Positions 1 to 64,000 of a DNA stretch of 64,000 nucleotides are shown here, one piece after another; the first letter of the stretch is position 1; every line of letters starts with the position of its first letter. The stretch is from assembly GCF_002154695.1 (NCBI RefSeq), contig NZ_MTAV01000044.1, positions 1 through 64,000 of the forward strand, given 5' to 3'. This DNA comes from Nostoc sp. T09. GTDB taxonomy: Bacteria; Cyanobacteriota; Cyanobacteriia; Cyanobacteriales; Nostocaceae. The translations under genes were made by a program, and so were the position numbers. Below the pieces are notes generated by a model that worked only from the letters and a program-made list of their open reading frames with translations, was not told the origin of the DNA and did not search any database.

Positions 1-57
1 GTTATTTTCAGTTTGGGCTTATATTGAGGGGTATTACCCCCTATTTGCCAGCTGTAT

Positions 58-144
58 CCTCTCCGTTTCGGAGAGGGGCTTCAATATCCTGAGTTGGGTA
101 CGAAAAATTAGGGTTTTTAAGCCTCTCCCCGCTTCGGGGAGAGG
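58..144. repeat. Two short palindromic hairpin repeats
   Basis: Positions 58-76 form CCTCTCC-GTTTC-GGAGAGG and positions 122-144 form CCTCTCCCC-GCTTC-GGGGAGAGG, two versions of the same GC-rich hairpin 45 bases apart. A third small hairpin (AGGGG-TATTA-CCCCCT) lies near 27-42. These look like dispersed intergenic palindromes of the Nostoc type. No gene is visible in 1-310. Confidence 0.7.
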
Positions 145-252
145 AATGGAAGTGGGGTTCTTTAGAATCTGTCGAACTCACGTTAAATTAGCGTTTGTAA
201 CCTCAAGATGTTGAAAATTTAGATGGCAGTTAGTAGCGGTTAATATGAGGAT

Positions 253-289
253 AAAAAAGCGATCGCCCTCGTAATAGAGCGATCGCTTT
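253..289 (-). terminator. Intrinsic terminator of ftsH
   Basis: On the minus strand, downstream of the ftsH stop, AAAGCGATCGC (279-289) pairs with GCGATCGCTTT (256-266) across a 12-base loop, followed by a run of T residues. Both stem arms are HIP1 octamers, so the terminator appears to be built from two HIP1 copies. Confidence 0.7.
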
Positions 290-310
290 CTTTACTTCAA
301 TCTCAAATTA

Positions 311-2248
311 TTAGACCAAAAGCGTTTGCAACAAGGGTCTATCTTCTGATAACTTACCTGTACGCAACCATTCATTGAGTTCTTCTGGCGCTGCGGCTTG
401 CTGGAGACGTTCCCGCAATTTTACGCCTTCCAGAATTTCTTGTTGCAGTAGTTCTTGTGCAGTCTCTTCTAGTAATGTGCGGTTATGTTGCAAAATACTT
501 AAAGCGATGTGATGGGCATTATCTAATGTCTGCTTCACTTCGCGGTCAATTTCCTCTGCGACTTGAGGACTGATCGAACGGCGTGGATTTCCATAGCCTT
601 CGATAAATTGCTGTTGAATCTTTTCAAATGCTACTGGCCCTAGTTTATCACTCATTCCATAGATGGTGATAGCGCGTTCTGCCAAATCAGTAGCTTTTTG
701 AATATCGTCAGACGCACCAGTAGACACCTTTCCAAAGACAACTTCTTCAGCCGAACGTCCACCCAATAACGTTGCAATCCGTCCGCGAATTTCGTCTTCA
801 ACCATCAAAAAGCGGTCTTCTTCTGGCATTTGGATTGTGTAACCCAATGCACCTACACCACGAGGAACAACGGATATTTTTTCAACTTTACCAGCCCCAG
901 GCATTAAAGCACCAATGATCGCATGACCAACTTCGTGATAAGCTACGGTCTTCTTCTCAGTTTCATTTAACACGCGAGAGCGTTTTTCTAACCCAGCCAC
1001 CAAGCGCTCGATCGCTTCGTTAAAATCTGCCATGATGACCGCTTGCCGATTTTGACGAGCCGCTAGCAGTGCGGCTTCGTTGACTAGGTTGGCTAAATCT
1101 GCCCCAGCAAACCCTGGTGTGCGGATAGCGATGGTAGCTAAGTTAACATCCTCAGCTAATTTGACATTTCTCGCATGAACTTTGAGAATCGCTTCGCGAC
1201 CGATTTTATCAGGTCGATCAACTACAACTTGGCGGTCAAAGCGTCCGGGACGGCGCAATGCAGGGTCAAGGACTTCGGGACGGTTGGTAGCGGCGATAAT
1301 AATTACGCCTGTATTGGCATCAAAGCCATCCATTTCGGTAAGTAACTGATTAAGGGTTTGTTCCCGTTCATCATTACCACCCACAAATCCACCAGCACCA
1401 CCGCGAGATTTACCCAGTGCGTCTAACTCATCGATAAAGACGATACAGGGAGCTTGTTTTTTAGCTTGCTCAAATAAATCGCGGACACGTGCAGCACCGA
1501 CACCAACGAATAATTCGATGAATTCGGAACCAGAAATACTGAAGAAAGGAACCGCTGCTTCCCCAGCGATCGCTCTGGCTAACAATGTCTTACCTGTTCC
1601 AGGAGGCCCTACCAGTAATGCACCTTTAGGAATTTTCGCTCCCAAGCGGGTGTATTTGTCAGCATTCTTTAAGAAATCGACAATTTCTTCTAGTTCAACT
1701 TTGGCTTCATCGACACCAGCAACATCAGTAAATTTTACACCTGTGCTGCCATCAGAAGAGATACGCGCCTTGCTTTTACCTACCGTCAACGCCGCCGGGC
1801 CCCCTCCCTGACGATTCATTAAAAATCCCCAAATCCCGAAGAAAATTAATGGTGGAGCTACCCAGCTAAGTAAAGTACCCAGCCAGCCATTTGGATCTGG
1901 TGCTGGAGCTGCAAACTCAACATTATGCTCGCGGAGAATCTTCGGTAAATCGAGATCGAGAGCTACTGGTGTAGTAGTTAATACCTGTTCAGCAGCTTTG
2001 CCGTCGGAGGTTTGATTTTTGAGAACATACTCAATGCGATCGCTACCTACCATCGCCCGCTCAACTTTACCCGCTTGTACCTGAACAATAAAGTCGCTAT
2101 AAGGAACTTGCGGCAATCGTGGACCTAAAAAACTTGGAACAATAAAGTTAAGCAGCAACAATGTAGTTAGTAATATCAGGAAGCTACCCCCGAACTGCTT
2201 TACTCTAGAAGGTTTCAATTTATTTTTGTTATTATTTTCAACAGGCAT
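311..2248 (-). CDS. ftsH: ATP-dependent zinc metalloprotease FtsH
   Basis: Membrane-bound AAA+ protease that degrades damaged or unassembled membrane proteins; in cyanobacteria FtsH hexamers take part in photosystem II repair. The 645-residue protein has two membrane segments (about 20-41 and 122-143) around a short lumenal/periplasmic part, an AAA domain with Walker A GPPGTGKT (214-221), Walker B ending IDELDA (about 272-277), the second region of homology around 318-345, and the zinc-binding HEVGH site (438-442). Length is normal for the family. ATG start. Cyanobacteria carry several FtsH paralogues with different partners; which one this is cannot be settled here. Monocistronic, with its own terminator. 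Confidence 0.97.
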
Positions 2249-2548
2249 TTTTGATGTACCCTCAATTGGATTTTATCGTTAGTCATTAGTCATTTGTCCT
2301 TGGTTTTTAGAAATGATTAATAACTAGTTTTTCAAGTTAGTAGCAAAGCAAATAAACCAAATAAAGCAATGTCATCAAACACACCAAGACTGTTAGATAC
2401 CAATGTGCGCAAGAAATTGCTGAGTGACAGTTGCAAGTGCGGAACGTGAATTGCAAAGTTTTGTATCTGTTAGGTCTATTCTAGAAACTAGATGGCGTAG
2501 ACCAAATTCGTGTATACCCCACAGAACAATGCGTATTGCCGAACTTTT
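2249..2548. other. Intergenic region with short tandem repeat
   Basis: This 300-base gap between divergent ftsH and a small membrane protein gene holds a degenerate heptamer-type repeat (GTTAGTCATTAGTCATTTGTCC, positions 2278-2299). Promoters for both neighbours must lie here, but I see no convincing operator. Confidence 0.5.
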
Positions 2549-2740
2549 ATGGAAAATAAGCTGGGATTGGTTGTGAAAGTGTTTCTACTCTCGATGATGC
2601 TCTCGCTCTTGATTAAGTACGCAGCGCCGAGTTTGATGATTCCGGGGACAGATACAATCGCCCTCGTTATGGTTCTGTTACCTGCTGTGATTATGGCGAT
2701 CGCTTTATTGTGGCGATTCCAAGGACAAAAACAAAATTAG
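2549..2740 (+). CDS. Small two-helix membrane protein, function unknown
   Basis: A 63-residue protein from the ATG at 2549; an in-frame GTG at 2510 would add 13 residues without hydrophobic character, so the ATG is preferred. Two hydrophobic stretches (about 5-21 and 30-52) are separated by a short loop, and the C-terminus is polar (RFQGQKQN), suggesting a hairpin in the membrane. I recognise no family. It is followed by a permease gene on the same strand after 91 bases. Confidence 0.55.
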   Translation: MENKLGLVVKVFLLSMMLSLLIKYAAPSLMIPGTDTIALVMVLLPAVIMAIALLWRFQGQKQN

Positions 2741-2831
2741 CTGATAACCCTGTAGGCGGAAGTTGCTAAAATCAACTAACCTAGCTGCATGATCTTGAGA
2801 ATGCAGCTTGCCAACTGCTGGGAGTCTACCT

Positions 2832-3980
2832 GTGAACCTAGGTCAATGGATCGGCTTAATCGCCATCATCCTTTCTTTATATATCTTGTGGCAAATTAAA
2901 GAAGTACTGTTGCTGATGTTTGCCGCAATTGTATTAGCTACAACCTTAAATCGCCTAGCACGATGGTTCCAACGCTGGGGAATCAGACGTGGTTTCGCCG
3001 TCCTTCTCGCGGTTGGCATCTTTTTTGCCTTGATTGTAGGCTTTTTCTGGCTGATTGTGCCGCCATTTGCAGCGCAGTTTCACGAACTCACTTATCGAGT
3101 TCCCCAAGGTTTTGAACGCTTTAATAGTTGGGTTAATACCTTAAAAACACAGGTTCCCAATCAGCTAGTACCTTACATCCCCGATATAGACAGTCTGATC
3201 CAACAAGCACAGCCATTTATCAATCGACTAGTAGGAAACTCTTTTGCCTTTGTCTCTGGCTCGTTAGAAGCTGTCCTCAAAATTCTACTAGTGCTGGTTC
3301 TAACAGGAATGTTATTAGCCAATCCCCAGGCTTACCGTAAAGTATTTGTGCGTCTTTTCCCCTCATTTTATCGGCGGCGAGTAGATGGGATTTTGGATAA
3401 GTGCGAAACTTCATTAGGGGGATGGGTAATAGGCGCACTCATTGCTATGGGCGTAGTCGGACTGATGAGTGTAATTGGCTTATCAGCTTTAGGCGTGAAG
3501 GCGGCATTGGCTTTAGGTGTTTTGGCAGGATTTTTAAACTTGATTCCTAACCTTGGCCCGACAATGAGTGTAGTTCCAGCAATGGCGATCGCACTTTTGG
3601 ATGCTCCTTGGAAAGCTGTTGCTGTATTGATTCTCTACTTTTTCATTCAGCAGGCTGAAAGTAATTTCATTACACCAGTCGTCATGGCTCATCAAGTTTC
3701 TTTACTACCAGCTGTGACATTAATTGCCCAGTTATTTTTCGTGACTTTCTTTGGTTTTTTAGGATTATTTTTAGCGCTCCCTCTGACTGTTGTCGCTAAA
3801 ATTTGGTTGCAAGAAGTCTTAATTAAAGATGTTTTAGATGAGTGGGGACATAACTCTAAAAAAGAGGCTGAGTTAGTGATAGTTTCTAACTCTCCTGGGT
3901 TAGATGATCCTTGGGGAGAAAATAATCCAGATATTCATGCAGAAAGATCGATTGATGATGCTGTACAGCAAGAAGATTAG
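2832..3980 (+). CDS. AI-2E family transporter (UPF0118 permease)
   Basis: Polytopic membrane protein of the AI-2 exporter-like/TqsA-YdiK family; substrates of cyanobacterial members are unknown. From the GTG at 2832 it has 382 residues with about eight hydrophobic segments, the family's long central loop, and the conserved glycine/proline-rich segment around LNLIPNLGPT in the C-terminal half. GTG 2832 is chosen because GGGAG lies 8 bases upstream (2819-2823); a TTG at 2808 would give 8 more residues. The last 50 residues are acidic and cytoplasmic. The name reflects family membership only; a role in quorum sensing should not be assumed. Confidence 0.85.
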   Translation: MNLGQWIGLIAIILSLYILWQIKEVLLLMFAAIVLATTLNRLARWFQRWGIRRGFAVLLAVGIFFALIVGFFWLIVPPFAAQFHELTYRVPQGFERFNSWVNTLKTQVPNQLVPYIPDIDSLIQQAQPFINRLVGNSFAFVSGSLEAVLKILLVLVLTGMLLANPQAYRKVFVRLFPSFYRRRVDGILDKCETSLGGWVIGALIAMGVVGLMSVIGLSALGVKAALALGVLAGFLNLIPNLGPTMSVVPAMAIALLDAPWKAVAVLILYFFIQQAESNFITPVVMAHQVSLLPAVTLIAQLFFVTFFGFLGLFLALPLTVVAKIWLQEVLIKDVLDEWGHNSKKEAELVIVSNSPGLDDPWGENNPDIHAERSIDDAVQQED

Positions 3981-4031
3981 TAAAGCTGTGCGAAATTTAC
4001 AACCATTTGATAAATGGTTAGACCACACATC

Positions 4032-4104
4032 GTAGGCTGGGAATCGCCCATTAAGATCTGCTCTCATGGACGTTTGAAGTACTGATGAGCACTGCCCAAC
4101 CTAC
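4032..4104. repeat. Imperfect inverted repeat
   Basis: GTAGGCTGGG (4032-4041) and CCCAACCTAC (4095-4104) are inverted copies with one mismatch, between the converging AI-2E and channel genes. The GTAGG...CCTAC type of repeat is common between cyanobacterial genes; it might also end transcripts, although no T-run follows. Confidence 0.5.
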
Positions 4105-4145
4105 AAATATCGCAATCAAGCAACTGGGCCATCAGACATTAACTT

Positions 4146-5798
4146 TTACCCTTTACTTTTAAAAGAGTCTAGCCACTCTCGGACTTGCTCGCGGGCAATA
4201 TCACGACCACCAAGACCAAAGGCTAAGGCAATAGCAACAGCGATCGCGCCTAGTAAAAGCCCAAATGCTAAATTCACAATGTCGCTAGCAACGCCAATCT
4301 GTCGCAGTGCCATTGCTGATACTAGAGTAATGATGGCAATCCGCGCCACTTGTCCTAAAATTCGTGCTTGAGGATTCTCAGAACTGGCAATGATACTAAA
4401 AGCTAGATTTGCCAAGAACAAACCAATGCCAAATACCAATAATCCGGCTATAATTCGCCCGAATATAATTAAAATGCCGGATATCAATGCTGTCAGCGCT
4501 GCAATATTTAGGATATTGACTGCTGCAACCGTCGCAAACAACAGAATGCCGACGAAGACGATAATCCCAACAATTTCTGATGGAGTCCGGGTTGGAGTCG
4601 ATACTGGTGCGCCTGCTTCTGTGTATACGGCTGTTTGTCTCGGTGATGGCAAACCCAGGACAGCAAAAATATTGTTAAAGCCCAAACTAGTGAGGATAGT
4701 AGTAACCAGATCTGAAACAAACCGCCCCACAAAATAGCCAATAATTAGAATTGCTATGGCTGTAAAGATTGCGGGTAAGGCATTGAGAATTTGTTGTAGC
4801 ATGGCGATCGCGGGAACTGAAATCGCATCAATTTTTAAAGCATTGAGTGCGGCGATCGCTACTGGAATCAAAATTAAAATATAGACAAGTGTGCCGAGAA
4901 TATTTGACAACGGTTGTACACCCGCACTTGGAGAGAGTCCAAACCGACTACCTAAATGGTCTATTCCGGTTGCAATCAGCAAGTTAGTGACAATTCGACG
5001 GATGATATTAGCCAGAAACCAGCCGACAGCAGCAATTAATGTTGCTGCTAAGATATTCGGCAGAATTGACAGAATTTCTGTAATCAGAGCTTTTACTGGT
5101 TGTAGCGCCTCTCTTAGCCCCAGAGTATCCAGAACGGGGACGAGAAACAGTAAAAAGATGAACCAATACAGAGCATTGCCAATCGTTTCACTTAGAGATA
5201 ACTGAGACACTCCGGTGGTAGCATCTTGTGTTTCTTGATTTAAACGCTCATCCAACCTTAAAATCTGGAGTCCGCGGACTGTAATAATCTTGACAACCGT
5301 AGCAAGTAGCCAAGCAACACCCAAAAGAATTGCCGCACCAACCAGCTTTGGTAAAAACCCCACAAGTTGATCGAGAAAATTATTGAGTGGTCGAGAGGCT
5401 ACTTCCAGCCCCAAAGCTTGTAATACAGCTACCGCCGTCAACAGGATGATACTCCAAAAGACTAAGCCGGAGATTAACTGCTCCACCTGAGGAACATCCT
5501 CTCGACCAGTTACCCCTGAAGCAATGCGGTTATCTATGTTTGTGCGATTGAGGACTTTTCGCGTTGCTTTTGCAACAAAAAAAGCAAGTATCCAACCAAT
5601 TGCCAAAATTGCCGCTGCTCCTAGCAAGCGGGGTGTAAACAGAATTATCTGGTCAAAAATAGCTTGAAGATCAGTAGTTCCCTGCCTCACGGCTGGTGGG
5701 TACGGTGGTAGACTTGGCGATTGTGCCAAAAGTGGCTGCACCCTCATCGACAAACCAATTTCCATTACCTGGATTCTTCCTAGCCAAGTTGCGTTCAT
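4146..5798 (-). CDS. Mechanosensitive-channel-related membrane protein (repeated TM-helix family)
   Basis: A 550-residue, strongly hydrophobic protein made of repeated units of about 100 residues, each with a membrane helix pair and a conserved pattern like LPxLVGAAILLGVAWLLA; units start near residues 50, 145, 235, 330 and 430. This matches the conserved-TM-helix (Pfam TM_helix, MscS-linked) family, where the unit resembles the pore region of MscS. The C-terminus ends with FGLGGRDIAREQVREWL, which resembles the pore-lining and following segment of small MscS-type proteins. The likely role is an ion or osmolyte channel in the cytoplasmic membrane. ATG start at 5798; a single-gene unit. Confidence 0.8.
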   Translation of the reverse strand: MNATWLGRIQVMEIGLSMRVQPLLAQSPSLPPYPPAVRQGTTDLQAIFDQIILFTPRLLGAAAILAIGWILAFFVAKATRKVLNRTNIDNRIASGVTGREDVPQVEQLISGLVFWSIILLTAVAVLQALGLEVASRPLNNFLDQLVGFLPKLVGAAILLGVAWLLATVVKIITVRGLQILRLDERLNQETQDATTGVSQLSLSETIGNALYWFIFLLFLVPVLDTLGLREALQPVKALITEILSILPNILAATLIAAVGWFLANIIRRIVTNLLIATGIDHLGSRFGLSPSAGVQPLSNILGTLVYILILIPVAIAALNALKIDAISVPAIAMLQQILNALPAIFTAIAILIIGYFVGRFVSDLVTTILTSLGFNNIFAVLGLPSPRQTAVYTEAGAPVSTPTRTPSEIVGIIVFVGILLFATVAAVNILNIAALTALISGILIIFGRIIAGLLVFGIGLFLANLAFSIIASSENPQARILGQVARIAIITLVSAMALRQIGVASDIVNLAFGLLLGAIAVAIALAFGLGGRDIAREQVREWLDSFKSKG

Positions 5799-6065
5799 GG
5801 TTTTTCGGAATTAAGAGTTAATTGTTAAGCCAGAACACTTAAGGTACTTCTGGCGTAGATTGTGATGCACAAACCGGCATCCCCGTAAGTTCACGAGTAT
5901 TTTGCTTAACAATTTAACAGTAAAAACATATATGACATGCGGATCAAAAGTAATTTTTAACTAAATTCGCGAGGCGGTAATTCCTCCACTATGATGACGA
6001 ACTCTTGGTTATTAACAGCCGATTTTGAGTTACTCTAAGTGCAGCAGCCGCATCAAAAATGTAGA

Positions 6066-6506
6066 ATGTCGCAAGTTTTGGAACAATCAATTCAAATTAA
6101 TGCCACAGCTACGGTGGTGGAGCACTGTATTACCGATCTAGCCCTCATGCACCGATGGCTTAACCCAGTTTTACGTTGCGAACCTGTAGGCAAAGTTTGG
6201 AGTACGGATGTAGGTAGTCAAAGTCGTTTTATCATCCAAATTCCTGTAATTCAGCCTACCTTGAACACTGTTGTCGTAGAACGCCAACCAGGTTTAGTTG
6301 TTTGGGGATTTAAAGGATTTTTTCAAGGACGCGATCGCTGGGAATGTCAACCAATATCCAAGGGAACGAACCTATTAAACCGTTTTGAGTTCGATATTCC
6401 CAACCCCCTAGTAAGTTGGGGCTTCAATACCTTTGCAGCATCTTGGACAAAAGAAGATATGCAAGCCCAACTGCGCCGCCTCAAACGAGTGGCTGAAAGT
6501 GTGTAA
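6066..6506 (+). CDS. SRPBCC (START-like) superfamily protein
   Basis: A 146-residue protein from the ATG at 6066. A GTG at 6039 gives a 9-residue extension with no conserved look. The pattern of an N-terminal strand (SQVLEQSIQINATATVVEHCI), helix with W-L-N-P, central beta strands and a long C-terminal helix (SWTKEDMQAQLRRLKRV) fits the polyketide cyclase/SRPBCC helix-grip fold, which binds hydrophobic ligands. No catalytic motif is identifiable, so ligand and role are unknown. Monocistronic, converging on the SirB1-like gene. Confidence 0.75.
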   Translation: MSQVLEQSIQINATATVVEHCITDLALMHRWLNPVLRCEPVGKVWSTDVGSQSRFIIQIPVIQPTLNTVVVERQPGLVVWGFKGFFQGRDRWECQPISKGTNLLNRFEFDIPNPLVSWGFNTFAASWTKEDMQAQLRRLKRVAESV

Positions 6507-6564
6507 CAAATTTAGTCAATAGTCAACATTCAAGAGTTATTTCTCCCCTGTCCCCCTTATCCCC

Positions 6565-7383
6565 TCATCTACCCAACTCAGCCAACAACCGTCGGATTGC
6601 GACTGAATCCTCTGCGTCAGGAACTTTGGTTAGATAAGTTTGCAAGTCGTCAGCAGCTTGGGGGTAGTAACCGAGTTGATAGTAAATAAGACCGCGATCG
6701 CGTAATTCTAAGCTCACGCCAGGAAACAACAGTAAAATTCGTTCAACCGCAGCTAAACTTTTTTCTAAATTTTTCTTTTTGAGGTAAATAAATTTGAGAT
6801 TCGTTAGCATCCGTGCCAAAATTTGTCGATGGCTGACTGGAACTAAAAATTCTGGCTGTAACTGCACAGGTTGCTGAAACATTTGAGATAGCCGTTCTTC
6901 ACAATCTTGAGCAAATAAAACTTCACCCCGATTGAATGCATCCACAAAAATTTCCATATCTGAAATATCTGGGCGGATCAGGAAATGTCCGGGCATTCCT
7001 ATCCCCACCATTGGAAAATCAATTCGTCGGGACACCTCCATATAAACTAGAGCTAAAGTAATAGGAATGCCTAACCGACGGTCAATTACATCATTTAAAA
7101 AGCTGTTGCAAGGATCGTAGTAGTCTGCTTTATTCCCAGCAAATCCTAAGTCATCATATAAATAGTGATTTATACTTTGAATCACTCGTAAAGGATACCA
7201 TGAATCAGGCAAGCGTTCTTGTAGTTCTGCTGCCATTGTATCGAAGGTATTCAGGTATTCTTCTGGGTCAAGGTCAGGATATTCTTCCTGTGCAATATAT
7301 AAACTTGCCTTTACCAGGTCGATTTTCTCGTCAGACTGCTGAATCTCCTGGTAAAAATATTGTCTCGCTGACGAGAAATTCAT
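6565..7383 (-). CDS. SirB1-family transglutaminase-like/TPR protein
   Basis: A 272-residue protein from ATG 7383 (a GTG two codons upstream is possible). The middle part with FLNDVIDRRLGIPITLALVY and GIGMPGHFLIR matches the SirB1 N domain, a transglutaminase-like fold, and the C-terminal 90 residues form TPR-like helices (YLKKKNLEKSLAAVERILLL, YYQLGYYPQAADDLQTYL). In SirB1 proteins the papain-like catalytic cysteine is usually lost; here the conserved DYYDPCNSFLNDVI segment does contain a cysteine at about residue 95, as in most members. Biochemical role unknown. Monocistronic. Confidence 0.85.
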   Translation of the reverse strand: MNFSSARQYFYQEIQQSDEKIDLVKASLYIAQEEYPDLDPEEYLNTFDTMAAELQERLPDSWYPLRVIQSINHYLYDDLGFAGNKADYYDPCNSFLNDVIDRRLGIPITLALVYMEVSRRIDFPMVGIGMPGHFLIRPDISDMEIFVDAFNRGEVLFAQDCEERLSQMFQQPVQLQPEFLVPVSHRQILARMLTNLKFIYLKKKNLEKSLAAVERILLLFPGVSLELRDRGLIYYQLGYYPQAADDLQTYLTKVPDAEDSVAIRRLLAELGR

Positions 7384-7852
7384 AAGCACTTGCTCGGTGG
7401 AAGTATGAGGTTGAAGCTGGTCAACTGATAGCAGTTTTCCGTACCTACTTTTATCTTAAGGATATTCAGAAGATTTTGAAAATTTAATTTTTACAGAGGT
7501 TGCAGGCACTAAATATCTCCAAAGGATGAAGATTATTTAATAAGTTTTTCTATGTCAACAATCACCATTTTCCCTTAACATTCTGATTTTCTAGCTGTTT
7601 TTGCTATTTCAGTATAAAGACACAAATCAAAATAAGTATGTAAAGAAGGATAACTATATTACCACTCTCTTACCTTGTACCTTGTGCCTGATGAAAATAA
7701 CCAATATTTACGCGAATCTAAACAATCTGCTTATTACCTTGATATTAGAAAATTCCATTGTGGAGGATTGTATCCTCTATCTATAGGAATCCGATTTGAT
7801 TATTGTAAAAATCTACGTATATGTAGGGGAGCCATTTCTTCGGTTCAGTTAA
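7384..7852. other. AT-rich non-coding stretch
   Basis: I see no supportable gene here. Two open frames (7601-7786 and 7675-7896) lack ribosome sites and family resemblance and overlap each other. A short direct repeat, AGAAAATTCC followed by TGTGGAG, occurs near 7747 and again near 7853. The region may be the eroded 5' part of the PEP-CTERM remnant that follows. Confidence 0.5.
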
Positions 7853-8137
7853 GAAAATTCCTCTGTGGAGATAAGGGAACCTGGCCGTGCCAATAGAGTT
7901 GAACTTGCTTATACAAAGTGGAAGACTTTTGCATATGAGCTAGTTGCGACAGGCCCAACTACTCGTCTAGCTTTTGAGGATCTATGATGAAGCCTCTAAT
8001 AGTCTGGGTGCATACCTAGATGATCTGAAGATAACTGCTGTTCCTGAACCTGCTACAGCTTTGGGTTCTTGGCTGTAAGTGCGGTTGTTGCTACTTCACT
8101 GCACAAGCGCAAACAGCAACAGAAACCTACGTATTAA
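7853..8137 (+). pseudogene. Remnant of a PEP-CTERM (exosortase-sorted) surface protein
   Basis: Three frame segments join into one protein tail. Frame a (7853-7984) gives a beta-sandwich-like stretch with KWKTFAYELVATGPTTRLAF and then meets TGA at 7985. Frame b (about 7986-8066) continues DEASNSLGAYLDDLKITAVP and EPATALG, then would stop at 8076. Frame c (8069-8137) gives LAVSAVVATSLHKRKQQQ and ends at TAA 8135. The order beta-sandwich, VPEP motif, hydrophobic helix and basic tail is the hallmark of PEP-CTERM sorting signals. The two frame changes compensate each other. No signal peptide or start can be found upstream, so the gene is both 5'-truncated and frameshifted. An intact transcription terminator follows. 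Family of the ectodomain (DUF642-like or similar) is a guess. Confidence 0.75.
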
Positions 8138-8170
8138 AAGTATAAATTAGTTAATACTACTTATAAAGAT

Positions 8171-8202
8171 GCTGTGTCTACCGTTGCTAGACATAGCTTT
8201 TT
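8171..8202 (+). terminator. Intrinsic terminator after the PEP-CTERM remnant
   Basis: GCTGTGTCTA (8171-8180) pairs with TAGACATAGC (8188-8197) with one G-T wobble and a 7-base loop, directly followed by TTTTT. This is a classical terminator on the plus strand and marks the end of the old PEP-CTERM transcription unit, insulating atpD. Confidence 0.75.
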
Positions 8203-8357
8203 AAATCTGAGGTTACTTCAGACAATTGACAAACTAGCTTAATTTATTCTCTGAGACCCCAGTCTTAAGAATCAATTTATGGCGGTGAATGGGGTCGTTC
8301 AGTGTTAATCTGAAAAGTGACATTACTTCATCTTATGTCGTCTACGACCCTATCTGA

Positions 8358-9833
<1,476 letters not shown>

Positions 9834-10152
9834 TCATTGGTCATCTGTCATTAGTCATTAGTGTAAGTGCTAGTGACTAATGGCAAATTACAAAGCGCAA
9901 AGTTGAGCCAGTCGTGTGGTGAGGCAGCGCGGTCTTGGGGGTTTCCCCCATGAGCGACTGCCGAAAGGGTCCCCCGACTTGAACGAACTGGCGTTGAGCA
10001 GAAGTTTCCTTCCTACACCCTTGGGTGTAGCCCTTGCCGTAGGGTAGGGGTTGCCGAAAGCATCAGACGGCAGTTCCTTTAAGCGGGGTAGCCCCGCCAA
10101 CAGACTGCCTCAACTTTGTAACAGAGGACAAAGGACAAAGGACAAAAGACAA
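9834..10152. repeat. Repeat-rich spacer inside the atpD-atpC operon
   Basis: This 319-base spacer is packed with repeats: GTCATTGGTCATCTGTCATTAG type heptamers from 9834, a hairpin CATTAGTCA/TGACTAATG (9849-9882), GGGGGTTTCCCCC near 9937-9949, CTACACCCTTGGGTGTAG (10013-10030), GCGGGGTAGCCCCGC (10083-10097), and tandem GGACAAA units from about 10126 to 10152. The block from about 9920 to 10113 looks like an inserted palindromic repeat element. The last GGACAAA units sit where the atpC ribosome site must be. An open frame across this block is an artefact of the repeats. Confidence 0.75.
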
Positions 10153-10566
10153 ATGACATTAACCGTTCGTGTAATTTCCCCAGATAAAACTGTGTGGGAT
10201 GCCGAAGCTGAAGAAGTAGTTCTACCCAGCACCACTGGTCAGCTAGGTATCTTGACTGGACACGCACCGCTTTTGACCGCCTTGGATACAGGTGTAATGC
10301 GAGTACGTCCCAGCAAAAATCAAGATTGGCAAGCGATCGCTCTTTTGGGTGGCTTTGCCGAAGTTGAAGAAAATGAAGTCACAATTCTGGTAAACGGTGC
10401 TGAACGTGGCAGTGCTATTGACCTAGAACAAGCTCGTGCTGCTTACAGCGAAGCACAAACAAAGCTAAATCAGGTAACAGCAGGCGATCGCCAAGCCCAA
10501 ATCCAGGCAAACCAAGCCTTTAAACGCGCCCGCGCTCGGTTTCAAGCTGCTGGTGGTTTGGTCTAA
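10153..10566 (+). CDS. atpC: ATP synthase F1 subunit epsilon
   Basis: Rotor subunit that couples the gamma shaft to the c-ring and can inhibit ATP hydrolysis. From the ATG at 10153 it has 137 residues: an N-terminal beta-sandwich with [20 protein letters not shown], which is diagnostic for epsilon, and a C-terminal helical hairpin (about 90-137). A longer open frame starting at 10051 runs through repeat DNA and is not a real extension. A GGACAAA tandem repeat supplies the purine-rich sequence upstream of the start. Second gene of the atpD operon. Confidence 0.96.
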
Positions 10567-10592
10567 AATTATACTTTGGATTTTAACTTCTG

Positions 10593-10615
10593 AGGGTGGG
10601 CTATTTGTCCACCCT
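10593..10615 (+). terminator. Stem-loop at the end of the atpD-atpC operon
   Basis: AGGGTGG (10593-10599) pairs with CCACCCT (10609-10615) across nine bases, 27 bases after the atpC stop. It is followed by A-rich rather than T-rich sequence, so it is a likely 3'-end hairpin but not a textbook intrinsic terminator. Confidence 0.5.
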
Positions 10616-10723
10616 TAAAAATATATTCATTCCGCTAAAAAAATTACACCAAGTTTAAGAAATTTTGTGCCGCCCAAGTGAAGTGATAACTTAGATAATT
10701 AGTTGCCCAGAAGGGCACACATT

Positions 10724-12841
10724 ATGAATAGGTTTCAATCTTCCTTTGGTAAGCGCAAACAAAATAAATTAGTTCGTTTTGCTGGATCTGTTGTTGCATC
10801 ATTAGCAATAGCTGGTAGTGTTAATTATGCTAATGCTGCTAAGGCAACAACCGTAAGAACACTTACAACAAACGAAATCGCCTCAGTTTCAGTCCAACCT
10901 GCGCAGCAACAACCCGTTATTGCTCAGTTACCAACCAGTACTACTCAATACCAGGCAATGCAATTGGTGCCTGGGGGAGTAATCCCAATTATTATTTTGG
11001 GGGGTGTGATCGTATTTGTCCCCCTATTCTTTGGTGGTTTGGTAGTGATTGGGGAACGGGAAGTTGGCATTGTAGTCAGGAAATTTACCCTCTCCGGGCG
11101 TGGACTGCCGGCAGGACGGTTGATTGCCCTGAATGGTGAAGCAGGTTTGCAAGCAGATACTCTGGCTCCTGGTTGGCATTGGGGTTATTGGCCTTGGCAG
11201 TACTCAGTTCGCAAAGAACAGGTAGTCGTTGTGCCTCAAGGTGAAATTGCCCTGATTGTAGCGGCAGATGGCGCATCCAACCCGCCAGAACGCATCCTCG
11301 GTAAAATTGTCGATTGCGACAACTTTCAAGATGCTCGAAAATTCCTTACCCACGGTGGGGAAAAAGGTCGTCAAATGGGTTTTTTGACGGCTGGTACTTA
11401 CCGCATCAATACCGCTTTGTTTAAAGTGCTTATGGCATCAAATGCCACGGCTCATGGCATGAATCCAGAACAGTTGCGGGTATATAGCCTACCATCTGAC
11501 AAAGTTGGTATCGTTACTACCTTAGATGGTCTGCCAATTCCCGGTGGTGAAATTGCTGGGCCGACAATCGCGGGACACGACAACTTTCAGAACGGACAGA
11601 AATTCATTGATGCAGGTGGACGCAGAGGCTTACAAGAGCAGATTTTACTCTCTGGTTCTTGGAACTTGAATCCTTGGTTTGTGCAGGTTGAACAAGTACC
11701 AATGACAGAAATTCCCATAGGCTATGTGGGCGTGGTCATTTCTTTCGTAGGTAAAGCCCAAGAAGATGTCAGTGGTGCCGCCTTCACCCACGGTAACTTA
11801 GTGAACCAAGGACATAAGGGTGTATGGGTTGAACCACTTTATCCTGGTAAGCATCCACTCAATTCCCGAATTATGAAGATTGAATTGGTGCCAACGACCA
11901 ACATAGTTTTAAACTGGTCAGGTCGTACCGAACGCCACAGTTATGATGCTCAACTAGCCTCTCTGACAGTGCGATCGCGTGATGGGTTTGCCTTCGATTT
12001 GGAAGTAGCGCAAATTATCCACGTCGGTGCTTTAGATGCCCCGAAGGTGATTTCCCGCGTTGGTTCTATGCAAAATTTAGTAGACCATGTATTAGAACCC
12101 ACTATTGGTAACTATTTCCGTAACTCTGCCCAAAACTGTACTGTCTTAGACTTTCTAACTGCTCGGAGTGAACGCCAAGTTGAAGCTGCGGACTATATTA
12201 AGGTAGCGCTACGAGCTTACGATGTACAAGCAATAGACACTTTAATTGGCGATATTCAGCCACCGGCGACTCTAATGCAGACACAGACCGACCGGAAAAT
12301 TGCTGAAGAACAGCGTAAGACTTATGAAGTACAACAAGCAGCGCAAACTCAACGACAACAACTTGTCCGGGAAACAGCACTGGCTGATATCCAACAAGAA
12401 ATGGTGAAATCAGAGCAGAGTGTCCATATTGCCGATTTGAAAGCGCAAGCCCAAATTAAACAGGCGAATGGTGAAGCTGAAGGTACAAAATTGCGGGCAA
12501 TGGCTGAGGCGGAAGGTATTCGCGCCACAGGTAATGCTAAAGCTGAAACCTACCGCACTGGTGTGGAAGCTTTGGGGCCACAAGGTTATACAGCCATGCA
12601 ACTGATGCAAATAATCGGCGATCGCAATGTCCGCCTAATTCCAGATATCCTTGTTGGTGGTAGCAATGGCAGCACTAATGGTTTAGTGGATGGGCTATTA
12701 TCAATGATTTTATGGAATCAAACTGGCAAGCAAGGTGAAGCTTTACCAACACCATTGCATCCGCAACCAATCGTGAAAACTCAACCAAACGGACAAAGCA
12801 GTATTCCGCCAATAGTTGTTGATTTTCCTGTAGATAAGTAA
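10724..12841 (+). CDS. SPFH/band 7 domain protein (flotillin-like)
   Basis: A 705-residue membrane scaffold-type protein from ATG 10724. The N-terminus has a basic stretch and a hydrophobic stretch (about 22-38), and a second, stronger membrane segment lies near residues 80-112 (GGVIPIIILGGVIVFVPLFF). Band 7/SPFH sequence follows, then a long charged helix rich in Ala, Gln and Glu (about 515-625; coiled coil) and a low-complexity tail. Two related segments, near 186-235 and 271-322, share DNFQ, KF and GGxxGxQ motifs and look like an internal duplication. SPFH proteins organise membrane microdomains; the exact partner is unknown. Monocistronic. Confidence 0.85.
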   Translation: MNRFQSSFGKRKQNKLVRFAGSVVASLAIAGSVNYANAAKATTVRTLTTNEIASVSVQPAQQQPVIAQLPTSTTQYQAMQLVPGGVIPIIILGGVIVFVPLFFGGLVVIGEREVGIVVRKFTLSGRGLPAGRLIALNGEAGLQADTLAPGWHWGYWPWQYSVRKEQVVVVPQGEIALIVAADGASNPPERILGKIVDCDNFQDARKFLTHGGEKGRQMGFLTAGTYRINTALFKVLMASNATAHGMNPEQLRVYSLPSDKVGIVTTLDGLPIPGGEIAGPTIAGHDNFQNGQKFIDAGGRRGLQEQILLSGSWNLNPWFVQVEQVPMTEIPIGYVGVVISFVGKAQEDVSGAAFTHGNLVNQGHKGVWVEPLYPGKHPLNSRIMKIELVPTTNIVLNWSGRTERHSYDAQLASLTVRSRDGFAFDLEVAQIIHVGALDAPKVISRVGSMQNLVDHVLEPTIGNYFRNSAQNCTVLDFLTARSERQVEAADYIKVALRAYDVQAIDTLIGDIQPPATLMQTQTDRKIAEEQRKTYEVQQAAQTQRQQLVRETALADIQQEMVKSEQSVHIADLKAQAQIKQANGEAEGTKLRAMAEAEGIRATGNAKAETYRTGVEALGPQGYTAMQLMQIIGDRNVRLIPDILVGGSNGSTNGLVDGLLSMILWNQTGKQGEALPTPLHPQPIVKTQPNGQSSIPPIVVDFPVDK

Positions 12842-12871
12842 AATTATTAAAACGTATTAGTTTTTAGGTAG

Positions 12872-12908
12872 TCAGCACTTTAGCGCTCAAGAATTTCTAA
12901 AGTGCTGA
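12872..12908 (+). terminator. Perfect 12-bp stem-loop after the SPFH gene
   Basis: TCAGCACTTTAG (12872-12883) and CTAAAGTGCTGA (12897-12908) form a perfect 12-bp stem with a 13-base loop, 31 bases after the stop codon. There is no T-run after it. It probably protects or ends the SPFH transcript; it directly abuts an inverted-repeat arm. Confidence 0.5.
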
Positions 12909-13801
12909 TACTAATTCGATATGAAGTATTTTTTGTACCTTTGATTGAAACTTTCATACCGTTAATCAGCAATGTCTTAAAATTACTACTCTTGAGAATT
13001 CTCAAATAGAGATTTTAGATTATGTTTACCACTAACAACTCTGTTAATTGCGATCGCTAGTTTTTTCCATATATATAGTAATGAATTTTAAGCACAGGAG
13101 AGTATCAACCTAACAGCCCTACTCCTGTGCTGAATCAGAAATTTGTCCCCTAACCCAAGTGCGAAAAGCACGGGTTGTAGTGATTTCTCCATTCTGTTTA
13201 CTCTCTTGAATAAATCGAGGCATTTCCCTCACTGCTACAGGCGTAAAGGTGGGGCTAACTTGGACTTCTAAATATTGCCCACTTTCTAGTTTGTAAATCC
13301 GCAACACACTGCCGTTGTAGCGCCAAAATTCGGGAATTCCAATTGCAGCATAAAGCTGCAACTTGTCTATTTTAGGCCTGGAGTATTCGACCTCTAAAAC
13401 AAGGTCTGGCGGTGGGTCGGTTGACAAGTCTATATTTTCTTTGCCTCTAACTAAAAACTCATTTTGAATGTAGTAGCTGCTATCAGGCTCTCCTCCACGT
13501 TCTAAATCATCCCGTGTTAATGTTAGAGAGCCAGCCCGTTTAATCTCCAATCCCAACTCTTCGCATAGTACCACTACTAAGCCTTCAATTAGGCGGTTTG
13601 AGTTTTCGTGTGGCATGAGTGGAGTCATAATTTCTATTGTGCCATTGTCATAAGCCAGTCTATTTTTGCGTTCTGAACCCATCTCAGCCAGCATAGTTTT
13701 GAATGTCTGCCAGCTGATGTTCTCAAGTAAGACTCTCGTTTCTGCGGGTGTTGCGGTGGTCACCATTGTTTAATAAAGCTACTGTTATATCGAATTAGTA
13801 T
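12908..13801. repeat. 15-bp perfect inverted repeats bracketing the Uma2 gene
   Basis: ATACTAATTCGATAT at 12908-12922 is repeated exactly in inverted orientation at 13787-13801. The 894-base segment between holds only the Uma2 gene and about 200 bases of flank. I see no clear target-site duplication outside the arms. The arrangement resembles a small mobile element but could be two copies of a dispersed repeat. Confidence 0.6.
13119..13766 (-). CDS. Uma2-family PD-(D/E)XK nuclease-like protein (DUF820)
   Basis: A 215-residue protein with the Uma2 signature: an early glutamate-rich helix, MPHENSN, the core PPDLVLEVEYS with the catalytic-type D and E, the following K in KIDKLQLYAAIGIPEFW, and a C-terminal beta-rich tail. 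The family belongs to the restriction-endonuclease fold and is greatly expanded in cyanobacteria, but its targets are unknown. ATG start. The gene stands alone between perfect 15-bp inverted repeats, which suggests it moved as a unit. Confidence 0.88.
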   Translation of the reverse strand: MVTTATPAETRVLLENISWQTFKTMLAEMGSERKNRLAYDNGTIEIMTPLMPHENSNRLIEGLVVVLCEELGLEIKRAGSLTLTRDDLERGGEPDSSYYIQNEFLVRGKENIDLSTDPPPDLVLEVEYSRPKIDKLQLYAAIGIPEFWRYNGSVLRIYKLESGQYLEVQVSPTFTPVAVREMPRFIQESKQNGEITTTRAFRTWVRGQISDSAQE

Positions 13802-13852
13802 TACTACATTTATGTTAGATCTAATCTGGCTGATAACTCTGGCAGGGAAATT

Positions 13853-15646
13853 TTGCTAATACAAAATCGTTATCGTGTACTCCAGCTAATTGGTAAAGGG
13901 GGCTTCTGCAAAACCTACCTCGCTGTAGATGAGAATCAATTTCCCCCAGTTCCTTGTGTAATTCAACAATCATCCTCCCAAAATCAAACACCAGAAAGCT
14001 TTGTACAAAAAGCACAACAGCTAAATCTACTAGGCCAGCATCCTCAAATTCCTGCTTTACTGGGGCACTTTCAGGATGATCAACACTGCTACTTAATACA
14101 GGAGTTTATCGCAGGTAGTAATTTAGCTACCATATTAGAAGATGAAGGAGCTTTCAGTGAAAATCAAATTTGGCAACTTTTAGTAGATATATTACCAGTT
14201 TTGAAATTTATCCACGATCGCAACATTATTCACCGCGATATTAAACCAGAAAATATTATCCGTACAGCCACTGGAGAGTTAGTCTTAGTTGATTATGCTG
14301 TGGCTCAACTTGTTAGCGTAATTGACCAGTTTCGCAGTAAAGACTGCATCGGCAGCCCAGAATATATCGCACCAGAACAAGCAAAAGGAAAAGCAGTTTT
14401 TGCTAGCGATCTTTATAGTTTAGGTATCACTTGCATTTACCTAATGACCCAGATTTCGCCCTTTGATTTATATGATGTTGCTAATGATTGCTGGGTCTGG
14501 CAAGAGTATCTTAATATCAACTTAAATCAGCGCCTTACACAAATTCTCAGCAAACTGCTGCAAAAGTCCATCAGCCAACGCTTTCAATCAGTCGGTGGAG
14601 TCATGCTAGCAATGGGGATTGCAGATACACCCATTCATCAGCATTTATCTACGTCTATCAGCGGTGCAAAATTCCCCACTCCTCTGTGGCAATGCCTACA
14701 TACATTAAGCAGTCTTCCTAGCGTATCTACGGGGATAAACTGTGTTAGTTTTAGCCCAGATAGCAAAACATTAGCTAGTGGTGATGACAAAATCATCAGA
14801 TTGTGGGATTTAAATACTCAAAAAATCTTAGCTACCCTATCAGGGCATTCCCAAGCAGTAAAATCACTAGCCTACAGTCCTGATGGCAAGATATTGGCAA
14901 CGGCTAGTGACGATAATACTATTAAATTATGGGATCTCAATCAATTCCAGGAAATCTGCACCTTAGTTGGACACTCACACGCGGTAAAATCAGTAGCTTT
15001 CAGTCCCGATGGGCAGATTATCGCTAGTGGTAGTTGGGATAAAACAATTAAACTCTGGGATGTAAATACTGGCAAAGCAATTTGTACCCTTACTGGTCAT
15101 CGCTTACAGGTGAATTCAGTTGCGTTTAGTCTGCAAGGACAGCTTTTAGCCAGCGCTAGTTTTGACCGCACGATTTGCTTGTGGCAATTACCTACTACTG
15201 AGGTGTTGTTAAAATATAACGAAGCAACAGGAGAATTTAAAAACCGCCCAGATTGCACCTTGTTAGGCACCTTTTCAGGTCATGCATGGGCGGTTTTAAC
15301 GATCGCTTTTAGTCCCGATGGGAAAATTTTGGCGACGGGTAGCGACGATAACACTATTAAATTATGGGAGGTAAACACTGGTCAGGTAATTACCACACTG
15401 TTAGGCCATTCTTGGTCTGTCGTAGCAGTGACGTTCACGGCTGATGGCACAATGCTGATTAGTGCTAGTCGCGATCGCACTGTTAAACTTTGGAAAGTTA
15501 GCACAGCAGAAGAAATTGCTACTCTTTCTGGCCATGCAGACTCTGTATCTACCGTTGCTGTTAGCCCTGATGCGCAACTGATTGCTAGTGGCAGCAGGGA
15601 CAAGACCATCAAACTGTGGCAACTTGTAGAACAGCAGGGAGACTAA
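13853..15646 (+). CDS. Ser/Thr kinase-like protein with seven WD40 repeats; kinase motifs degenerate
   Basis: A 597-residue cytoplasmic protein: kinase-like domain (about 1-260) and a complete seven-blade WD40 propeller (about 285-595; repeats of the form [10 protein letters not shown]...IKLWD). The glycine loop GKGGFCKTY (14-22), HRD (127-129) and APE are present. However, the lysine of the VxIK position is Gln38 (CVIQQ), and the DFG motif reads DYA (147-149). Catalysis may therefore be weak or absent, making it a candidate pseudokinase scaffold. The start is TTG at 13853 with AGGGA just upstream; no ATG fits in this frame. Monocistronic. Confidence 0.88.
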
Positions 15647-15656
15647 TTGGGAAATT

Positions 15657-15956
15657 TCAAGCGCTACCTGTAAAGGCAACTTCAGGAAATTTCAACTGCG
15701 CTTCTGCCATTGGACGGTTTCTGCCTTCCTCTTGCCAGTAGTTAATTACTTCTGTGGCTTTATTGAGTAACTCAACCCGATCCAAATCGCTAATCCAGTG
15801 TTTAGACTCCAGTTCCTTCTTTAACTCTTCCCAAGCATCATTTCTGGGCCAGAAAAAGTACTTGGTTAGAGGACTTGTGCCTTTGCCTACAATTTGATCG
15901 ACAGCAAGAGCAACGTTCTCGTCTAACCACAGAATTTTTAAAATAAACTTGGTCAA
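15657..15956 (-). CDS. Ribosomal protein PSRP-3 / Ycf65
   Basis: A 99-residue protein of the 30S subunit found only in cyanobacteria and plastids. The sequence [36 protein letters not shown] and [13 protein letters not shown] is characteristic. The start is TTG at 15956, supported by a strong GGAGG five bases upstream; no ATG is available. It converges on the kinase-WD40 gene with 10 bases between stop codons. Confidence 0.92.
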
Positions 15957-16107
15957 TCAAACCTCCGGGGAATATCCAAGCATTACTTACTAAGTTCGCG
16001 ATCGCTTATTTTAACGCAATACCTCACCACATGGCTAAAGAGTGATTGCTAATTAGCAGCCAGGATTAGATAATGAGCTTTTTTGAGTTTTCAATCTATA
16101 CCATCTT

Positions 16108-16905
16108 ATGACAGAACAACTTTCACCAAAAGCGATCGCAGTCTTCGATATTGACGGCGTTATTCGCGATGTTAGTGGTTCCTATCGTCGCGCGATCGCA
16201 GATACTGTCGAGTATTTTACCAATCAAGCTTATCGTCCGACACCATTAGATATTGACCAGTTGAAATCCGAAGGTATCTGGAATAACGATTGGGAAGCAT
16301 CCCAAGAATTAATTTACCGTTACTTTCAATCTCAAGGACAGCCCCGCGCACAATTACAACTTGACTACAACACTATTGTTGGTTTTTTTCAATCCCGTTA
16401 CCGAGGTACAGACCCCGAAAATTTCACCGGGTATATCTGTAATGAACCCTTATTATTACAACCTAGCTACTTAGAACAACTTACACAAGCTGGAATTGCT
16501 TGGGGATTCTTCAGCGGTGCAACGCGTGGTTCGGCTAACTATGTCTTAGAAAAACGCCTAGGCTTACAGTCTCCAGTTTTGATTGCGATGGAGGATGCAC
16601 CAGGTAAACCAGACCCTACAGGACTTTTTGCAATTGTTCAAATCCTGGAAAATGGGTGTATGAATTTATCAACTGTATTATATGTAGGGGATACGGTAGC
16701 TGATATGTATACAGTTGAGAAAGCACGAAATTTGCACCCGCAGCGTATTTGGATTGGTGTAGGCGTTTTACCACCTCACGTGCTGGAAACAGCAGCCCGT
16801 CGTAATGCTTATGCTGAAACACTAAAAAAAGCGGGAGCAACAGTAGTTTTGAGCAACGTGGAGGAATTAACCCCAGGACAGATTCAGGAATTGGTAAAAT
16901 CTTGA
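16108..16905 (+). CDS. HAD-superfamily hydrolase (TIGR01548-like)
   Basis: A 265-residue HAD-type phosphatase-like protein. Motif I is FDIDGVIRD (residues 13-21), with both aspartates intact; motif II is FSGAT (about 135-139); motif III lysine lies in GKPDPTG, and motif IV in YVGDTVADM. The sequence resembles the TIGR01548 subfamily, common in cyanobacteria and sometimes annotated near imidazoleglycerol-phosphate functions; the true substrate is unknown. ATG start. Monocistronic. Confidence 0.85.
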   Translation: MTEQLSPKAIAVFDIDGVIRDVSGSYRRAIADTVEYFTNQAYRPTPLDIDQLKSEGIWNNDWEASQELIYRYFQSQGQPRAQLQLDYNTIVGFFQSRYRGTDPENFTGYICNEPLLLQPSYLEQLTQAGIAWGFFSGATRGSANYVLEKRLGLQSPVLIAMEDAPGKPDPTGLFAIVQILENGCMNLSTVLYVGDTVADMYTVEKARNLHPQRIWIGVGVLPPHVLETAARRNAYAETLKKAGATVVLSNVEELTPGQIQELVKS

Positions 16906-17005
16906 TCTGAAAGATGGGTGCGATCGCCCATTACTTCTTAAAATAAACTACTGGGCAGCATTTACCTGTATGCAAAGCATTAAGTATTGATACTTCCCTA
17001 AGAAA

Positions 17006-17812
17006 TCATTGGAGTTTCAAAAACTTATCCAAGGCTGCTACCAAGCTAGGCGGCCAACGGCGAGTATTTGTTACCCAGTTGATATCTTTGTAACGGCTAT
17101 CCAATCCGACGGCTGCTACCCAGTTACTTTCGGCTTCGCCTTTTTGTCCCCCCACCCAGTATGCAGCTGTCAAAGCAGCACGCACATCGGCAAAGTTAGG
17201 ATATTTGCGGGTGATGTTTCGCAATTCGCGGATGGCTTGGTCAGTTTGACCTGTTTCATAAAGCGCAACAGCATAGTTAGCGCGAGCAAAGGCGAAATTT
17301 GGAGCAATTTCAAAGGATTTTTTGTAATCAGTGATCGCATCTTCCCATTTTCCCAAACCTGCTTTGGCATTGCCGCGATTGTTATAAGCCATCGCATCCT
17401 TGGGATCTAGCTCTAGGACATGATTATAATCTGCGATCGCATCTTCCCATTTTCCCAACCCTTCTAAGGCTGTACCGCGATTTAAATAAGGATCGGTGAC
17501 GTTCGGGGCAAGCTCTACGGCTTTGTTGTAATCGGTCAGTGCTGCTTGTAACTTGTTCTGGCTTACCCTAGAATTGCCGCGATTACTCCATGCACCAGCA
17601 TTGGTAGGAAATTGCTCAATTATCTGTGTCCAGTAACTTTCAGCTGTGGCAAAATCACCCTGATTGGTAGCCGCAAAGGCTTTATTCGCCAACTCATCCC
17701 CTTGTTGTAACTGCTCTTGAGTCACGCTCGGAGGTTGGGATAGTGCCATGACTGGTGTACCCCAGCCAAACACAAGCAACAGACTGAGAAAAATACTAAT
17801 TAACTTAATCAT
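17006..17812 (-). CDS. Exported TPR protein, probably lumenal or periplasmic
   Basis: A 268-residue protein with an N-terminal signal peptide (MIKLISIFLSLLLVFGWG, cleavage probably after VMA at about 23) and at least four tetratricopeptide repeats between about 35 and 205, such as AWSNRGNSRVSQNKLQAALT and AYNNRGNAKAGLGKWEDAIT. TPRs mediate protein-protein contacts. Related cyanobacterial and plant proteins are lumenal, but the partner is unknown. ATG start. Transcribed in the same direction as ruvB with 179 bases between them, filled by a palindromic element. Confidence 0.85.
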   Translation of the reverse strand: MIKLISIFLSLLLVFGWGTPVMALSQPPSVTQEQLQQGDELANKAFAATNQGDFATAESYWTQIIEQFPTNAGAWSNRGNSRVSQNKLQAALTDYNKAVELAPNVTDPYLNRGTALEGLGKWEDAIADYNHVLELDPKDAMAYNNRGNAKAGLGKWEDAITDYKKSFEIAPNFAFARANYAVALYETGQTDQAIRELRNITRKYPNFADVRAALTAAYWVGGQKGEAESNWVAAVGLDSRYKDINWVTNTRRWPPSLVAALDKFLKLQ

Positions 17813-17880
17813 CTGGCTTTACCTGTGTCTATCTGCGGTTGAATCTCACAATTTATCATGGCGAAAACTTTCGCAAGCAT

Positions 17881-17981
17881 CAAGGAGGAGAGCAGAAGAA
17901 GCTGGGGAACAGAACAAGAATAAATAGAATTTATTCTTGTGTCTCCTTGCCTCTGCGTCCCTGCATCTCCACGCCTCCTTG
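17881..17981. repeat. About 100-base nested palindromic element
   Basis: CAAGGAGG (17881-17888) and CCTCCTTG (17974-17981) are inverted ends, and inside lies a perfect hairpin ACAAGAATAAAT-AGA-ATTTATTCTTGT (17914-17940). The right half reads CTCCTTGCCTCTGCGTCCC, a common cyanobacterial intergenic repeat type. It lies between ruvB and the TPR gene and could work as a transcript end for ruvB. Confidence 0.6.
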
Positions 17982-17991
17982 TCTGGGATGA

Positions 17992-19095
17992 TTACAGCAA
18001 AGACAACTGTTCGTTAGGCGGCTTAAAACCCAAATGCTTGTATGCTGCGGTTGTCGCTGTTCTGCCACGGGGAGTCCGGCTTAAATAGCCAATCTGCATT
18101 AAATAAGGTTCGTATACTTCTTCAATAGTTTGGGTATCTTCACCTGTAGCGGCGGCTATTGTTTCTAATCCCACTGGACCACCATTAAATTGCTCAATAA
18201 TTACACTCAACATCTTGCGATCTGTCCAATCTAAACCGCATGGATCTACTTGGAATAGTTGCAATGCCTCGGCTGCAACACTTTCATTTATTTCTCCGGA
18301 TGTTTTAACTTCCGCATAATCACGTACTCGCTTCAGTAATCTATTAGCTATCCGTGGTGTTCCCCGCGATCGCCGAGCAATTTCTGTGGCTCCATCTTCT
18401 GTAATCGGAGTTTGGAGTAATTGAGCGGTTCTCAGTACAATTTTGCTCAGTTCGTCAACTTCATAGAATCGCAGTTTTTGCACTAAACCAAAGCGATCGC
18501 GTAGTGGTGAAGTTAAAGCGCCTACTCGAGTTGTGGCTCCCACTAGAGTAAATTTTGCCAGGGGTAAGCTTCTGATGCGAGCGCTGGAGCCTTTGCCAAT
18601 GGTAATATCTAGGCGATAATCTTCCATTGCGGGATAGAGAATTTCTTCCGTCATCCGCGAAAGCCGATGAATTTCATCCACAAATAGGATATCTCCTGGT
18701 TTTAAGTTCACCAGTAGCCCTACAATATCCCGTGGACGTTCTAGTGCTGGCGCACTGGTAATTTTGTAGTTAACCCCCATCTCCGATGCTAAAATCATTG
18801 CCATTGTGGTTTTACCCAATCCCGGCGGTCCGTATAGTAGCAAATGATCCAGCACTTCACCCCGTGACTTGGCAGCTTTGATGGCAATATCTAGCACATC
18901 CTTTAAGTCTTTCTGCCCTATGTAATCGGCAAATCGCTGCGGCCGAATACTTTCTTCTTGTTTACCTTGTTCATCAATCGCAGCTTCAGGTTGCAAAAGT
19001 TCTTCATCTACAGAAGCTTTCACTGACTCCTGAGACTGCTTTTTTGGTTGTCCATTGGGGTCTTGAGGCTGTTTTTTCGAGGAGATAATCGCCAT
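17992..19095 (-). CDS. ruvB: Holliday junction branch-migration helicase RuvB
   Basis: AAA+ motor that drives branch migration of Holliday junctions with RuvA during recombinational repair. The 367-residue protein has Walker A GPPGLGKT (89-96), Walker B DEIHR, the arginine-finger region GATTR, and the C-terminal winged helix ([16 protein letters not shown] is near-invariant). A roughly 45-residue polar N-terminal extension precedes the conserved [11 protein letters not shown]; such extensions are usual in cyanobacterial RuvB. ATG start. No ruvA or ruvC nearby, as is normal in this phylum. Confidence 0.97.
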
Positions 19096-19129
19096 AATTC
19101 AGCTATCAACTTTGACTTGGGGACTGTGT

Positions 19130-19262
19130 GAGCGCTATTTTGATGAGTCCAGTCGGCGGTGTCGGTTTCCGTCCCGTCGCACTGGCGATCTTCGTAGCGG
19201 TAGCGACGTTCGCGTAGCGTCTCCCCTTGGGAGAAGGAGCGTCACCCGAAGGGCTACAAAAC
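19130..19262. repeat. Dispersed repeat block between ruvB and hisF
   Basis: The region reads as chained short repeats (CGTAGCGGTAGCGACGTTCG, CGTAGCGTCTCCCC, GGGAGAAGGAGCGTC) characteristic of Nostoc intergenic DNA. It creates an open frame (19112-19318) that is not a gene. Promoters for divergent ruvB and hisF must flank it. Confidence 0.6.
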
Positions 19263-19360
19263 TAGACATAAACAAGGCATACAAAGATTTTCGCTTGAGA
19301 ACACGCACGCCCATTTAAAATTTAAATTCCGGACAATTACCCAGGAGTAAAAAAATTATT

Positions 19361-20134
19361 ATGTTATCTAAAAGAATCTTACCGTGCTTAGATGTGAAGG
19401 CGGGACGGGTTGTAAAAGGAGTTAACTTTGTCAACCTGCAAGATGCAGGCGATCCGGTAGAACTGGCAAAGGTTTACAATGATGCCGGTGCTGATGAGTT
19501 AGTATTTCTGGATATTACCGCGACTCATGAAGACCGAGACACGATTATAGATGTAGTTTACCGGACTGCTGAACAGGTCTTTATTCCATTAACTGTCGGT
19601 GGTGGGATTCAATCCTTAGAAAATGTTAAAGGTTTGTTACGAGCAGGAGCAGACAAGGTTAGTATTAATTCTGCGGCAGTACGTGAACCAGACTTGATTA
19701 ATCGGGCAAGCGATCGCTTTGGTAATCAGTGCATAGTTGTTGCTATTGATGCTAGACGCAGAGTTGACCCAGGAAATCCAGGTTGGGATGTGTATGTGCG
19801 AGGTGGTAGAGAAAATACGGGCAAAGATGCCTTACTTTGGGCACAAGAAGTTGAAAAACGCGGAGCTGGAGAACTGTTGGTAACAAGTATGGATGCTGAT
19901 GGCACTCAAGCTGGTTATGATCTGGAATTGACAAAATCTATCGCTAATACTGTACAAATTCCTGTGATTGCTTCTGGTGGTGCTGGCAATTGCGAACATA
20001 TCCATGCTGCACTGACCGAAGGAAAAGCAGAAGCAGCATTACTTGCATCACTTTTACATTATGGGCAATTGAGCGTAGAACAAATCAAAAATTATTTGCG
20101 CGATCGCTCTGTGCCAGTAAGAATGCTTACCTAA
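19361..20134 (+). CDS. hisF: Imidazole glycerol phosphate synthase subunit HisF
   Basis: Cyclase subunit that, with the glutaminase HisH, converts PRFAR and ammonia to imidazole glycerol phosphate and AICAR in histidine biosynthesis. The 257-residue TIM barrel has the catalytic pair D11 ([13 protein letters not shown]) and D130 (VVAIDARR), and the phosphate-binding GGGI and ASGGAG loops. Length is typical. ATG start with CAGGAG upstream. Not in a his operon, as expected for cyanobacteria. Confidence 0.97.
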
Positions 20135-20234
20135 ACTATTATTTCTCCTTATATGCACATCTATCCTAGGTCAGAGACGCTTTCCCAAAACAGTGTTAAT
20201 ATAAATTAACTAGTATGAATAAATATTAATAAAT

Positions 20235-20426
20235 ATGTTGATCCCTATTTTATTATTTGATGTAGCGCTGGTGGCTTGGTCACTGCACCTAATGGAGAAA
20301 GCCTTTGAGCACAAGGAATTCTCTTTGATGTTGGCAGGCACCTTAGTTGCCCTCGCTGCTGCGGCTATGTTAGTAGTTTACTTTTTAATGGGGCACTGTA
20401 TGAGCTACTTGCTGCAAGTATCTTAG
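20235..20426 (+). CDS. Small membrane protein, function unknown
   Basis: A 63-residue protein, ATG start, with two hydrophobic helices (about 2-20 and 33-55) and a short charged loop MEKAFEHKEF between. No recognised family. It is transcribed in the same direction as hisF, 100 bases downstream. Compositional regularity and a clean start suggest a real gene, but the support is modest. Confidence 0.55.
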   Translation: MLIPILLFDVALVAWSLHLMEKAFEHKEFSLMLAGTLVALAAAAMLVVYFLMGHCMSYLLQVS

Positions 20427-20540
20427 CAAAGTGCTGAGTGTTTAGTTCTGCACTACAGCAATCATGCTTTAAATTAATTAATGACATATTTATAATTGAC
20501 AAACTTTATTTTTTCAGGCATAATCAATAACGCATCTCAA

Positions 20541-20613
20541 GGGGTTATAGCTCAGTTGGTAGAGCGCTGCAATGGCATTGCAGAGGTCAGCGGTTCGAAC
20601 CCGCTTAGCTCCA
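20541..20613 (+). tRNA. tRNA-Ala (anticodon GGC)
   Basis: A 73-base cloverleaf: acceptor GGGGTTA pairs with TAGCTCC, the D arm is GCTC...GAGC, the anticodon arm CTGCA-ATGGCAT-TGCAG gives anticodon GGC, and the T arm is AGCGG-TTCGAAC-CCGCT. The discriminator base is A and CCA is not encoded. GGC reads GCC/GCU alanine codons. Confidence 0.95.
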
Positions 20614-20709
20614 CTTGTACATTAAATAATTGTTGTCAGTTTTAAAAAATTATTGTCCAATTTGACCAATCTAAAAGACATAAGTCACCTATTCTCTATT
20701 TCATAAAAT

Positions 20710-20727
20710 ATCGCCTGTCGAGGCGAT
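20710..20727. repeat. Short hairpin
   Basis: ATCGCCT-GTCG-AGGCGAT forms a 7-bp stem. Read on the minus strand it is followed by ATTTTAT, so it may end the crcB transcripts, although it lies about 100 bases past the stop. The rest of 20614-20825 shows nothing. Confidence 0.35.
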
Positions 20728-20825
20728 CAAATTTAGTTCACAATTAATCCATTCTTAATATTAAATACTTTTTTAATTAAAATGAAGCAGAAAGACTGCC
20801 TCATCTCAAAGTTGTGTTTACGCCG

Positions 20826-21245
20826 CTAGATATCAGATGAATTGGACTTAGAATTAAGGCTACCTAAAGTTACCCCCAATTGCACAGCAACCATCCCAAC
20901 TACCATACTACCTAACCAATAGAGTAGAGCTACTGTTGTATTGCCTTTATCTATTTGGGTAAATGTTTCTAATCCGAAAGTCGAAAAAGTGGTATAGGCA
21001 CCACAAAAACCAGTTGCGATCGCTAACCGAATTTCCGGTGAAAGGCTTTTAAACTTTTGCTCGTTTAAGGTATAAAACAAAGCAATAATAAAACAGCCCA
21101 TTACATTAATAAAAAACGTTCCATAGTAGGAAAAATCTTTACCAAAAGTTGCTTTGGTAAATTCAGTTATAAAGTAGCGTCCTAAAGCACCTGGAATAGC
21201 ACCCAAAGCGATTGCCATGACGGTGCGAACAAAAGTATTTTGCAT
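20826..21245 (-). CDS. crcB: Fluoride channel CrcB/FluC, copy 1
   Basis: Small dual-topology membrane channel that expels fluoride. From ATG 21245 it has 139 residues with four membrane helices and the family motifs GALGRYF, GTFFINVMGCF (pore asparagine), and GFCGAYTTFSTFGLE with the conserved phenylalanine/threonine track. A longer frame to 21284 adds 13 unconserved residues. It lies 68 bases downstream of a second crcB on the same strand, so the two are probably co-transcribed. Confidence 0.93.
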   Translation of the reverse strand: MQNTFVRTVMAIALGAIPGALGRYFITEFTKATFGKDFSYYGTFFINVMGCFIIALFYTLNEQKFKSLSPEIRLAIATGFCGAYTTFSTFGLETFTQIDKGNTTVALLYWLGSMVVGMVAVQLGVTLGSLNSKSNSSDI

Positions 21246-21313
21246 TATCAAAAGTTTTCTTTGTAATTCAGTAATTGGATACAAATTATTATTTTCGCTC
21301 TAGTAAATCGGTA

Positions 21314-21709
21314 TTATCCTAAAATTAGCTGCGCTAAATAACGACCTAATATAATACCAATTACCGCTAAAATTGCACTGCCTGCCCAGTAAAAAATGCT
21401 GGCTCCCTGTTTACCATTCCGCCACAGCGTCAATGTATCGTATCCGTAGGTTGAAAAAGTTGTATAAGAACCTAAAAAACCAGTTCTTACCAGCAAATCC
21501 ATCTCAGGTGGAAATCCTTGAATTCCCTTAAATAAGGTGAAGCAAAAGCCCATTAGTAAACAGCCTGTGAAATTGATAATAAAAGTACCGTAAGGAAAGT
21601 TTGTTCCTAAAGCTCTTTTGCAAAATTCCGTCAGATAATAGCGACTCACAGCACCAGGAATCGCACCGATAGCGATCGCAAGTACACTGAACAAAGTAAC
21701 ATTTTGCAC
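21314..21709 (-). CDS. crcB: Fluoride channel CrcB/FluC, copy 2
   Basis: A 131-residue paralogue of the neighbouring crcB, with GAVSRYYL, GTFIINFTGCL and GFLGSYTTFSTYGYD. The start is GTG at 21709, aligned with the MQN start of the other copy, with AGGGG about 10 bases upstream. FluC works as an antiparallel dimer; paired genes may make a heterodimer with fixed opposite orientations, as known for CrcB pairs in some bacteria. No fluoride riboswitch was seen upstream. Confidence 0.93.
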   Translation of the reverse strand: MQNVTLFSVLAIAIGAIPGAVSRYYLTEFCKRALGTNFPYGTFIINFTGCLLMGFCFTLFKGIQGFPPEMDLLVRTGFLGSYTTFSTYGYDTLTLWRNGKQGASIFYWAGSAILAVIGIILGRYLAQLILG

Positions 21710-21826
21710 TAATTAACACACCCCTTAGCTAATTACATCCACTCGCAAGGAATTTAACTACCGAAAGTCAAAACCCTTAAGAATTTAAGGTAATAGGACA
21801 CGACCGTAAAGTCTAATGCTTTATAA

Positions 21827-22072
21827 GCATTCACGCCAAATCTGCACCTGTTTGCCGATAGCCATGCCTCAATGATTGCTCTGGTTGCAGCAGGGCGAGG
21901 GGTAGCCATCATGCCAAACGAGGCGGAAGCACTACCTTATCCCCAAGTTGTGTTTATGCGGCTCCACCATCCCATACACTACGCCCGATCGGCTGCCGTA
22001 TGGCGGAAAGAAACACCTGCTAAATCTTTAGATAAATTTATCAAAATTCTGTTTGAGCATGTTCAAGAGTAA
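21827..22072 (+). pseudogene. Fragment of a LysR-type regulator (effector domain end)
   Basis: The open frame from 21827 encodes only the last 80 or so residues of a LysR substrate-binding domain: MIALVAAGRGVAIMPNEAE matches the usual LVAAGLGVALVP segment, followed by RSAAVWRKETPAKSLDKFI and the stop. A stop codon at 21824 ends the frame, and no helix-turn-helix part is found upstream. This is the decayed 3' end of a regulator gene. Confidence 0.75.
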
Positions 22073-22303
22073 TATCAGGTGCGGTTGCTCACCTGCGTTC
22101 GTTTTCATCTGATAAGGTATGTTATTGACTTTAGTCCTAACGCACCGTTAATTTACGACTTTTGGTCAACTAATGCCTGGTATTTCAACTTGTGGTCAAT
22201 TAAATACTTGTAGATGGGTTTTTCTGCTGAGATCGCAGTTCACCTCATCACTGCGATCGCATACTCTATTGACTCCTCCCGCTGACACATATACAATTCA
22301 GAT

Positions 22304-22506
22304 CGAGTAGAAGGGGAGTAGCTGCTGGTTTTGAATTACCAGCGCATCTGAATCAACATACTGGCGATGAGCCTGGTTCAGATGACAAATATTAGATATT
22401 TGGAAGCGAGACCTTCACTAAGTTCACACCAAAATGTGTGAAGCTTGGTGAAGTTTTAGCGCTTTCATCAAGCTTCACATCGTTCAACGATTTTTCAGGA
22501 GCTTGA
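22304..22506 (+). promoter_or_regulatory. yybP-ykoY manganese riboswitch with translational expression platform
   Basis: The aptamer shows the two signature internal loops: GGGGAGTAGC (22313-22322) and GCGAGACC (22406-22413). P1 forms between 22306-22314 and 22412-22419, a P2-type hairpin is CTGGT...ACCAG (22324-22342), and CATCTGAA pairs with TTCAGATG (22345-22384) around GATGAGCCTGG. Downstream, segment A (22412-22429) can pair either with P1 or with segment B (22435-22452); B can pair instead with C (22466-22479); and C can pair with GGAGCTTGA (22498-22506), which contains the Shine-Dalgarno. Mn2+ binding should stabilise P1, free B to hold C, and expose the ribosome site. The downstream gene is a UPF0016 Mn exporter, as known for this riboswitch class. 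Confidence 0.85.
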
Positions 22507-22510
22507 GAGA

Positions 22511-23131
22511 GTGCTAACAGCTTTTACCGCAGGTTTGTTACTAATTACAGTTTCAGAGCTAGGTGATAAAACATTTTTTATCGCCGTAATTTTAGCAATG
22601 CACCACTCGCGGCGTTTAGTATTCATCGGGGTGATAGCCGCTTTAGCTGCAATGACAATCCTTTCGGTGATATTAGGACAAACGGTATCTTTGCTGCCAA
22701 AGGTTTATATTCATTATGCTGAAATCGCTTTGTTTATTGCTTTTGGTATCAAGCTCCTGTATCAAGCTAGTAAGATGTCTCCCGCCAGTTGTGATACGGA
22801 AGTAGTAGAAGAAGCCGAAGCTGCGGTGAAGCAAGCCGATTTACAATTACCTAAACGCAAAACGCAACTGGCAATTATCACCGAAGCCTTTGTTTTGACA
22901 TTTATGGCAGAGTGGGGCGATCGCACGCAAATTGCTACTATTGCTCTAGCAGCCGGGAATAATCCAATTGGGGTAACTATAGGTGCAGTGTTAGGACACG
23001 CTATTTGTGCTGCGATCGCAGTGATTGGTGGCAAAATGATTGCAGGTAGAATCTCTGAACGTCAACTAACTTTGATTGGTGGATGCTTGTTTTTAGTCTT
23101 TGGTGTTGTTGCTGCTATTGAAGGAGCATAA
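22511..23131 (+). CDS. mnx: Manganese exporter of the GDT1/UPF0016 (TMEM165) family
   Basis: Membrane transporter that moves Mn2+ (and possibly Ca2+) out of the cytosol; the Synechocystis member Mnx protects against manganese excess. The 206-residue protein has six helices in two halves, each with the family signature: ELGDKT (16-21) and EWGDRT (about 135-140). GTG start at 22511 with GGAG nine bases upstream. The preceding yybP-ykoY riboswitch gives independent support for a Mn role. The symbol follows the Synechocystis name by family and context. Confidence 0.9.
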   Translation: MLTAFTAGLLLITVSELGDKTFFIAVILAMHHSRRLVFIGVIAALAAMTILSVILGQTVSLLPKVYIHYAEIALFIAFGIKLLYQASKMSPASCDTEVVEEAEAAVKQADLQLPKRKTQLAIITEAFVLTFMAEWGDRTQIATIALAAGNNPIGVTIGAVLGHAICAAIAVIGGKMIAGRISERQLTLIGGCLFLVFGVVAAIEGA

Positions 23132-23273
23132 TCAAAAGCAAAGTTCAAATTGTTGGTGTCTTTGTGGTCAACAAATTATTTTTAAACTACGAAGACACTA
23201 CGATACTAATAAAAATATCTTTTTGTACTAAAGTTTGGTTTAATCAGAAAGTGTATATAGTTTATAAGACTAT

Positions 23274-24662
23274 TTAGTTTTTATCAATAGGAATTTCAAT
23301 ACAAAATTCTGTACCTTGTCCTACTTCAGATAGAAACCACATAGTTCCACCGTGTTTTTCTTCAATAATTTGCCGACTTATAGACAATCCCAATCCGGTT
23401 CCTTTGCCTACAGGTTTAGTAGTAAACATCGGTTCAGATAATCGCTGTTTGACTTCTTCTTTCATGCCAATACCATTGTCGGCAATTTGAATTATCACCA
23501 CTGAACGCTGTTCATTAATATCAGTACGAATTCTAATCTGCCCTTGGTATTCTCTCACTGAAAAATTACTATTGACAAATGACTCTTCTATTGCATCAAT
23601 TCCATTAGCGAAGAGATTCATAAAAACTTGGTTCAGCGGACCTGGAAAACATTCTACCAGTGGCAAAGTTCCATACTCTTTAATAACTTGAATTTCCGGA
23701 CGTTCAGGGTTAGCTTTGAGGCGGTATTGCAAAATTAATAATGTAGAGTCAATACCTTCATGAATATCTGTAGGTTGGGCAATTGTATCATCTCGGCGGG
23801 AAAAGTGCCTGAGTGCATGAATCATCTGTGTCATCCGCTTTGTGCCTTTATGCATAGATGAGATGATTTCTGGAAAGTCGCATATCAAGTAATCTATATC
23901 AATTTCATCTATTTTGTTGATTATTTCTTCCTCAGGCTGAGGATAATATTTTTGATAGAGACGTAACAAATCAATAAAGTTTTGAGTATATTCTGAGGCG
24001 TGACCTAGATTGCCTAAAATAAAGTTGACTGGATTATTAATTTCATGGGCAATCCCAGCAACTAATTCACCAAGGGCAGACATTTTTTCTCGTTGTACCA
24101 AGCTAACTTGAGCTTGGTGAAGATTATGTAGAGCTTGAGACAGTTGAGATGTTCTTTCTTCTACGCGCTGCTCTAACTCTTGAGTCAGCTTTTGTAACTT
24201 CGCTTCAGCTGCAAGACGTTCTGCTACTTCTTGTTTAAGTTGCTGATTTTGAGCTTGCTGTTGCTTGGTGAGGTTACGTATTTTGAGATGAGTCTTAACA
24301 CGAGCCAGTACTTCTTCTTGCTCAAATGGCTTAGTAATGTAATCTACCGCACCTAAACTGAATCCTTTAACTTTATCGACAGTTTCTGAGAGGGCTGTCA
24401 TAAAGATTATCGGGATATCACAGGTCACAAGATTTGATTTTAAGCGATCGCAGGTGGTAAATCCGTCAATTCCCGGCATCATCACATCCAATAAAATGAT
24501 ATCAGGACAAGCATATTCAGCTTGAGCGATCGCACCTTCACCATTTACAGCAACCAATATCTCCCAACCAGTATCCATCAATGCTTCCGATAGCACTTCC
24601 AAATTATTGGGGTTATCATCCACAATCAAAATTACTCCTGTTTCCAGAGCAGATATATTCAT
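23274..24662 (-). CDS. Receiver-histidine kinase (REC-coiled coil-HisKA-HATPase)
   Basis: A 462-residue soluble signalling protein. The receiver domain (about 12-130) has the phosphoacceptor in LLDVMMPGIDGF (about D58) and the conserved KPF lysine. A coiled coil (about 135-190) leads to a HisKA-like segment with GIAHEINNPVNF (His206) and an ATPase domain with the N box (MNLFANGIDA), DNGIGM and GKGTGLGL. Its ATG overlaps the stop of the upstream hybrid kinase by four bases (ATGA), so translation is probably coupled. Third gene of a three-gene operon; likely takes phosphate from that kinase. Confidence 0.9.
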   Translation of the reverse strand: MNISALETGVILIVDDNPNNLEVLSEALMDTGWEILVAVNGEGAIAQAEYACPDIILLDVMMPGIDGFTTCDRLKSNLVTCDIPIIFMTALSETVDKVKGFSLGAVDYITKPFEQEEVLARVKTHLKIRNLTKQQQAQNQQLKQEVAERLAAEAKLQKLTQELEQRVEERTSQLSQALHNLHQAQVSLVQREKMSALGELVAGIAHEINNPVNFILGNLGHASEYTQNFIDLLRLYQKYYPQPEEEIINKIDEIDIDYLICDFPEIISSMHKGTKRMTQMIHALRHFSRRDDTIAQPTDIHEGIDSTLLILQYRLKANPERPEIQVIKEYGTLPLVECFPGPLNQVFMNLFANGIDAIEESFVNSNFSVREYQGQIRIRTDINEQRSVVIIQIADNGIGMKEEVKQRLSEPMFTTKPVGKGTGLGLSISRQIIEEKHGGTMWFLSEVGQGTEFCIEIPIDKN

Positions 24663-27373
24663 TGTTCACCTTCTCGATATAGCTGAATAAATTCCTTGAT
24701 TTTTTCGATTTGAAAGCTTTTTGCCAGTTGCAGTAACTCTTCAGCAAAAGGTACAAACTTTTCATCTAAATTTTTTAGCTGCTGTGCTTGCTCTCGAATA
24801 GCTTTAATGTTACCTCTCATTGCCAATTCCAAAAGTTGTTCAATTTCTTCAGGTGGAATCACAATTGAGTCAGTACTTTTTTGCTGAGCATTCACAGAAG
24901 TGACTTCTAGGGTTTTTTGTTCTTGTGGTGACTCATAAATCCACTCAAATTGCAAGTGTTGCTGTAACTTCTCAAATAATTTATCTGCTTGCACTGGTTT
25001 TAGTAGAAAATCATTGCTACCAGATTCTAGACTTTGATGCGCTTCAGATTGAAATATATCAGTAGAAGAAAAAATAATTGGCAACTCTTGAAATTCTGTT
25101 AGCCTTCGCAGGCGACGGCTCATTTCCAGTCCATCCATATCAGGCATAGCGAAGTCAGTAATAATCAAGTCTGGTTGAAATTGAACTGCTTTATCTAAGC
25201 CTTCTTGACCGTTAAATGCCTCTGCTATTTCAAAGCCCATATCTCCTATAAGATTAATAATTACCGAACTGTTTTCTATATTGTCATCGACAATCAAGAT
25301 TTTTCGTTTATTGCCAGTAATTCCTATAATCTTTTTAGGAACAGCTACGCCAGAACTAGTTTGCTGATGAGTATTGATGAGTGTTTCACGATCCGATTTT
25401 CCTGGGCCATTTTCGTAAATCCATTCAATCTGTAAATATTTCTGTAGCTTTTCTAGTAAATCATCAGCATGTACAGGTTTGGGGAGAAAGTCATCTGCAC
25501 CAACTCCTATACTCTTGTGTTCGTCAGATTCAAAGACGCTGGCAGATGAAACAATGATTACCAATTCCCCAAATTCTGGCATTTGTCGGAGGCGGCGTGT
25601 TAGTTCAAAGCCATCCATTACAGGCATTGTCAAGTCAGTAATTATTAAATCAGGCAAAAATTGCAAAGCTTTTTCTAAAGCTTCCTGACCATCAGTTGCT
25701 TCTGCCATTTCAAATCCAATTTCCTCTAGCAAATTGACAACAACAGAACGGTTTTCCCACTTATCATCAACAATCAAAATCCTGCGTTTACCATTGGCTA
25801 TACCAACAATTCTGCCATCAGTTACAACTTTAGCCGATTGTATCCAGTCAGCCGATTCTTGTAAGTCTAAGTCAATCCAAAAAGTACTACCCTGACCTAA
25901 CTCACTTTTGACCTGAATTTTACTGCCCATTAATTGCACAATCTTCTGACTAATTGCTAAACCTAACCCTGTGCCTTCTGATTGCTTTTTAGTATCTCCG
26001 ACTTGCTCAAATGGTAAAAATATTTTAGCTACCTGTTCTTGGCTCATTCCAATTCCAGTGTCAGCAATTTGGCAGCGAATTGTCTTAGTTATTTGTTGGC
26101 TATTCTCGGTTAACGAAGGTTGCTCAACACAGCTAACATCAAACTTCACTCCTCCTTTTTCTGTGAACTTAATAGCATTGCCTAACAAATTAATTAATAC
26201 TTGTCGCAGTCGCTTTTCATCTGCGCAAATGCCAATAGGTAAATCTGAAGTTGGTTGATAAATAAATGAAATACCTTTTTGGTCAGCACGAATCCGACAA
26301 ATTTCCACAACACTTTGCAGAAATGCGGGAAAATGGAAGTCATGGTTGTAAAGTTCCATTTTCTGAGCTTCTATTTTGGATAAATCTAGAATATCAGTAA
26401 TTAATGTTAGTAGATGTGAACCGCATTGATGAATAATTCTTAAGCCATTTTGCTGTTTAGTAGTTAAGTTTCGATCGCGTTGGAGAATTTGAGCATAACC
26501 CAGAATGCCATTGAGTGGGGTTCGCAATTCGTGGCTCATGTTAGCCAAAAATTCACTTTTGGCACGATTCGCTCGGTCGGCAAGTTCTTTTTTTCCTTCT
26601 AAGGAGCGGTAAGATTCAGCTAAGGTTGCAGCCATTTGATTAAATGCATCTGCTAGTTGTTCAATTTCATCTTTAGTTTGAATATTTAAGCGGTATTCTA
26701 GATTTCCCTTGCCGATGATTGCTGCTCCTTGTTGCAACTTTTGAATTGAGCGAATTACTGGGAGGAGAATCAACAATAATTGACCGACAAAAACCAGCAG
26801 CATAGATAAAATGAGAATTTGTCTGACCAGTTGAGTATTATGTTTAAAATGCTCAAATTCTTGCTTTGCTAACACATCCTGTTTTTGTAGCTTCTGAATT
26901 AAGACATCTAAATAGAGTTCAATATCCCTAGAAAAAGCGTTAATAACTCGAAAATCCTGTTGAGATTCGGCTAATTCTAGGGGTTTTTCGATATGAGATT
27001 GACTGGTTAGTTCTGTGACTAGTTCAGCAAGAAGACTATGGCGATCGCGGATTTTGCCTAACTCCGAAGCTATCCCTGGATTTAAATTTTCAAGCTCAGA
27101 CAAATCTGTAACGAATGCAGTTAATGCGTCTTGGTATTTCACCAAACTGGCAGTATCGCGCCTTAGTAAAATTATGTCTTTGAGTGCAGCTACCTGGTTA
27201 TTTAAAGCAACATTTATTTTTAAAATAGTTGTCAAAGCTTTAGCATTTTTAGCTTGAGTATCCTGCGCTGTACTTTCGGCTTGCCTGATGAAGATGTCAC
27301 CGCCAATTAAAGTGGAAACAACTAGTCCAACGACAATCGCAGACGACCCAATGCACTTGGTCGTGATTCGCAT
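24659..27373 (-). CDS. Hybrid sensor histidine kinase with two receiver domains
   Basis: A 904-residue membrane kinase. Two membrane helices (about 9-30 and 186-206) bracket a helical periplasmic sensor of about 150 residues; HAMP (about 207-260), HisKA with [10 protein letters not shown] (His281), HATPase with DTGIGM and GTGLGLA, and two receivers (starting near 527 and 689, with [10 protein letters not shown] and [10 protein letters not shown]) follow; the tail is helical, and an Hpt-type phosphotransfer role there cannot be shown. It starts 14 bases after a PhnD-like lipoprotein gene and overlaps the next kinase gene. Inference: the lipoprotein supplies the ligand signal to the periplasmic domain. 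Confidence 0.92.
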
Positions 27374-27387
27374 AATTTTGTGTCGCC

Positions 27388-28356
27388 TTATTTAGTTGGA
27401 ACTCGCTTTTGAAACTCTCTAATGATGTCGTAATCTCCATCTTGCACCAAAGTATATCCGGCTCCGATTGCGCCACTAGGATCTATCAGACCTGCTGGTG
27501 CGTCGATCAGTGCCTTTTTCAAGGTATGTTTCAATTCGATAGAGACTTTACTAGAAGCAACAATAGGTACGCTAGGAAGAGGAACAGATTCCCAGATAAT
27601 TGTGTATTTTCTTGGGTCAAACTTTCCCTCTTTGACTTGCTCAGTATACGATCGCCGATCATCTGCGATCGCATCTACTTCTCCTTTGGCTAAAGCTTGC
27701 TTTGATTTATCATGACTGCCAGAGAAAACTACCAAGCTAAAGTCTTTGTTGGGGTTGATGCCAAATTCCTGCAATTTAGCCATTGGTACAACATATCCAG
27801 AAGTCGATAACTTGGTGACAAAAGCAAATCGCTTGCCTTTCAAATCTTGTAGAGTTTTGATACCACTAGTCTTGCTAGTAATAATTACAGATGTGTACCA
27901 AGGTCGCTTAGTGTCTCGATTAATTGGGGAAACAAGGGGTTCAATTTTAGGATCGCGAAGATGGGCTGCGATGTAGCTACTCGGCCCGAGGTATGCTAGT
28001 TCTGCCTTCCCTTGAATTAAGGCTTCAACGGCTTGATCGTAATCCTTGGTAATTTGAAATTTAAAGGGTCGCTTCAGTGCTTGAGACAAATAGTCAGCCA
28101 AAGGTTGAAGTTGCTTGTCTTGCTCAGTTGTAACCTGCCAAGGAATAACTGCCATTGTGAGAGTTGCTTGTTCGTCTCCTGCTTGATTGGGTGCGCTAGC
28201 AGGCGACTGAGCAGTAATTGGTTGAGTTGCAGATGAACTTTCACGAGTGGGAGTACAGGCTGTACTAAATATAGCGATCGCTAATGCTGAAATCGAGAAA
28301 GTAGCCTTTTTGCTAGGGAAACTATCCACAACTTTACAAAAAAGTTGCTGATACAT
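27388..28356 (-). CDS. PhnD-like periplasmic binding lipoprotein
   Basis: A 322-residue phosphate/phosphite/phosphonate-type substrate-binding protein. The N-terminus has a hydrophobic stretch ending in the lipobox FSTAC (Cys34), then a low-complexity linker and two lobes with family motifs such as VIPWQVTTEQDKQLQPLADY, LGPSSYIAA and KGKRFAFVTKLSTSGYVVP. No ABC permease or ATPase gene is nearby. AAGGA lies nine bases upstream of the ATG. First gene of an operon with two kinases, which points to a sensing rather than an uptake role. Confidence 0.88.
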   Translation of the reverse strand: MYQQLFCKVVDSFPSKKATFSISALAIAIFSTACTPTRESSSATQPITAQSPASAPNQAGDEQATLTMAVIPWQVTTEQDKQLQPLADYLSQALKRPFKFQITKDYDQAVEALIQGKAELAYLGPSSYIAAHLRDPKIEPLVSPINRDTKRPWYTSVIITSKTSGIKTLQDLKGKRFAFVTKLSTSGYVVPMAKLQEFGINPNKDFSLVVFSGSHDKSKQALAKGEVDAIADDRRSYTEQVKEGKFDPRKYTIIWESVPLPSVPIVASSKVSIELKHTLKKALIDAPAGLIDPSGAIGAGYTLVQDGDYDIIREFQKRVPTK

Positions 28357-28727
28357 AAATTTTTTCCTTTTGAAGCCTGTTCTGTGAAAAAAGCTTTACA
28401 TCTTTATTAATCCCAAAACCGTACATTCACTCACATCAACGCTGCTAAATTTTTATTTTTTGGTTTTGTAAGTATTTATGCTTAAAATAGCAGTTTCCAT
28501 TTGGACTTTAATAGAGTCAGGAAAACTTGACGGTGCAAACGTCCAATATGCTCGAATTCCATAGCGATAGCGTTACAGCATGAAGATTTTCCTCGTTTCA
28601 AAAGCACAGATAACCTACCTCAACTGCAACAATTGCATTTTGTCATAGTTCTTGGTTAGGGGAGTTTTGCTAAGTTAGGGGCTGCTATTACAATGGAAAC
28701 TGATCGATTATGAGGATACAGTAAGCA
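28357..28727. other. Divergent intergenic region between the sensor operon and rpsU
   Basis: A 371-base AT-rich gap that must hold the promoters for the PhnD-like/kinase operon (minus) and for rpsU (plus). I see no Pho-box-like direct repeats, no riboswitch and no hidden open frame. A GAGGA element precedes the rpsU start. Confidence 0.5.
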
Positions 28728-28907
28728 ATGACCCAAGTGCTTTTAGGAGAGAACGAAGGAATAGATTCAGCGCTGCGTCGGTTTAAGCGCCAAGTTTCCA
28801 AAGCTGGTATATTAGCTGACGTAAAATATCATCGGCACTTTGAAACACCGTTAGAAAAGCGTAAACGTAAAGCAGTGGCAGCTAGACGCAAACGACGTTT
28901 TAAATAA
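28728..28907 (+). CDS. rpsU: 30S ribosomal protein S21
   Basis: A 59-residue basic protein of the small subunit, which helps initiation on mRNA. It reads [20 protein letters not shown], then [19 protein letters not shown] and a lysine/arginine-rich tail ending RRKRRFK, all typical of S21. ATG start at 28728 and TAA at 28905-28907. It lies alone, divergent from the sensor operon; cyanobacteria often have more than one rpsU copy. Confidence 0.95.
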
Positions 28908-29150
28908 ATCTATTTTCGTAGTGGCGCTGTTTGAAGACAAGTTCTTAAACAAACAACAAGACGTTGCCATGATTCTTACAAAAATTAATCAATATTTACC
29001 GCACCCTGATTGGGGTGTGAGTTAATTCCTTTCCCCATGTCTGGGGCGTCTCAAATGTCGTAGGTATGGTTGGATGGAGTTAGCGATAATCGCTACCCAT
29101 CAACCAAAATCAATGTCAGATAACCGTTTAGTTTTTTCCGAGCAAGCTGA

Positions 29151-29792
29151 CTAAGACTCAGAAGTTTCGATGGTGCGGCTGTTACAACGGTTCATAGCCT
29201 TTTCTACTCCTTGTTTGAGGCTGAGTTCTATGCACTCAACTACAAATTGAAGTACAAGAGACATCATTTGAGTTTCGCTAGCAGAAAAACGTCCCAGCAC
29301 ATGGGAGACAGTCCCAGAGTGGTCGGTATTGGTTGCACATTTTGGTTTACCAATACCGATACGCAAACGTGGAAAGTTTTGGGAACTCAAATGTGCGATC
29401 GTGCTTTTCATTCCATTATGACCCCCGGCGGAACCAGACAAGCGCAGGCGAGTCTTTCCTAGCGGTAAATCCATATCATCGTAAATTACCAACACTGACT
29501 CTGGCGGTAATTTATACCAACTAGTAACTGCATGTATAGCCTGTCCTGACCGATTCATATAAGTCAACGGCTTAAGCAAGCGGATTTTCCCACCAATCGG
29601 CGCAACACCTTCACCGTACTCCCCTTGAAACTTACGATTTTCTGTTAAGGGAATTTGCCACGAACGAGAAAGAGCATCAATAGCCGCAAAGCCAATATTG
29701 TGGCGCGTTTGGTCATATTTAGGCTCTGGATTCCCCAACCCGACAATTAGCTGGGGAATTACCAAAACTGGTTTTGTAACAGCCTCTGTCAT
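29151..29792 (-). CDS. pth: Peptidyl-tRNA hydrolase
   Basis: Recycles peptidyl-tRNAs dropped from stalled ribosomes by cleaving the ester bond. From ATG 29792 it has 213 residues, with VGLGNPEPKYDQTRHNIGF (catalytic His31; Asn21 and Tyr26 at the active site), TYMNRSG, and VIYDDMDLP with the catalytic Asp. An upstream in-frame start at 29894 would overlap tatA by 68 bases and add an unconserved leader, so 29792 is chosen. It lies 34 bases after tatA and is probably co-transcribed. Confidence 0.95.
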   Translation of the reverse strand: MTEAVTKPVLVIPQLIVGLGNPEPKYDQTRHNIGFAAIDALSRSWQIPLTENRKFQGEYGEGVAPIGGKIRLLKPLTYMNRSGQAIHAVTSWYKLPPESVLVIYDDMDLPLGKTRLRLSGSAGGHNGMKSTIAHLSSQNFPRLRIGIGKPKCATNTDHSGTVSHVLGRFSASETQMMSLVLQFVVECIELSLKQGVEKAMNRCNSRTIETSES

Positions 29793-29826
29793 TTTGACTC
29801 TAGTCAATCGATATGCAGCACCTAAT

Positions 29827-30099
29827 TTAGCTTTTTGGGGAAGAACTAGCAGTGTCATGCTCCAATTCGGCTGCTTCGATTTGCTTGGGTTCAATTTCAG
29901 CAGTAGTTTTTACAGCTTGTTCTATTTGTTCTGCTTCACGCTTGAACTCGGTTTGAAATTCATTAGAAGCTTCTTGAAAGCCACGAATTGCTTTACCCAA
30001 GCTACGACCAATTTCTGGCAGCTTTTTCGGGCCAAAAACTAATAGTGCTACTACCATAATTACAGCCATTTCCGGCAGGCCAATACCAAATATATTCAT
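29827..30099 (-). CDS. tatA: Sec-independent protein translocase TatA/E
   Basis: A 90-residue pore-forming component of the twin-arginine translocase, which exports folded proteins to the lumen and periplasm. One N-terminal helix (MAVIMVVALLVFGPKKLPEI) with the FGP hinge leads to an amphipathic helix and an acidic tail, the standard TatA plan. ATG start. First gene of a tatA-pth pair; tatC is not in the window. Confidence 0.95.
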   Translation of the reverse strand: MNIFGIGLPEMAVIMVVALLVFGPKKLPEIGRSLGKAIRGFQEASNEFQTEFKREAEQIEQAVKTTAEIEPKQIEAAELEHDTASSSPKS

Positions 30100-30204
30100 G
30101 GGGTTTCTCCTATAAATCTATAGGTCAAGCAGGGAAGGAGAATATTATCTTCCCATTTATCTATGTTGACTTGTTTTGGATTAATTTTTTCAATATGAAA
30201 TCTA

Positions 30205-30228
30205 CAAAGAAACCCGGACGAGCCGGGT
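30205..30228 (-). terminator. Intrinsic terminator of psbH
   Basis: On the minus strand, ACCCGG (30223-30228) pairs with CCGGGT (30212-30217) over a five-base loop, followed by TTCTTT. It lies about 40 bases after the psbH stop and before tatA. Confidence 0.65.
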
Positions 30229-30269
30229 ATAGCTTCGCTTATTCTAAAAGCTCAATAGCCTTGTATAAG

Positions 30270-30473
30270 TTAACGACCTATACTCCGCCAATCAACAAAT
30301 ACATCCTGGATCAGGATGGTCTTGTTATAGACTTGTAGAATAATCAGCAGAAAAACGAAAAATAATAGCATAAAAACAGCCATTACAGGTGTAGTTCCCC
30401 AACCCGGAGCAACTTTACCATACTCAGAGTTTAGGGGTCTCAGTATATCTCCCAACCTAGTCCTTTGTGCCAT
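30270..30473 (-). CDS. psbH: Photosystem II protein PsbH (10-kDa phosphoprotein)
   Basis: A 67-residue single-span subunit of the photosystem II core near the QB site, needed for stable assembly. The sequence [20 protein letters not shown], then [15 protein letters not shown] and a short lumenal tail VDWRSIGR are diagnostic. ATG start. Divergent from psbN across 85 bases, the arrangement conserved in cyanobacteria and plastids. Confidence 0.98.
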
Positions 30474-30558
30474 AGTTCACCTAAGATAGCTTGCCAAAGC
30501 TTTTTTTAATCTTCTGTAATATTCTATAAGAATAGCACTCATAATCTATCTCTCAATT

Positions 30559-30690
30559 ATGGAACCCGCAATAGTTCTTAGCATTTCTGTCGCTGCCGTT
30601 GTTATAGCCATCACTGCGTGGGGAATCTATATATCTTTTGGGCCTCCCAGCAAAGAATTAGCAGATCCATTTGACGATCACGAAGACTAG
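30559..30690 (+). CDS. psbN: PsbN, photosystem II assembly factor
   Basis: A 43-residue thylakoid protein that is not part of mature photosystem II but is needed for its assembly and repair. It reads MEPAIVLSISVAAVVIAITA, then WGIYISFGPPSKELADPFDD and an acidic end; the FGPPSKEL segment is diagnostic. ATG at 30559, TAG at 30688-30690. Transcribed opposite to psbH, as is conserved. Confidence 0.96.
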   Translation: MEPAIVLSISVAAVVIAITAWGIYISFGPPSKELADPFDDHED

Positions 30691-30733
30691 ACGCACATAA
30701 GGTTACAGACGCAATTCATAGCGTCTGTAAAAA

Positions 30734-33700
30734 TCAGGGTTGACTTTCTGGTAAAATCTTAAAGCTGAGGATTTTCCAAGGGTCGATCGTGAAGATTTGT
30801 TGCCTAGATGAGAATTCAGTAGTGTCAGAACGCTCTAATAAATCTACTGGCTCTCCCAAATTTAATCCTAAATCACTCTGCAAAGATAACTCAGCTGTGT
30901 CTCCGTGACATTCATAACAACGCAGAATTAACTGCTGTTGATCATCTTCAGATTGCTTGAATGCCATCAAGATTAAATTATCTGCGGATAAATTTAGGAA
31001 ACTCATTTTGTCAGTAGTCGTGAATTCTGAGTTCTGAGTATAGGGTGGATTTACAACTACTTGCAGCGGAATGTTCAACTCATAGCCACGCTTGACTGTA
31101 TAGGCTGACTCCCAGCTATTAGGGTGAGGGTATAAAGCATAGGTAAATTCGTGAAAACCTCGGTCAGCTTCGGGATTTGGCCAGTTAGGGCTGCGTAGTA
31201 GTGTCAGGCGTAATTGATTTGGTTGACTGTCGTAACCATATTTACAATCATTCAACAAACTAACTCCATAGACACATTCATCAGTTTCCCCAGTCAAATC
31301 AGCCCAACGCAAGGCTGGTACTTCCCACTTTGCTTTTTCTGCGGGGGTTTGGGGTTTAGTTGGGCGGCGAATTGCACCACAAGGAATTTCATAAGTAGCA
31401 AAGTCTGCTGTAACGTTGAGAGGAAAAGCAGCTTTCACCAACACGTGATTTTCTTGCCAATTAACAGTAGTGGCAATTTTGAGTAGAGGTACACCAACTG
31501 ACAATATATAGTCTTGGCAAAATTCTGATTCGCCCAACTGACGCACCACTCGCAAACGGCTTTGCACTGCACCTTTTTCTAGCCACTGAATCGATTTGAG
31601 AGTAGTTGGCGGTAAAGGATGCTGGGCATAATTGGGATCAATATTCCAAGCATCCCAATATTGTCCGCTATCTTGAAAAGCTTGCAGTTGATTACCTGCA
31701 CCACTTAATACTTCGCGTTGATGAGTTTTATCAAAAACACTAGATAAATCTCCTGTGTTGGGATCAACTACAATGCGCAGGTATTCATTTTCCAGAACCC
31801 AGTCAGATGGAAGCGGTGGGTTCGGGGGAAGGAGGGAACTGGGAACAAGCCAAAATAGGCGGTAGCCGACGGCGGGAATATCAGTGGCGAGAAACAGCAG
31901 AGTTGATGGTTCACTTAGCTGAGATCCGAGTTCCTTTCCAGAAACATCGTAAACTTGCCATTGTTGGTTAGCAGTTTTGGGTAAACTGACAGACACCACC
32001 TCAGAACGCTGCCAATTCAGCGAATTGAAAACGACAATAGGCAAACTATTGGGTTGTGGTGGTTGTGGTGGAGTAATTTGGGATGCGATCGCTAACAATG
32101 ATTCTTGTAATATCTTTGTTCCTATTTGTTCAACTTGTTGCCATTCCGGTAGAGCATCCAGATAAACTTGGGTAATTGAAGAACCAGGTAAAATATCGTG
32201 AAACTGCTGAAATAGTAGCTGCTTCCAAGCTGTTTCGATTTCTGCTTTCGGATATTCCACACCACAACTGATGCTTGCCAAAGTTGCAAATAATTCAGCC
32301 TGGTACAATAAGCCTTCACATCGCCGATTCCAACGTTTTTGATCTCCGTGGGTAGTGTAGCAGCCGCGATGGAATTCTAAGTAAAGTTCATCTTCCCAGA
32401 CGGAGAAATTGCCACTCACGGTGTCTCCTCTGCTGATTTGCTGTAAATATTTTTCAGTAGTTGTAAATTCTAAGTTAGGGAAGAAAGGTGAGTGTTGCCA
32501 GCGTTGGGCAGTCTCTAACATATCACGAGTAGGTCCGCCACCATGATCGCCAACACCAGGGAGCCAGAGGGCATCTTTTATTCCAGTTTTAGTTTGCCAT
32601 TCATAGGTGTAAGCTGCCATCTTCACTGGATTGATACCTTCACCAATGAGTGCAGACATCATACTAAATACTTGACTGCCATCAGGCGATCGCCACCAGA
32701 AAGCTCCATAATCAAATTTAGTAGTATCGTTCCACAGCAACTTTTGGGTGACAAAATATTCAATCCCAGCATTCACGAAAAACTGCGGTAAAGTTGCACA
32801 AAAACCAAAGCTATCGGGTAACCATGCTACAGGCGAAATCTTGCCGAATTTTGCTTGGGTATAGCGCTGACCATATAATAGCTGACGGACAATCGATTCC
32901 CCAGCAATCAAATTTAATTCTGGTTCCACCCACAAACCACCGATAACTTCCCAACGTCCAGCAGCTACCGCCTCTTGAATTGCCTTAAATAAATCTGGGC
33001 GATGTTCTTCAATCCAAGCATACTGTGCTGGCATCGAATGGCAGTAAATTAACTCTGGAAAATCTTGTTGCAACTTTAGCACCGACTCAAAAGTACGTTG
33101 TGCTGCATTCCAGGTTTCACTGACAGGCCATAGCCATGCTAAATCTAAGTGAGCATGACCAACTAAATAGATTTTGGATTTTAGATTTTGCGGAAAGTTG
33201 CCTGGAGGGTTTCCCTCCGTAGCAAACTTTCCAAGACAGATTTTGGATTGAACTAGGTTATTGCGTACAGACAAGAGTATTGTTTCCCACTCTTTCTTTT
33301 CTTCCTCTGTGTTCTCTGAGTCTCTGCGGTTCGTTACCTCCCTCACTACCTCCGCCAAAACATCCAACTTATCTGGTGCAAACTGTTCTAAATAAAGCTG
33401 CACCACAGCCAACTCATCAGCGACAAAACCGGCATCAGGACGATTATAATCAGGAGATTCGTAGACAAGGAGCGATCGCACCAAAGCACCATCATCATGT
33501 CCCGGACTCGCCAGCCGTAAAGACACAATAAATTCATCCCCTGGCGTCACTCCCTGACTCAGAAGTACTCTGGGTGAGCAATCAAATAAATCTCCCTCCA
33601 GCACTAACTCCCCATTTACATAAATCTCAGCAGCATCAGCCCACCAAAGCAGTGCTAGCCGCAAAGATAATCCAACCAAGGGATAACTCTGTAAATCCTG

Positions 33701-33943
33701 GGGAACTATCAACTTTTGAGCCAGCCACAACACTTTCTTCCCGGCTGTCCAAGCAATATTTCCTTTAGCATTTAGCTCAACAGGCGTCCATTGAGACAAA
33801 TCCGATGCAGCAACATCAGTAATATTCCAGTCAGATTCTTGGTATAGCCAGGTAGACTGAAGATTTACTTGACAACAAGAGCGCAGTTGCGCAATTGCTT
33901 CTGATATTAAATTAGTATGAGATTGGCTTACAGGAAGGGTCAT
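30734..33943 (-). CDS. Alpha-mannosidase, glycoside hydrolase family 38
   Basis: A retaining alpha-mannosidase of about 1069 residues. After an N-terminal beta-rich domain, the catalytic domain shows zinc-binding HAHLDLAWLWP (about 262-272) and the nucleophile region WLPDSFGF (Asp about 377), then HTHGDQKRWNRRCE and the long C-terminal GH38 beta domain. The ATG at 33943 is chosen over a TTG at 34021. Natural substrate unknown; likely cytoplasmic since no signal peptide is seen. Odd: just before the catalytic domain, residues about 200-255 are encoded by repeat DNA (see the two repeat entries), apparently inserted in frame. Divergent from the unknown 542-residue protein gene. Confidence 0.93.
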   Translation of the reverse strand: MTLPVSQSHTNLISEAIAQLRSCCQVNLQSTWLYQESDWNITDVAASDLSQWTPVELNAKGNIAWTAGKKVLWLAQKLIVPQDLQSYPLVGLSLRLALLWWADAAEIYVNGELVLEGDLFDCSPRVLLSQGVTPGDEFIVSLRLASPGHDDGALVRSLLVYESPDYNRPDAGFVADELAVVQLYLEQFAPDKLDVLAEVVREVTNRRDSENTEEEKKEWETILLSVRNNLVQSKICLGKFATEGNPPGNFPQNLKSKIYLVGHAHLDLAWLWPVSETWNAAQRTFESVLKLQQDFPELIYCHSMPAQYAWIEEHRPDLFKAIQEAVAAGRWEVIGGLWVEPELNLIAGESIVRQLLYGQRYTQAKFGKISPVAWLPDSFGFCATLPQFFVNAGIEYFVTQKLLWNDTTKFDYGAFWWRSPDGSQVFSMMSALIGEGINPVKMAAYTYEWQTKTGIKDALWLPGVGDHGGGPTRDMLETAQRWQHSPFFPNLEFTTTEKYLQQISRGDTVSGNFSVWEDELYLEFHRGCYTTHGDQKRWNRRCEGLLYQAELFATLASISCGVEYPKAEIETAWKQLLFQQFHDILPGSSITQVYLDALPEWQQVEQIGTKILQESLLAIASQITPPQPPQPNSLPIVVFNSLNWQRSEVVSVSLPKTANQQWQVYDVSGKELGSQLSEPSTLLFLATDIPAVGYRLFWLVPSSLLPPNPPLPSDWVLENEYLRIVVDPNTGDLSSVFDKTHQREVLSGAGNQLQAFQDSGQYWDAWNIDPNYAQHPLPPTTLKSIQWLEKGAVQSRLRVVRQLGESEFCQDYILSVGVPLLKIATTVNWQENHVLVKAAFPLNVTADFATYEIPCGAIRRPTKPQTPAEKAKWEVPALRWADLTGETDECVYGVSLLNDCKYGYDSQPNQLRLTLLRSPNWPNPEADRGFHEFTYALYPHPNSWESAYTVKRGYELNIPLQVVVNPPYTQNSEFTTTDKMSFLNLSADNLILMAFKQSEDDQQQLILRCYECHGDTAELSLQSDLGLNLGEPVDLLERSDTTEFSSRQQIFTIDPWKILSFKILPESQP
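33169..33249. repeat. Palindromic repeat inserted in frame in the mannosidase gene
   Basis: The 12-mer AGATTTTGGATT occurs at 33169-33180 and 33238-33249, an offset of exactly 69 bases (23 codons). Between the copies lies a 41-base palindrome (33192-33232): GGAAAGTT...AACTTTCC with an inner GGAGGG-TTT-CCCTCC stem. The duplicated 12-mer looks like a target-site duplication or slippage product. The insertion keeps the reading frame and gives the protein a second SKI tripeptide. Confidence 0.75.
33285..33340. repeat. CGCAGAGACTC-type repeat within the mannosidase gene
   Basis: On the minus strand this stretch reads CCGCAGAGACTCAGAGAACA, CAGAGGAAG and AAAAGAAAGAG, the purine-rich repeat that is common between cyanobacterial genes. 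Here it is translated to RRDSENTEEEKKEWE, a low-complexity charged loop unlike the rest of the enzyme. Confidence 0.6.
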
Positions 33944-34048
33944 ATTTTGGCTAAAATCAGGGCACTTACGATAATTAACAGTTTGTCGTTTTGACTGTGC
34001 AGTGGGAGTCTCGCAGATCAATCAAGCTCTAACTAACAAATCACTACC

Positions 34049-35677
34049 ATGCCTTCTGGTTCCTCTGGTCGTTATCAAAGCAGAATATTTAACTTCGTTA
34101 ACCAGCAATCTCGGCGGTTGACAGAACAGCTGGAACACACCATCCGGTATGTACAAGTTGCTACTAAATGGGGTGTTGGAGTACTACTTTACCCTGTATA
34201 CCTGCTGTTGCAGTCAACCGAATCTTCAAAGAAAGCTCTGTATACTAAAGAACCTCAAACCAGACTACAGTTAGAAGCAGCAACTCCCTCAGATGTTGAT
34301 ACTCCTATTGAGAACGTACTAGAGACTGTCAAAAATTTACCATTTGCGGAAACCCCTGCTACATCTTCAAATAGCATATCGGCACCTGCAAATCCCTTGG
34401 CGGTTTTAGAATCCTTATGGTTGAAATTTATTCCTCGTAAACCAAGCAATAACTCTGGTCTTTCTCAATCATTAACTATTTCAGAGCATCCAGCAGGCAA
34501 TCTCAACCCCTCACCTATACATCCAATGGTACAGGGAATTGCTACACATTTAGAGAAGCGCAATTTATTACTGATTACTGCGGATAATGAAATTTTGGAT
34601 GTTTTAAAGCCTCAAGAACAAGCAAAATTAGAAGCTTTAATTATTAGTGAAGTTGCTAACTACTGGCGTTCTAGGCGCTTATTAGAAGAAACAAAACAAA
34701 CTAATTTATTACCAGAAATTGAACGCTTGTTAACTAAGCTCACTGGTGGTAATCCAGAACAGATAAATGTTCTAAGTCCAGGTACAGTAACTGACGAGGT
34801 AAATGAGTCTAATTTTTTACCAAATTCACCAAAAGCTTTAGAATTTCTAGATGCAGTTGTGGCAAATATAGAATCAAATGCTCTAGTTCCAATCCAACAA
34901 CGTAGCCGAGAGATTATCCAAGTTGCCCAAACTCAGTTCAATATATTTCTTTATGGCAAAGAGCAGTTAGCAGCTAGAGGACAAATTACAGTTAATACTG
35001 ATGTTTTAGAAACTCAGACACTAAATATTCAAGCTTTGTTTGCGGCGGCGCTAAATTACTTTTTTGGTACTGGTACTGACAAAAAATTGGATACTCAAGA
35101 GACTAAAATAACATTACCAGGCAAACAATTACCTCTATCTAACAGCTGCCAGTTGAAGAATGAGGTTTTAAGTGCAGATTCTTGGTTAACATGGGGTGAT
35201 TTGTTTGGTGACTCTGAAACGCCTGTAGAACAGCTAGTTACAGCCTCCCCAAGGACAAATCCAACACTAACCTCCAGTCCATCAGCAGCCCCTTCTGCGT
35301 CAAAGAATTTGATTAAGAGTTCTCAAAAATTTTTACAACTACCACAACTAAATGCTGGGTTAGTAAAAAAGAAAAAATCATCTGGTAATCACTCTCCTGC
35401 TCAGAAAAAATCTGGCAAAGTTAACTCTGCCAAACAAACTACCCCCCGGATTTCTAAACCTAGCAGTAATAGTAAACAAGGAGAAATTTCTCAGCGTTAC
35501 CAAAGCACTCAAGTAGAGGCTAAACCAGATTGGATAGAAACAAAAGCAACACTAGTTGGATATGAAAAGCATATTTTAGAACAAATCTTAGAATTTCTTG
35601 ATAGTATTATGCTTTGGTTAGAAACTATATTTGGAAACATTATTAGCTTTTTGCAGGGTTTTTTTCGAGTTAAGTAA
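34049..35677 (+). CDS. Protein of unknown function (542 residues)
   Basis: I do not recognise a family. The first 60 residues form a basic, amphipathic region with one moderately hydrophobic helix (WGVGVLLYPVYLLL, about 47-60), the middle (about 150-330) is mainly helical and acidic, residues 395-500 are low-complexity Ser/Lys/Pro-rich, and the end (about 505-540) is a hydrophobic amphipathic helix (EQILEFLDSIMLWLETIFGN). Membrane association by both ends is plausible. ATG start, 105 bases from the divergent alpha-mannosidase start. Confidence 0.75.
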   Translation: MPSGSSGRYQSRIFNFVNQQSRRLTEQLEHTIRYVQVATKWGVGVLLYPVYLLLQSTESSKKALYTKEPQTRLQLEAATPSDVDTPIENVLETVKNLPFAETPATSSNSISAPANPLAVLESLWLKFIPRKPSNNSGLSQSLTISEHPAGNLNPSPIHPMVQGIATHLEKRNLLLITADNEILDVLKPQEQAKLEALIISEVANYWRSRRLLEETKQTNLLPEIERLLTKLTGGNPEQINVLSPGTVTDEVNESNFLPNSPKALEFLDAVVANIESNALVPIQQRSREIIQVAQTQFNIFLYGKEQLAARGQITVNTDVLETQTLNIQALFAAALNYFFGTGTDKKLDTQETKITLPGKQLPLSNSCQLKNEVLSADSWLTWGDLFGDSETPVEQLVTASPRTNPTLTSSPSAAPSASKNLIKSSQKFLQLPQLNAGLVKKKKSSGNHSPAQKKSGKVNSAKQTTPRISKPSSNSKQGEISQRYQSTQVEAKPDWIETKATLVGYEKHILEQILEFLDSIMLWLETIFGNIISFLQGFFRVK

Positions 35678-35679
35678 GC

Positions 35680-35790
35680 TAGTATCGTTACCGAGTAAGT
35701 AGGGTGAGCAGTGCCCACCCTACGTAATATTTCTACGTAATATTTAAAAAATCAAGTATGAATCCTATAGTATCGTTACCAAGTAAGTCA
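35680..35790. repeat. Direct repeats and a hairpin in the spacer
   Basis: TAGTATCGTTACC(G/A)AGTAAGT occurs at 35680-35700 and 35768-35788 with one mismatch. Between them lie the hairpin GTAGGGTG...CACCCTAC (about 35699-35723) and two copies of TACGTAATATTT (35721 and 35734). The hairpin may end the upstream transcript. Confidence 0.6.
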
Positions 35791-35937
35791 AAAGTTAAAA
35801 GACTCTGATTTAAATTTTTGGTCACTGTGTGAGGTGATATATTTATTTGCGCCGCGCTGTATTAAAAATGGTATGACTACTATTCATTTTTTCTATTTTG
35901 AATTTTTAATTGTCGAGTACTATTGGTGGGTTTCTTA

Positions 35938-36234
35938 GTGAAAGTTACTGTTTACTGTAAGTACTTCAATTTCAAAAATCCACTAGAAAAACCAAAGATG
36001 GAAACGTTTGTTGTGGATTTACCTCAAATCCCAAAGATTGGGGAAACAATTGTGGTTGAGAGAATGTCGCCTACCAAACAGTGTGTAATTATTTTTGAGT
36101 ACACTGTCACTGCTGTGCAGTTTAATGCAGCCAGCGAATCGGCTGATGCACCAAATGCCAGGCTCAATGTATGTTTGAACCACTGTTGGGAAGGTACATC
36201 CAATTTTAAGGTGACAAACTTTTTAGAAAAGTAA
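35938..36234 (+). CDS. Small protein of unknown function
   Basis: A 98-residue protein from GTG 35938 (MKVTVYCKYFNF); a TTG at 35923 would add five residues. Predominantly beta-type sequence with METFVVDLPQIPKIGETIVV and five cysteines overall. I recognise no family. It converges on the acyltransferase gene with 4 bases between the stops. A real gene is likely from its codon regularity, but support is limited. Confidence 0.6.
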   Translation: MKVTVYCKYFNFKNPLEKPKMETFVVDLPQIPKIGETIVVERMSPTKQCVIIFEYTVTAVQFNAASESADAPNARLNVCLNHCWEGTSNFKVTNFLEK

Positions 36235-36238
36235 TTCT

Positions 36239-37204
36239 TTACCAAAATAAGTGATTAAGGAAATTACGCAATAGCTTTGGTCCACTTGGTTCTTGGTAAT
36301 CTGTAGGTAATAAAGCAAGCATTGCATCTTGCACTGCCAAAACAACTGCATCGACTTCCTGACGCTTTGGTGTAGTAACAGGAGAAAAGTATAACGGCTG
36401 ACCAAATCGAATAGTTAGTTCTTTTCCCAGATAAAGGTCATGAGTACCAATCAATGCTATCGGTACTATGGGTACGCCAGATTTTAGGGCATAAATTACA
36501 GTCCCTCGCTTCAAAGGGATGTGTAATTTACCCACAGTTTCTCCTAACCGTCCTTCTGGAAACAGAACTATGCCATCACCACGAGCCAAGATTGCCAGCA
36601 CAATGCGATCGATTTGTCGTAGTGTTTGGATATCTCTGCCTGTGGGTACGTTCTGTTCAATTGCTGTCGCTAACTCTAGCAAGTCTTGTCGTCCTGCTTT
36701 AGCCTCTGCAATGACAGCAAATTCTTCTTTCCACATCCTTTCCAAAGGAATTACACCCCCAGCAAAACTGAGGATCAGGCGCTTCCACCATTTGTTGTAG
36801 AGGGTACGGGCATCACCAAGGATGTAGTAATAAGGATGGGCGGGGATTTCGCCTAGTAAGAGAAACGGATCGATGTGGTGGAGATGGTTAACAGCCAGAA
36901 TTGCAGGTTTTTGCGGCAATCTTTCTAAGTTTTCTACCCGCACACGGAAAAAAGCATGAATGAGCGATCGCAATACGAAGCGACGCAAACCTCCACTAGC
37001 TTTCGGTTCGCAATACTCCACAGTAATTGTTGCCAATTGCTCGAGTGTTTCCCCAATCCTCTGGCGAACAGCTGGATCAACAGCCGCAGCCAAACCCTCT
37101 TGCACCCGCTGGATTGCTTCAGTAGTCAAAGGCGGTAAGCTATTTGATTGTGTTTGATTTTCTGGTGCCTGAGAAGTTGCCCCATCAGCGCAGTTTTGAG
37201 TCAC
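36239..37204 (-). CDS. PlsC-type 1-acyl-glycerol-3-phosphate acyltransferase family protein
   Basis: A 321-residue acyltransferase-domain protein, probably acting in membrane lipid synthesis. It contains the HX4D motif in VNHLHHIDPFLL (about 106-117), the second block with the conserved FPEGRLGE, and PIVPIALIG (block IV-like). The N-terminal 70 residues are polar. The start is GTG at 37204, with AGGGA five bases upstream. The acceptor (lysophosphatidate or other) cannot be settled by sequence. Confidence 0.87.
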   Translation of the reverse strand: MTQNCADGATSQAPENQTQSNSLPPLTTEAIQRVQEGLAAAVDPAVRQRIGETLEQLATITVEYCEPKASGGLRRFVLRSLIHAFFRVRVENLERLPQKPAILAVNHLHHIDPFLLLGEIPAHPYYYILGDARTLYNKWWKRLILSFAGGVIPLERMWKEEFAVIAEAKAGRQDLLELATAIEQNVPTGRDIQTLRQIDRIVLAILARGDGIVLFPEGRLGETVGKLHIPLKRGTVIYALKSGVPIVPIALIGTHDLYLGKELTIRFGQPLYFSPVTTPKRQEVDAVVLAVQDAMLALLPTDYQEPSGPKLLRNFLNHLFW

Positions 37205-37311
37205 AAAGTCCCTAGAATTATTGTGAATAATAACCTCTTTGAATTCGTAAATAAATCTTAGTTCTTGATTTCATCGTATTAACCAATCTATGGTGAGAAA
37301 CTTAAGAAAAA

Positions 37312-38205
37312 ATGCCAAAAATTAACACTATGTTTTACCACAGTGAAGGTACTTTCAAAGGTGTGGGGAAGCTTGACCTGTATTACCAAAGGTGGTTACC
37401 AGAAGGTAAATTACGGGCGATATTGGTCATTGTGCATGGATTGGGAGCGCATAGCGGACGGTATGGAAATGTAATTGAGCAGCTCTTGCCTCAACAATAT
37501 GCTGTCTACGCTTTGGATCAGCGTGGTAATGGACGCTCACCAGGACAGCGAGGCCATATCAATAGTTGGGCGGAGTTTCGTGAAGACTTGAAAGCCTTCA
37601 TCGAGTTAATTAAAACCCAGCATCCAGGCTGCCCAATTTTTGTTATGGGTCACAGCTTAGGTGGAGTAGTTGTCTTAGACTACATTTTGCACCATCCTAC
37701 AGAAGCATCGACATTGCAGGGTGCGATCGCACTTGCACCTGCTTTAGGAAAGGTGGGCGTGTCAAAAGTTCGGCTACTTATAGGAAAACTCCTCTCCCGC
37801 ATCTGGCCGCAGTTCACCTTAAATACTGGCATTGACCTGTCTGCTGGTTCACGGGATGAGAAAATTTTAGCGGCTTACGCCCAAGATCCCCTACGCCATA
37901 CCTTAGGCACTGCCCGTCTCGCTACTGAGTATTTTGCCACAGTTGCTTGGATTTATTCCCACGCTGCTGATTGGCAATTGCCACTACTAATTCTCCACGG
38001 TGGAGCCGACCGGGTAGCTTTACCAGAGGGAGGTGAAATATTTTACCAGCTAGTACCCTACAAAGATAAGCTGCGAGTGGTGTATCCCGAAGCCTATCAC
38101 GAACTGCAAAGTGACCTCAATTACCAAGAAGTACTGGCTGACCTAGAAGACTGGTTAGAACAACATTTACCCGATGAGGTGAGTAAAGCCACATTCAGCA
38201 TATAA
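37312..38205 (+). CDS. Alpha/beta hydrolase, monoacylglycerol-lipase-like
   Basis: A 297-residue serine hydrolase with the fold's landmarks: oxyanion segment VIVHGLGAHSGRY, nucleophile elbow GHSLGG (Ser about 114), acid LHGGADRVALP and histidine EAYHELQSD. The sequence is closest in style to PldB/monoacylglycerol lipases. No signal peptide, so cytoplasmic. ATG at 37312; a second in-frame ATG at 37330 is also possible. Divergent from the acyltransferase gene across 107 bases, so lipid turnover is a shared theme, by inference. Confidence 0.88.
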   Translation: MPKINTMFYHSEGTFKGVGKLDLYYQRWLPEGKLRAILVIVHGLGAHSGRYGNVIEQLLPQQYAVYALDQRGNGRSPGQRGHINSWAEFREDLKAFIELIKTQHPGCPIFVMGHSLGGVVVLDYILHHPTEASTLQGAIALAPALGKVGVSKVRLLIGKLLSRIWPQFTLNTGIDLSAGSRDEKILAAYAQDPLRHTLGTARLATEYFATVAWIYSHAADWQLPLLILHGGADRVALPEGGEIFYQLVPYKDKLRVVYPEAYHELQSDLNYQEVLADLEDWLEQHLPDEVSKATFSI

Positions 38206-38344
38206 ATTAATACTGCTAGATCTACCTTAGGGTTAAAGATAATTTCTGAGCAATTTCCTAGCTTAATTTGTAGAGATTACTTAAGTGCAGAGACAAGATT
38301 TGAGATGGTAAACGAGGTTTCTGCTCATCCCAACAAGGATAGAA

Positions 38345-39343
38345 ATGGCTCAAAAACAACAGCAGGCAAGTGTACACGATCTGATCGTCATCGGCGGATC
38401 GGCAGGCGGAGTTACGGCATTAACTGATTTAGTTAAGCAGTTGCCGGCTGCTCTGAATGCCGCTGTCATGGTAGTTGTTCACGTACACAGCGAAAGTCCG
38501 TCTATTTTGACGGAGATTTTGAATAGTGCTGGAAAATTGCCAGTTTCTACAGCCCAAGATGGTGAAGCCATTGAGAAAGGAAGAATTTACGTTGCTCCAC
38601 CTGACTATCACCTACGGGTGAAACCTGGATATTTGCAGTTGACAAAGGGACCAAGAGAGAATCATCATCGCCCAGCCATTGATCCACTGTTTCGCAGCGC
38701 AGCGCAAGCCTACGGACGACGGGTGGTAGCTGTAGTGCTAACGGGGATGCTGGACGATGGCACCGCAGGACTGATGGCAGTAAAAATGCGGGGCGGTGTG
38801 GCAGTTGTTCAAGACCCCGATGATGCAATGTATTCGTCAATGCCGCACAGCGCCCTTGAAAATGTAGACAACATTGACTACATTTTGCCACTGTCAGAAA
38901 TACCATCTATCTTAGTAACTCTAGCTAATACGCCGACAGAAAACTCCCAACAAAGTAACCTTGAATCCGATCTAGCACAATCAAATATGGAAGCGGAATC
39001 TGGTGATCTAGCAGGTAAACCATCAACATTCACCTGTCCTGATTGTGGTGGTTCTCTCTGGGAAATTGAAGAAGGAAAAATGTTGCGTTTTAAGTGCCAT
39101 GTAGGTCATGCTTTCGGTGCAAAAACTCTTTTGGCAATGCAGTCTGAGGTCTTGGAGGAGGCGTTGTGGAGCGCTATGAGGGCACTGCAAGAGAAAGCTA
39201 TGCTTTCAGAACGCATGGCTTCCAAAATGCGCGATCGCAACCTCAAATTGGCAGCACAACAAATGGAACGAGAGGCGGAAGCTGCCAAACAGCGCTCTCA
39301 GCTGATTCGGGAAGTCCTAGAAAAGGGGATTGAAGTTAAGTAG
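38345..39343 (+). CDS. CheB-type methylesterase without receiver, with zinc-ribbon-like tail
   Basis: A 332-residue protein starting directly with the CheB catalytic domain: GGSAGG (Ser19), VVVHVHSES (His), and LTGMLDDGTAGL (Asp). The receiver domain of classical CheB is absent, so activity cannot be controlled by phosphorylation in the usual way. The C-terminal part has FTCPDCGG and KCHVGHAF, a zinc-ribbon-like pattern, then a helical tail. AAGGA precedes the ATG. The next gene, 111 bases on, is a giant sensor kinase; the two probably work together, as such CheB proteins often sit with PAS kinases. Confidence 0.9.
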   Translation: MAQKQQQASVHDLIVIGGSAGGVTALTDLVKQLPAALNAAVMVVVHVHSESPSILTEILNSAGKLPVSTAQDGEAIEKGRIYVAPPDYHLRVKPGYLQLTKGPRENHHRPAIDPLFRSAAQAYGRRVVAVVLTGMLDDGTAGLMAVKMRGGVAVVQDPDDAMYSSMPHSALENVDNIDYILPLSEIPSILVTLANTPTENSQQSNLESDLAQSNMEAESGDLAGKPSTFTCPDCGGSLWEIEEGKMLRFKCHVGHAFGAKTLLAMQSEVLEEALWSAMRALQEKAMLSERMASKMRDRNLKLAAQQMEREAEAAKQRSQLIREVLEKGIEVK

Positions 39344-39454
39344 TTTATGACATCTACCATCGGGTAGATTCGTAGAATACCAATAGTTAGATTTCTGAAA
39401 AATAGTCATGTGATTTAATGAGGTCAGCCATATAGGTATACGGGCAGTACCTTA

Positions 39455-42400
39455 GTGAAGCGTGACAAAACAGGTAAATTTATCCACAGTTGGGGACGAG
39501 AATCGAAACAGGCAGTTAATCTATCGCTAACCAAGACAGCTTGGCAGATGCTCAAGCAGGAAGCAAGTAAACGCGGCGTTTCCCGTTCTGAACTGGTGGA
39601 ACGCTTTGCTCGGAGCTTGGAATCGAGTTCTGCGGAAAGCTATGTTGGTGAAGCCGACGGCAAAATCAGCGCCTGGGAAGATTTTCAGCGATCTGCGGCA
39701 GTTGTGCCTAAAACAGAAGAACAAATACTCCAGCAGCAGGCACAAATCCAAGCTAATCAAGGCCAATGGCTAGAGGCTGTACTAAATCTGCTACCCATCC
39801 CCCTACTATTTATTGACCCTAATACGGCTTGCTTCACCTTCGCAAATCAAGCGGCGAAAGAAATGGCAGGAGGTGAAATTTATAGCGATCGCCCAGCTGG
39901 GGTATATGACAGAGATTTTTACTGCACTGATGCTACAGGAAAACCAATACCGCCCGAACAACTGCCAGCAGTCCGAGTCGCACGAGGTGAAAAAATTCAA
40001 GGGGCGGAATTGAATTGGCACACCCCAACTGGCGTTTACCCGTTGCTTGTTCATGCCGATACCTTACCTGCAATGCGCGATCGCCCGGCAATATGTGTGA
40101 TGGTGTTTCAAGATATTCGCTTACGCAAGCAAACAGAACTGCAACTTCAACAAAATCAGCGGTTTATTCAACAAGTTGCCGATGCTACACCTGGGATTTT
40201 GTACATTTATGACCTGATTGAGCAGCGTAATGTTTATGTAAATCGGCAGATAGGGGAACTCTTGGGTTACACTTCAACGCAAGTGCAAGCAATGGGCAAC
40301 CAGTTATTTGCCCAATTACTGCATCCCGATGATGTTGCCAGACTACTTGCTCACATGCAGCGGATGCATCAAGCACAAGATGGGGAAATTATTGAGTGGG
40401 AATACCAGATACGCCACAGCAATGGAGAATGGCACTGGTTCTTGAGCCGGAATTTAATATTTACCCGGACAAACAATGGCTCACCGCAGCAAATAATTGG
40501 CCTTTCTCATGATATTACCGATCGTAAACAAGCAGAAGCCGCTCTTAAACAAAGTGAGGCACAAGCAAAGGCCCGAGCAGAGGAATTAGAAGCATTTATG
40601 GAAGTTGTCCCGGTTGCTGTCTGGCTTGCTCACGATCCCCAGTGCAATCAAGTAACTGTAAATGCAGCAGCCTATGAGTTAATCCGGGCAATCCCTGGTT
40701 CTGTCGCTACCGCCACACCTGAGGATGGCGTGTATCGCTTCAAGTTTAAGACGCGACGCAACGGTCAAGATCTCCTGCCAGAAGAATTATCTTTACAAAA
40801 AGCCGGGCGAACTGGACAGGAAGTATGCGAAGAAACAGAACTCGTCTTTGAAGATGGTGTGGTGCGGCATATCTACGGTAAAGCAGTTCCCATCCGCGAT
40901 CAAGAGGGTAATGTCCGTGGTGTGATTGGAGCATATGTAGATATTAGCGAACGCAAACAAGCCGAGGAAGCTTTACGATTGAGTCAAGAGCGCTATCGTT
41001 TCTTAGCAGAATCCCTACCGCAACTTGTCTGTATGTCTGATGCGGATGGGATCACCAATTACTGCAATCAAAGTTGGATTGATTACACTGGGCTAACTCT
41101 AGAGGAAACCCAAGATAATGGATGGCAGCAAGTTATACATCCTAACGATCTGCCTTTAATCTTAGATAGGTGGACAGAGGCTTTAGAACGGGGCAATGGC
41201 TACACAATTGAGTTTCGGCTCAGAAGGTTTGATGGTGTCTATCGCTGGCACTTGAGTAGAATCGTTCCCATCAAAGCAGACAATGGCAGTATCGTTAGTT
41301 GGTTAGGAACAGGAACAGATATTGATGACCGCAAACGTACTGAGCAACGAGAGCGGTTTTTGGCTCAGGCTTCACAAACTTTTGCCGCAGCTAGCTTGGA
41401 TTTGCAAACTATTTTAGACACCATCACCCAACTGATTGGCGATCTGACTGGTGATGCTTGCATTTTGAGTTTGTTATCTGAAGACAAACAATGGCTAAAG
41501 ACGGTTTCCTTGCACCATATCAATCCAGAGGTAAAAGAATTTATTAGCAAACTGCTAGAGCATCCGCGTTCTATTCATGATGGGATGGCAGGAAGAGTAG
41601 TACAGACAGGTGAGATGATTTTCTTGCCAGTTGTATCGCCAGAGCAGCTGCATAATTCCATGACACGAGAATATTTGTCTTATTTAGAGCGCTTCGGCAT
41701 TTATAGTTTGTTAATTATACCTTTGAAAGTGCAGGAGCAAATCATTGGCACACTAGGTATTTCGCGGGACATACCGGGAAATCCCTTTAACAATGACTAT
41801 CCAAGGTTATTACAAGATATAGCAGACCGAGCCGCAATGGCGATCGCGAATGCTCGACTGTATGAACAGGCACAACAAGCACGCCAGCAAGCAGAGCAAC
41901 TTGCTAACCGTACCACTCGTCTACAGTTGGTCACGGCGGCCCTCTCAGAGTCGCTGACACCGGCTCAAGTCGCTGAAGTTATTGTAGAACAGAGCATTTC
42001 TGTACTCAATGCCACTGCTGCTTTAGTAGCAATTGTCTGTGAAAATCGCCGTGAACTGGAAATTATCCACTCTGTTGGTTTCCAAGCAGATATCGTTAAT
42101 ACATGGCGGCGGATTTCAATTACTTCATCAAGTCCGCTGTCGGAAGCTGTGCGGACTGGAAAACCTGTTTGGGAAGAGTCGATAGATGAGCGCGTCACTC
42201 GCTATCCTCATCTAGTAGATACTTATGCTAGCTATGATTATACCGCTTGGATTTCCTTACCCTTGATGATTGAGGGTCGAGCAGTGGGAGGAATCACCCT
42301 TGGTTTTAGTGAATTTTCTTCCCTAAATCAGGATGAGCGGGCGTTTATCTTGGCTGTATGCCAGCAAGCAGCCGGCGCGATCGCTCGTGCCCAACTCTAC

Positions 42401-43555
42401 GAAGCCGAGCAGCAAGCTAGAGCCGCAGCAGAAGCGGCAAACCGGACAAAAGACGAATTTCTCGCTGTTCTCTCTCACGAACTACGAACACCCTTAAATC
42501 CCATTCTGGGCTGGGCTACATTGCTGCGCAAGGGAAAGCTTGATGTTAACAAGACAGATATAGCCCTAGAAACTATCGAGCGCAATGCCAAATTACAAGT
42601 TCAACTGATTGAAGATTTACTCGATATTTCTCGGATTTTGCAAGGTAAGCTCAGTTTAAATTCTGCTCCAGTTGACCTGAAAGCAACTATCACAGCCGCA
42701 ATTGAAACTGTGCGTTTGGCAGCCGAAGCTAAAGGTATTGAAATTCAAACCAATTTTACATTCAATGTCGGTCAGGTTTTAGGCGATGCGGCTCGTTTGC
42801 AGCAAGTTATCTGGAATTTGCTCTCGAATGCGGTGAAGTTCACGCCTACAGGGGGTCGAGTTGATATTCGCTTAGAGACAATTGATACAGATGCTCAAAT
42901 TCAAGTCATAGATACTGGCAGAGGTATCAATCCGGAATTCTTGCCCTACGTTTTTGATTATTTCCGCCAAGCTGATAGCAGTATCACCAGAACCTTTGGT
43001 GGTTTAGGCTTGGGGCTGGCGATCGTGCGGCACATCGTAGAATTACATGGAGGAACTGTCAAGGCTGAAAGTCTTGGAGATGAGCAGGGAGCCACCTTCA
43101 CAGTTAGACTACCACTGCTGTTAACACCGACTTCCACAACACAAGCGGAAGCATCGACACAAGAAATGCGAACTTTGCATGGAATTCAGGTGCTAGCTGT
43201 AGATGATGAAGTAGACAATCTAGAATTAGTCGCTTTTATTCTGGAACAGGCGGGTGCTAGCGTTATCACCGTTTCTTCGGCAACCGAGGTGTTGCAGGTA
43301 CTCAATCAAACTCAACCCGACATTTTGCTAGCTGACATTGGTATGCCAGAAATGGATGGCTATACATTGCTACGCGAAATTAGAGCCTTGCCACCGCAAC
43401 AAGGGGGACTGATAAAAGCGATCGCTTTGACTGCCTACGCTGGGGAAATAAATCGACAACAAGCCTTGCAAGCCGGATTTCAGATGTATCTCTCCAAACC
43501 AGTTGATCCAGAAGAGTTAATTGAGGCGATCGCTCAAGTTCTGAAGTGCGAGTAA
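39455..43555 (+). CDS. Multi-PAS/GAF hybrid histidine kinase with N-terminal RHH-like segment
   Basis: A 1366-residue soluble kinase. Domains in order: a ribbon-helix-helix-like segment (about 20-55, VNLSLTKTAWQMLKQEASKR), four PAS/PAC units (about 100-640), two GAF domains (about 650-810 and 825-985), HisKA with [10 protein letters not shown] (His1008), HATPase with DTGRGI and GGLGLGLAI, and a receiver with LLADIGMPEMDGY (Asp1294). No membrane helix. GTG start with a weak ribosome site. Ligands of the sensor units are unknown. The RHH-like head could bind DNA or mediate dimerisation; that is inference. Confidence 0.92.
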   Translation: MKRDKTGKFIHSWGRESKQAVNLSLTKTAWQMLKQEASKRGVSRSELVERFARSLESSSAESYVGEADGKISAWEDFQRSAAVVPKTEEQILQQQAQIQANQGQWLEAVLNLLPIPLLFIDPNTACFTFANQAAKEMAGGEIYSDRPAGVYDRDFYCTDATGKPIPPEQLPAVRVARGEKIQGAELNWHTPTGVYPLLVHADTLPAMRDRPAICVMVFQDIRLRKQTELQLQQNQRFIQQVADATPGILYIYDLIEQRNVYVNRQIGELLGYTSTQVQAMGNQLFAQLLHPDDVARLLAHMQRMHQAQDGEIIEWEYQIRHSNGEWHWFLSRNLIFTRTNNGSPQQIIGLSHDITDRKQAEAALKQSEAQAKARAEELEAFMEVVPVAVWLAHDPQCNQVTVNAAAYELIRAIPGSVATATPEDGVYRFKFKTRRNGQDLLPEELSLQKAGRTGQEVCEETELVFEDGVVRHIYGKAVPIRDQEGNVRGVIGAYVDISERKQAEEALRLSQERYRFLAESLPQLVCMSDADGITNYCNQSWIDYTGLTLEETQDNGWQQVIHPNDLPLILDRWTEALERGNGYTIEFRLRRFDGVYRWHLSRIVPIKADNGSIVSWLGTGTDIDDRKRTEQRERFLAQASQTFAAASLDLQTILDTITQLIGDLTGDACILSLLSEDKQWLKTVSLHHINPEVKEFISKLLEHPRSIHDGMAGRVVQTGEMIFLPVVSPEQLHNSMTREYLSYLERFGIYSLLIIPLKVQEQIIGTLGISRDIPGNPFNNDYPRLLQDIADRAAMAIANARLYEQAQQARQQAEQLANRTTRLQLVTAALSESLTPAQVAEVIVEQSISVLNATAALVAIVCENRRELEIIHSVGFQADIVNTWRRISITSSSPLSEAVRTGKPVWEESIDERVTRYPHLVDTYASYDYTAWISLPLMIEGRAVGGITLGFSEFSSLNQDERAFILAVCQQAAGAIARAQLYEAEQQARAAAEAANRTKDEFLAVLSHELRTPLNPILGWATLLRKGKLDVNKTDIALETIERNAKLQVQLIEDLLDISRILQGKLSLNSAPVDLKATITAAIETVRLAAEAKGIEIQTNFTFNVGQVLGDAARLQQVIWNLLSNAVKFTPTGGRVDIRLETIDTDAQIQVIDTGRGINPEFLPYVFDYFRQADSSITRTFGGLGLGLAIVRHIVELHGGTVKAESLGDEQGATFTVRLPLLLTPTSTTQAEASTQEMRTLHGIQVLAVDDEVDNLELVAFILEQAGASVITVSSATEVLQVLNQTQPDILLADIGMPEMDGYTLLREIRALPPQQGGLIKAIALTAYAGEINRQQALQAGFQMYLSKPVDPEELIEAIAQVLKCE

Positions 43556-43891
43556 ATTATTGCGATCGCATCAGGCATTGAATAAACTGTAGTGTTACAA
43601 AAATGTATTAACAATAAAGAATTCAGGAGTCAGGAACCAGAATTCTCCAATTGAATTCTGTGCGACTGGCGAATGAATAAATGGGTTTAACTCCGCCACC
43701 AAATCATAGATTTAGTGGTCTTCAATCAGTGGCGGGTTTAAATCCCCTACTGATTGCATTCTGAATTCTGAATTCTGAATTCTGAGTTCTGGTTTAATGC
43801 TTCCATGCTGATAGGTGTTTAAAAAACAGTAGATATTTAATTTAGGGCTTTACACCGGGGTCATTTATTTTCCGCCTCAGTTGTTTACATT
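43556..43891. repeat. Repeat-rich intergenic region
   Basis: This 336-base gap holds an inverted repeat (GGGTTTAACTCCGCCAC at 43683-43699 against GTGGCGGGTTTAAATCCC at about 43729-43746) and a tandem array of TCTGAAT heptamers (43759-43791). The sequence GAATTCAGGAGTCAGGAACC near 43620 is related to the heptamers. No gene visible. Confidence 0.65.
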
Positions 43892-44206
43892 TTATGAGAA
43901 ATAGGTTGCTGAAGAGTGAGAGTTTTTTACAGCCAAGATAGGTTCCCCTTTTATTCCTCCACGATTAAGAGTACAAATTTTATAAAAGTTTTCACAATCG
44001 AAAATTGCCAGAACTAACTCTTTTCCTGTTGAGTAATAAGATGGTAAAGGTTTCCCTACCTCGCATTCCATATCTATTTCAGTGTGACGCCATTGTAACT
44101 TCCAAATCCGCTTTTCGGTTACTGTTGCTTGAATAGAACTAGCGATCGCACTATATACCTGCTCAGCTTTAACATTATCCTTGGCTGCTGGAACAAAAAA
44201 TTTCAT
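43892..44206 (-). CDS. Small protein of unknown function
   Basis: A 104-residue soluble protein with alternating beta-type segments (IWKLQWRHTEIDMECEVGKP, YYSTGKELVLAIFDCENFYK). No domain I recognise. ATG start. It lies 47 bases downstream of an SDR gene on the same strand, so the two may be co-transcribed. Confidence 0.6.
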   Translation of the reverse strand: MKFFVPAAKDNVKAEQVYSAIASSIQATVTEKRIWKLQWRHTEIDMECEVGKPLPSYYSTGKELVLAIFDCENFYKICTLNRGGIKGEPILAVKNSHSSATYFS

Positions 44207-44253
44207 AGGCTGTGGTTGTAAATATACATTTCATTAGCACCAGCGTAACGTAG

Positions 44254-45024
44254 TTACCAAGGTAATCTACTGCCATCCCAAGAAAAAAATTGCCCACTAT
44301 CACCTTCCTGAAGTTGCTCAATCACATTCAGCAATTGGGTAACAGTGCGTTCTACTGAAAATAACTTTTCTGCTGGTACATTTTTCTGGAACGGCTGCGA
44401 AAGGCGTGTATCTGTTGTTCCTGGATGTAATGTCACTACCAAAGTTTTAGGACTGCTTCTGCCATACTCAATTGCTGCTGTGCGCATCAACATATTCAAC
44501 GCAGCTTTAGAGGCGCGATAACCATACCATCCACCAATTTGGTTATCGCCAATACTACCAATTTTGGCAGAAATACTAGCAAACACACTACGTTCTCCAT
44601 GTTTGAATAATGGCAATAGATGTTTAGCTAGCAGCACCGCACCAATACTGTTGATTTGAAAGTAGCGCAGTAAATTTTCTGAATTTATTTGTTTTAAACT
44701 TTTTTCTGGTTGCAAAGTCCCTTCATGTAGTAATCCTACACAGTTGACTACCAAATGCAGCTTATTAACTTGGGTACTTATCTGTTGAATAGCTTCAGCA
44801 ATTTGCAATTCCTCAGTGCTATCCAGCGACAAACAAATTAATCTCTCAGGATGTTCGCTGGCAAGATTAATTAATTCAAATGCTGAATCTGGTTGACGAT
44901 ATGTAGCATAAATTTTGCTAATTCTCTCATCTAGCAGCAATTTTTTTACGAAACCTAAACCAATACCTTGGCTTGCTCCTACAATCAACGTATTGACTTG
45001 ATTAATTTCATCGATAAAAGACAT
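44254..45024 (-). CDS. Short-chain dehydrogenase/reductase (C-factor-like)
   Basis: A 256-residue Rossmann-fold oxidoreductase. The cofactor loop is GASQGIG (16-22), the NAG-equivalent is VNCVG, and the active-site motif is YRASK with an upstream serine in SISAKIGS. The overall form resembles the CsgA/C-factor subgroup. NADP(H) preference and substrate unknown. ATG start. Confidence 0.87.
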   Translation of the reverse strand: MSFIDEINQVNTLIVGASQGIGLGFVKKLLLDERISKIYATYRQPDSAFELINLASEHPERLICLSLDSTEELQIAEAIQQISTQVNKLHLVVNCVGLLHEGTLQPEKSLKQINSENLLRYFQINSIGAVLLAKHLLPLFKHGERSVFASISAKIGSIGDNQIGGWYGYRASKAALNMLMRTAAIEYGRSSPKTLVVTLHPGTTDTRLSQPFQKNVPAEKLFSVERTVTQLLNVIEQLQEGDSGQFFSWDGSRLPW

Positions 45025-45145
45025 ATAGCACGCTATTTTGTGGACTTATCCTTATTTTGTTACTACAGGAAGAGTATAATCAAAAATAAAATCAGAAATA
45101 GTAAGTAATAGAGAATTTTTTATAGTTATATAAGGGTAAAAGATT

Positions 45146-45880
45146 TTGGTAACTATTAAATGTAGAAATATCACATTTTCCAATATTCAAGCGATTTTGT
45201 TTGATAAAAATGGTACTCTAGAAAACTCAGAAGTGTACTTGCGATCGCTTGCACAAAGAGGAGCGCGGTTGATTGACGCTCAAATACCAGGTATTGGGGA
45301 ACCCCTACTCATGGCATTTGGCGTCAATGGCAATAACTTAGATCCAGCTGGTATAGTGGCAGTCGCAAGTCGCCGCGAAACCGAAGTTGCAGCTGCCGCA
45401 TATATTGCCGAAACAGGTAGGGGCTGGTTTGAGTCCTTAAAAATCGCTCGTCAAGCTTTGGATGAAGCAGAAAAATACATTGATCAAACTCCTTCGCCAC
45501 TGTTTGTCGGTAGCTTGGATGTGTTAAAGTCTCTCTTTGAAGCAGGATTAAAACTAGGCATCCTCTCAGCAGCGACAACTCAAGAAGTCCAAAGGTTTGT
45601 AGCTTATCACCAGTTAAGTGACTATCTCCAGCTAGAAATGGGGGTAGATGAAGGGCCGAGTAAACCAGATCCAGTACTATTTTTGCAAGCTTGCCAAGCT
45701 TTGGGCGTAGAACCAAGCGCCACATTGATGGTAGGTGATTCTGTTGGTGATATGCAAATGGCACGCGATGCTAAAGCCGCAGGTTGTATTGGTATCACTT
45801 GGATTGGAAAATCAGATCATGTCCAAGGTGCAGATGTGGTGATTAATCAACTGGATGAAATTCAAATTCTGGAAGCTTAA
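45146..45880 (+). CDS. HAD-superfamily protein with altered motif I
   Basis: A 244-residue HAD subfamily IA-type protein. Motif I reads FDKNGT rather than the usual DxDGT: the second aspartate, which acts as general acid/base in phosphatases, is Asn. Motif II (LSAATT), the motif III lysine (SKPDP) and motif IV (MVGDSVGDM) are kept. Phosphatase activity may be reduced or changed. The start is TTG at 45146 with AAGGGT upstream; no ATG is available. Divergent from the SDR gene. Confidence 0.82.
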   Translation: MVTIKCRNITFSNIQAILFDKNGTLENSEVYLRSLAQRGARLIDAQIPGIGEPLLMAFGVNGNNLDPAGIVAVASRRETEVAAAAYIAETGRGWFESLKIARQALDEAEKYIDQTPSPLFVGSLDVLKSLFEAGLKLGILSAATTQEVQRFVAYHQLSDYLQLEMGVDEGPSKPDPVLFLQACQALGVEPSATLMVGDSVGDMQMARDAKAAGCIGITWIGKSDHVQGADVVINQLDEIQILEA

Positions 45881-46101
45881 ATCTTAGGTAGTTTACCAAA
45901 ATTACTTGTACGAAGAGATCCAAACAATTTGAGATGTGTCTTTAGGCTAGATCGCAGGTTGGAAATCAGCCTGCAAACAAGCGTGTAATTACTCCTCATC
46001 AGTTGAAGTCAGAAAAAATACTAGTGTGAAGATGATGTAAGGGAATAAAGCTTATTTAACTAGATATTTGTTTCCGCTACACTATTTAGTCATAGTTAGT
46101 A

Positions 46102-46350
46102 TCATTGTCTTCGTTCGTTCTCTGTACTATTAGGTAATTGGTAGTCATTTTTTGACAAGAGCTTGTTAGTACTTATCAGGACAACAATTAACATCAGTAG
46201 CTGGATTTGCCAAGGTGCTAAAACCAAGCTCAAAACGAAGCAAATGAAGCCAAATACACCAGCAATGTAAGCTATTTCATCAGTAGATTGCTTAACTAAA
46301 TAGCCAGTTAATAAAGCCGTACAAAGTGGAACTAGAAAAAACAAAGCCAT
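46102..46350 (-). CDS. Small membrane protein, function unknown
   Basis: An 82-residue protein with three hydrophobic segments (about 2-18, 26-44, 48-62) and a polar tail (NDYQLPNSTENERRQ). No recognised family. ATG start. It lies alone between the HAD gene and tex. Confidence 0.6.
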   Translation of the reverse strand: MALFFLVPLCTALLTGYLVKQSTDEIAYIAGVFGFICFVLSLVLAPWQIQLLMLIVVLISTNKLLSKNDYQLPNSTENERRQ

Positions 46351-46590
46351 TTTTACTAACCTCTAAAATCAAACGTATAACGCTGATATAAACAGATTAA
46401 AACGGTTTTTGACCCTGTGGTTAATTTTACATTCCAGCAAGTTATAGAAACTACTGCCTATGTAAAATAACGGTGGAGAAAATTAAGATTTTGTAATCAT
46501 CTGGTAAATTAGCTTAACACTATTACGATTGCATTAAAAGAACGATTAGCATATTACCTTGAGAAGTACCGTTTTCCACTTAGACACTCA

Positions 46591-48750
46591 ATGCTGAACA
46601 TTCCTCAACTACTGGCAACTGAACTAGACCTTAAACCCTTTCAGGTGCAAAATGCGCTGGAACTTTTAGCAGAGGGTGCAACTATTCCCTTTATCGCGCG
46701 TTACCGCAAAGAGCGCACCGGCGAAATGGATGAAGTTCAACTGCGGGACTTATCCGATAGGTATACCTACTTAAGCGAACTGGAGGAACGAAAATCGGTA
46801 ATTTTAAATGCGATCGCCAACCAAGGTAAACTCACTGATGAACTCAAAGCGCAAATTACTTCTAGTTTACAAAAAACTGAACTTGAGGATTTATACTTAC
46901 CTTATAAACAAAAGCGCCGCACCCGTGCCACTATCGCCAGAGAGAAAGGCTTAGAACCACTGGCGGAGTTTATTAAATCATTGAATGTGAAAAATCCAGT
47001 ATCTGCTTCTTTAGAAACAGAAGCTGCAAAGTATATTTCGGAAACTCAGGCAGTAAAATCTGCTGAAGAAGCGCTGAAAGGTGCGTCTGATATATTAGCC
47101 GAGGAAGTCGCAGAAAAAGCTGAATCACGAGCATATATTCGTGATTACCTCTTAGAATCGGGGGTATTTACCTCGCGGATTAAAGACGAACATCCTGAAG
47201 GTACAACGAAATTTGAAATGTACCGTAACTATCAAGCTAAGGTGAAAAACATTGCACCTCATAATATCTTGGCGTTGTGTCGAGGTGAAGCGGAGGGAGT
47301 TCTAAATTTTGAAATCGCCTTTGATGAAGATGTGGTACTTTCCTATCTGGAGTCAAAGGAGATAAAAACCAAAGTCCGCGCTATTCGCGATTTTTATCAG
47401 GCGATGGTGAAGGATGCATTTAATCGCTTGATGAAAGCATCACTGATAGGGGAAGTAATTGCTGAGAAGAAAACCTACGCTGATTTTGAGTCAATTAAAA
47501 CCTTTGAAACTAATTTGCGGGAGTTGCTATTATCTGCACCAGCTGGGATGAAACCAACTTTAGCAATCGATCCTGGGTTCAGAACTGGGTGTAAAGTAGC
47601 AGTAATCGACCAAACAGGGAAATTTTTGGAATACCAAGCCGTGTTTCCCCACCAAGCAGCAGAACAACGCACTAAAGCTGCACAAACTATCAAAAATCTC
47701 ATTGAAAAGTACAAAATTGAGTTGATTGCTATTGGTAACGGTACAGCTTCCCGCGAGACTGACGAGTTTGTCTCCCAAGTACTGCAAGCTATAGAACGCA
47801 AACCAACAAAGGTAATGGTAAATGAATCGGGTGCATCTATCTATTCTGCTAGCAAAGTAGCATTAGAAGAGTTTCCCGATTTAGATATTACCGTGCGCGG
47901 TGCCATTAGCATTGGCCGGCGGTTGCAAGATCCTCTGGCGGAACTAGTGAAAATCGATCCGAAATCGATTGGCGTGGGACAATATCAGCACGATGTTGAC
48001 CAGAAATTGCTGAAGAAAAAGTTAGATGAAACTGTAGAAAGCTGCGTTAACTATGTTGGTGTAGACTTGAACACGGCTTCTAAAGAATTGCTGACATTTG
48101 TCTCTGGAATTACGCCAGCAGTTGCCAATAATATTGTTACCTATCGCAACCAGAATGGAGCCTTTAAAAATCGCCGCCAACTGTTAAAGGTGCCAAAGCT
48201 GGGCCCCAAGGCGTTTGAACAAGCAGCCGGGTTTCTGCGAATTCGCAACAGTGAAAATCCTTTGGATAATACAGCCGTACATCCAGAGAGTTACTCCTTA
48301 GTAGAAGCGATCGCATCTGACCTCAGCGTACCCTTAAATCAGGTTACACAAATTGCGGCAAAACTCCAAAAGACCAACCTGAAGAAATACGTTACCGATA
48401 CCGTAGGCGAACCGACACTGCGCGACATTCTCAGCGAACTCGAAAAACCAGGCAGAGATCCCCGTGCTGAATTTAAGTATGCCACCTTTAAAGAGGGAAT
48501 TACAGAAATCAAGGATTTGAGCGAGGGTATGGAATTAGAAGGTATCATCACCAATGTCGCCAACTTCGGTGCATTTGTTGATATCGGCGTACATCAAGAT
48601 GGATTAGTGCATATCTCCCAACTTGCTGATAGATTCGTAGACGATCCGAAGAAGATTGTCAAAGTCGGACAAGTTGTGAAAGTCCGGGTACTGGAAGTTA
48701 ACGAGAAACTGAAGCGAATTAGTTTGTCAATGAAGTCTGTTAGACAGTAA
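46591..48750 (+). CDS. tex: Tex-family RNA-binding protein (YqgF-HhH-S1)
   Basis: A 719-residue nucleic-acid-binding protein related to eukaryotic Spt6; Tex affects transcription in several bacteria. The domains run from an N-terminal helical part with ATIPFIARYRKERTGEMDE, to the YqgF-like RNase H fold (about 320-450, LAIDPGFRTGCK and IGNGTASRETD), helix-hairpin-helix repeats (about 490-560, YVGVDLNTAS and LKVPKLGPKAFEQ), and an S1 domain (about 640-715, GIITNVANFGAFVDIG, HQDGLVHISQL). Length is normal. ATG start. Monocistronic. Confidence 0.95.
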   Translation: MLNIPQLLATELDLKPFQVQNALELLAEGATIPFIARYRKERTGEMDEVQLRDLSDRYTYLSELEERKSVILNAIANQGKLTDELKAQITSSLQKTELEDLYLPYKQKRRTRATIAREKGLEPLAEFIKSLNVKNPVSASLETEAAKYISETQAVKSAEEALKGASDILAEEVAEKAESRAYIRDYLLESGVFTSRIKDEHPEGTTKFEMYRNYQAKVKNIAPHNILALCRGEAEGVLNFEIAFDEDVVLSYLESKEIKTKVRAIRDFYQAMVKDAFNRLMKASLIGEVIAEKKTYADFESIKTFETNLRELLLSAPAGMKPTLAIDPGFRTGCKVAVIDQTGKFLEYQAVFPHQAAEQRTKAAQTIKNLIEKYKIELIAIGNGTASRETDEFVSQVLQAIERKPTKVMVNESGASIYSASKVALEEFPDLDITVRGAISIGRRLQDPLAELVKIDPKSIGVGQYQHDVDQKLLKKKLDETVESCVNYVGVDLNTASKELLTFVSGITPAVANNIVTYRNQNGAFKNRRQLLKVPKLGPKAFEQAAGFLRIRNSENPLDNTAVHPESYSLVEAIASDLSVPLNQVTQIAAKLQKTNLKKYVTDTVGEPTLRDILSELEKPGRDPRAEFKYATFKEGITEIKDLSEGMELEGIITNVANFGAFVDIGVHQDGLVHISQLADRFVDDPKKIVKVGQVVKVRVLEVNEKLKRISLSMKSVRQ

Positions 48751-49210
48751 ATATAACGTTTCTATCAATAGTTAATCTATAGGGCTTATCGCTTGATTGC
48801 AATACAGTCGGAACCCCACCCCGCATTTGAAGCGCGCAAACGCGGAGTGGGGTAAAAGCGTACTGCACCTAACTGAGAAACGCTATAGTATCACGTCAGT
48901 AGTGGACTGACACGCCTAAAATGATGCATTAGATTTCTAGTTTAGAAGGCGCTAAAGCGCAACTACGAACATTTTATATTGCACTATTTTAGTCTAGACA
49001 CGCCAGTAGGGTGCGTTACAGCAAAACGCTTAACGTAGCACCGATAAGATCAAGATGGTACGTTAAACTTTGCTAAGCCACCCTATGAATATGGCACAAT
49101 TCATTTTTTGATATTCCCTGACACTTGTATACTCTTTTCGACATACTTTGTATAAAATTGCCCCAAAGGGAGAAAATAACAACAGTTATTTCTTGTATTG
49201 GTAATAGCAG
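48751..49210. repeat. Intergenic region with several palindromic repeats
   Basis: The 460-base gap holds a hairpin CCCCACCCCGC...GCGGAGTGGGG (48814-48852, one mismatch), a GGCGCTAAAGCGC-type small palindrome near 48949, and a 77-base imperfect inverted repeat (49008-49084) with AGGGTGCGTTACAGCAAAAC against GCTAAGCCACCCT ends. The last has the look of a miniature inverted-repeat element. No gene visible; the ferredoxin promoter lies at the right end. Confidence 0.6.
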
Positions 49211-49534
49211 ATGGCAGTTTATCAAGTTCGACTCATCAATCCTGCGATTGGGTTAGATCGCACCATTGAAGTCCCAGACGATCAATATATCCTTGATATC
49301 GCAGAAGACTTTGGTATCCGCCTTCCGTCTGGGTGTAAACAAGGCGAATGTTCTGCTTGCGTTGCTAAACTTATCAATGGCGAAATTGATCAAAGTGAGC
49401 AGAAATTTCTCCGTCCACAGGAAATACAGGCTGGCTATATTGTTACTTGTGTTGCTTATCCCTCAGCGGATTGCACTTTAGAAACGCATCAAGAACAAGT
49501 TTTATATAAATCGTCGCTTTACTACAAGCAATAA
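49211..49534 (+). CDS. Plant-type [2Fe-2S] ferredoxin
   Basis: A 107-residue electron carrier. Cluster ligands are Cys42, Cys47, Cys50 (CKQGECSAC) and Cys80 (YIVTC). It differs from the main photosynthetic PetF by a longer C-terminus and fewer acidic residues, so a special role is likely; related cyanobacterial ferredoxins have distinct partners. ATG start. Monocistronic. Confidence 0.92.
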   Translation: MAVYQVRLINPAIGLDRTIEVPDDQYILDIAEDFGIRLPSGCKQGECSACVAKLINGEIDQSEQKFLRPQEIQAGYIVTCVAYPSADCTLETHQEQVLYKSSLYYKQ

Positions 49535-49808
49535 ATTCTAGGAATTAGATGTCTCTGGGTTCGTTTACAAATTAAAAATTTAATTCTCGTACGCTAAAAC
49601 TTAAGATTTTCTTTAAAAATTAACTATAAAATTTTTACTAGTAAAAGATGAAATAGAAAATTAAAAACTAATTTTTGAACCTTGCTCATTTCTCAGTCGA
49701 ATGATAGAAGGAAAATCTACCTTGCTATTGATGCTCAGACAGATTGGTTAGGTAAGAATAACTGAAGGTAGTTAATTTTATCGATAATCTGTTTCTGAGG
49801 TAAAAATA

Positions 49809-50207
49809 ATGTTGGGACCAGTGTTAACAGCAGTAGCTACAGCTTTGAGCCTACTAATAGTTGATTTAGTTGTTCCAGGCGTTAATATTGCTAATTTTCC
49901 CGCAGCTATAATTGCAGCGTTAGTTATTGGTTTGATTAATGGTTCAGTAAAGCCAATTCTTTCAACCTTATCTTTGCCACTTAATTTCTTAAGCTTTGGA
50001 GCATTTTCGTTAGTCGTTAACGGCATTTGTTTCGCATTAGCAGCAGCGCTAGTTCCTGGCTTTTCTGTTCGGGGAATCATTGGTTTTCTGCTTGGTCCAG
50101 TGATCCTATCTTTTGCTACCACATTCATTAACAACTACTTTGTTGAAAAAAATCTGGCTTTAGGCAGCGGAGATGTTAAGAACAAGGGAGAATTACCCTC
50201 GAGCTAA
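49809..50207 (+). CDS. Phage-holin-4 superfamily membrane protein (YvlD-like, PF04020)
   Basis: A 132-residue protein with four membrane helices and the family segment IAALVIGLINGSVKPILSTL, LPLNFLSFGAFSLVVNG. The family name comes from phage holins but chromosomal members are common membrane proteins of unknown role. No phage genes lie nearby. ATG start with GAGG upstream. Confidence 0.85.
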   Translation: MLGPVLTAVATALSLLIVDLVVPGVNIANFPAAIIAALVIGLINGSVKPILSTLSLPLNFLSFGAFSLVVNGICFALAAALVPGFSVRGIIGFLLGPVILSFATTFINNYFVEKNLALGSGDVKNKGELPSS

Positions 50208-50335
50208 TTATCATTTAGGCAATCTTTGTGTAAATTCTTCAGTCGTCGAATTAATATAACTCCATAGGTGGATTTGCTAATTCGGTGACATTCATACAAC
50301 TGTAAGTAAACCAATCGAAAATTAGAATCAAACCC

Positions 50336-50527
50336 ATGAAAATAACTCGCTTACTTCTTGGTCTGTTGTTGCCTCCAGTAGGAGTTTTTCTAGAAGTTGG
50401 TATTGGTCCGACTTTGCTGATTAACATTTTGCTCACACTCTTAGGTTGGCTTCCTGGTAGTATTCATGCAGTTTGGGTTATTGCCAAGCATGAAGAGCAA
50501 ATAAATAGACAGGATGGTATTTACTAA
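50336..50527 (+). CDS. YqaE/Pmp3 family small membrane protein
   Basis: A 63-residue two-helix proteolipid of the Pmp3/stress-induced family. LLLPPVGVFLEVG and LLINILLTLLGWLPGSIHAVWVI are the family's two segments. Family members are often induced by salt or cold. ATG start at 50336, 128 bases after the holin-like gene on the same strand. Confidence 0.9.
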   Translation: MKITRLLLGLLLPPVGVFLEVGIGPTLLINILLTLLGWLPGSIHAVWVIAKHEEQINRQDGIY

Positions 50528-50716
50528 CCATGTCAAGTTGGTAATGGGCTTAAAATACTCCTAGCAGTATCCCGTTACCAATTTTCTTATTTAAAATATA
50601 GATAAAATACTAACTAAAATCATCAAATAATAATTTTATATTTTTAATTAAATTTCTCCTTTGAAAAGAACCTCAACCCTAAATTTATACTAATTTTATA
50701 ATTTATAAAAAACAAA

Positions 50717-50745
50717 ATTCCCGACTTCTTCAAGAAGTCGGGAAT
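50717..50745 (-). terminator. Strong intrinsic terminator
   Basis: ATTCCCGACTTCTT (50717-50730) and AAGAAGTCGGGAAT (50732-50745) form a perfect 14-bp palindrome. On the minus strand it is followed by a T-rich run ending TTTTTT, and it lies just after the coiled-coil gene. It may act in both directions between converging genes. Confidence 0.85.
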
Positions 50746-50773
50746 CTTAATATTACAATTTCCACAAATCAAA

Positions 50774-51634
50774 TTAGCTAGGAGGTAGCTTTGGTTTATC
50801 ACTATGATCTTTCTCTTTGAACAATTCAGCCGCTGCTAGCAGTAACTCTCTTAATGACTGCTTTAGCTGACGTTCTCTTTTTGCGATCGCACTCCCAGCT
50901 TCACCCAGTTTATCATCGAGCTGCGATCGCTTCTGTTCTACTTGTACAGCTAAGTTTTCTGCTTGGGGACGAGCCTGATTATACCAGTGTTTAGCTTCCT
51001 CTAGATAGTCTTTGACTTCCTCAGAACGTCCGCCATAGCGTGCAGCTAAATTAGCTCGAACAATAGCGAGTTGCGCTTGTAGTTGCGCATAGCGTTTCTT
51101 TAATATAGCTGCTTCTTCACTATCTTTGATGCCATTGAGTACAGAGTCAAGGACACTTTTTGTACTAGTAGATGTTTCTTTACCTGTCTCTTCAATCTCT
51201 GCCAAAATGACATCAACTTCTTGTTGGAGTTGTTCTTCTTCGCTATCTAATTGAGTCTGTAGCTTTTTAATTTCTGTCTGAGTTTTAGCAATATTTTCGT
51301 GTCGTTTGCTATTAACTCCTTCCAATACTCCTTCAATCGAAGCCGTTACTTCTTCTTTAATTTCGCTACCTTTTTCTTGGAAGGTTTCAATTACAGCAGA
51401 AACAGCATCTCTGACAATACTACGCAGTTCTACAGAACCCGCTCTAAACTCAGAACCTACTTGAGACACTGCGGCTTTGACAATTTCTCTAATTCTTTCA
51501 CTTCTCAACTGTCCAGTTTCTTTGACCTGTTGCAAATCTGTCTGAATTTTCTCTTTGATATTGTTAGGCATTTTCAACTCTTGGTATTTAGGTAATTTGG
51601 ATATAATTTTCCAGACAAGCTCCTCTATTGCCAT
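50774..51634 (-). CDS. Coiled-coil protein of unknown function
   Basis: A 286-residue, almost entirely helical protein rich in Glu, Lys, Gln and Ala, with long heptad-like runs (about 100-190 and 215-270) and an earlier amphipathic part (about 40-110, EIVKAAVSQVGSEF, RDAVSAVIETF) that recalls apolipoprotein-like or histone-like repeats. No signal peptide. A structural or membrane-surface role is plausible. ATG start; a second ATG lies at codon 22. Ends at a strong terminator. Confidence 0.75.
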   Translation of the reverse strand: MAIEELVWKIISKLPKYQELKMPNNIKEKIQTDLQQVKETGQLRSERIREIVKAAVSQVGSEFRAGSVELRSIVRDAVSAVIETFQEKGSEIKEEVTASIEGVLEGVNSKRHENIAKTQTEIKKLQTQLDSEEEQLQQEVDVILAEIEETGKETSTSTKSVLDSVLNGIKDSEEAAILKKRYAQLQAQLAIVRANLAARYGGRSEEVKDYLEEAKHWYNQARPQAENLAVQVEQKRSQLDDKLGEAGSAIAKRERQLKQSLRELLLAAAELFKEKDHSDKPKLPPS

Positions 51635-51893
51635 TATGGTGCAGCCTGTTTGGATAAGGTACTTCCTTTAGATAGAAAATCACCGCAGTATGAATTATTA
51701 ATCTTACTGTTTCGATAAGCCTTGGCAATCTTTAGTAATCTCTAAAATTCTCTCTTTCTTTTCTTGGTGTCTTTGACGGTTTGTTAATCTTGGCTTTTTA
51801 CCCACTTAAACGGGTTGTTACAGCAGTTAATATGTAACGGATATCCATTTTGTGAGATGATTAATATTTATTGATTCAGCATAAAAGTTAATT

Positions 51894-52118
51894 ATGTGGC
51901 AAGTAAATATCACTTGTTCAGGACAAGCTTGGAAAATCTATGCAACTGAATTTAAAGCATTGGCAGATAAATATACAGGCGATTGCATTACTTCTAAAAA
52001 AATGCCCGATGGCAAGCGGATTATGGCATATAAAATTGAAGATGTTAGTGATGCTGAATCCTTTCAGGAAGAATGCCAAAAGTTTGTTGGGTTTATGGCA
52101 GACTTTGAATCGTTGTAG
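51894..52118 (+). CDS. Small protein of unknown function
   Basis: A 74-residue acidic protein (WQVNITCSGQAWKIYATEFK start, VGFMADFESL end) with a regular alpha/beta look. No family recognised. ATG start at 51894. It lies 57 bases before a cytochrome c6-type gene, and the two may be transcribed together. Confidence 0.55.
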   Translation: MWQVNITCSGQAWKIYATEFKALADKYTGDCITSKKMPDGKRIMAYKIEDVSDAESFQEECQKFVGFMADFESL

Positions 52119-52175
52119 TATTGTTACTGCATTTATGTGCAGCTAAATCAGACTAAAAATAGGAAAATGCAAGTA

Positions 52176-52508
52176 ATGAAACTAATAAAATTGATATTAG
52201 TTGCTTTCTTTATATTGACAAGTATTCTTACCCCGTCAGCGAAGGCAGCGGATATAGTTAGTGGTGCACAAATCTTTGATATTCATTGTGCTGGTTGCCA
52301 TGTTAATGGTGGTAATATTGTCAGGCGAGGTAAGACTTTGAAGAAAAAAGTACTCAAAAAATATGGAATGGATTCTTTAGAGGCAATATCATCAATTGTT
52401 ACTAATGGTAAAAGTAATATGCCAGCGTACAAAGATCGCCTGACTACAGAGCAAATTCAAGCTGTCGCCGCTTACGTTTTAGAACAATCTGAAAAGGATT
52501 GGCGTTAA
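52176..52508 (+). CDS. Cytochrome c6-family protein
   Basis: Soluble c-type cytochrome of the thylakoid lumen, an electron carrier between cytochrome b6f and photosystem I or oxidase. From ATG 52176 it has a signal peptide (MKLIKLILVAFFILTSILTP, cleavage after AKA) and a mature part of about 86 residues with heme site CAGCH and the axial methionine in NMPAYKDRL; the end VAAYVLEQSEKDWR is typical of c6. AGGA lies 11 bases upstream; ATG 52167 is possible but too close to it. It may be a low-abundance paralogue rather than the main PetJ. Confidence 0.87.
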   Translation: MKLIKLILVAFFILTSILTPSAKAADIVSGAQIFDIHCAGCHVNGGNIVRRGKTLKKKVLKKYGMDSLEAISSIVTNGKSNMPAYKDRLTTEQIQAVAAYVLEQSEKDWR

Positions 52509-52532
52509 ATAATTCAAAATTCAAAATTTAAC

Positions 52533-53552
52533 ATGGTACTACCCGCAGCAAGCTATCTACAATTTACTCCCGATTTAAACATCTGCCGGATTTTAAATGG
52601 AATGTGGCAAGTATCTGGTGGACATGGACGCATCGACCCCAAAGCCGCTATTCAAACTATGTTTAAATATGTGGATGCAGGCTTTACTACTTGGGATTTA
52701 GCAGACCATTATGGTCCCGCCGAAGATTTGATTGGTGAGTTCCGCCGTCAACTAATTGCAACTCGTGGTAAAGAAGCTGTCTCTCATATCCAAGCCTTCA
52801 CCAAGTGGGTTCCTCGTCCAGGCAAAATGACTAGAAAAATTGTCGAGGACAATATTAATATCTCCCTCAGAAGAATGGATGTGGAATCATTAGATTTGAT
52901 ACAGTTCCACTGGTGGGAATATCAAGATAAGAACTACCTCGATGCTCTCAAGTACATGGCGCATATGCAAACTGAGGGTAAAATTAAGCATTTAGCCTTG
53001 ACTAACTTTGATACTGAACATCTACAAATAATTGTTGAAGCAGGTATTAAAATCGTTTCTAACCAAGTGCAATTTTCTCTAGTTGATCGTCGTCCTGAAG
53101 TGAGTATGATTCAGTTTTGTCAACAGCACGACATCAAACTTTTTACTTATGGCACAGTTTGCGGCGGGTTACTGTCAGAAAAGTATTTGGGTAAACCAGA
53201 ACCACGAGGATTTGACCTGGCTACAGTTAGCCTAAAGAAATATAAGAATATGGTCGATGCTTGGGGTGGGTGGCAATTATTTCAAGAGTTGCTTGCTACC
53301 GTCAAATCTATTGCCGATAAGCATGAAGTTAGCATCTCTAATGTGGCAGTACGTTACATCTTAGATAAGTCTACTGTTGGAGGCGTAATTGTCGGTGCCA
53401 GACTTGGGATATCTGAACATTTAGCAGATAACGCCAAAGTATTTGATTTTGCTTTAGATGCTGAGGATGTAAATCAAATAGATGCAGTGTCTCGACAGTC
53501 ACGAGATTTATATCAGTTAATTGGCGATTGCGGCGACGAATATCGACGATAA
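52533..53552 (+). CDS. Aldo/keto reductase
   Basis: A 339-residue NADPH-dependent TIM-barrel oxidoreductase. Catalytic residues are visible as Asp55 and Tyr60 (WDLADHYG), Lys about 90 (AFTKWVP) and His about 125 (IQFHWWEY). Cofactor-side motif near the end is VGGVIVGAR. Substrate unknown. ATG start, 24 bases after the cytochrome stop, so the pair may be co-transcribed. Confidence 0.9.
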   Translation: MVLPAASYLQFTPDLNICRILNGMWQVSGGHGRIDPKAAIQTMFKYVDAGFTTWDLADHYGPAEDLIGEFRRQLIATRGKEAVSHIQAFTKWVPRPGKMTRKIVEDNINISLRRMDVESLDLIQFHWWEYQDKNYLDALKYMAHMQTEGKIKHLALTNFDTEHLQIIVEAGIKIVSNQVQFSLVDRRPEVSMIQFCQQHDIKLFTYGTVCGGLLSEKYLGKPEPRGFDLATVSLKKYKNMVDAWGGWQLFQELLATVKSIADKHEVSISNVAVRYILDKSTVGGVIVGARLGISEHLADNAKVFDFALDAEDVNQIDAVSRQSRDLYQLIGDCGDEYRR

Positions 53553-53597
53553 TAACTTCTACTGCCTTCAAGCTGAAAGCTTGGGGCTATACATACA

Positions 53598-53617
53598 TAG
53601 CCTGCCGTCGCAGGCTA
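53598..53617 (+). terminator. Hairpin after the aldo/keto reductase gene
   Basis: TAGCCTGC-CGTC-GCAGGCTA forms a perfect 8-bp stem 45 bases after the stop codon. No T-run follows, so it is only a possible transcript end. Confidence 0.45.
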
Positions 53618-53730
53618 ATCTCAATATTCATCAGCTTAGGCAGTTAAAATGCGAAATCCATAAAACTTACCCTTGAAAGCCCCAATTAATTCGCTCACCA
53701 AACTCGATATCATAACTGAGGCGCGATCGC

Positions 53731-54498
53731 TTAGACATTTACCTTGGCTTTTGACCAAACACCGTTTTCATCTTCATCAAATTGCTGATGAACTGCTTCC
53801 CAAGCAGCTTGTTCGGCGGTGAACTCGTCACTTGTTTCACTGAGTGTAACGTTATAGCGTTCAATGAAGGTGCGCTGTGCTTCTGGCGAAAGATGAGAGC
53901 GAACTTCTGGAGATAAGTCCTCTGGCTTGTTACAAGGGCCAGGACAAGGACGAGCAAAAGTTTTCTCAGCGGTGTGAATTTCTTCGCCGCCAGCGCTTTC
54001 TAGTAATAATTGAAATTCGCCAGCGCGATCGCTTGGCACTTCTGCCATTAATAAAAACTCGCCGGCTTGTAAGCGGGTTTGGTAAATTGCTGCTTTATCT
54101 TCTGGCATTCCTAAGGTAGTTAGAACTGACACTAATCCAGCACCAGCACTACCTGCGATCGCGCCGCTTGCAGCCCCAAGTAACAGTGCGCTGATTGGGC
54201 CTGCCGCCACAATCGGACCAACAAAGGGAATAAACAGTACGCCTACCCCTGTCAGCAAGCTGAGAAAGGAACCAAATAAGGAACCGAAAATTGCCCCGGT
54301 TCTCAAACCGCCAAAAATCACATCTTTTTTGGTAATGAAACCAGCAATTCGAGTTTCTGACTGAAAGTTTCTGCCCAATACGGAAATATGATCTCTGGGG
54401 ACACCTCGATCTAGCAAACGGCGAATTACATCATCAACTTGCTTTTGTTCTTTAAATACAGCTGAAATAGTGCGTTCTGCTGTGTATGTTTCTACCAC
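53731..54498 (-). CDS. Membrane-hairpin protein with C-terminal ChaB domain
   Basis: A 255-residue protein. The N-terminal 60 residues resemble the flavoprotein/DUF1269-type stress fold ([32 protein letters not shown]), then Gly/Ala-rich hydrophobic segments (about 85-145), then a ChaB domain at the end ([38 protein letters not shown]). The GTG at 54498 is chosen because AAGGAG lies six bases upstream; an ATG at 54570 would give a leader without similarity. ChaB proteins are linked to cation stress in Enterobacteria; here a general stress role is inferred from neighbours. Confidence 0.82.
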
Positions 54499-54612
54499 AG
54501 GAATCTCCTTGAATCTTATTTTACAAAGTACAGATGAAATAGGCAGCTGCGGGTAAATTTCTTTTTCCACAGACTGCCATTTAAAGTTAGATGTTATGCT
54601 TACGCGACTGAG

Positions 54613-55152
54613 CTACACACCTACAGGAGTTTGAGTGTCAGCTGCTGCCGATTGAGTATTTGGATCTAATGCTTGCCCTTCAATAAACGAGCGTAGCATC
54701 CAAGCCATCTGCTCATGCTCTTCCATCAATCCAGTTAAAAAGTCAGCAGTTCCTTGGTCATGAAACTCATCACCAGAGCTATCTACATGGTCTCTAAGAT
54801 TACGAATTACCTGTTCATGATCTTCTACTAGTTGAGCTACCATACCTGTGGCTGTGGGAACTTGACCAGCTTTTTCTTTGATGGTGGCAAGTTTCAAAAA
54901 TCCCTCCAATGTACCAACTGGGTAACCACCCAAAGTGCGAATCCTTTCTGCGATCGCATCAATGTTTAGTGTCAGTTTTTCGTAGTGTTCTTCCCAAAGT
55001 TGGTGCAGAGTGCGGAATTGAGGGCCAACAATATCCCAGTGATACTTTTTAGTTCTGACTAACAACACATAAGAATCTGCTAAGTCTTGATTTAACAGAT
55101 CAATCACACCTTGACGCTGTTGTTCTGTTAACCCTATGTTAATTTTAGGCAT
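54613..55152 (-). CDS. Dps-family DNA-binding ferritin
   Basis: A 179-residue mini-ferritin that stores iron and consumes peroxide. From ATG 55152, AGAGGGAAAGTA precedes the start; a longer frame to 55191 adds an unconserved leader. Ferroxidase-type residues are in KKYHWDIVGPQFRTLHQLWE (His, Asp) and EEHYEKLTLNIDAIAERI. The C-terminal tail (about 160-179) is extended and Thr/Ala-rich. Cyanobacteria hold several Dps types with different metal use; type not settled. Confidence 0.92.
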   Translation of the reverse strand: MPKINIGLTEQQRQGVIDLLNQDLADSYVLLVRTKKYHWDIVGPQFRTLHQLWEEHYEKLTLNIDAIAERIRTLGGYPVGTLEGFLKLATIKEKAGQVPTATGMVAQLVEDHEQVIRNLRDHVDSSGDEFHDQGTADFLTGLMEEHEQMAWMLRSFIEGQALDPNTQSAAADTQTPVGV

Positions 55153-55529
55153 TACTTTCCCTCTCTTGACGAACTTATTTACTAAGTTCACAAATTCAAT
55201 CCTGAACTTACATCAGCCTATAGAAAGATAATAAATTATTTTAAATATCTGGTTAATATTTTATTTTTATGCTAATGGATAGATGGTCAAATTCTTTAAT
55301 TAGTATCTATTTAATAGTAAGAGACATCTTGAATATTCTTACTAATCAAGATGCCTCTACTAAAAGCTACACCAATTTATTGTGACAAATAACCTGAGAT
55401 GAACTTGGATTGTTAATAGGAGTTAGATCACAATCTTGGCAAAGATACTAGGTGATGGAAAATCGCGGTTGATGTGAATAGACAAATGTTAATTCACCGC
55501 GCCTTTCCGGAGTTTACCATTAATGCAAC
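55153..55529. other. Intergenic region upstream of dps with a stem-loop
   Basis: AGAGACATCTTGA (55320-55332) pairs with TCAAGATGCCTCT (55346-55358) with one mismatch. It may end the transcript of the upstream exported-protein gene. The dps promoter should lie between 55160 and 55310, which is AT-rich; no Fur-like palindrome is convincing. Confidence 0.5.
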
Positions 55530-55895
55530 CTACTTCTTACCTGTAACTTTTTCCAGGAAATTTTCTATTTTGCCTTCTACTGACTCTGCGGCTTTTGTAT
55601 TATCAGGACGCTTCATCTGGTCGATATCTGCATCTCCCTGAACTTCATTCAGCCCCTTATTTGATTCTTTTTGAACCTTATCTAATCCTGGAGGTGCTGA
55701 TCTCTCTACTTCGTCAGTTTTGCGCTGAATGTCCAAAAGTTGTGTAGTGGCTTCTTCGGGATTGCTCTGATAGCTATCAATAGCAAAAGCGGGAACTGCA
55801 TTAGATAGCAATAACAATGCACAGGTAAAAGCGACAAATAGAAAACGTACGGGACGTAAGATAGATGTAACCAAAGCAATAATTTTCATTTGCAT
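55530..55895 (-). CDS. Exported low-temperature-induced-like protein
   Basis: A 121-residue protein with a signal peptide (hydrophobic 19-37, cleavage after AFA) and a short acidic/polar mature part (SYQSNPEEATTQLLDIQRKT, SVEGKIENFLEKVTGKK) with helical tendency. This resembles the Nostocales low-temperature-induced protein group, which I know only by general pattern. A cell-envelope or lumenal stress role is inferred. ATG start; a second ATG lies at codon 3. Confidence 0.6.
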   Translation of the reverse strand: MQMKIIALVTSILRPVRFLFVAFTCALLLLSNAVPAFAIDSYQSNPEEATTQLLDIQRKTDEVERSAPPGLDKVQKESNKGLNEVQGDADIDQMKRPDNTKAAESVEGKIENFLEKVTGKK

Positions 55896-56467
55896 TCCTC
55901 AATAACAGCGTCAAAAACGCAGAACTTGTACTTCAGTAGAGAAGCTTTTACCTGAATTAGGTTAATTTAAAAAACTAATTTCTAAGGTATGCCTCTTGAA
56001 GTAATATGTTTATAAACCTAGTGCAGAACTAAACTTCTTTTGGTTAAGTTGAATAATAAACTGATAGATAATTATTATTCAACAGATACAATGATATTTG
56101 GAAGTCGTAGGTTCTTCAAAGGTTCGATAGTCTATTTTTATCCTGATTTTTTAAAGATTGCATCAATCTGGAGAATGAAATTATTTTCACAATGATTTGC
56201 AATAAAATCACTCTCAAGGCAGAGCTAGCTAATGTTGTTTATCCAGGTGAATTCTTTCAGTATTTAGATGAAGTAAATTTATTAATAACTAAGATTATTT
56301 ATATTCTAATTATTAATAAACTGATTATCGACGATTTGGCGATCGCCCTCATTTAGACCCAACTGTTTGGTATTCTTCTATGCATCAAGTCTGTGCTTGA
56401 CTCAATTACCCAGGTGGCGATCGCCCTATCAAAAGTGGGGCGCAAGCTAGAAATCCGCATCATCTGT
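55896..56467. other. 572-base intergenic region
   Basis: No gene visible. A perfect 11-bp stem (GTTGAATAATA 56048-56058 with TATTATTCAAC 56073-56083) lies about 150 bases upstream of the exported protein gene and could be a regulator site. Near the right end two HIP1-containing blocks (GGCGATCGCCCT, 56339 and 56414) flank a short palindrome-poor stretch; the pair could end the ADP-ribosylglycohydrolase transcript. Confidence 0.5.
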
Positions 56468-57718
56468 TTACTGACGGAACTCCGCTACCACTTCAATCAA
56501 ACCAACAATATTGCGATTGAATTCCGGTAAATCTTGTGCAGGTATCCAATATTCTTGGTGGATGGAAGCACCTACAGTTTTGATTGAGTAGCGACTTAAG
56601 AAATCTGCACGCACTTGAAAGCGCGTTACATAGCCGATATATCCTGTATCAGCATTGGCTGCATTCCAATCACGGGCAATTTGAGAAGCGTATTCTTCGT
56701 TAAGTACTGGGTAGAAAATAGGCTGTTCTGGAAGTCGAGGCGGAAACTCGCGATCCCCACTTTCTTTGATTAGAGCCAGTTCCTTAGGGCCAGTAGGACG
56801 GAAAAGAGTGATTGTTTCCGCTTCCCAATTAGGTAAAGGCTCCCGTGCTTTTAGCCAATCTGTGGGAATCCCTTCTAAACCTGTAGACATTGCTACAATT
56901 CCACCAGCGATCGCACAAGTAGTATCTCTATCCCCCAACCCACTCACAGTTAACCACAGCGCTGCTTCGTAGTTATCAAGCTGTTGAGCAGCACACCACA
57001 AAGCAAAGGGAACTGTGTCTTGAGCTGAAACTTTAGTACCATTTCCTAATACCGCAACTGCTGAATGTACTGGGATATTCGCTGACAAATCACGAGCTAG
57101 GCGAATTTTTGAACTCACCTCACTGTCTGGAACATAAAGCAAAACCTGGTTGAGGAACTCTTGCTGAGTTGGTAAAAAATCTTTTAATCTCCAAGCCAAA
57201 GCAGCCGCCACTGCAACAGCAATCGCCCCAGCGATCGCTTCTGGATGAGTGTGAGTAATTTCCGCACTTTTTACGGCTTGAGTCACAACCAAGTCCAAAT
57301 CTTCGGCAAAAAATGCTCCCACAGGTGCAACTCGCATCGCTGCACCATTACCGTAGGAACCCTGTCCATTAAATAGAGTAACTACCTCTTGTTGCCAAGG
57401 TTTGCCATTGCGTATCTGTGCTAACAGCCCGCTTGTTGCTGCACCATAACCGCGATCGCTATCGTATTGTTTGGCAAAGCTTTCTGCTAGTTTATCTTGG
57501 TTAATTTCCCCATATTCTCGCAGAATAGAAACGATTGAGAGTGCCATCTGCGTATCGTCAGTATACGACCAAGGTGATGCCGGAATAGCACGGGCGGATA
57601 CTAAAGTTTCTACCACATCTGGATGGAGAAAAAATCTCTCTCCAAAAGCATCTCCCACTGATAAACCCTCAAGAGAGCATTGCGCGCGGTGCAATCGAGC
57701 ATCGTTGGTTTTGGTCAT
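56468..57718 (-). CDS. ADP-ribosylglycohydrolase family protein
   Basis: A 416-residue member of the DraG/ARH family, which removes ADP-ribose from proteins or small molecules using two metal ions. Metal-binding motifs are visible as GDAFGERF (18-25), YTDDTQMALS (about 53-62), THTHPEAI, and GDRDTTCAIAGG (about 257-268). Length is longer than DraG (about 300), with an extra C-terminal part of about 110 residues containing FRPTGPKELALIKESG and IGYVTRFQVRADF. ATG start. It is the last of three genes with 10- and 22-base gaps, behind two DUF4870 membrane proteins. Confidence 0.88.
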   Translation of the reverse strand: MTKTNDARLHRAQCSLEGLSVGDAFGERFFLHPDVVETLVSARAIPASPWSYTDDTQMALSIVSILREYGEINQDKLAESFAKQYDSDRGYGAATSGLLAQIRNGKPWQQEVVTLFNGQGSYGNGAAMRVAPVGAFFAEDLDLVVTQAVKSAEITHTHPEAIAGAIAVAVAAALAWRLKDFLPTQQEFLNQVLLYVPDSEVSSKIRLARDLSANIPVHSAVAVLGNGTKVSAQDTVPFALWCAAQQLDNYEAALWLTVSGLGDRDTTCAIAGGIVAMSTGLEGIPTDWLKAREPLPNWEAETITLFRPTGPKELALIKESGDREFPPRLPEQPIFYPVLNEEYASQIARDWNAANADTGYIGYVTRFQVRADFLSRYSIKTVGASIHQEYWIPAQDLPEFNRNIVGLIEVVAEFRQ

Positions 57719-57728
57719 ATTAGCTGAT

Positions 57729-58202
57729 TTACTTCAAAAATTTTATTGTCAACGGATAGTGATATGACTTCCCTATATACGTCGTGATTGCAGCAGATAT
57801 ACTACAGACAAACTGCAATAATCCTAGTAAAATTGCCGGAAAACTAAACATTTGAAAATAATTATAAACCCGGCGATTCAATTCACTATTCTCCGCTAAT
57901 ATCTCACTTAAGGAACTACCACAGTCTGTTGCCATAAATAAAACAATAATCATCCAAATAATCATATATATTGTTGTGGATATTTGAAAGTTTATAGAAT
58001 TTTTACCGTTAATATCAATTAATAAATGCTCTGCTTTTTTATTTTCCCAAATAATTAATGGCATAAAAATATTTAACAAAGGAATAAATAAATTTTTATT
58101 CAATAACAATGCTAATAAAAAGTTGATTGGTAGCCATAATGTAGACCCTAGATGACATAACATAACCCAAATTCTTATTTTTTGATCGGGATTTTTAGTC
58201 AT
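57729..58202 (-). CDS. DUF4870 membrane protein, paralogue A
   Basis: A 157-residue protein with four hydrophobic segments and the DUF4870 pattern: an N-terminal MLCHLGS segment, PLIIWENKKAEHLLIDINGK, NFQIS, and a C-terminal SYHYPLTIKFLK that is nearly the same as its neighbour's. It lies 10 bases upstream of the ADP-ribosylglycohydrolase gene. Role unknown. ATG start. Confidence 0.82.
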   Translation of the reverse strand: MTKNPDQKIRIWVMLCHLGSTLWLPINFLLALLLNKNLFIPLLNIFMPLIIWENKKAEHLLIDINGKNSINFQISTTIYMIIWMIIVLFMATDCGSSLSEILAENSELNRRVYNYFQMFSFPAILLGLLQFVCSISAAITTYIGKSYHYPLTIKFLK

Positions 58203-58224
58203 TGAAGAATTGTTATCTAATTAA

Positions 58225-58692
58225 TTATCTTAAAAATCTAATTGTCCAAGGATAACGATAATGTTCACCTTTGTAAGCTTTTAATGCAGCAAAATTAACT
58301 AAAAATAATTGCAAGACTATCATTGATAAAGTTAACAATAACCATACCAATAATAAACTATCTAAAAGTGTCTTAACTTCTTTTCCTGTACTATTAGTAG
58401 TTAGAGCAATACCACAGATAGTAAGCATCAGCAATAAGGATACGATTATAACAATCAAAATATAGAAAGTTAGAGATATTTGAAAATTTAAAGATTCTTT
58501 ACCTTGGAAATCAATCCAAGGAGATTTGGCTTTCTTTAATCGCCAAACGATCAGCGGTCCTAAAATATTTAACGGTAAATACATAGGAATTCCGAGAAAT
58601 ACTAAAAAAAACAATAGCATCCAAGCTAATAAAGCCGAGAGATGGCAAGTCATCGCCCAGATACGCATTTGTTTTTTTGGTTTTTCTCTCAT
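58225..58692 (-). CDS. DUF4870 membrane protein, paralogue B
   Basis: A 155-residue paralogue of the adjacent gene, with MTCHLSAL, PLIVWRLKKAKSPWIDFQGK, LNFQISLTFY and EHYRYPWTIRFLR. The pair is probably a tandem duplication. It is the first gene of the three-gene unit with the ADP-ribosylglycohydrolase. ATG start. Confidence 0.84.
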   Translation of the reverse strand: MREKPKKQMRIWAMTCHLSALLAWMLLFFLVFLGIPMYLPLNILGPLIVWRLKKAKSPWIDFQGKESLNFQISLTFYILIVIIVSLLLMLTICGIALTTNSTGKEVKTLLDSLLLVWLLLTLSMIVLQLFLVNFAALKAYKGEHYRYPWTIRFLR

Positions 58693-58765
58693 GGCTTTTT
58701 ATTTATCCGTGGATTGAGGAAATAATCCCCCATCCTAGTATCTATAAAAAAAGCCAAACTAAAGT

Positions 58766-59929
58766 TTAAAATTTGAGTATTTCGCGGTCATAATTTTCTG
58801 GGAGGGGTTCTATTTCCCAAACTATACCTTCACCAGGTTCTAAAGCAACTTCTACGAAAAGTTGTTCTGTGGCAGTTGTGGCGATATCTTCATTATTAGG
58901 GAAAGGCTGTAAATCTTCGGTGAGTAGTCGCAGTTTAAAACCACCCGGTATGGCTGCACCTACTGTGGCGTTACGCAATTCAAACCGCCAGATAGGTGCA
59001 TCGGGTTCGCCTTGTAGTATGACTAATAGTTCGTATGTTTGGCCAGCGATCGCAAGCCGGCGAGACAGAATAGAATCTGGTTGTGTTTCTTCTACACCTT
59101 TTCCACCGACAAAACTCAATTGCATATTCAAGCGTCCCCAACCAATAGTTTCTGCTGCTTGGGAAACGCCGCTTTCCAACCATTGCAGCACTGACCATTG
59201 TTCTGGTAAACCTAAACGTTGTTGATATAAGCTTTGTCGCCAACCTCCATGTTCAATTAACCCACCCCAAAGTTGAAAAGGGATAGCTAACCGAGGTGTC
59301 AGTACTTCCGACTTTCCCAGGCGAGCAATTAGGTTTTGGGCTTGTTGTTGTGGTAGGCTCGGCAGGGGTGAAATAGCGCTACGTGTAGTTGTTTGTGGGC
59401 AAAGTTCTTGAGTGACCGCCAATACACTAATATCATTAATAATTTCAGTAGCATCTAAAGAATAAGTGCGATCGCCTGCATCATAATTGCCATTATTCTT
59501 CAATTGTTCATGAGTACAGTAACCCCAAACCCTAACGTAGCCTTCATCTGGTTCTACTTGCACAGCCAAATAATAATCACCAGCCCAACTAGGCAAATCC
59601 ACCCATTCTTGCGGAACTCGCAATTCACTTAAATCAATATTTTCACTAGGAACCAAAATAAATCGAGTGGCGTCTACTACGACTGCGGTTCCATTTACCA
59701 GTTCCCAAAAACTAGGTAAAGCAGTGGTAGTTGGCCAGACCTTTGCCTGTGGCGTCAAATCCTCTTGCAACCAAGGCAAGATAGCACTCAGGCAAAGTTC
59801 ATTAATATAACCTTGATAGCGAGAAGTGGGGTTAGAAAAAGATGGACTCTGGAGATCCGCCTGATTTTGGGCTTTAACTGGGATTTCTAAAATTAAATCA
59901 GTGGGATTGGCAAAAGTGAATGCAGTCAT
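58766..59929 (-). CDS. DUF1822 family protein
   Basis: A 387-residue protein with the cyanobacterial DUF1822 pattern: NELCLSAILPWLQEDL, FILVPSENIDLSELRVPQEW, WAGDYYLAVQVEPDEGYVRV and WGYCTHEQLK, and the C-terminal EVALEPGEGIVWEI. Function unknown. It lies 108 bases downstream of a sigma factor gene on the same strand; this pairing is recurrent in cyanobacteria as far as I know, suggesting a regulatory partner (inference). Confidence 0.87.
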   Translation of the reverse strand: MTAFTFANPTDLILEIPVKAQNQADLQSPSFSNPTSRYQGYINELCLSAILPWLQEDLTPQAKVWPTTTALPSFWELVNGTAVVVDATRFILVPSENIDLSELRVPQEWVDLPSWAGDYYLAVQVEPDEGYVRVWGYCTHEQLKNNGNYDAGDRTYSLDATEIINDISVLAVTQELCPQTTTRSAISPLPSLPQQQAQNLIARLGKSEVLTPRLAIPFQLWGGLIEHGGWRQSLYQQRLGLPEQWSVLQWLESGVSQAAETIGWGRLNMQLSFVGGKGVEETQPDSILSRRLAIAGQTYELLVILQGEPDAPIWRFELRNATVGAAIPGGFKLRLLTEDLQPFPNNEDIATTATEQLFVEVALEPGEGIVWEIEPLPENYDREILKF

Positions 59930-59957
59930 GGCGGTTCCTCTGGGGTAGTCTTTGGCT

Positions 59958-60004
59958 AGGATTTGTCATTGGTCATTTCATTGGTCATTTGTCATTGGTC
60001 ATTT
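59958..60004. repeat. Tandem heptamer-type repeat between sigma factor and DUF1822 genes
   Basis: Repeated TTGTCATTGGTCATT units, the same type as in the atpD-atpC spacer and upstream of ftsH. It separates two genes that are probably co-transcribed. Confidence 0.7.
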
Positions 60005-60037
60005 GCTTCCTCATCCCCCTTATCCCCACTCCCCGCG

Positions 60038-61213
60038 TTATTCAGGAGATACACCGTAATAGCTTTGCAACCATTCCTCCATTACGGTACTCATACTTTT
60101 GAGTAGGTCTGGAGTGATGGAAATATGCAGCCTGTCTCGACTCCAATTAGCCAAAGATTTCAGCAAATTTTCCCTGGCTTTTGTTAGTCGGCGTGATACA
60201 GTATACTGCTTGATTTCTAGCTGTTTGGCGATTTTATCTTGATTTAGTCCTTGAGCGTAGTACAGTTGCACAATCTGTTGTGCTTCTGGTTCTAATTGGG
60301 CGATCGCAGTGACTAAAACCTGATTAATTTCCGTCTGTTGAGAAGTCCTAGTTTGTTCTTCTTCTTGGGCAATAATTTCTTGAATTAAGGATGGTTGTTG
60401 ATTTCCTGGCAGATTATCAATTAATTCCCAGGAATTATCTCCGCCTTGGGTGATATTGAGAGATTCGGGAGTCGGATAAAGATATTTACGAGTAGCTTTC
60501 GCAGTAGTTAGCAACCACTTCTCAAGGGTTGAGATGCCGATCTGCTGGTTACTTTGAGAATTGTAAGCTTTGGCGATCGCTTCCCATATTTGGTTATCTG
60601 GTCGAGAAAGCTTGCGCGAAGTTCCGGCTGTGGTGGGAACATAAAAGGTTTTAAAACAGTTCCAAGCAAGGATATAAGCATGAATATCTTCTTGAGATAA
60701 ACCTGCATTTTGCAAAGCTTCCTGCAATCGCTTTTGCGAGACTTTACGTAATAGTCCCCAATCTGTACAGATATCAACTTCGCGACGTTGGCGCAAAGTT
60801 TCACGGATTGCACTTGCAAAGATGGGGCCGGCGTAGTTTTTCAGGGTATAACCTTGACTGGGGTTGAAACCTTTAAGGACGCGATCAATTTGAGCGATCG
60901 CCACCTGAAAACAGTCTGATAATTGATACTGAGTAGTGGCGAAACCATTCACAGTTTTTTGGGACACCCAATAGCAGGATTCTTGCAAGTAAGCAGTCAG
61001 ATGTTGCTTTGCTAGAGATTGAGATTCAAGAAGCTGCCAGAACTTATACCAATACAGCGCCCAAAAGTATTCTGAAGTTTCTTGCGGTGTGCGTTTTACA
61101 CAACCTTGCATACTACTACGCAATCTTGATTCTGTCGCCCAATGACTGAAGCGATCGGCATCGAATTGCACAAAAGTTGAAAAAATTTCAATGATGCTTT
61201 GCCGAGGGTGCAT
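60038..61213 (-). CDS. Sigma-70 family RNA polymerase sigma factor (alternative)
   Basis: A 391-residue alternative sigma factor. The C-terminal region 4 shows LEPEAQQIVQLYYAQGLNQD and KIAKQLEIKQYTVSRRLTKA, a helix-turn-helix that reads the -35 element. The middle (about 100-180) is helical with NYAGPIFASAIRETLRQRRE, consistent with region 2/3 features. It is longer than ECF factors and lacks the group 1/2 conserved block. ATG start. Divergent from an exported protein gene with 45 bases between starts; it may control it and DUF1822. Confidence 0.85.
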   Translation of the reverse strand: MHPRQSIIEIFSTFVQFDADRFSHWATESRLRSSMQGCVKRTPQETSEYFWALYWYKFWQLLESQSLAKQHLTAYLQESCYWVSQKTVNGFATTQYQLSDCFQVAIAQIDRVLKGFNPSQGYTLKNYAGPIFASAIRETLRQRREVDICTDWGLLRKVSQKRLQEALQNAGLSQEDIHAYILAWNCFKTFYVPTTAGTSRKLSRPDNQIWEAIAKAYNSQSNQQIGISTLEKWLLTTAKATRKYLYPTPESLNITQGGDNSWELIDNLPGNQQPSLIQEIIAQEEEQTRTSQQTEINQVLVTAIAQLEPEAQQIVQLYYAQGLNQDKIAKQLEIKQYTVSRRLTKARENLLKSLANWSRDRLHISITPDLLKSMSTVMEEWLQSYYGVSPE

Positions 61214-61258
61214 AAAAAACTCGAAGCCTACCTAGAGAAGTAGTGAAGGCGTTTAAGA

Positions 61259-62086
61259 GTGCCTCCACAAACTTTACTACACCAAATGAGAATCATGTTG
61301 CGACTTTCAATGAAATCTTTAGCACTTGGTACTATGGTAGCCCTATCTACGGCGACTACTGCTTTTGCTCAAGTCCCTGTACTACAAAATCTACATCTAA
61401 CTCAAGTACCAAGCTTTAGTTGTGCTCCTCATACTCAAACTTACATTGTTAAGCCTTTAGATAGCCGTCAAGGTCGAGGTATTCGCTGCGTCAAATTGAG
61501 TGAAGGTAGACCAGGAACCACGATTCCTAAATTAGCATGGTACGGCGAAGGTAATTGGGGTGGTGCTAGCTATCGCCACGTGGGACAAGCGATTTATCGA
61601 GGTTCTAATCTTGTTGGTTTTGCCTCCGATATTCACGGAAACGGTGAAGATATTCACAATAACTTTCCTGGAAATCTGAGGGTACAAATCCTCAATGCTT
61701 CAACTATTCGTGTTACTGGTGCATGGAATGAAGAATGGCAATTAGTCCAATCTACTAACTATAAGTCTTTACCCAGACCGAAAACTTGCGGTAGCTATTT
61801 TGATGAATACAAAGTTTCTGATTTAACAGGAAATCGCAACGGTGAAGGCTTGCGTTGCGTTCTTCGTGTTGGATCAAGCAATACAACTTGGTTTGGTAAC
61901 GGTAATTGGGGAGGTTCTACTTATTCCCACATAGGCACTCGTTCATTTAATGGTTACGGTGCTGGTGATATTTGTGGGAATGGTTTCGGCCCAATTTGTA
62001 ACACCTTTGGTTGGGGTTCTTTGAAGTTAAATCCTGTAACTGGTGGTTTTGATGTCACAGGTGCTTGGAGTGAAAAGTGGCGTTAG
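61259..62086 (+). CDS. Exported protein with two homologous halves
   Basis: A protein of about 275 residues with a signal peptide (basic start, SLALGTMVALSTATTAFA). The GTG at 61259 is given; ATGs at 61286, 61295 and 61310 are equally possible starts. The mature part has two related units of about 100 residues, each with an early Cys, an RGIRC/EGLRC cysteine, a W(Y/F)GxGNWGG core, a DI-GNG segment and a closing VTGAW(N/S)E.W. Conserved tryptophans and glycines suggest a beta-rich, ligand-binding fold. No family recognised. Envelope, lumen or secreted location. Confidence 0.75.
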   Translation: MPPQTLLHQMRIMLRLSMKSLALGTMVALSTATTAFAQVPVLQNLHLTQVPSFSCAPHTQTYIVKPLDSRQGRGIRCVKLSEGRPGTTIPKLAWYGEGNWGGASYRHVGQAIYRGSNLVGFASDIHGNGEDIHNNFPGNLRVQILNASTIRVTGAWNEEWQLVQSTNYKSLPRPKTCGSYFDEYKVSDLTGNRNGEGLRCVLRVGSSNTTWFGNGNWGGSTYSHIGTRSFNGYGAGDICGNGFGPICNTFGWGSLKLNPVTGGFDVTGAWSEKWR

Positions 62087-62218
62087 GAAATTGGAAATTT
62101 TAACCACCGATATATTTCTGAGATATTGCTGATAAATATCAAGGTTCTCTTGGTTAATTAGTTCAATTAAGAAACCGCAAAATCAAAACACAATTACTAA
62201 TAATGGAGTACTAATAAT

Positions 62219-62695
62219 ATGTTGAAATCTTCTTTAATGGTTGCTGCTTCTACTGTAGCTTTAGCCGCTGCTTTAGTTAGTCCGGCATTGGCTGCACCTG
62301 CTGATTTCGTTGGTACTTGGGTCAATAAAGATACTAACACTCGTGGTGTAACTCGCTTAGTCGTTACCTCAGCAGGTGGAAATAAATTAAACATTCAAGT
62401 GTTTGGTAAATGTCATCCGACAGACTGCGATTGGGGAACTACACCAGTCACAACCTATGGTCTTAATGTCCAAGATACAAACCATACCTATGGAACAGCC
62501 AACTACAACAAAGGGTTTTCCAACACTTTATTAACCTTAGATCATGCTGGCTCTCAAATAATGTTGCAAGGCTTCACTCAATTTCTAGATAACAGTAGTC
62601 GGCAAAATTATTATTCTCGCGATTACTTTCAAAAATCTACTAAAGTGAGAGTTCCACTGGAGTTGCCAACATCTCCCACCACCCCAATTAGATAG
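62219..62695 (+). CDS. Exported beta-rich protein of unknown function
   Basis: A 158-residue protein with a signal peptide (MLKSSLMVAASTVALAAALV, cleavage after ALA) and a beta-rich mature part (FVGTWVNKDTNTRGVTRLVV, QVFGKCHPTDCDWGTTP), which recalls lipocalin-like small domains. ATG start with ATGGAG upstream. Second of three consecutive exported-protein genes. Confidence 0.75.
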   Translation: MLKSSLMVAASTVALAAALVSPALAAPADFVGTWVNKDTNTRGVTRLVVTSAGGNKLNIQVFGKCHPTDCDWGTTPVTTYGLNVQDTNHTYGTANYNKGFSNTLLTLDHAGSQIMLQGFTQFLDNSSRQNYYSRDYFQKSTKVRVPLELPTSPTTPIR

Positions 62696-62855
62696 TTCCT
62701 GATTGATGATTGCTAACCACAGATATTCATCGGTGTCCGTTGTTTATCTGTGGTTTTATTTGGAGAAATTTTATTTTCATGCATAAACTACCTCTGTCAT
62801 ACCTATGTAGTTAATGAAGGAAGAAAACCCAAAGACAATTAATGATGGAGTATTT

Positions 62856-63233
62856 ATGTTTAAACCTTCTTTAACTTTGGCAGTACTTGGTACAGTTTTA
62901 ACTGTAAATGCAGTTAGTCCTGCTTTTGCTGGAGGACCACAACCAATTGCGCCTAATGCAATTCAACTAAATAACATTTCTGGTGTTGCTAATTCCGATC
63001 CAGATGATTGGTGTGGAACGCGCGTTCCTGGTTTTCCACCCCGTCCACATTCTCACTCGGAGATTCTGGTACGAAACAGGGGTATTCTAGCTATCGGTCC
63101 TAAGCAAGACGATCCATCTGGTGCTTCTAAATTAAATTCTCAGTTAAATTCAACTGGCGTAGGTAATCCAGGAATTTTGAGCGCTTTAAATCCTCAGCCT
63201 TTACCACCAAAAAGTTGTGCAAACTTAAGGTAA
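62856..63233 (+). CDS. Small exported protein ending in an LNPQPLPP motif
   Basis: A 125-residue protein from ATG 62856 (TGGAG five bases upstream); a longer frame to 62814 is less likely. It has a signal peptide (MFKPSLTLAVLGTVLTVNAV, cleavage after AFA) and a Pro/Asn-rich mature part ending ALNPQPLPPKSCANLR. The ALNPQPLPPK motif recurs in bacterial proteins of unknown function. Third of three exported-protein genes. Confidence 0.7.
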   Translation: MFKPSLTLAVLGTVLTVNAVSPAFAGGPQPIAPNAIQLNNISGVANSDPDDWCGTRVPGFPPRPHSHSEILVRNRGILAIGPKQDDPSGASKLNSQLNSTGVGNPGILSALNPQPLPPKSCANLR

Positions 63234-63345
63234 TTTGATCTGCAAAAATTGCCATACCTATACTACCCCAACCTACTAAAACAACGGCAGGTTGGGATAA
63301 TTCACGTATTGTTGATAGTTAAAGCTTGGTCAGCGATCGCAACTT

Positions 63346-63828
63346 TTAAATGCTTAATGCATAAGGTACAGCTACCTTTGTATGTTTATCAAGATAGTTG
63401 ACGAATAATTGCTTTAATCGGGGACTGACACCAGCGTGTTCAAAGAACCCAAAGCCGAGATTTCTAGCTTTGGTTAAAGTTTGCTCTGGTGTCAATCCCT
63501 CTTGGATGGCTACACTCAACAATGCGATTCCCGTTGAACGCATGGCTGCGGCACAATGTATAAGCGTTGGTTGAGGAAGTTGGTCTAGTGTAGTGAGGAT
63601 TTTAGTAATCAGCTCCTCATTTAAATGTTCTAGCTTCAGGGGAACATTCGCATAATACAGCCCCAAAGCTTCAACCATCTGTTGCTCATCTTTAACAAAT
63701 CCTAGTTCATCAGGCGATCGCAAATTCAAAACCGACTTAAAACCTTCTTGCTTAGCTTGTTGAATCTGTTGTTTTATGACTTGTCCTGTTGTTGTCAAGT
63801 TTTCATTAATCCGTATAGCGTTAATCAC
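63346..63828 (-). CDS. DUF442 phosphatase-like protein
   Basis: A 160-residue protein related to the beta-lactamase-hydrolase-like phosphatase (BLH/DUF442) family of dual-specificity phosphatases. The P-loop is HCAAAMRSTG, and the upstream part has SVLNLRSPDE and YYANVPLK. GTG at 63828 is chosen because AAAGGAG lies five bases upstream; an ATG at 63864 would put the ribosome site inside the gene. Related proteins are often annotated as tyrosine phosphatases. Substrate unknown. Confidence 0.82.
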   Translation of the reverse strand: MINAIRINENLTTTGQVIKQQIQQAKQEGFKSVLNLRSPDELGFVKDEQQMVEALGLYYANVPLKLEHLNEELITKILTTLDQLPQPTLIHCAAAMRSTGIALLSVAIQEGLTPEQTLTKARNLGFGFFEHAGVSPRLKQLFVNYLDKHTKVAVPYALSI

Positions 63829-63953
63829 ATTCACTCCTTTGGGCTGTAAATAGTATTTTTGCAAGATGAAGAGTAAGGATTAAACAAAGAATCCCCCTTC
63901 CCAGATTTTTGCCAGCAATTTAATATCTACTGTTGAATTGGTTTTGAGTAGCC

Positions 63954-64000
63954 ATGCAAACAAGCACAACCAAATCCAGCACATATCAAAAGCTTCCAAT
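63954..64000 (+). CDS. Start of a gene cut by the window edge
   Basis: ATG at 63954 opens a frame MQTSTTKSSTYQKLP that continues off the end of the window. Too short to identify. The 125-base gap before it holds no other gene. Confidence 0.4.
   Translation, partial: MQTSTTKSSTYQKLP

Follow-up and report, generated by a model that had tools for sequence, protein, structure and literature searches.

A divergent yybP-ykoY riboswitch with a conserved, probably translational relay in the leader of a GDT1-type manganese exporter gene of Nostoc and other cyanobacteria

The closest described relatives of the leader analyzed here are riboswitches of the yybP-ykoY class, whose metal site is formed by the interface of the L1 and L3 loops (passages in PMC6754395). 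In Escherichia coli, the mntP leader switches translation ON in response to Mn (passages in PMC9603457 and PMC11647493). In the yoaB leader of Lactococcus lactis, the switch helix is P1.1, for whose 3' strand the next hairpin, an intrinsic terminator, competes (passages in PMC11087558). The leader of the GDT1-type exporter gene in Nostoc sp. T09 shares its aptamer core with E. coli mntP and alx, but the gene that follows is GDT1 rather than mntP or alx, and the repeats that we call segments A, B, and C have no counterpart in the mntP and alx leaders, as judged by eye only. It likewise has P1.1 as the switch helix with a contested 3' strand, but the place of the terminator is taken by an A:B pairing followed by pairings of B with C and of C with the Shine-Dalgarno (SD) region, and there is no conserved U-tract.

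Other translational riboswitches have anti-anti-Shine-Dalgarno platforms, relays in which a segment pairs with the anti-SD and thereby releases the SD. The platform described here differs in that its relay is joined to a Mn aptamer and in that the anti-SD also lies over the start codon. The leader represents a known riboswitch class in a genuine, divergent cyanobacterial form, and its relay is conserved and probably translational. We consider it probable that the leader acts as a Mn2+-responsive translational ON switch whose outcome is fixed co-transcriptionally, together with ribosome loading. Our analysis adds four points to the preliminary description of this DNA: scores below threshold across the sampled class, covariation of all three pairings, the occurrence of the leader before MntP, and the requirement that the decision be co-transcriptional.

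Oxygenic photosynthesis cannot do without manganese, yet an excess of the metal is toxic. A 2024 paper describes Mn-dependent regulation in cyanobacteria as poorly understood and names ManSR alone (PMC11649195). A 2020 review places a UPF0016 gene of Anabaena under ManS/ManR and reports that, among 333 strains screened that have a UPF0016 gene, 328 carry a yybP-ykoY riboswitch (PMC7380456), and passages of a further source report the class in more than 75% of the groups surveyed (PMC3766115). Cyanobacteria may be among those strains and groups, so earlier work may already have recorded the class in this phylum. Our literature searches, which covered titles and left most subscription papers out of reach, returned no publication title on a cyanobacterial Mn riboswitch. 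The riboswitch passages found in a paper on Limnospira (PMC8400943) concern other riboswitches or references, with no Mn riboswitch among them, and the word "manganese" is absent from them.

The exporter locus and its aptamer

The window, by which we mean the whole 64,000-nucleotide stretch of DNA analyzed, comes from an 8.25-Mb genome of the Nostocaceae type. At 22511-23131 on its + strand lies an exporter gene with a GTG start that encodes a GDT1/UPF0016 protein of 206 aa (PF01169, 159.1 bits against a cut-off of 27), for which the closest named relative among the best 80 of 433 relatives is that of Nostoc sp. 106C, at 97% identity. The features of the leader are collected in Table 1. The predicted promoter pattern recurs in 29 of 35 Nostocales leaders (a count made without a shuffle control and including L075, where the register is wrong), and the remaining 6 carry TTTAC at -35. 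Because the promoter-like pair is retained in most of these 35 relatives, it supports a transcription start just before P1, which in the window would fall near 22304.

Table 1. Features of the exporter leader, in window coordinates
Feature	Position	Strand	Basis
Predicted sigma-70-type promoter, TTGACT-17-TACAAT	22269-22297	+	10/12 matches; 1 found against a mean of 0.7 in shuffles
yybP-ykoY-type aptamer, four-way junction	22305-22420	+	RF00080 31.2 bits; R1 130.1 bits; consensus fold
P1.1 5' strand GAAGG, pairing with CCUUC (22412-22416); switch helix	22310-22314	+	Five pairs unchanged in 31/31 aligned leaders
L1 signature, GGGGAGUAGC	22313-22322	+	GGGGAGTA in 80/80 named relatives
L3, putative Mn-sensing loop, UCAACAUACU	22353-22362	+	Agrees with RF00080 consensus
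GCGAGACCUUC, strand facing L1 and P1.1 3' strand; end shared with segment A	22406-22416	+	G[CT][GA]AGACC in 80/80 named relatives
Segment A, CUUCACUAAGUUCACAC, pairs with B; first 4 nt also in P1	22413-22429	+	Lowest-energy fold; A:B swap test z -9.8
Segment B, GUGUGAAGCUUGGUGAAG, partner A or C	22436-22453	+	B:C 92.4% of cells paired; swap test z -12.3
Segment C, anti-Shine-Dalgarno	22456-22479	+	22456-22476 with SD/start region, 22463-22479 with B; C:SD z -13.0
Shine-Dalgarno AGGAG	22497-22501	+	Sequence; GGAG paired with C in lowest-energy fold
SD/start strand of the C:SD helix, GUG start included	22498-22517	+	Lowest-energy fold

A default Rfam scan lists nothing at the leader. Under a relaxed threshold, with 401 bases searched, RF00080 matches 22312-22485 on the + strand at 31.2 bits (E 6e-7), short of the gathering cut-off of 45 bits, which is an annotation rule rather than a structural feature and by which the leader would not be annotated as RF00080. 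Searched genome-wide, the leader is the sole RF00080 match in the 8.25 Mb (27.2 bits, E 4.6e-5). We also built a cyanobacterial covariance model, R1, from 31 aligned leaders, the window included; it scores the window leader, itself part of the model, at 130.1 bits, and the next-best match within the window reaches 12.6 bits. Run without filters, R1 also picks up two E. coli leaders, that of mntP (42.8 bits, E 2e-9) and, weakly, that of alx (19.5 bits, E 0.005). Significant similarity in sequence and structure thus links the leader to validated yybP-ykoY members in both directions of search, and the reciprocal match to mntP ties it to proven Mn riboswitches despite its sub-threshold Rfam score. 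By these similarities, 22305-22420 is a divergent yybP-ykoY aptamer. Weak microRNA and other Rfam matches over the leader bases were taken as chance.

The preliminary description had proposed a yybP-ykoY riboswitch upstream of a Mn exporter and had staked that proposal on an RF00080 match. The covariance search returned one, though below the cut-off, and with the reciprocal detection of mntP it bears the proposal out. Every motif quoted there lies where it had been placed: GGGGAGTAGC at 22313-22322, GCGAGACC at 22406-22413, TCAAGCTTC at 22468-22476, GGAGCTTGA at 22498-22506, and the GTG at 22511-22513.

The consensus fold of the 31 leaders has 32 pairs, 7 of them with two-sided changes, and forms a four-way junction that carries the L1 (GGGGAGUA) and L3 (ACAUACU) loops and is closed by P1 (GAAGG/CCUUC). 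Each L3 position is invariant or at least 90% conserved among these leaders. The 80 named relatives of Table 1 are the best 80 of 433 found via the exporter, and the motifs were sought up to 280 bases upstream. The aptamer strand and the end of segment B vary among lineages: leaders of the Brasilonema kind (L066) have the strand GUGAGACC and a B ending in GUCUCAC, and those of the Fischerella kind (L098) have GCGAGACC and a B ending in GGUCUCGC, so that in both the A:B helix can extend into the aptamer core. An insert of ~50 to 75 bases sits in the hairpin preceding GxGAGACC in three relatives of Brasilonema and Scytonema (L066, L077, and L100).

Covarying pairings between the aptamer and the start codon

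The leader folds at -84.1 kcal/mol, against -54.1 kcal/mol in shuffles (z -6.4, 0/200). In its lowest-energy fold, 22456-22476 (with 22467 bulged) pairs with 22498-22517, a helix that covers both the GGAG and the GTG codon. The anti-SD pairing of C put forward in the preliminary description is therefore borne out, in a helix larger than reported that takes in the start codon. Its claim that A pairs with either P1 or B stands in part: shared bases do exist, but P1 (22310-22314/22412-22416) and A:B overlap in 22413-22416 only, and the core of A:B can form while P1 is in place, so that in this species the two are only partly exclusive.

Among the 35 Nostocales leaders, A:B is paired in 95.0% of cells, B:C in 92.4% (with 12 two-sided cells, 0/500 shuffles), and C:SD in 87.0%, the last not beyond shuffles (112/500 for cells paired). 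Two-sided changes are clearly above shuffles for B:C only. Because this column-by-column test was too weak for C:SD, we added distant leaders. The enlarged set of 118 leaders was reduced to 63 at <80% similarity by removing 55 redundant ones; two leaders with an unclear start codon (L147 and L164), a repeat of the window (L120), and four loci without GDT1 had been left out beforehand. In a swap test on these 63 nonredundant leaders, pairs drawn from a leader's own segments are more stable for A:B (z -9.8), B:C (z -12.3), and C:SD (z -13.0), with 0/10,000 permutations for each, though the permutation ignores kinship and the z values are inflated to some degree. The control pairings have no own-leader advantage (A:SD, z +2.5; B:SD, z +2.0; A:M, z +0.8). 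The A/B/C pairing and the anti-SD match, which the earlier description had exposed to a check in homologues, are conserved with covariation across the sampled cyanobacteria. One leader (L168) has changed all four segments together (A AAAUC, B GAUUU, C AAAUUC, SD GAAUUU).

In all 48 of the leaders for which duplexes were listed, C:SD spans an SD-like motif, defined by a permissive pattern; the other 15 of the 63 had been set aside beforehand, mainly because their C is of another type, for example one that pairs with the start codon. In some lineages (L154 and L156, for instance) C is UCAUGC facing GCAUGA, which contains the start codon itself. By eye, C (UCAUGC or similar) pairs around the AUG rather than mainly with the SD in L154, L156, L157, L165, L169, and L172.

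The anti-SD helix over the SD and start is conserved and the anti-SD has a second possible partner, which marks this as a probable translational platform. The A:B hairpin with its U residues could instead be an intrinsic terminator of the L. lactis kind, C:SD being secondary. It occupies the place of the P1.1-competing terminator there (passages in PMC11087558), UUUU follows it at 22454-22457 in the window, and 21 of 35 Nostocales leaders have UUUU no more than 14 nt beyond the B motif. We regard a transcriptional switch of this sort as quite unlikely: UUUU is so placed in only 15 of the 63 nonredundant leaders and at least six U in eight occur in 11 of 63, a terminator scan with narrow loop and stem limits found none in 22150-22560, and C:SD and B:C covary, which a terminator alone would not need. 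An intrinsic-terminator platform joins its hairpin to a conserved U-tract, and here the U-tract is not conserved; we reject a terminator at A:B as the conserved mechanism, possible as one is in Nostoc.

Timing of the switch

P1 controls the partner of B when leaders are folded as truncated RNAs that end before the SD. In the window leader so cut, the A:B state (-69.1 kcal/mol) and the state combining P1 with B:C (-67.7 kcal/mol) are nearly equal, and P1 combined with a shortened A:B is worse (-60.4 kcal/mol). We folded 62 leaders in this way, the 63 less one (L173) without a usable P1/L1. With no bonus on P1, B is mostly with A in 54 of the 62 and with C in 8; with a P1 bonus of -8 kcal/mol, a size that is arbitrary, the proportions are reversed, 54 having B mostly with C and 8 with A. 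B is with C in 8, 22, 32, and 54 of the 62 at bonuses of 0, -3, -5, and -8 kcal/mol, respectively. Stabilizing P1 by 8 kcal/mol makes B exchange A for C in 46 of the 62 leaders, and in the other 16 B keeps its partner, 8 staying with A and 8 already with C. With the C region shuffled, B is with C in just 0 and 2 of the 62 at bonuses of 0 and -8.

Full-length RNA behaves otherwise. Median SD accessibility across the 62 leaders is 0.25 versus 0.26, the same with and without P1 stabilization, and in the full-length window leader C:SD beats P1 with B:C by 12.2 kcal/mol. P1 with B:C comes at or below the alternative, i.e., near balance, in 6 of 35 homologues. An equilibrium three-state model of the full-length RNA, which is OFF with or without P1, is rejected. 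The three-state switch of the preliminary description, to be probed by folding with and without P1, has support in the truncated RNA, in which the partner of B moves with P1, but not in the full-length RNA at equilibrium, where SD accessibility is unchanged.

Read at face value, full-length equilibrium folding that stays OFF with or without P1 would favor a constitutive platform, in which the 3' segments are only a stable hairpin that hides the SD and never switches. B:C, however, covaries (z -12.3) and has no role in such a hairpin, and we judge this possibility very improbable. Because C:SD is preferred at full length even with P1, the decision of a switching leader would have to fall during transcription, and the folding energies make the relay workable only if the state is fixed then and kept by ribosome loading. 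The choice of state is probably made co-transcriptionally rather than at equilibrium. Path calculations are suggestive and agree with a kept state only in part, since the computed refolding barrier is higher with P1 in only 41 of 54 leaders and hardly differs in the window (10.0 versus 10.8).

The switch that we favor would operate as follows. Transcription would begin immediately before P1. At low Mn2+, P1 would not be held by the aptamer, and A would capture B; C would stay free and, once the SD emerged, would bind the SD and GUG start, turning translation OFF. With Mn2+ bound, P1 would retain the first bases of A, and the shortened A:B would lose to B:C; C would already be occupied as the SD emerged, a ribosome would load, and the exporter would be ON. 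Both Mn2+ as the ligand and an ON response to its binding are inferred from the kind of aptamer and the genes that follow it. In a variant of this scheme, C:SD would gate translation and the untranslated mRNA would undergo Rho-like termination or decay, so that Mn2+ would raise both mRNA and translation. Transcription through the E. coli mntP leader is subject to termination by Rho, which Mn relieves (passages in PMC11647493); such Rho-coupled control is compatible with the present results, and we hold a Rho- or decay-coupled switch to be unlikely.

Distribution and downstream genes in cyanobacteria

At E 0.01, RF00080 matches in 162 of the 192 genomes sampled from the family, and none of the 192 exceeds the cut-off; at E 0.001, matches occur in 114 of 376 genomes of the class, of which none reaches the cut-off (best 42.8 bits). 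That 0 of 192 and 0 of 376 genomes exceed the cut-off points to a divergent clade, and since every cyanobacterial member met scores below it, such a clade would have gone unseen. R1 at E 0.01 matches in 180 of 388 genomes of the class. GDT1 is present in 142 of 145 genomes, and an R1 match accompanies it in 69 of 100 genomes with at least three GDT1 domains versus 3 of 45 with two or fewer; many GDT1-bearing cyanobacteria are thus without an R1 match, and a rule that at least three GDT1 domains imply the riboswitch is rejected as a tendency only. The window's own genome has a second GDT1 locus (contig C58, 21862-22451), made of two neighboring frames with one domain each, at which R1 has no match. 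Leaders of the same kind precede GDT1 in Anabaena azotica (L089) and in a Trichormus (L105).

To see which genes lie behind the leader, we examined 90 loci, the best 30 R1 loci and 60 picked for variety among the matches listed, the window itself included. A Mn homeostasis gene follows here and at nearly all of them: tblastn finds a GDT1-like gene at 86 of the 90, one of them (L147) having a distant GDT1 paralogue (PF01169, 138.8 bits), and two more (L152 and L166) have MntP instead (PF02659, 170.3 and 117.3 bits). Before mntP at L152, the A:B, B:C, and C:SD duplexes come to -20.9, -20.7, and -20.9 kcal/mol; at L166, A, B, and C are kept as judged by eye, the SD is poorer, and the start is likely an ATG further downstream. 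One locus (L177) has no recognizable target gene. At another (L153), an aptamer and an A/B/C-like platform precede what looks by eye like the beginning of a broken dehydrogenase-like gene; a transposase-like frame with a weak match also lies downstream. At L161 (G437, contig C107), two aptamers lie ~1.1 kb apart on the same strand, the second before GDT1.

A table in PMC9936198, as far as its passages go, puts both GDT1 and MntP under LysE, and the two are accordingly different families that are not proven unrelated. That a second family of Mn exporter follows this kind of leader is our best evidence for Mn2+ as the signal. The Pfam name for GDT1, divalent cation/proton antiporter, would also suit an aptamer of yybP-ykoY fold tuned to another divalent ion. 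Its L1 and L3, however, fit the Mn class, and because MntP follows a leader of the same kind in two genomes, we think a non-Mn ligand very unlikely.

We lean toward the view that many cyanobacteria possess a Mn2+ riboswitch clade of their own, with a one-time co-transcriptional relay running from P1 through A, B, and C to the SD, used as a cassette before both GDT1 and MntP and serving as an intracellular Mn sensor beside ManS/ManR. If this is true, intracellular Mn sensing in cyanobacteria becomes directly testable, an annotation blind spot is mended, and we have a translational riboswitch for which folding at equilibrium predicts no change of state.

The surroundings of the exporter gene offer several minor observations. 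Just upstream of the Mn leader, on the - strand, lie two adjacent crcB fluoride-exporter genes (20826-21284 and 21314-21709; TIGR00494, 99.8 and 114.6 bits), near which no RNA family appears between 20650 and 22200 at E 0.5. Two large sensor-kinase/response-regulator-like frames, named by eye, occupy 23274-27373 on the - strand and end just past the exporter gene. Farther along, on the + strand, 30372-30432 matches the Plastid-psbN 5'UTR RNA (RF04353) at 55 bits against a cut-off of 50.
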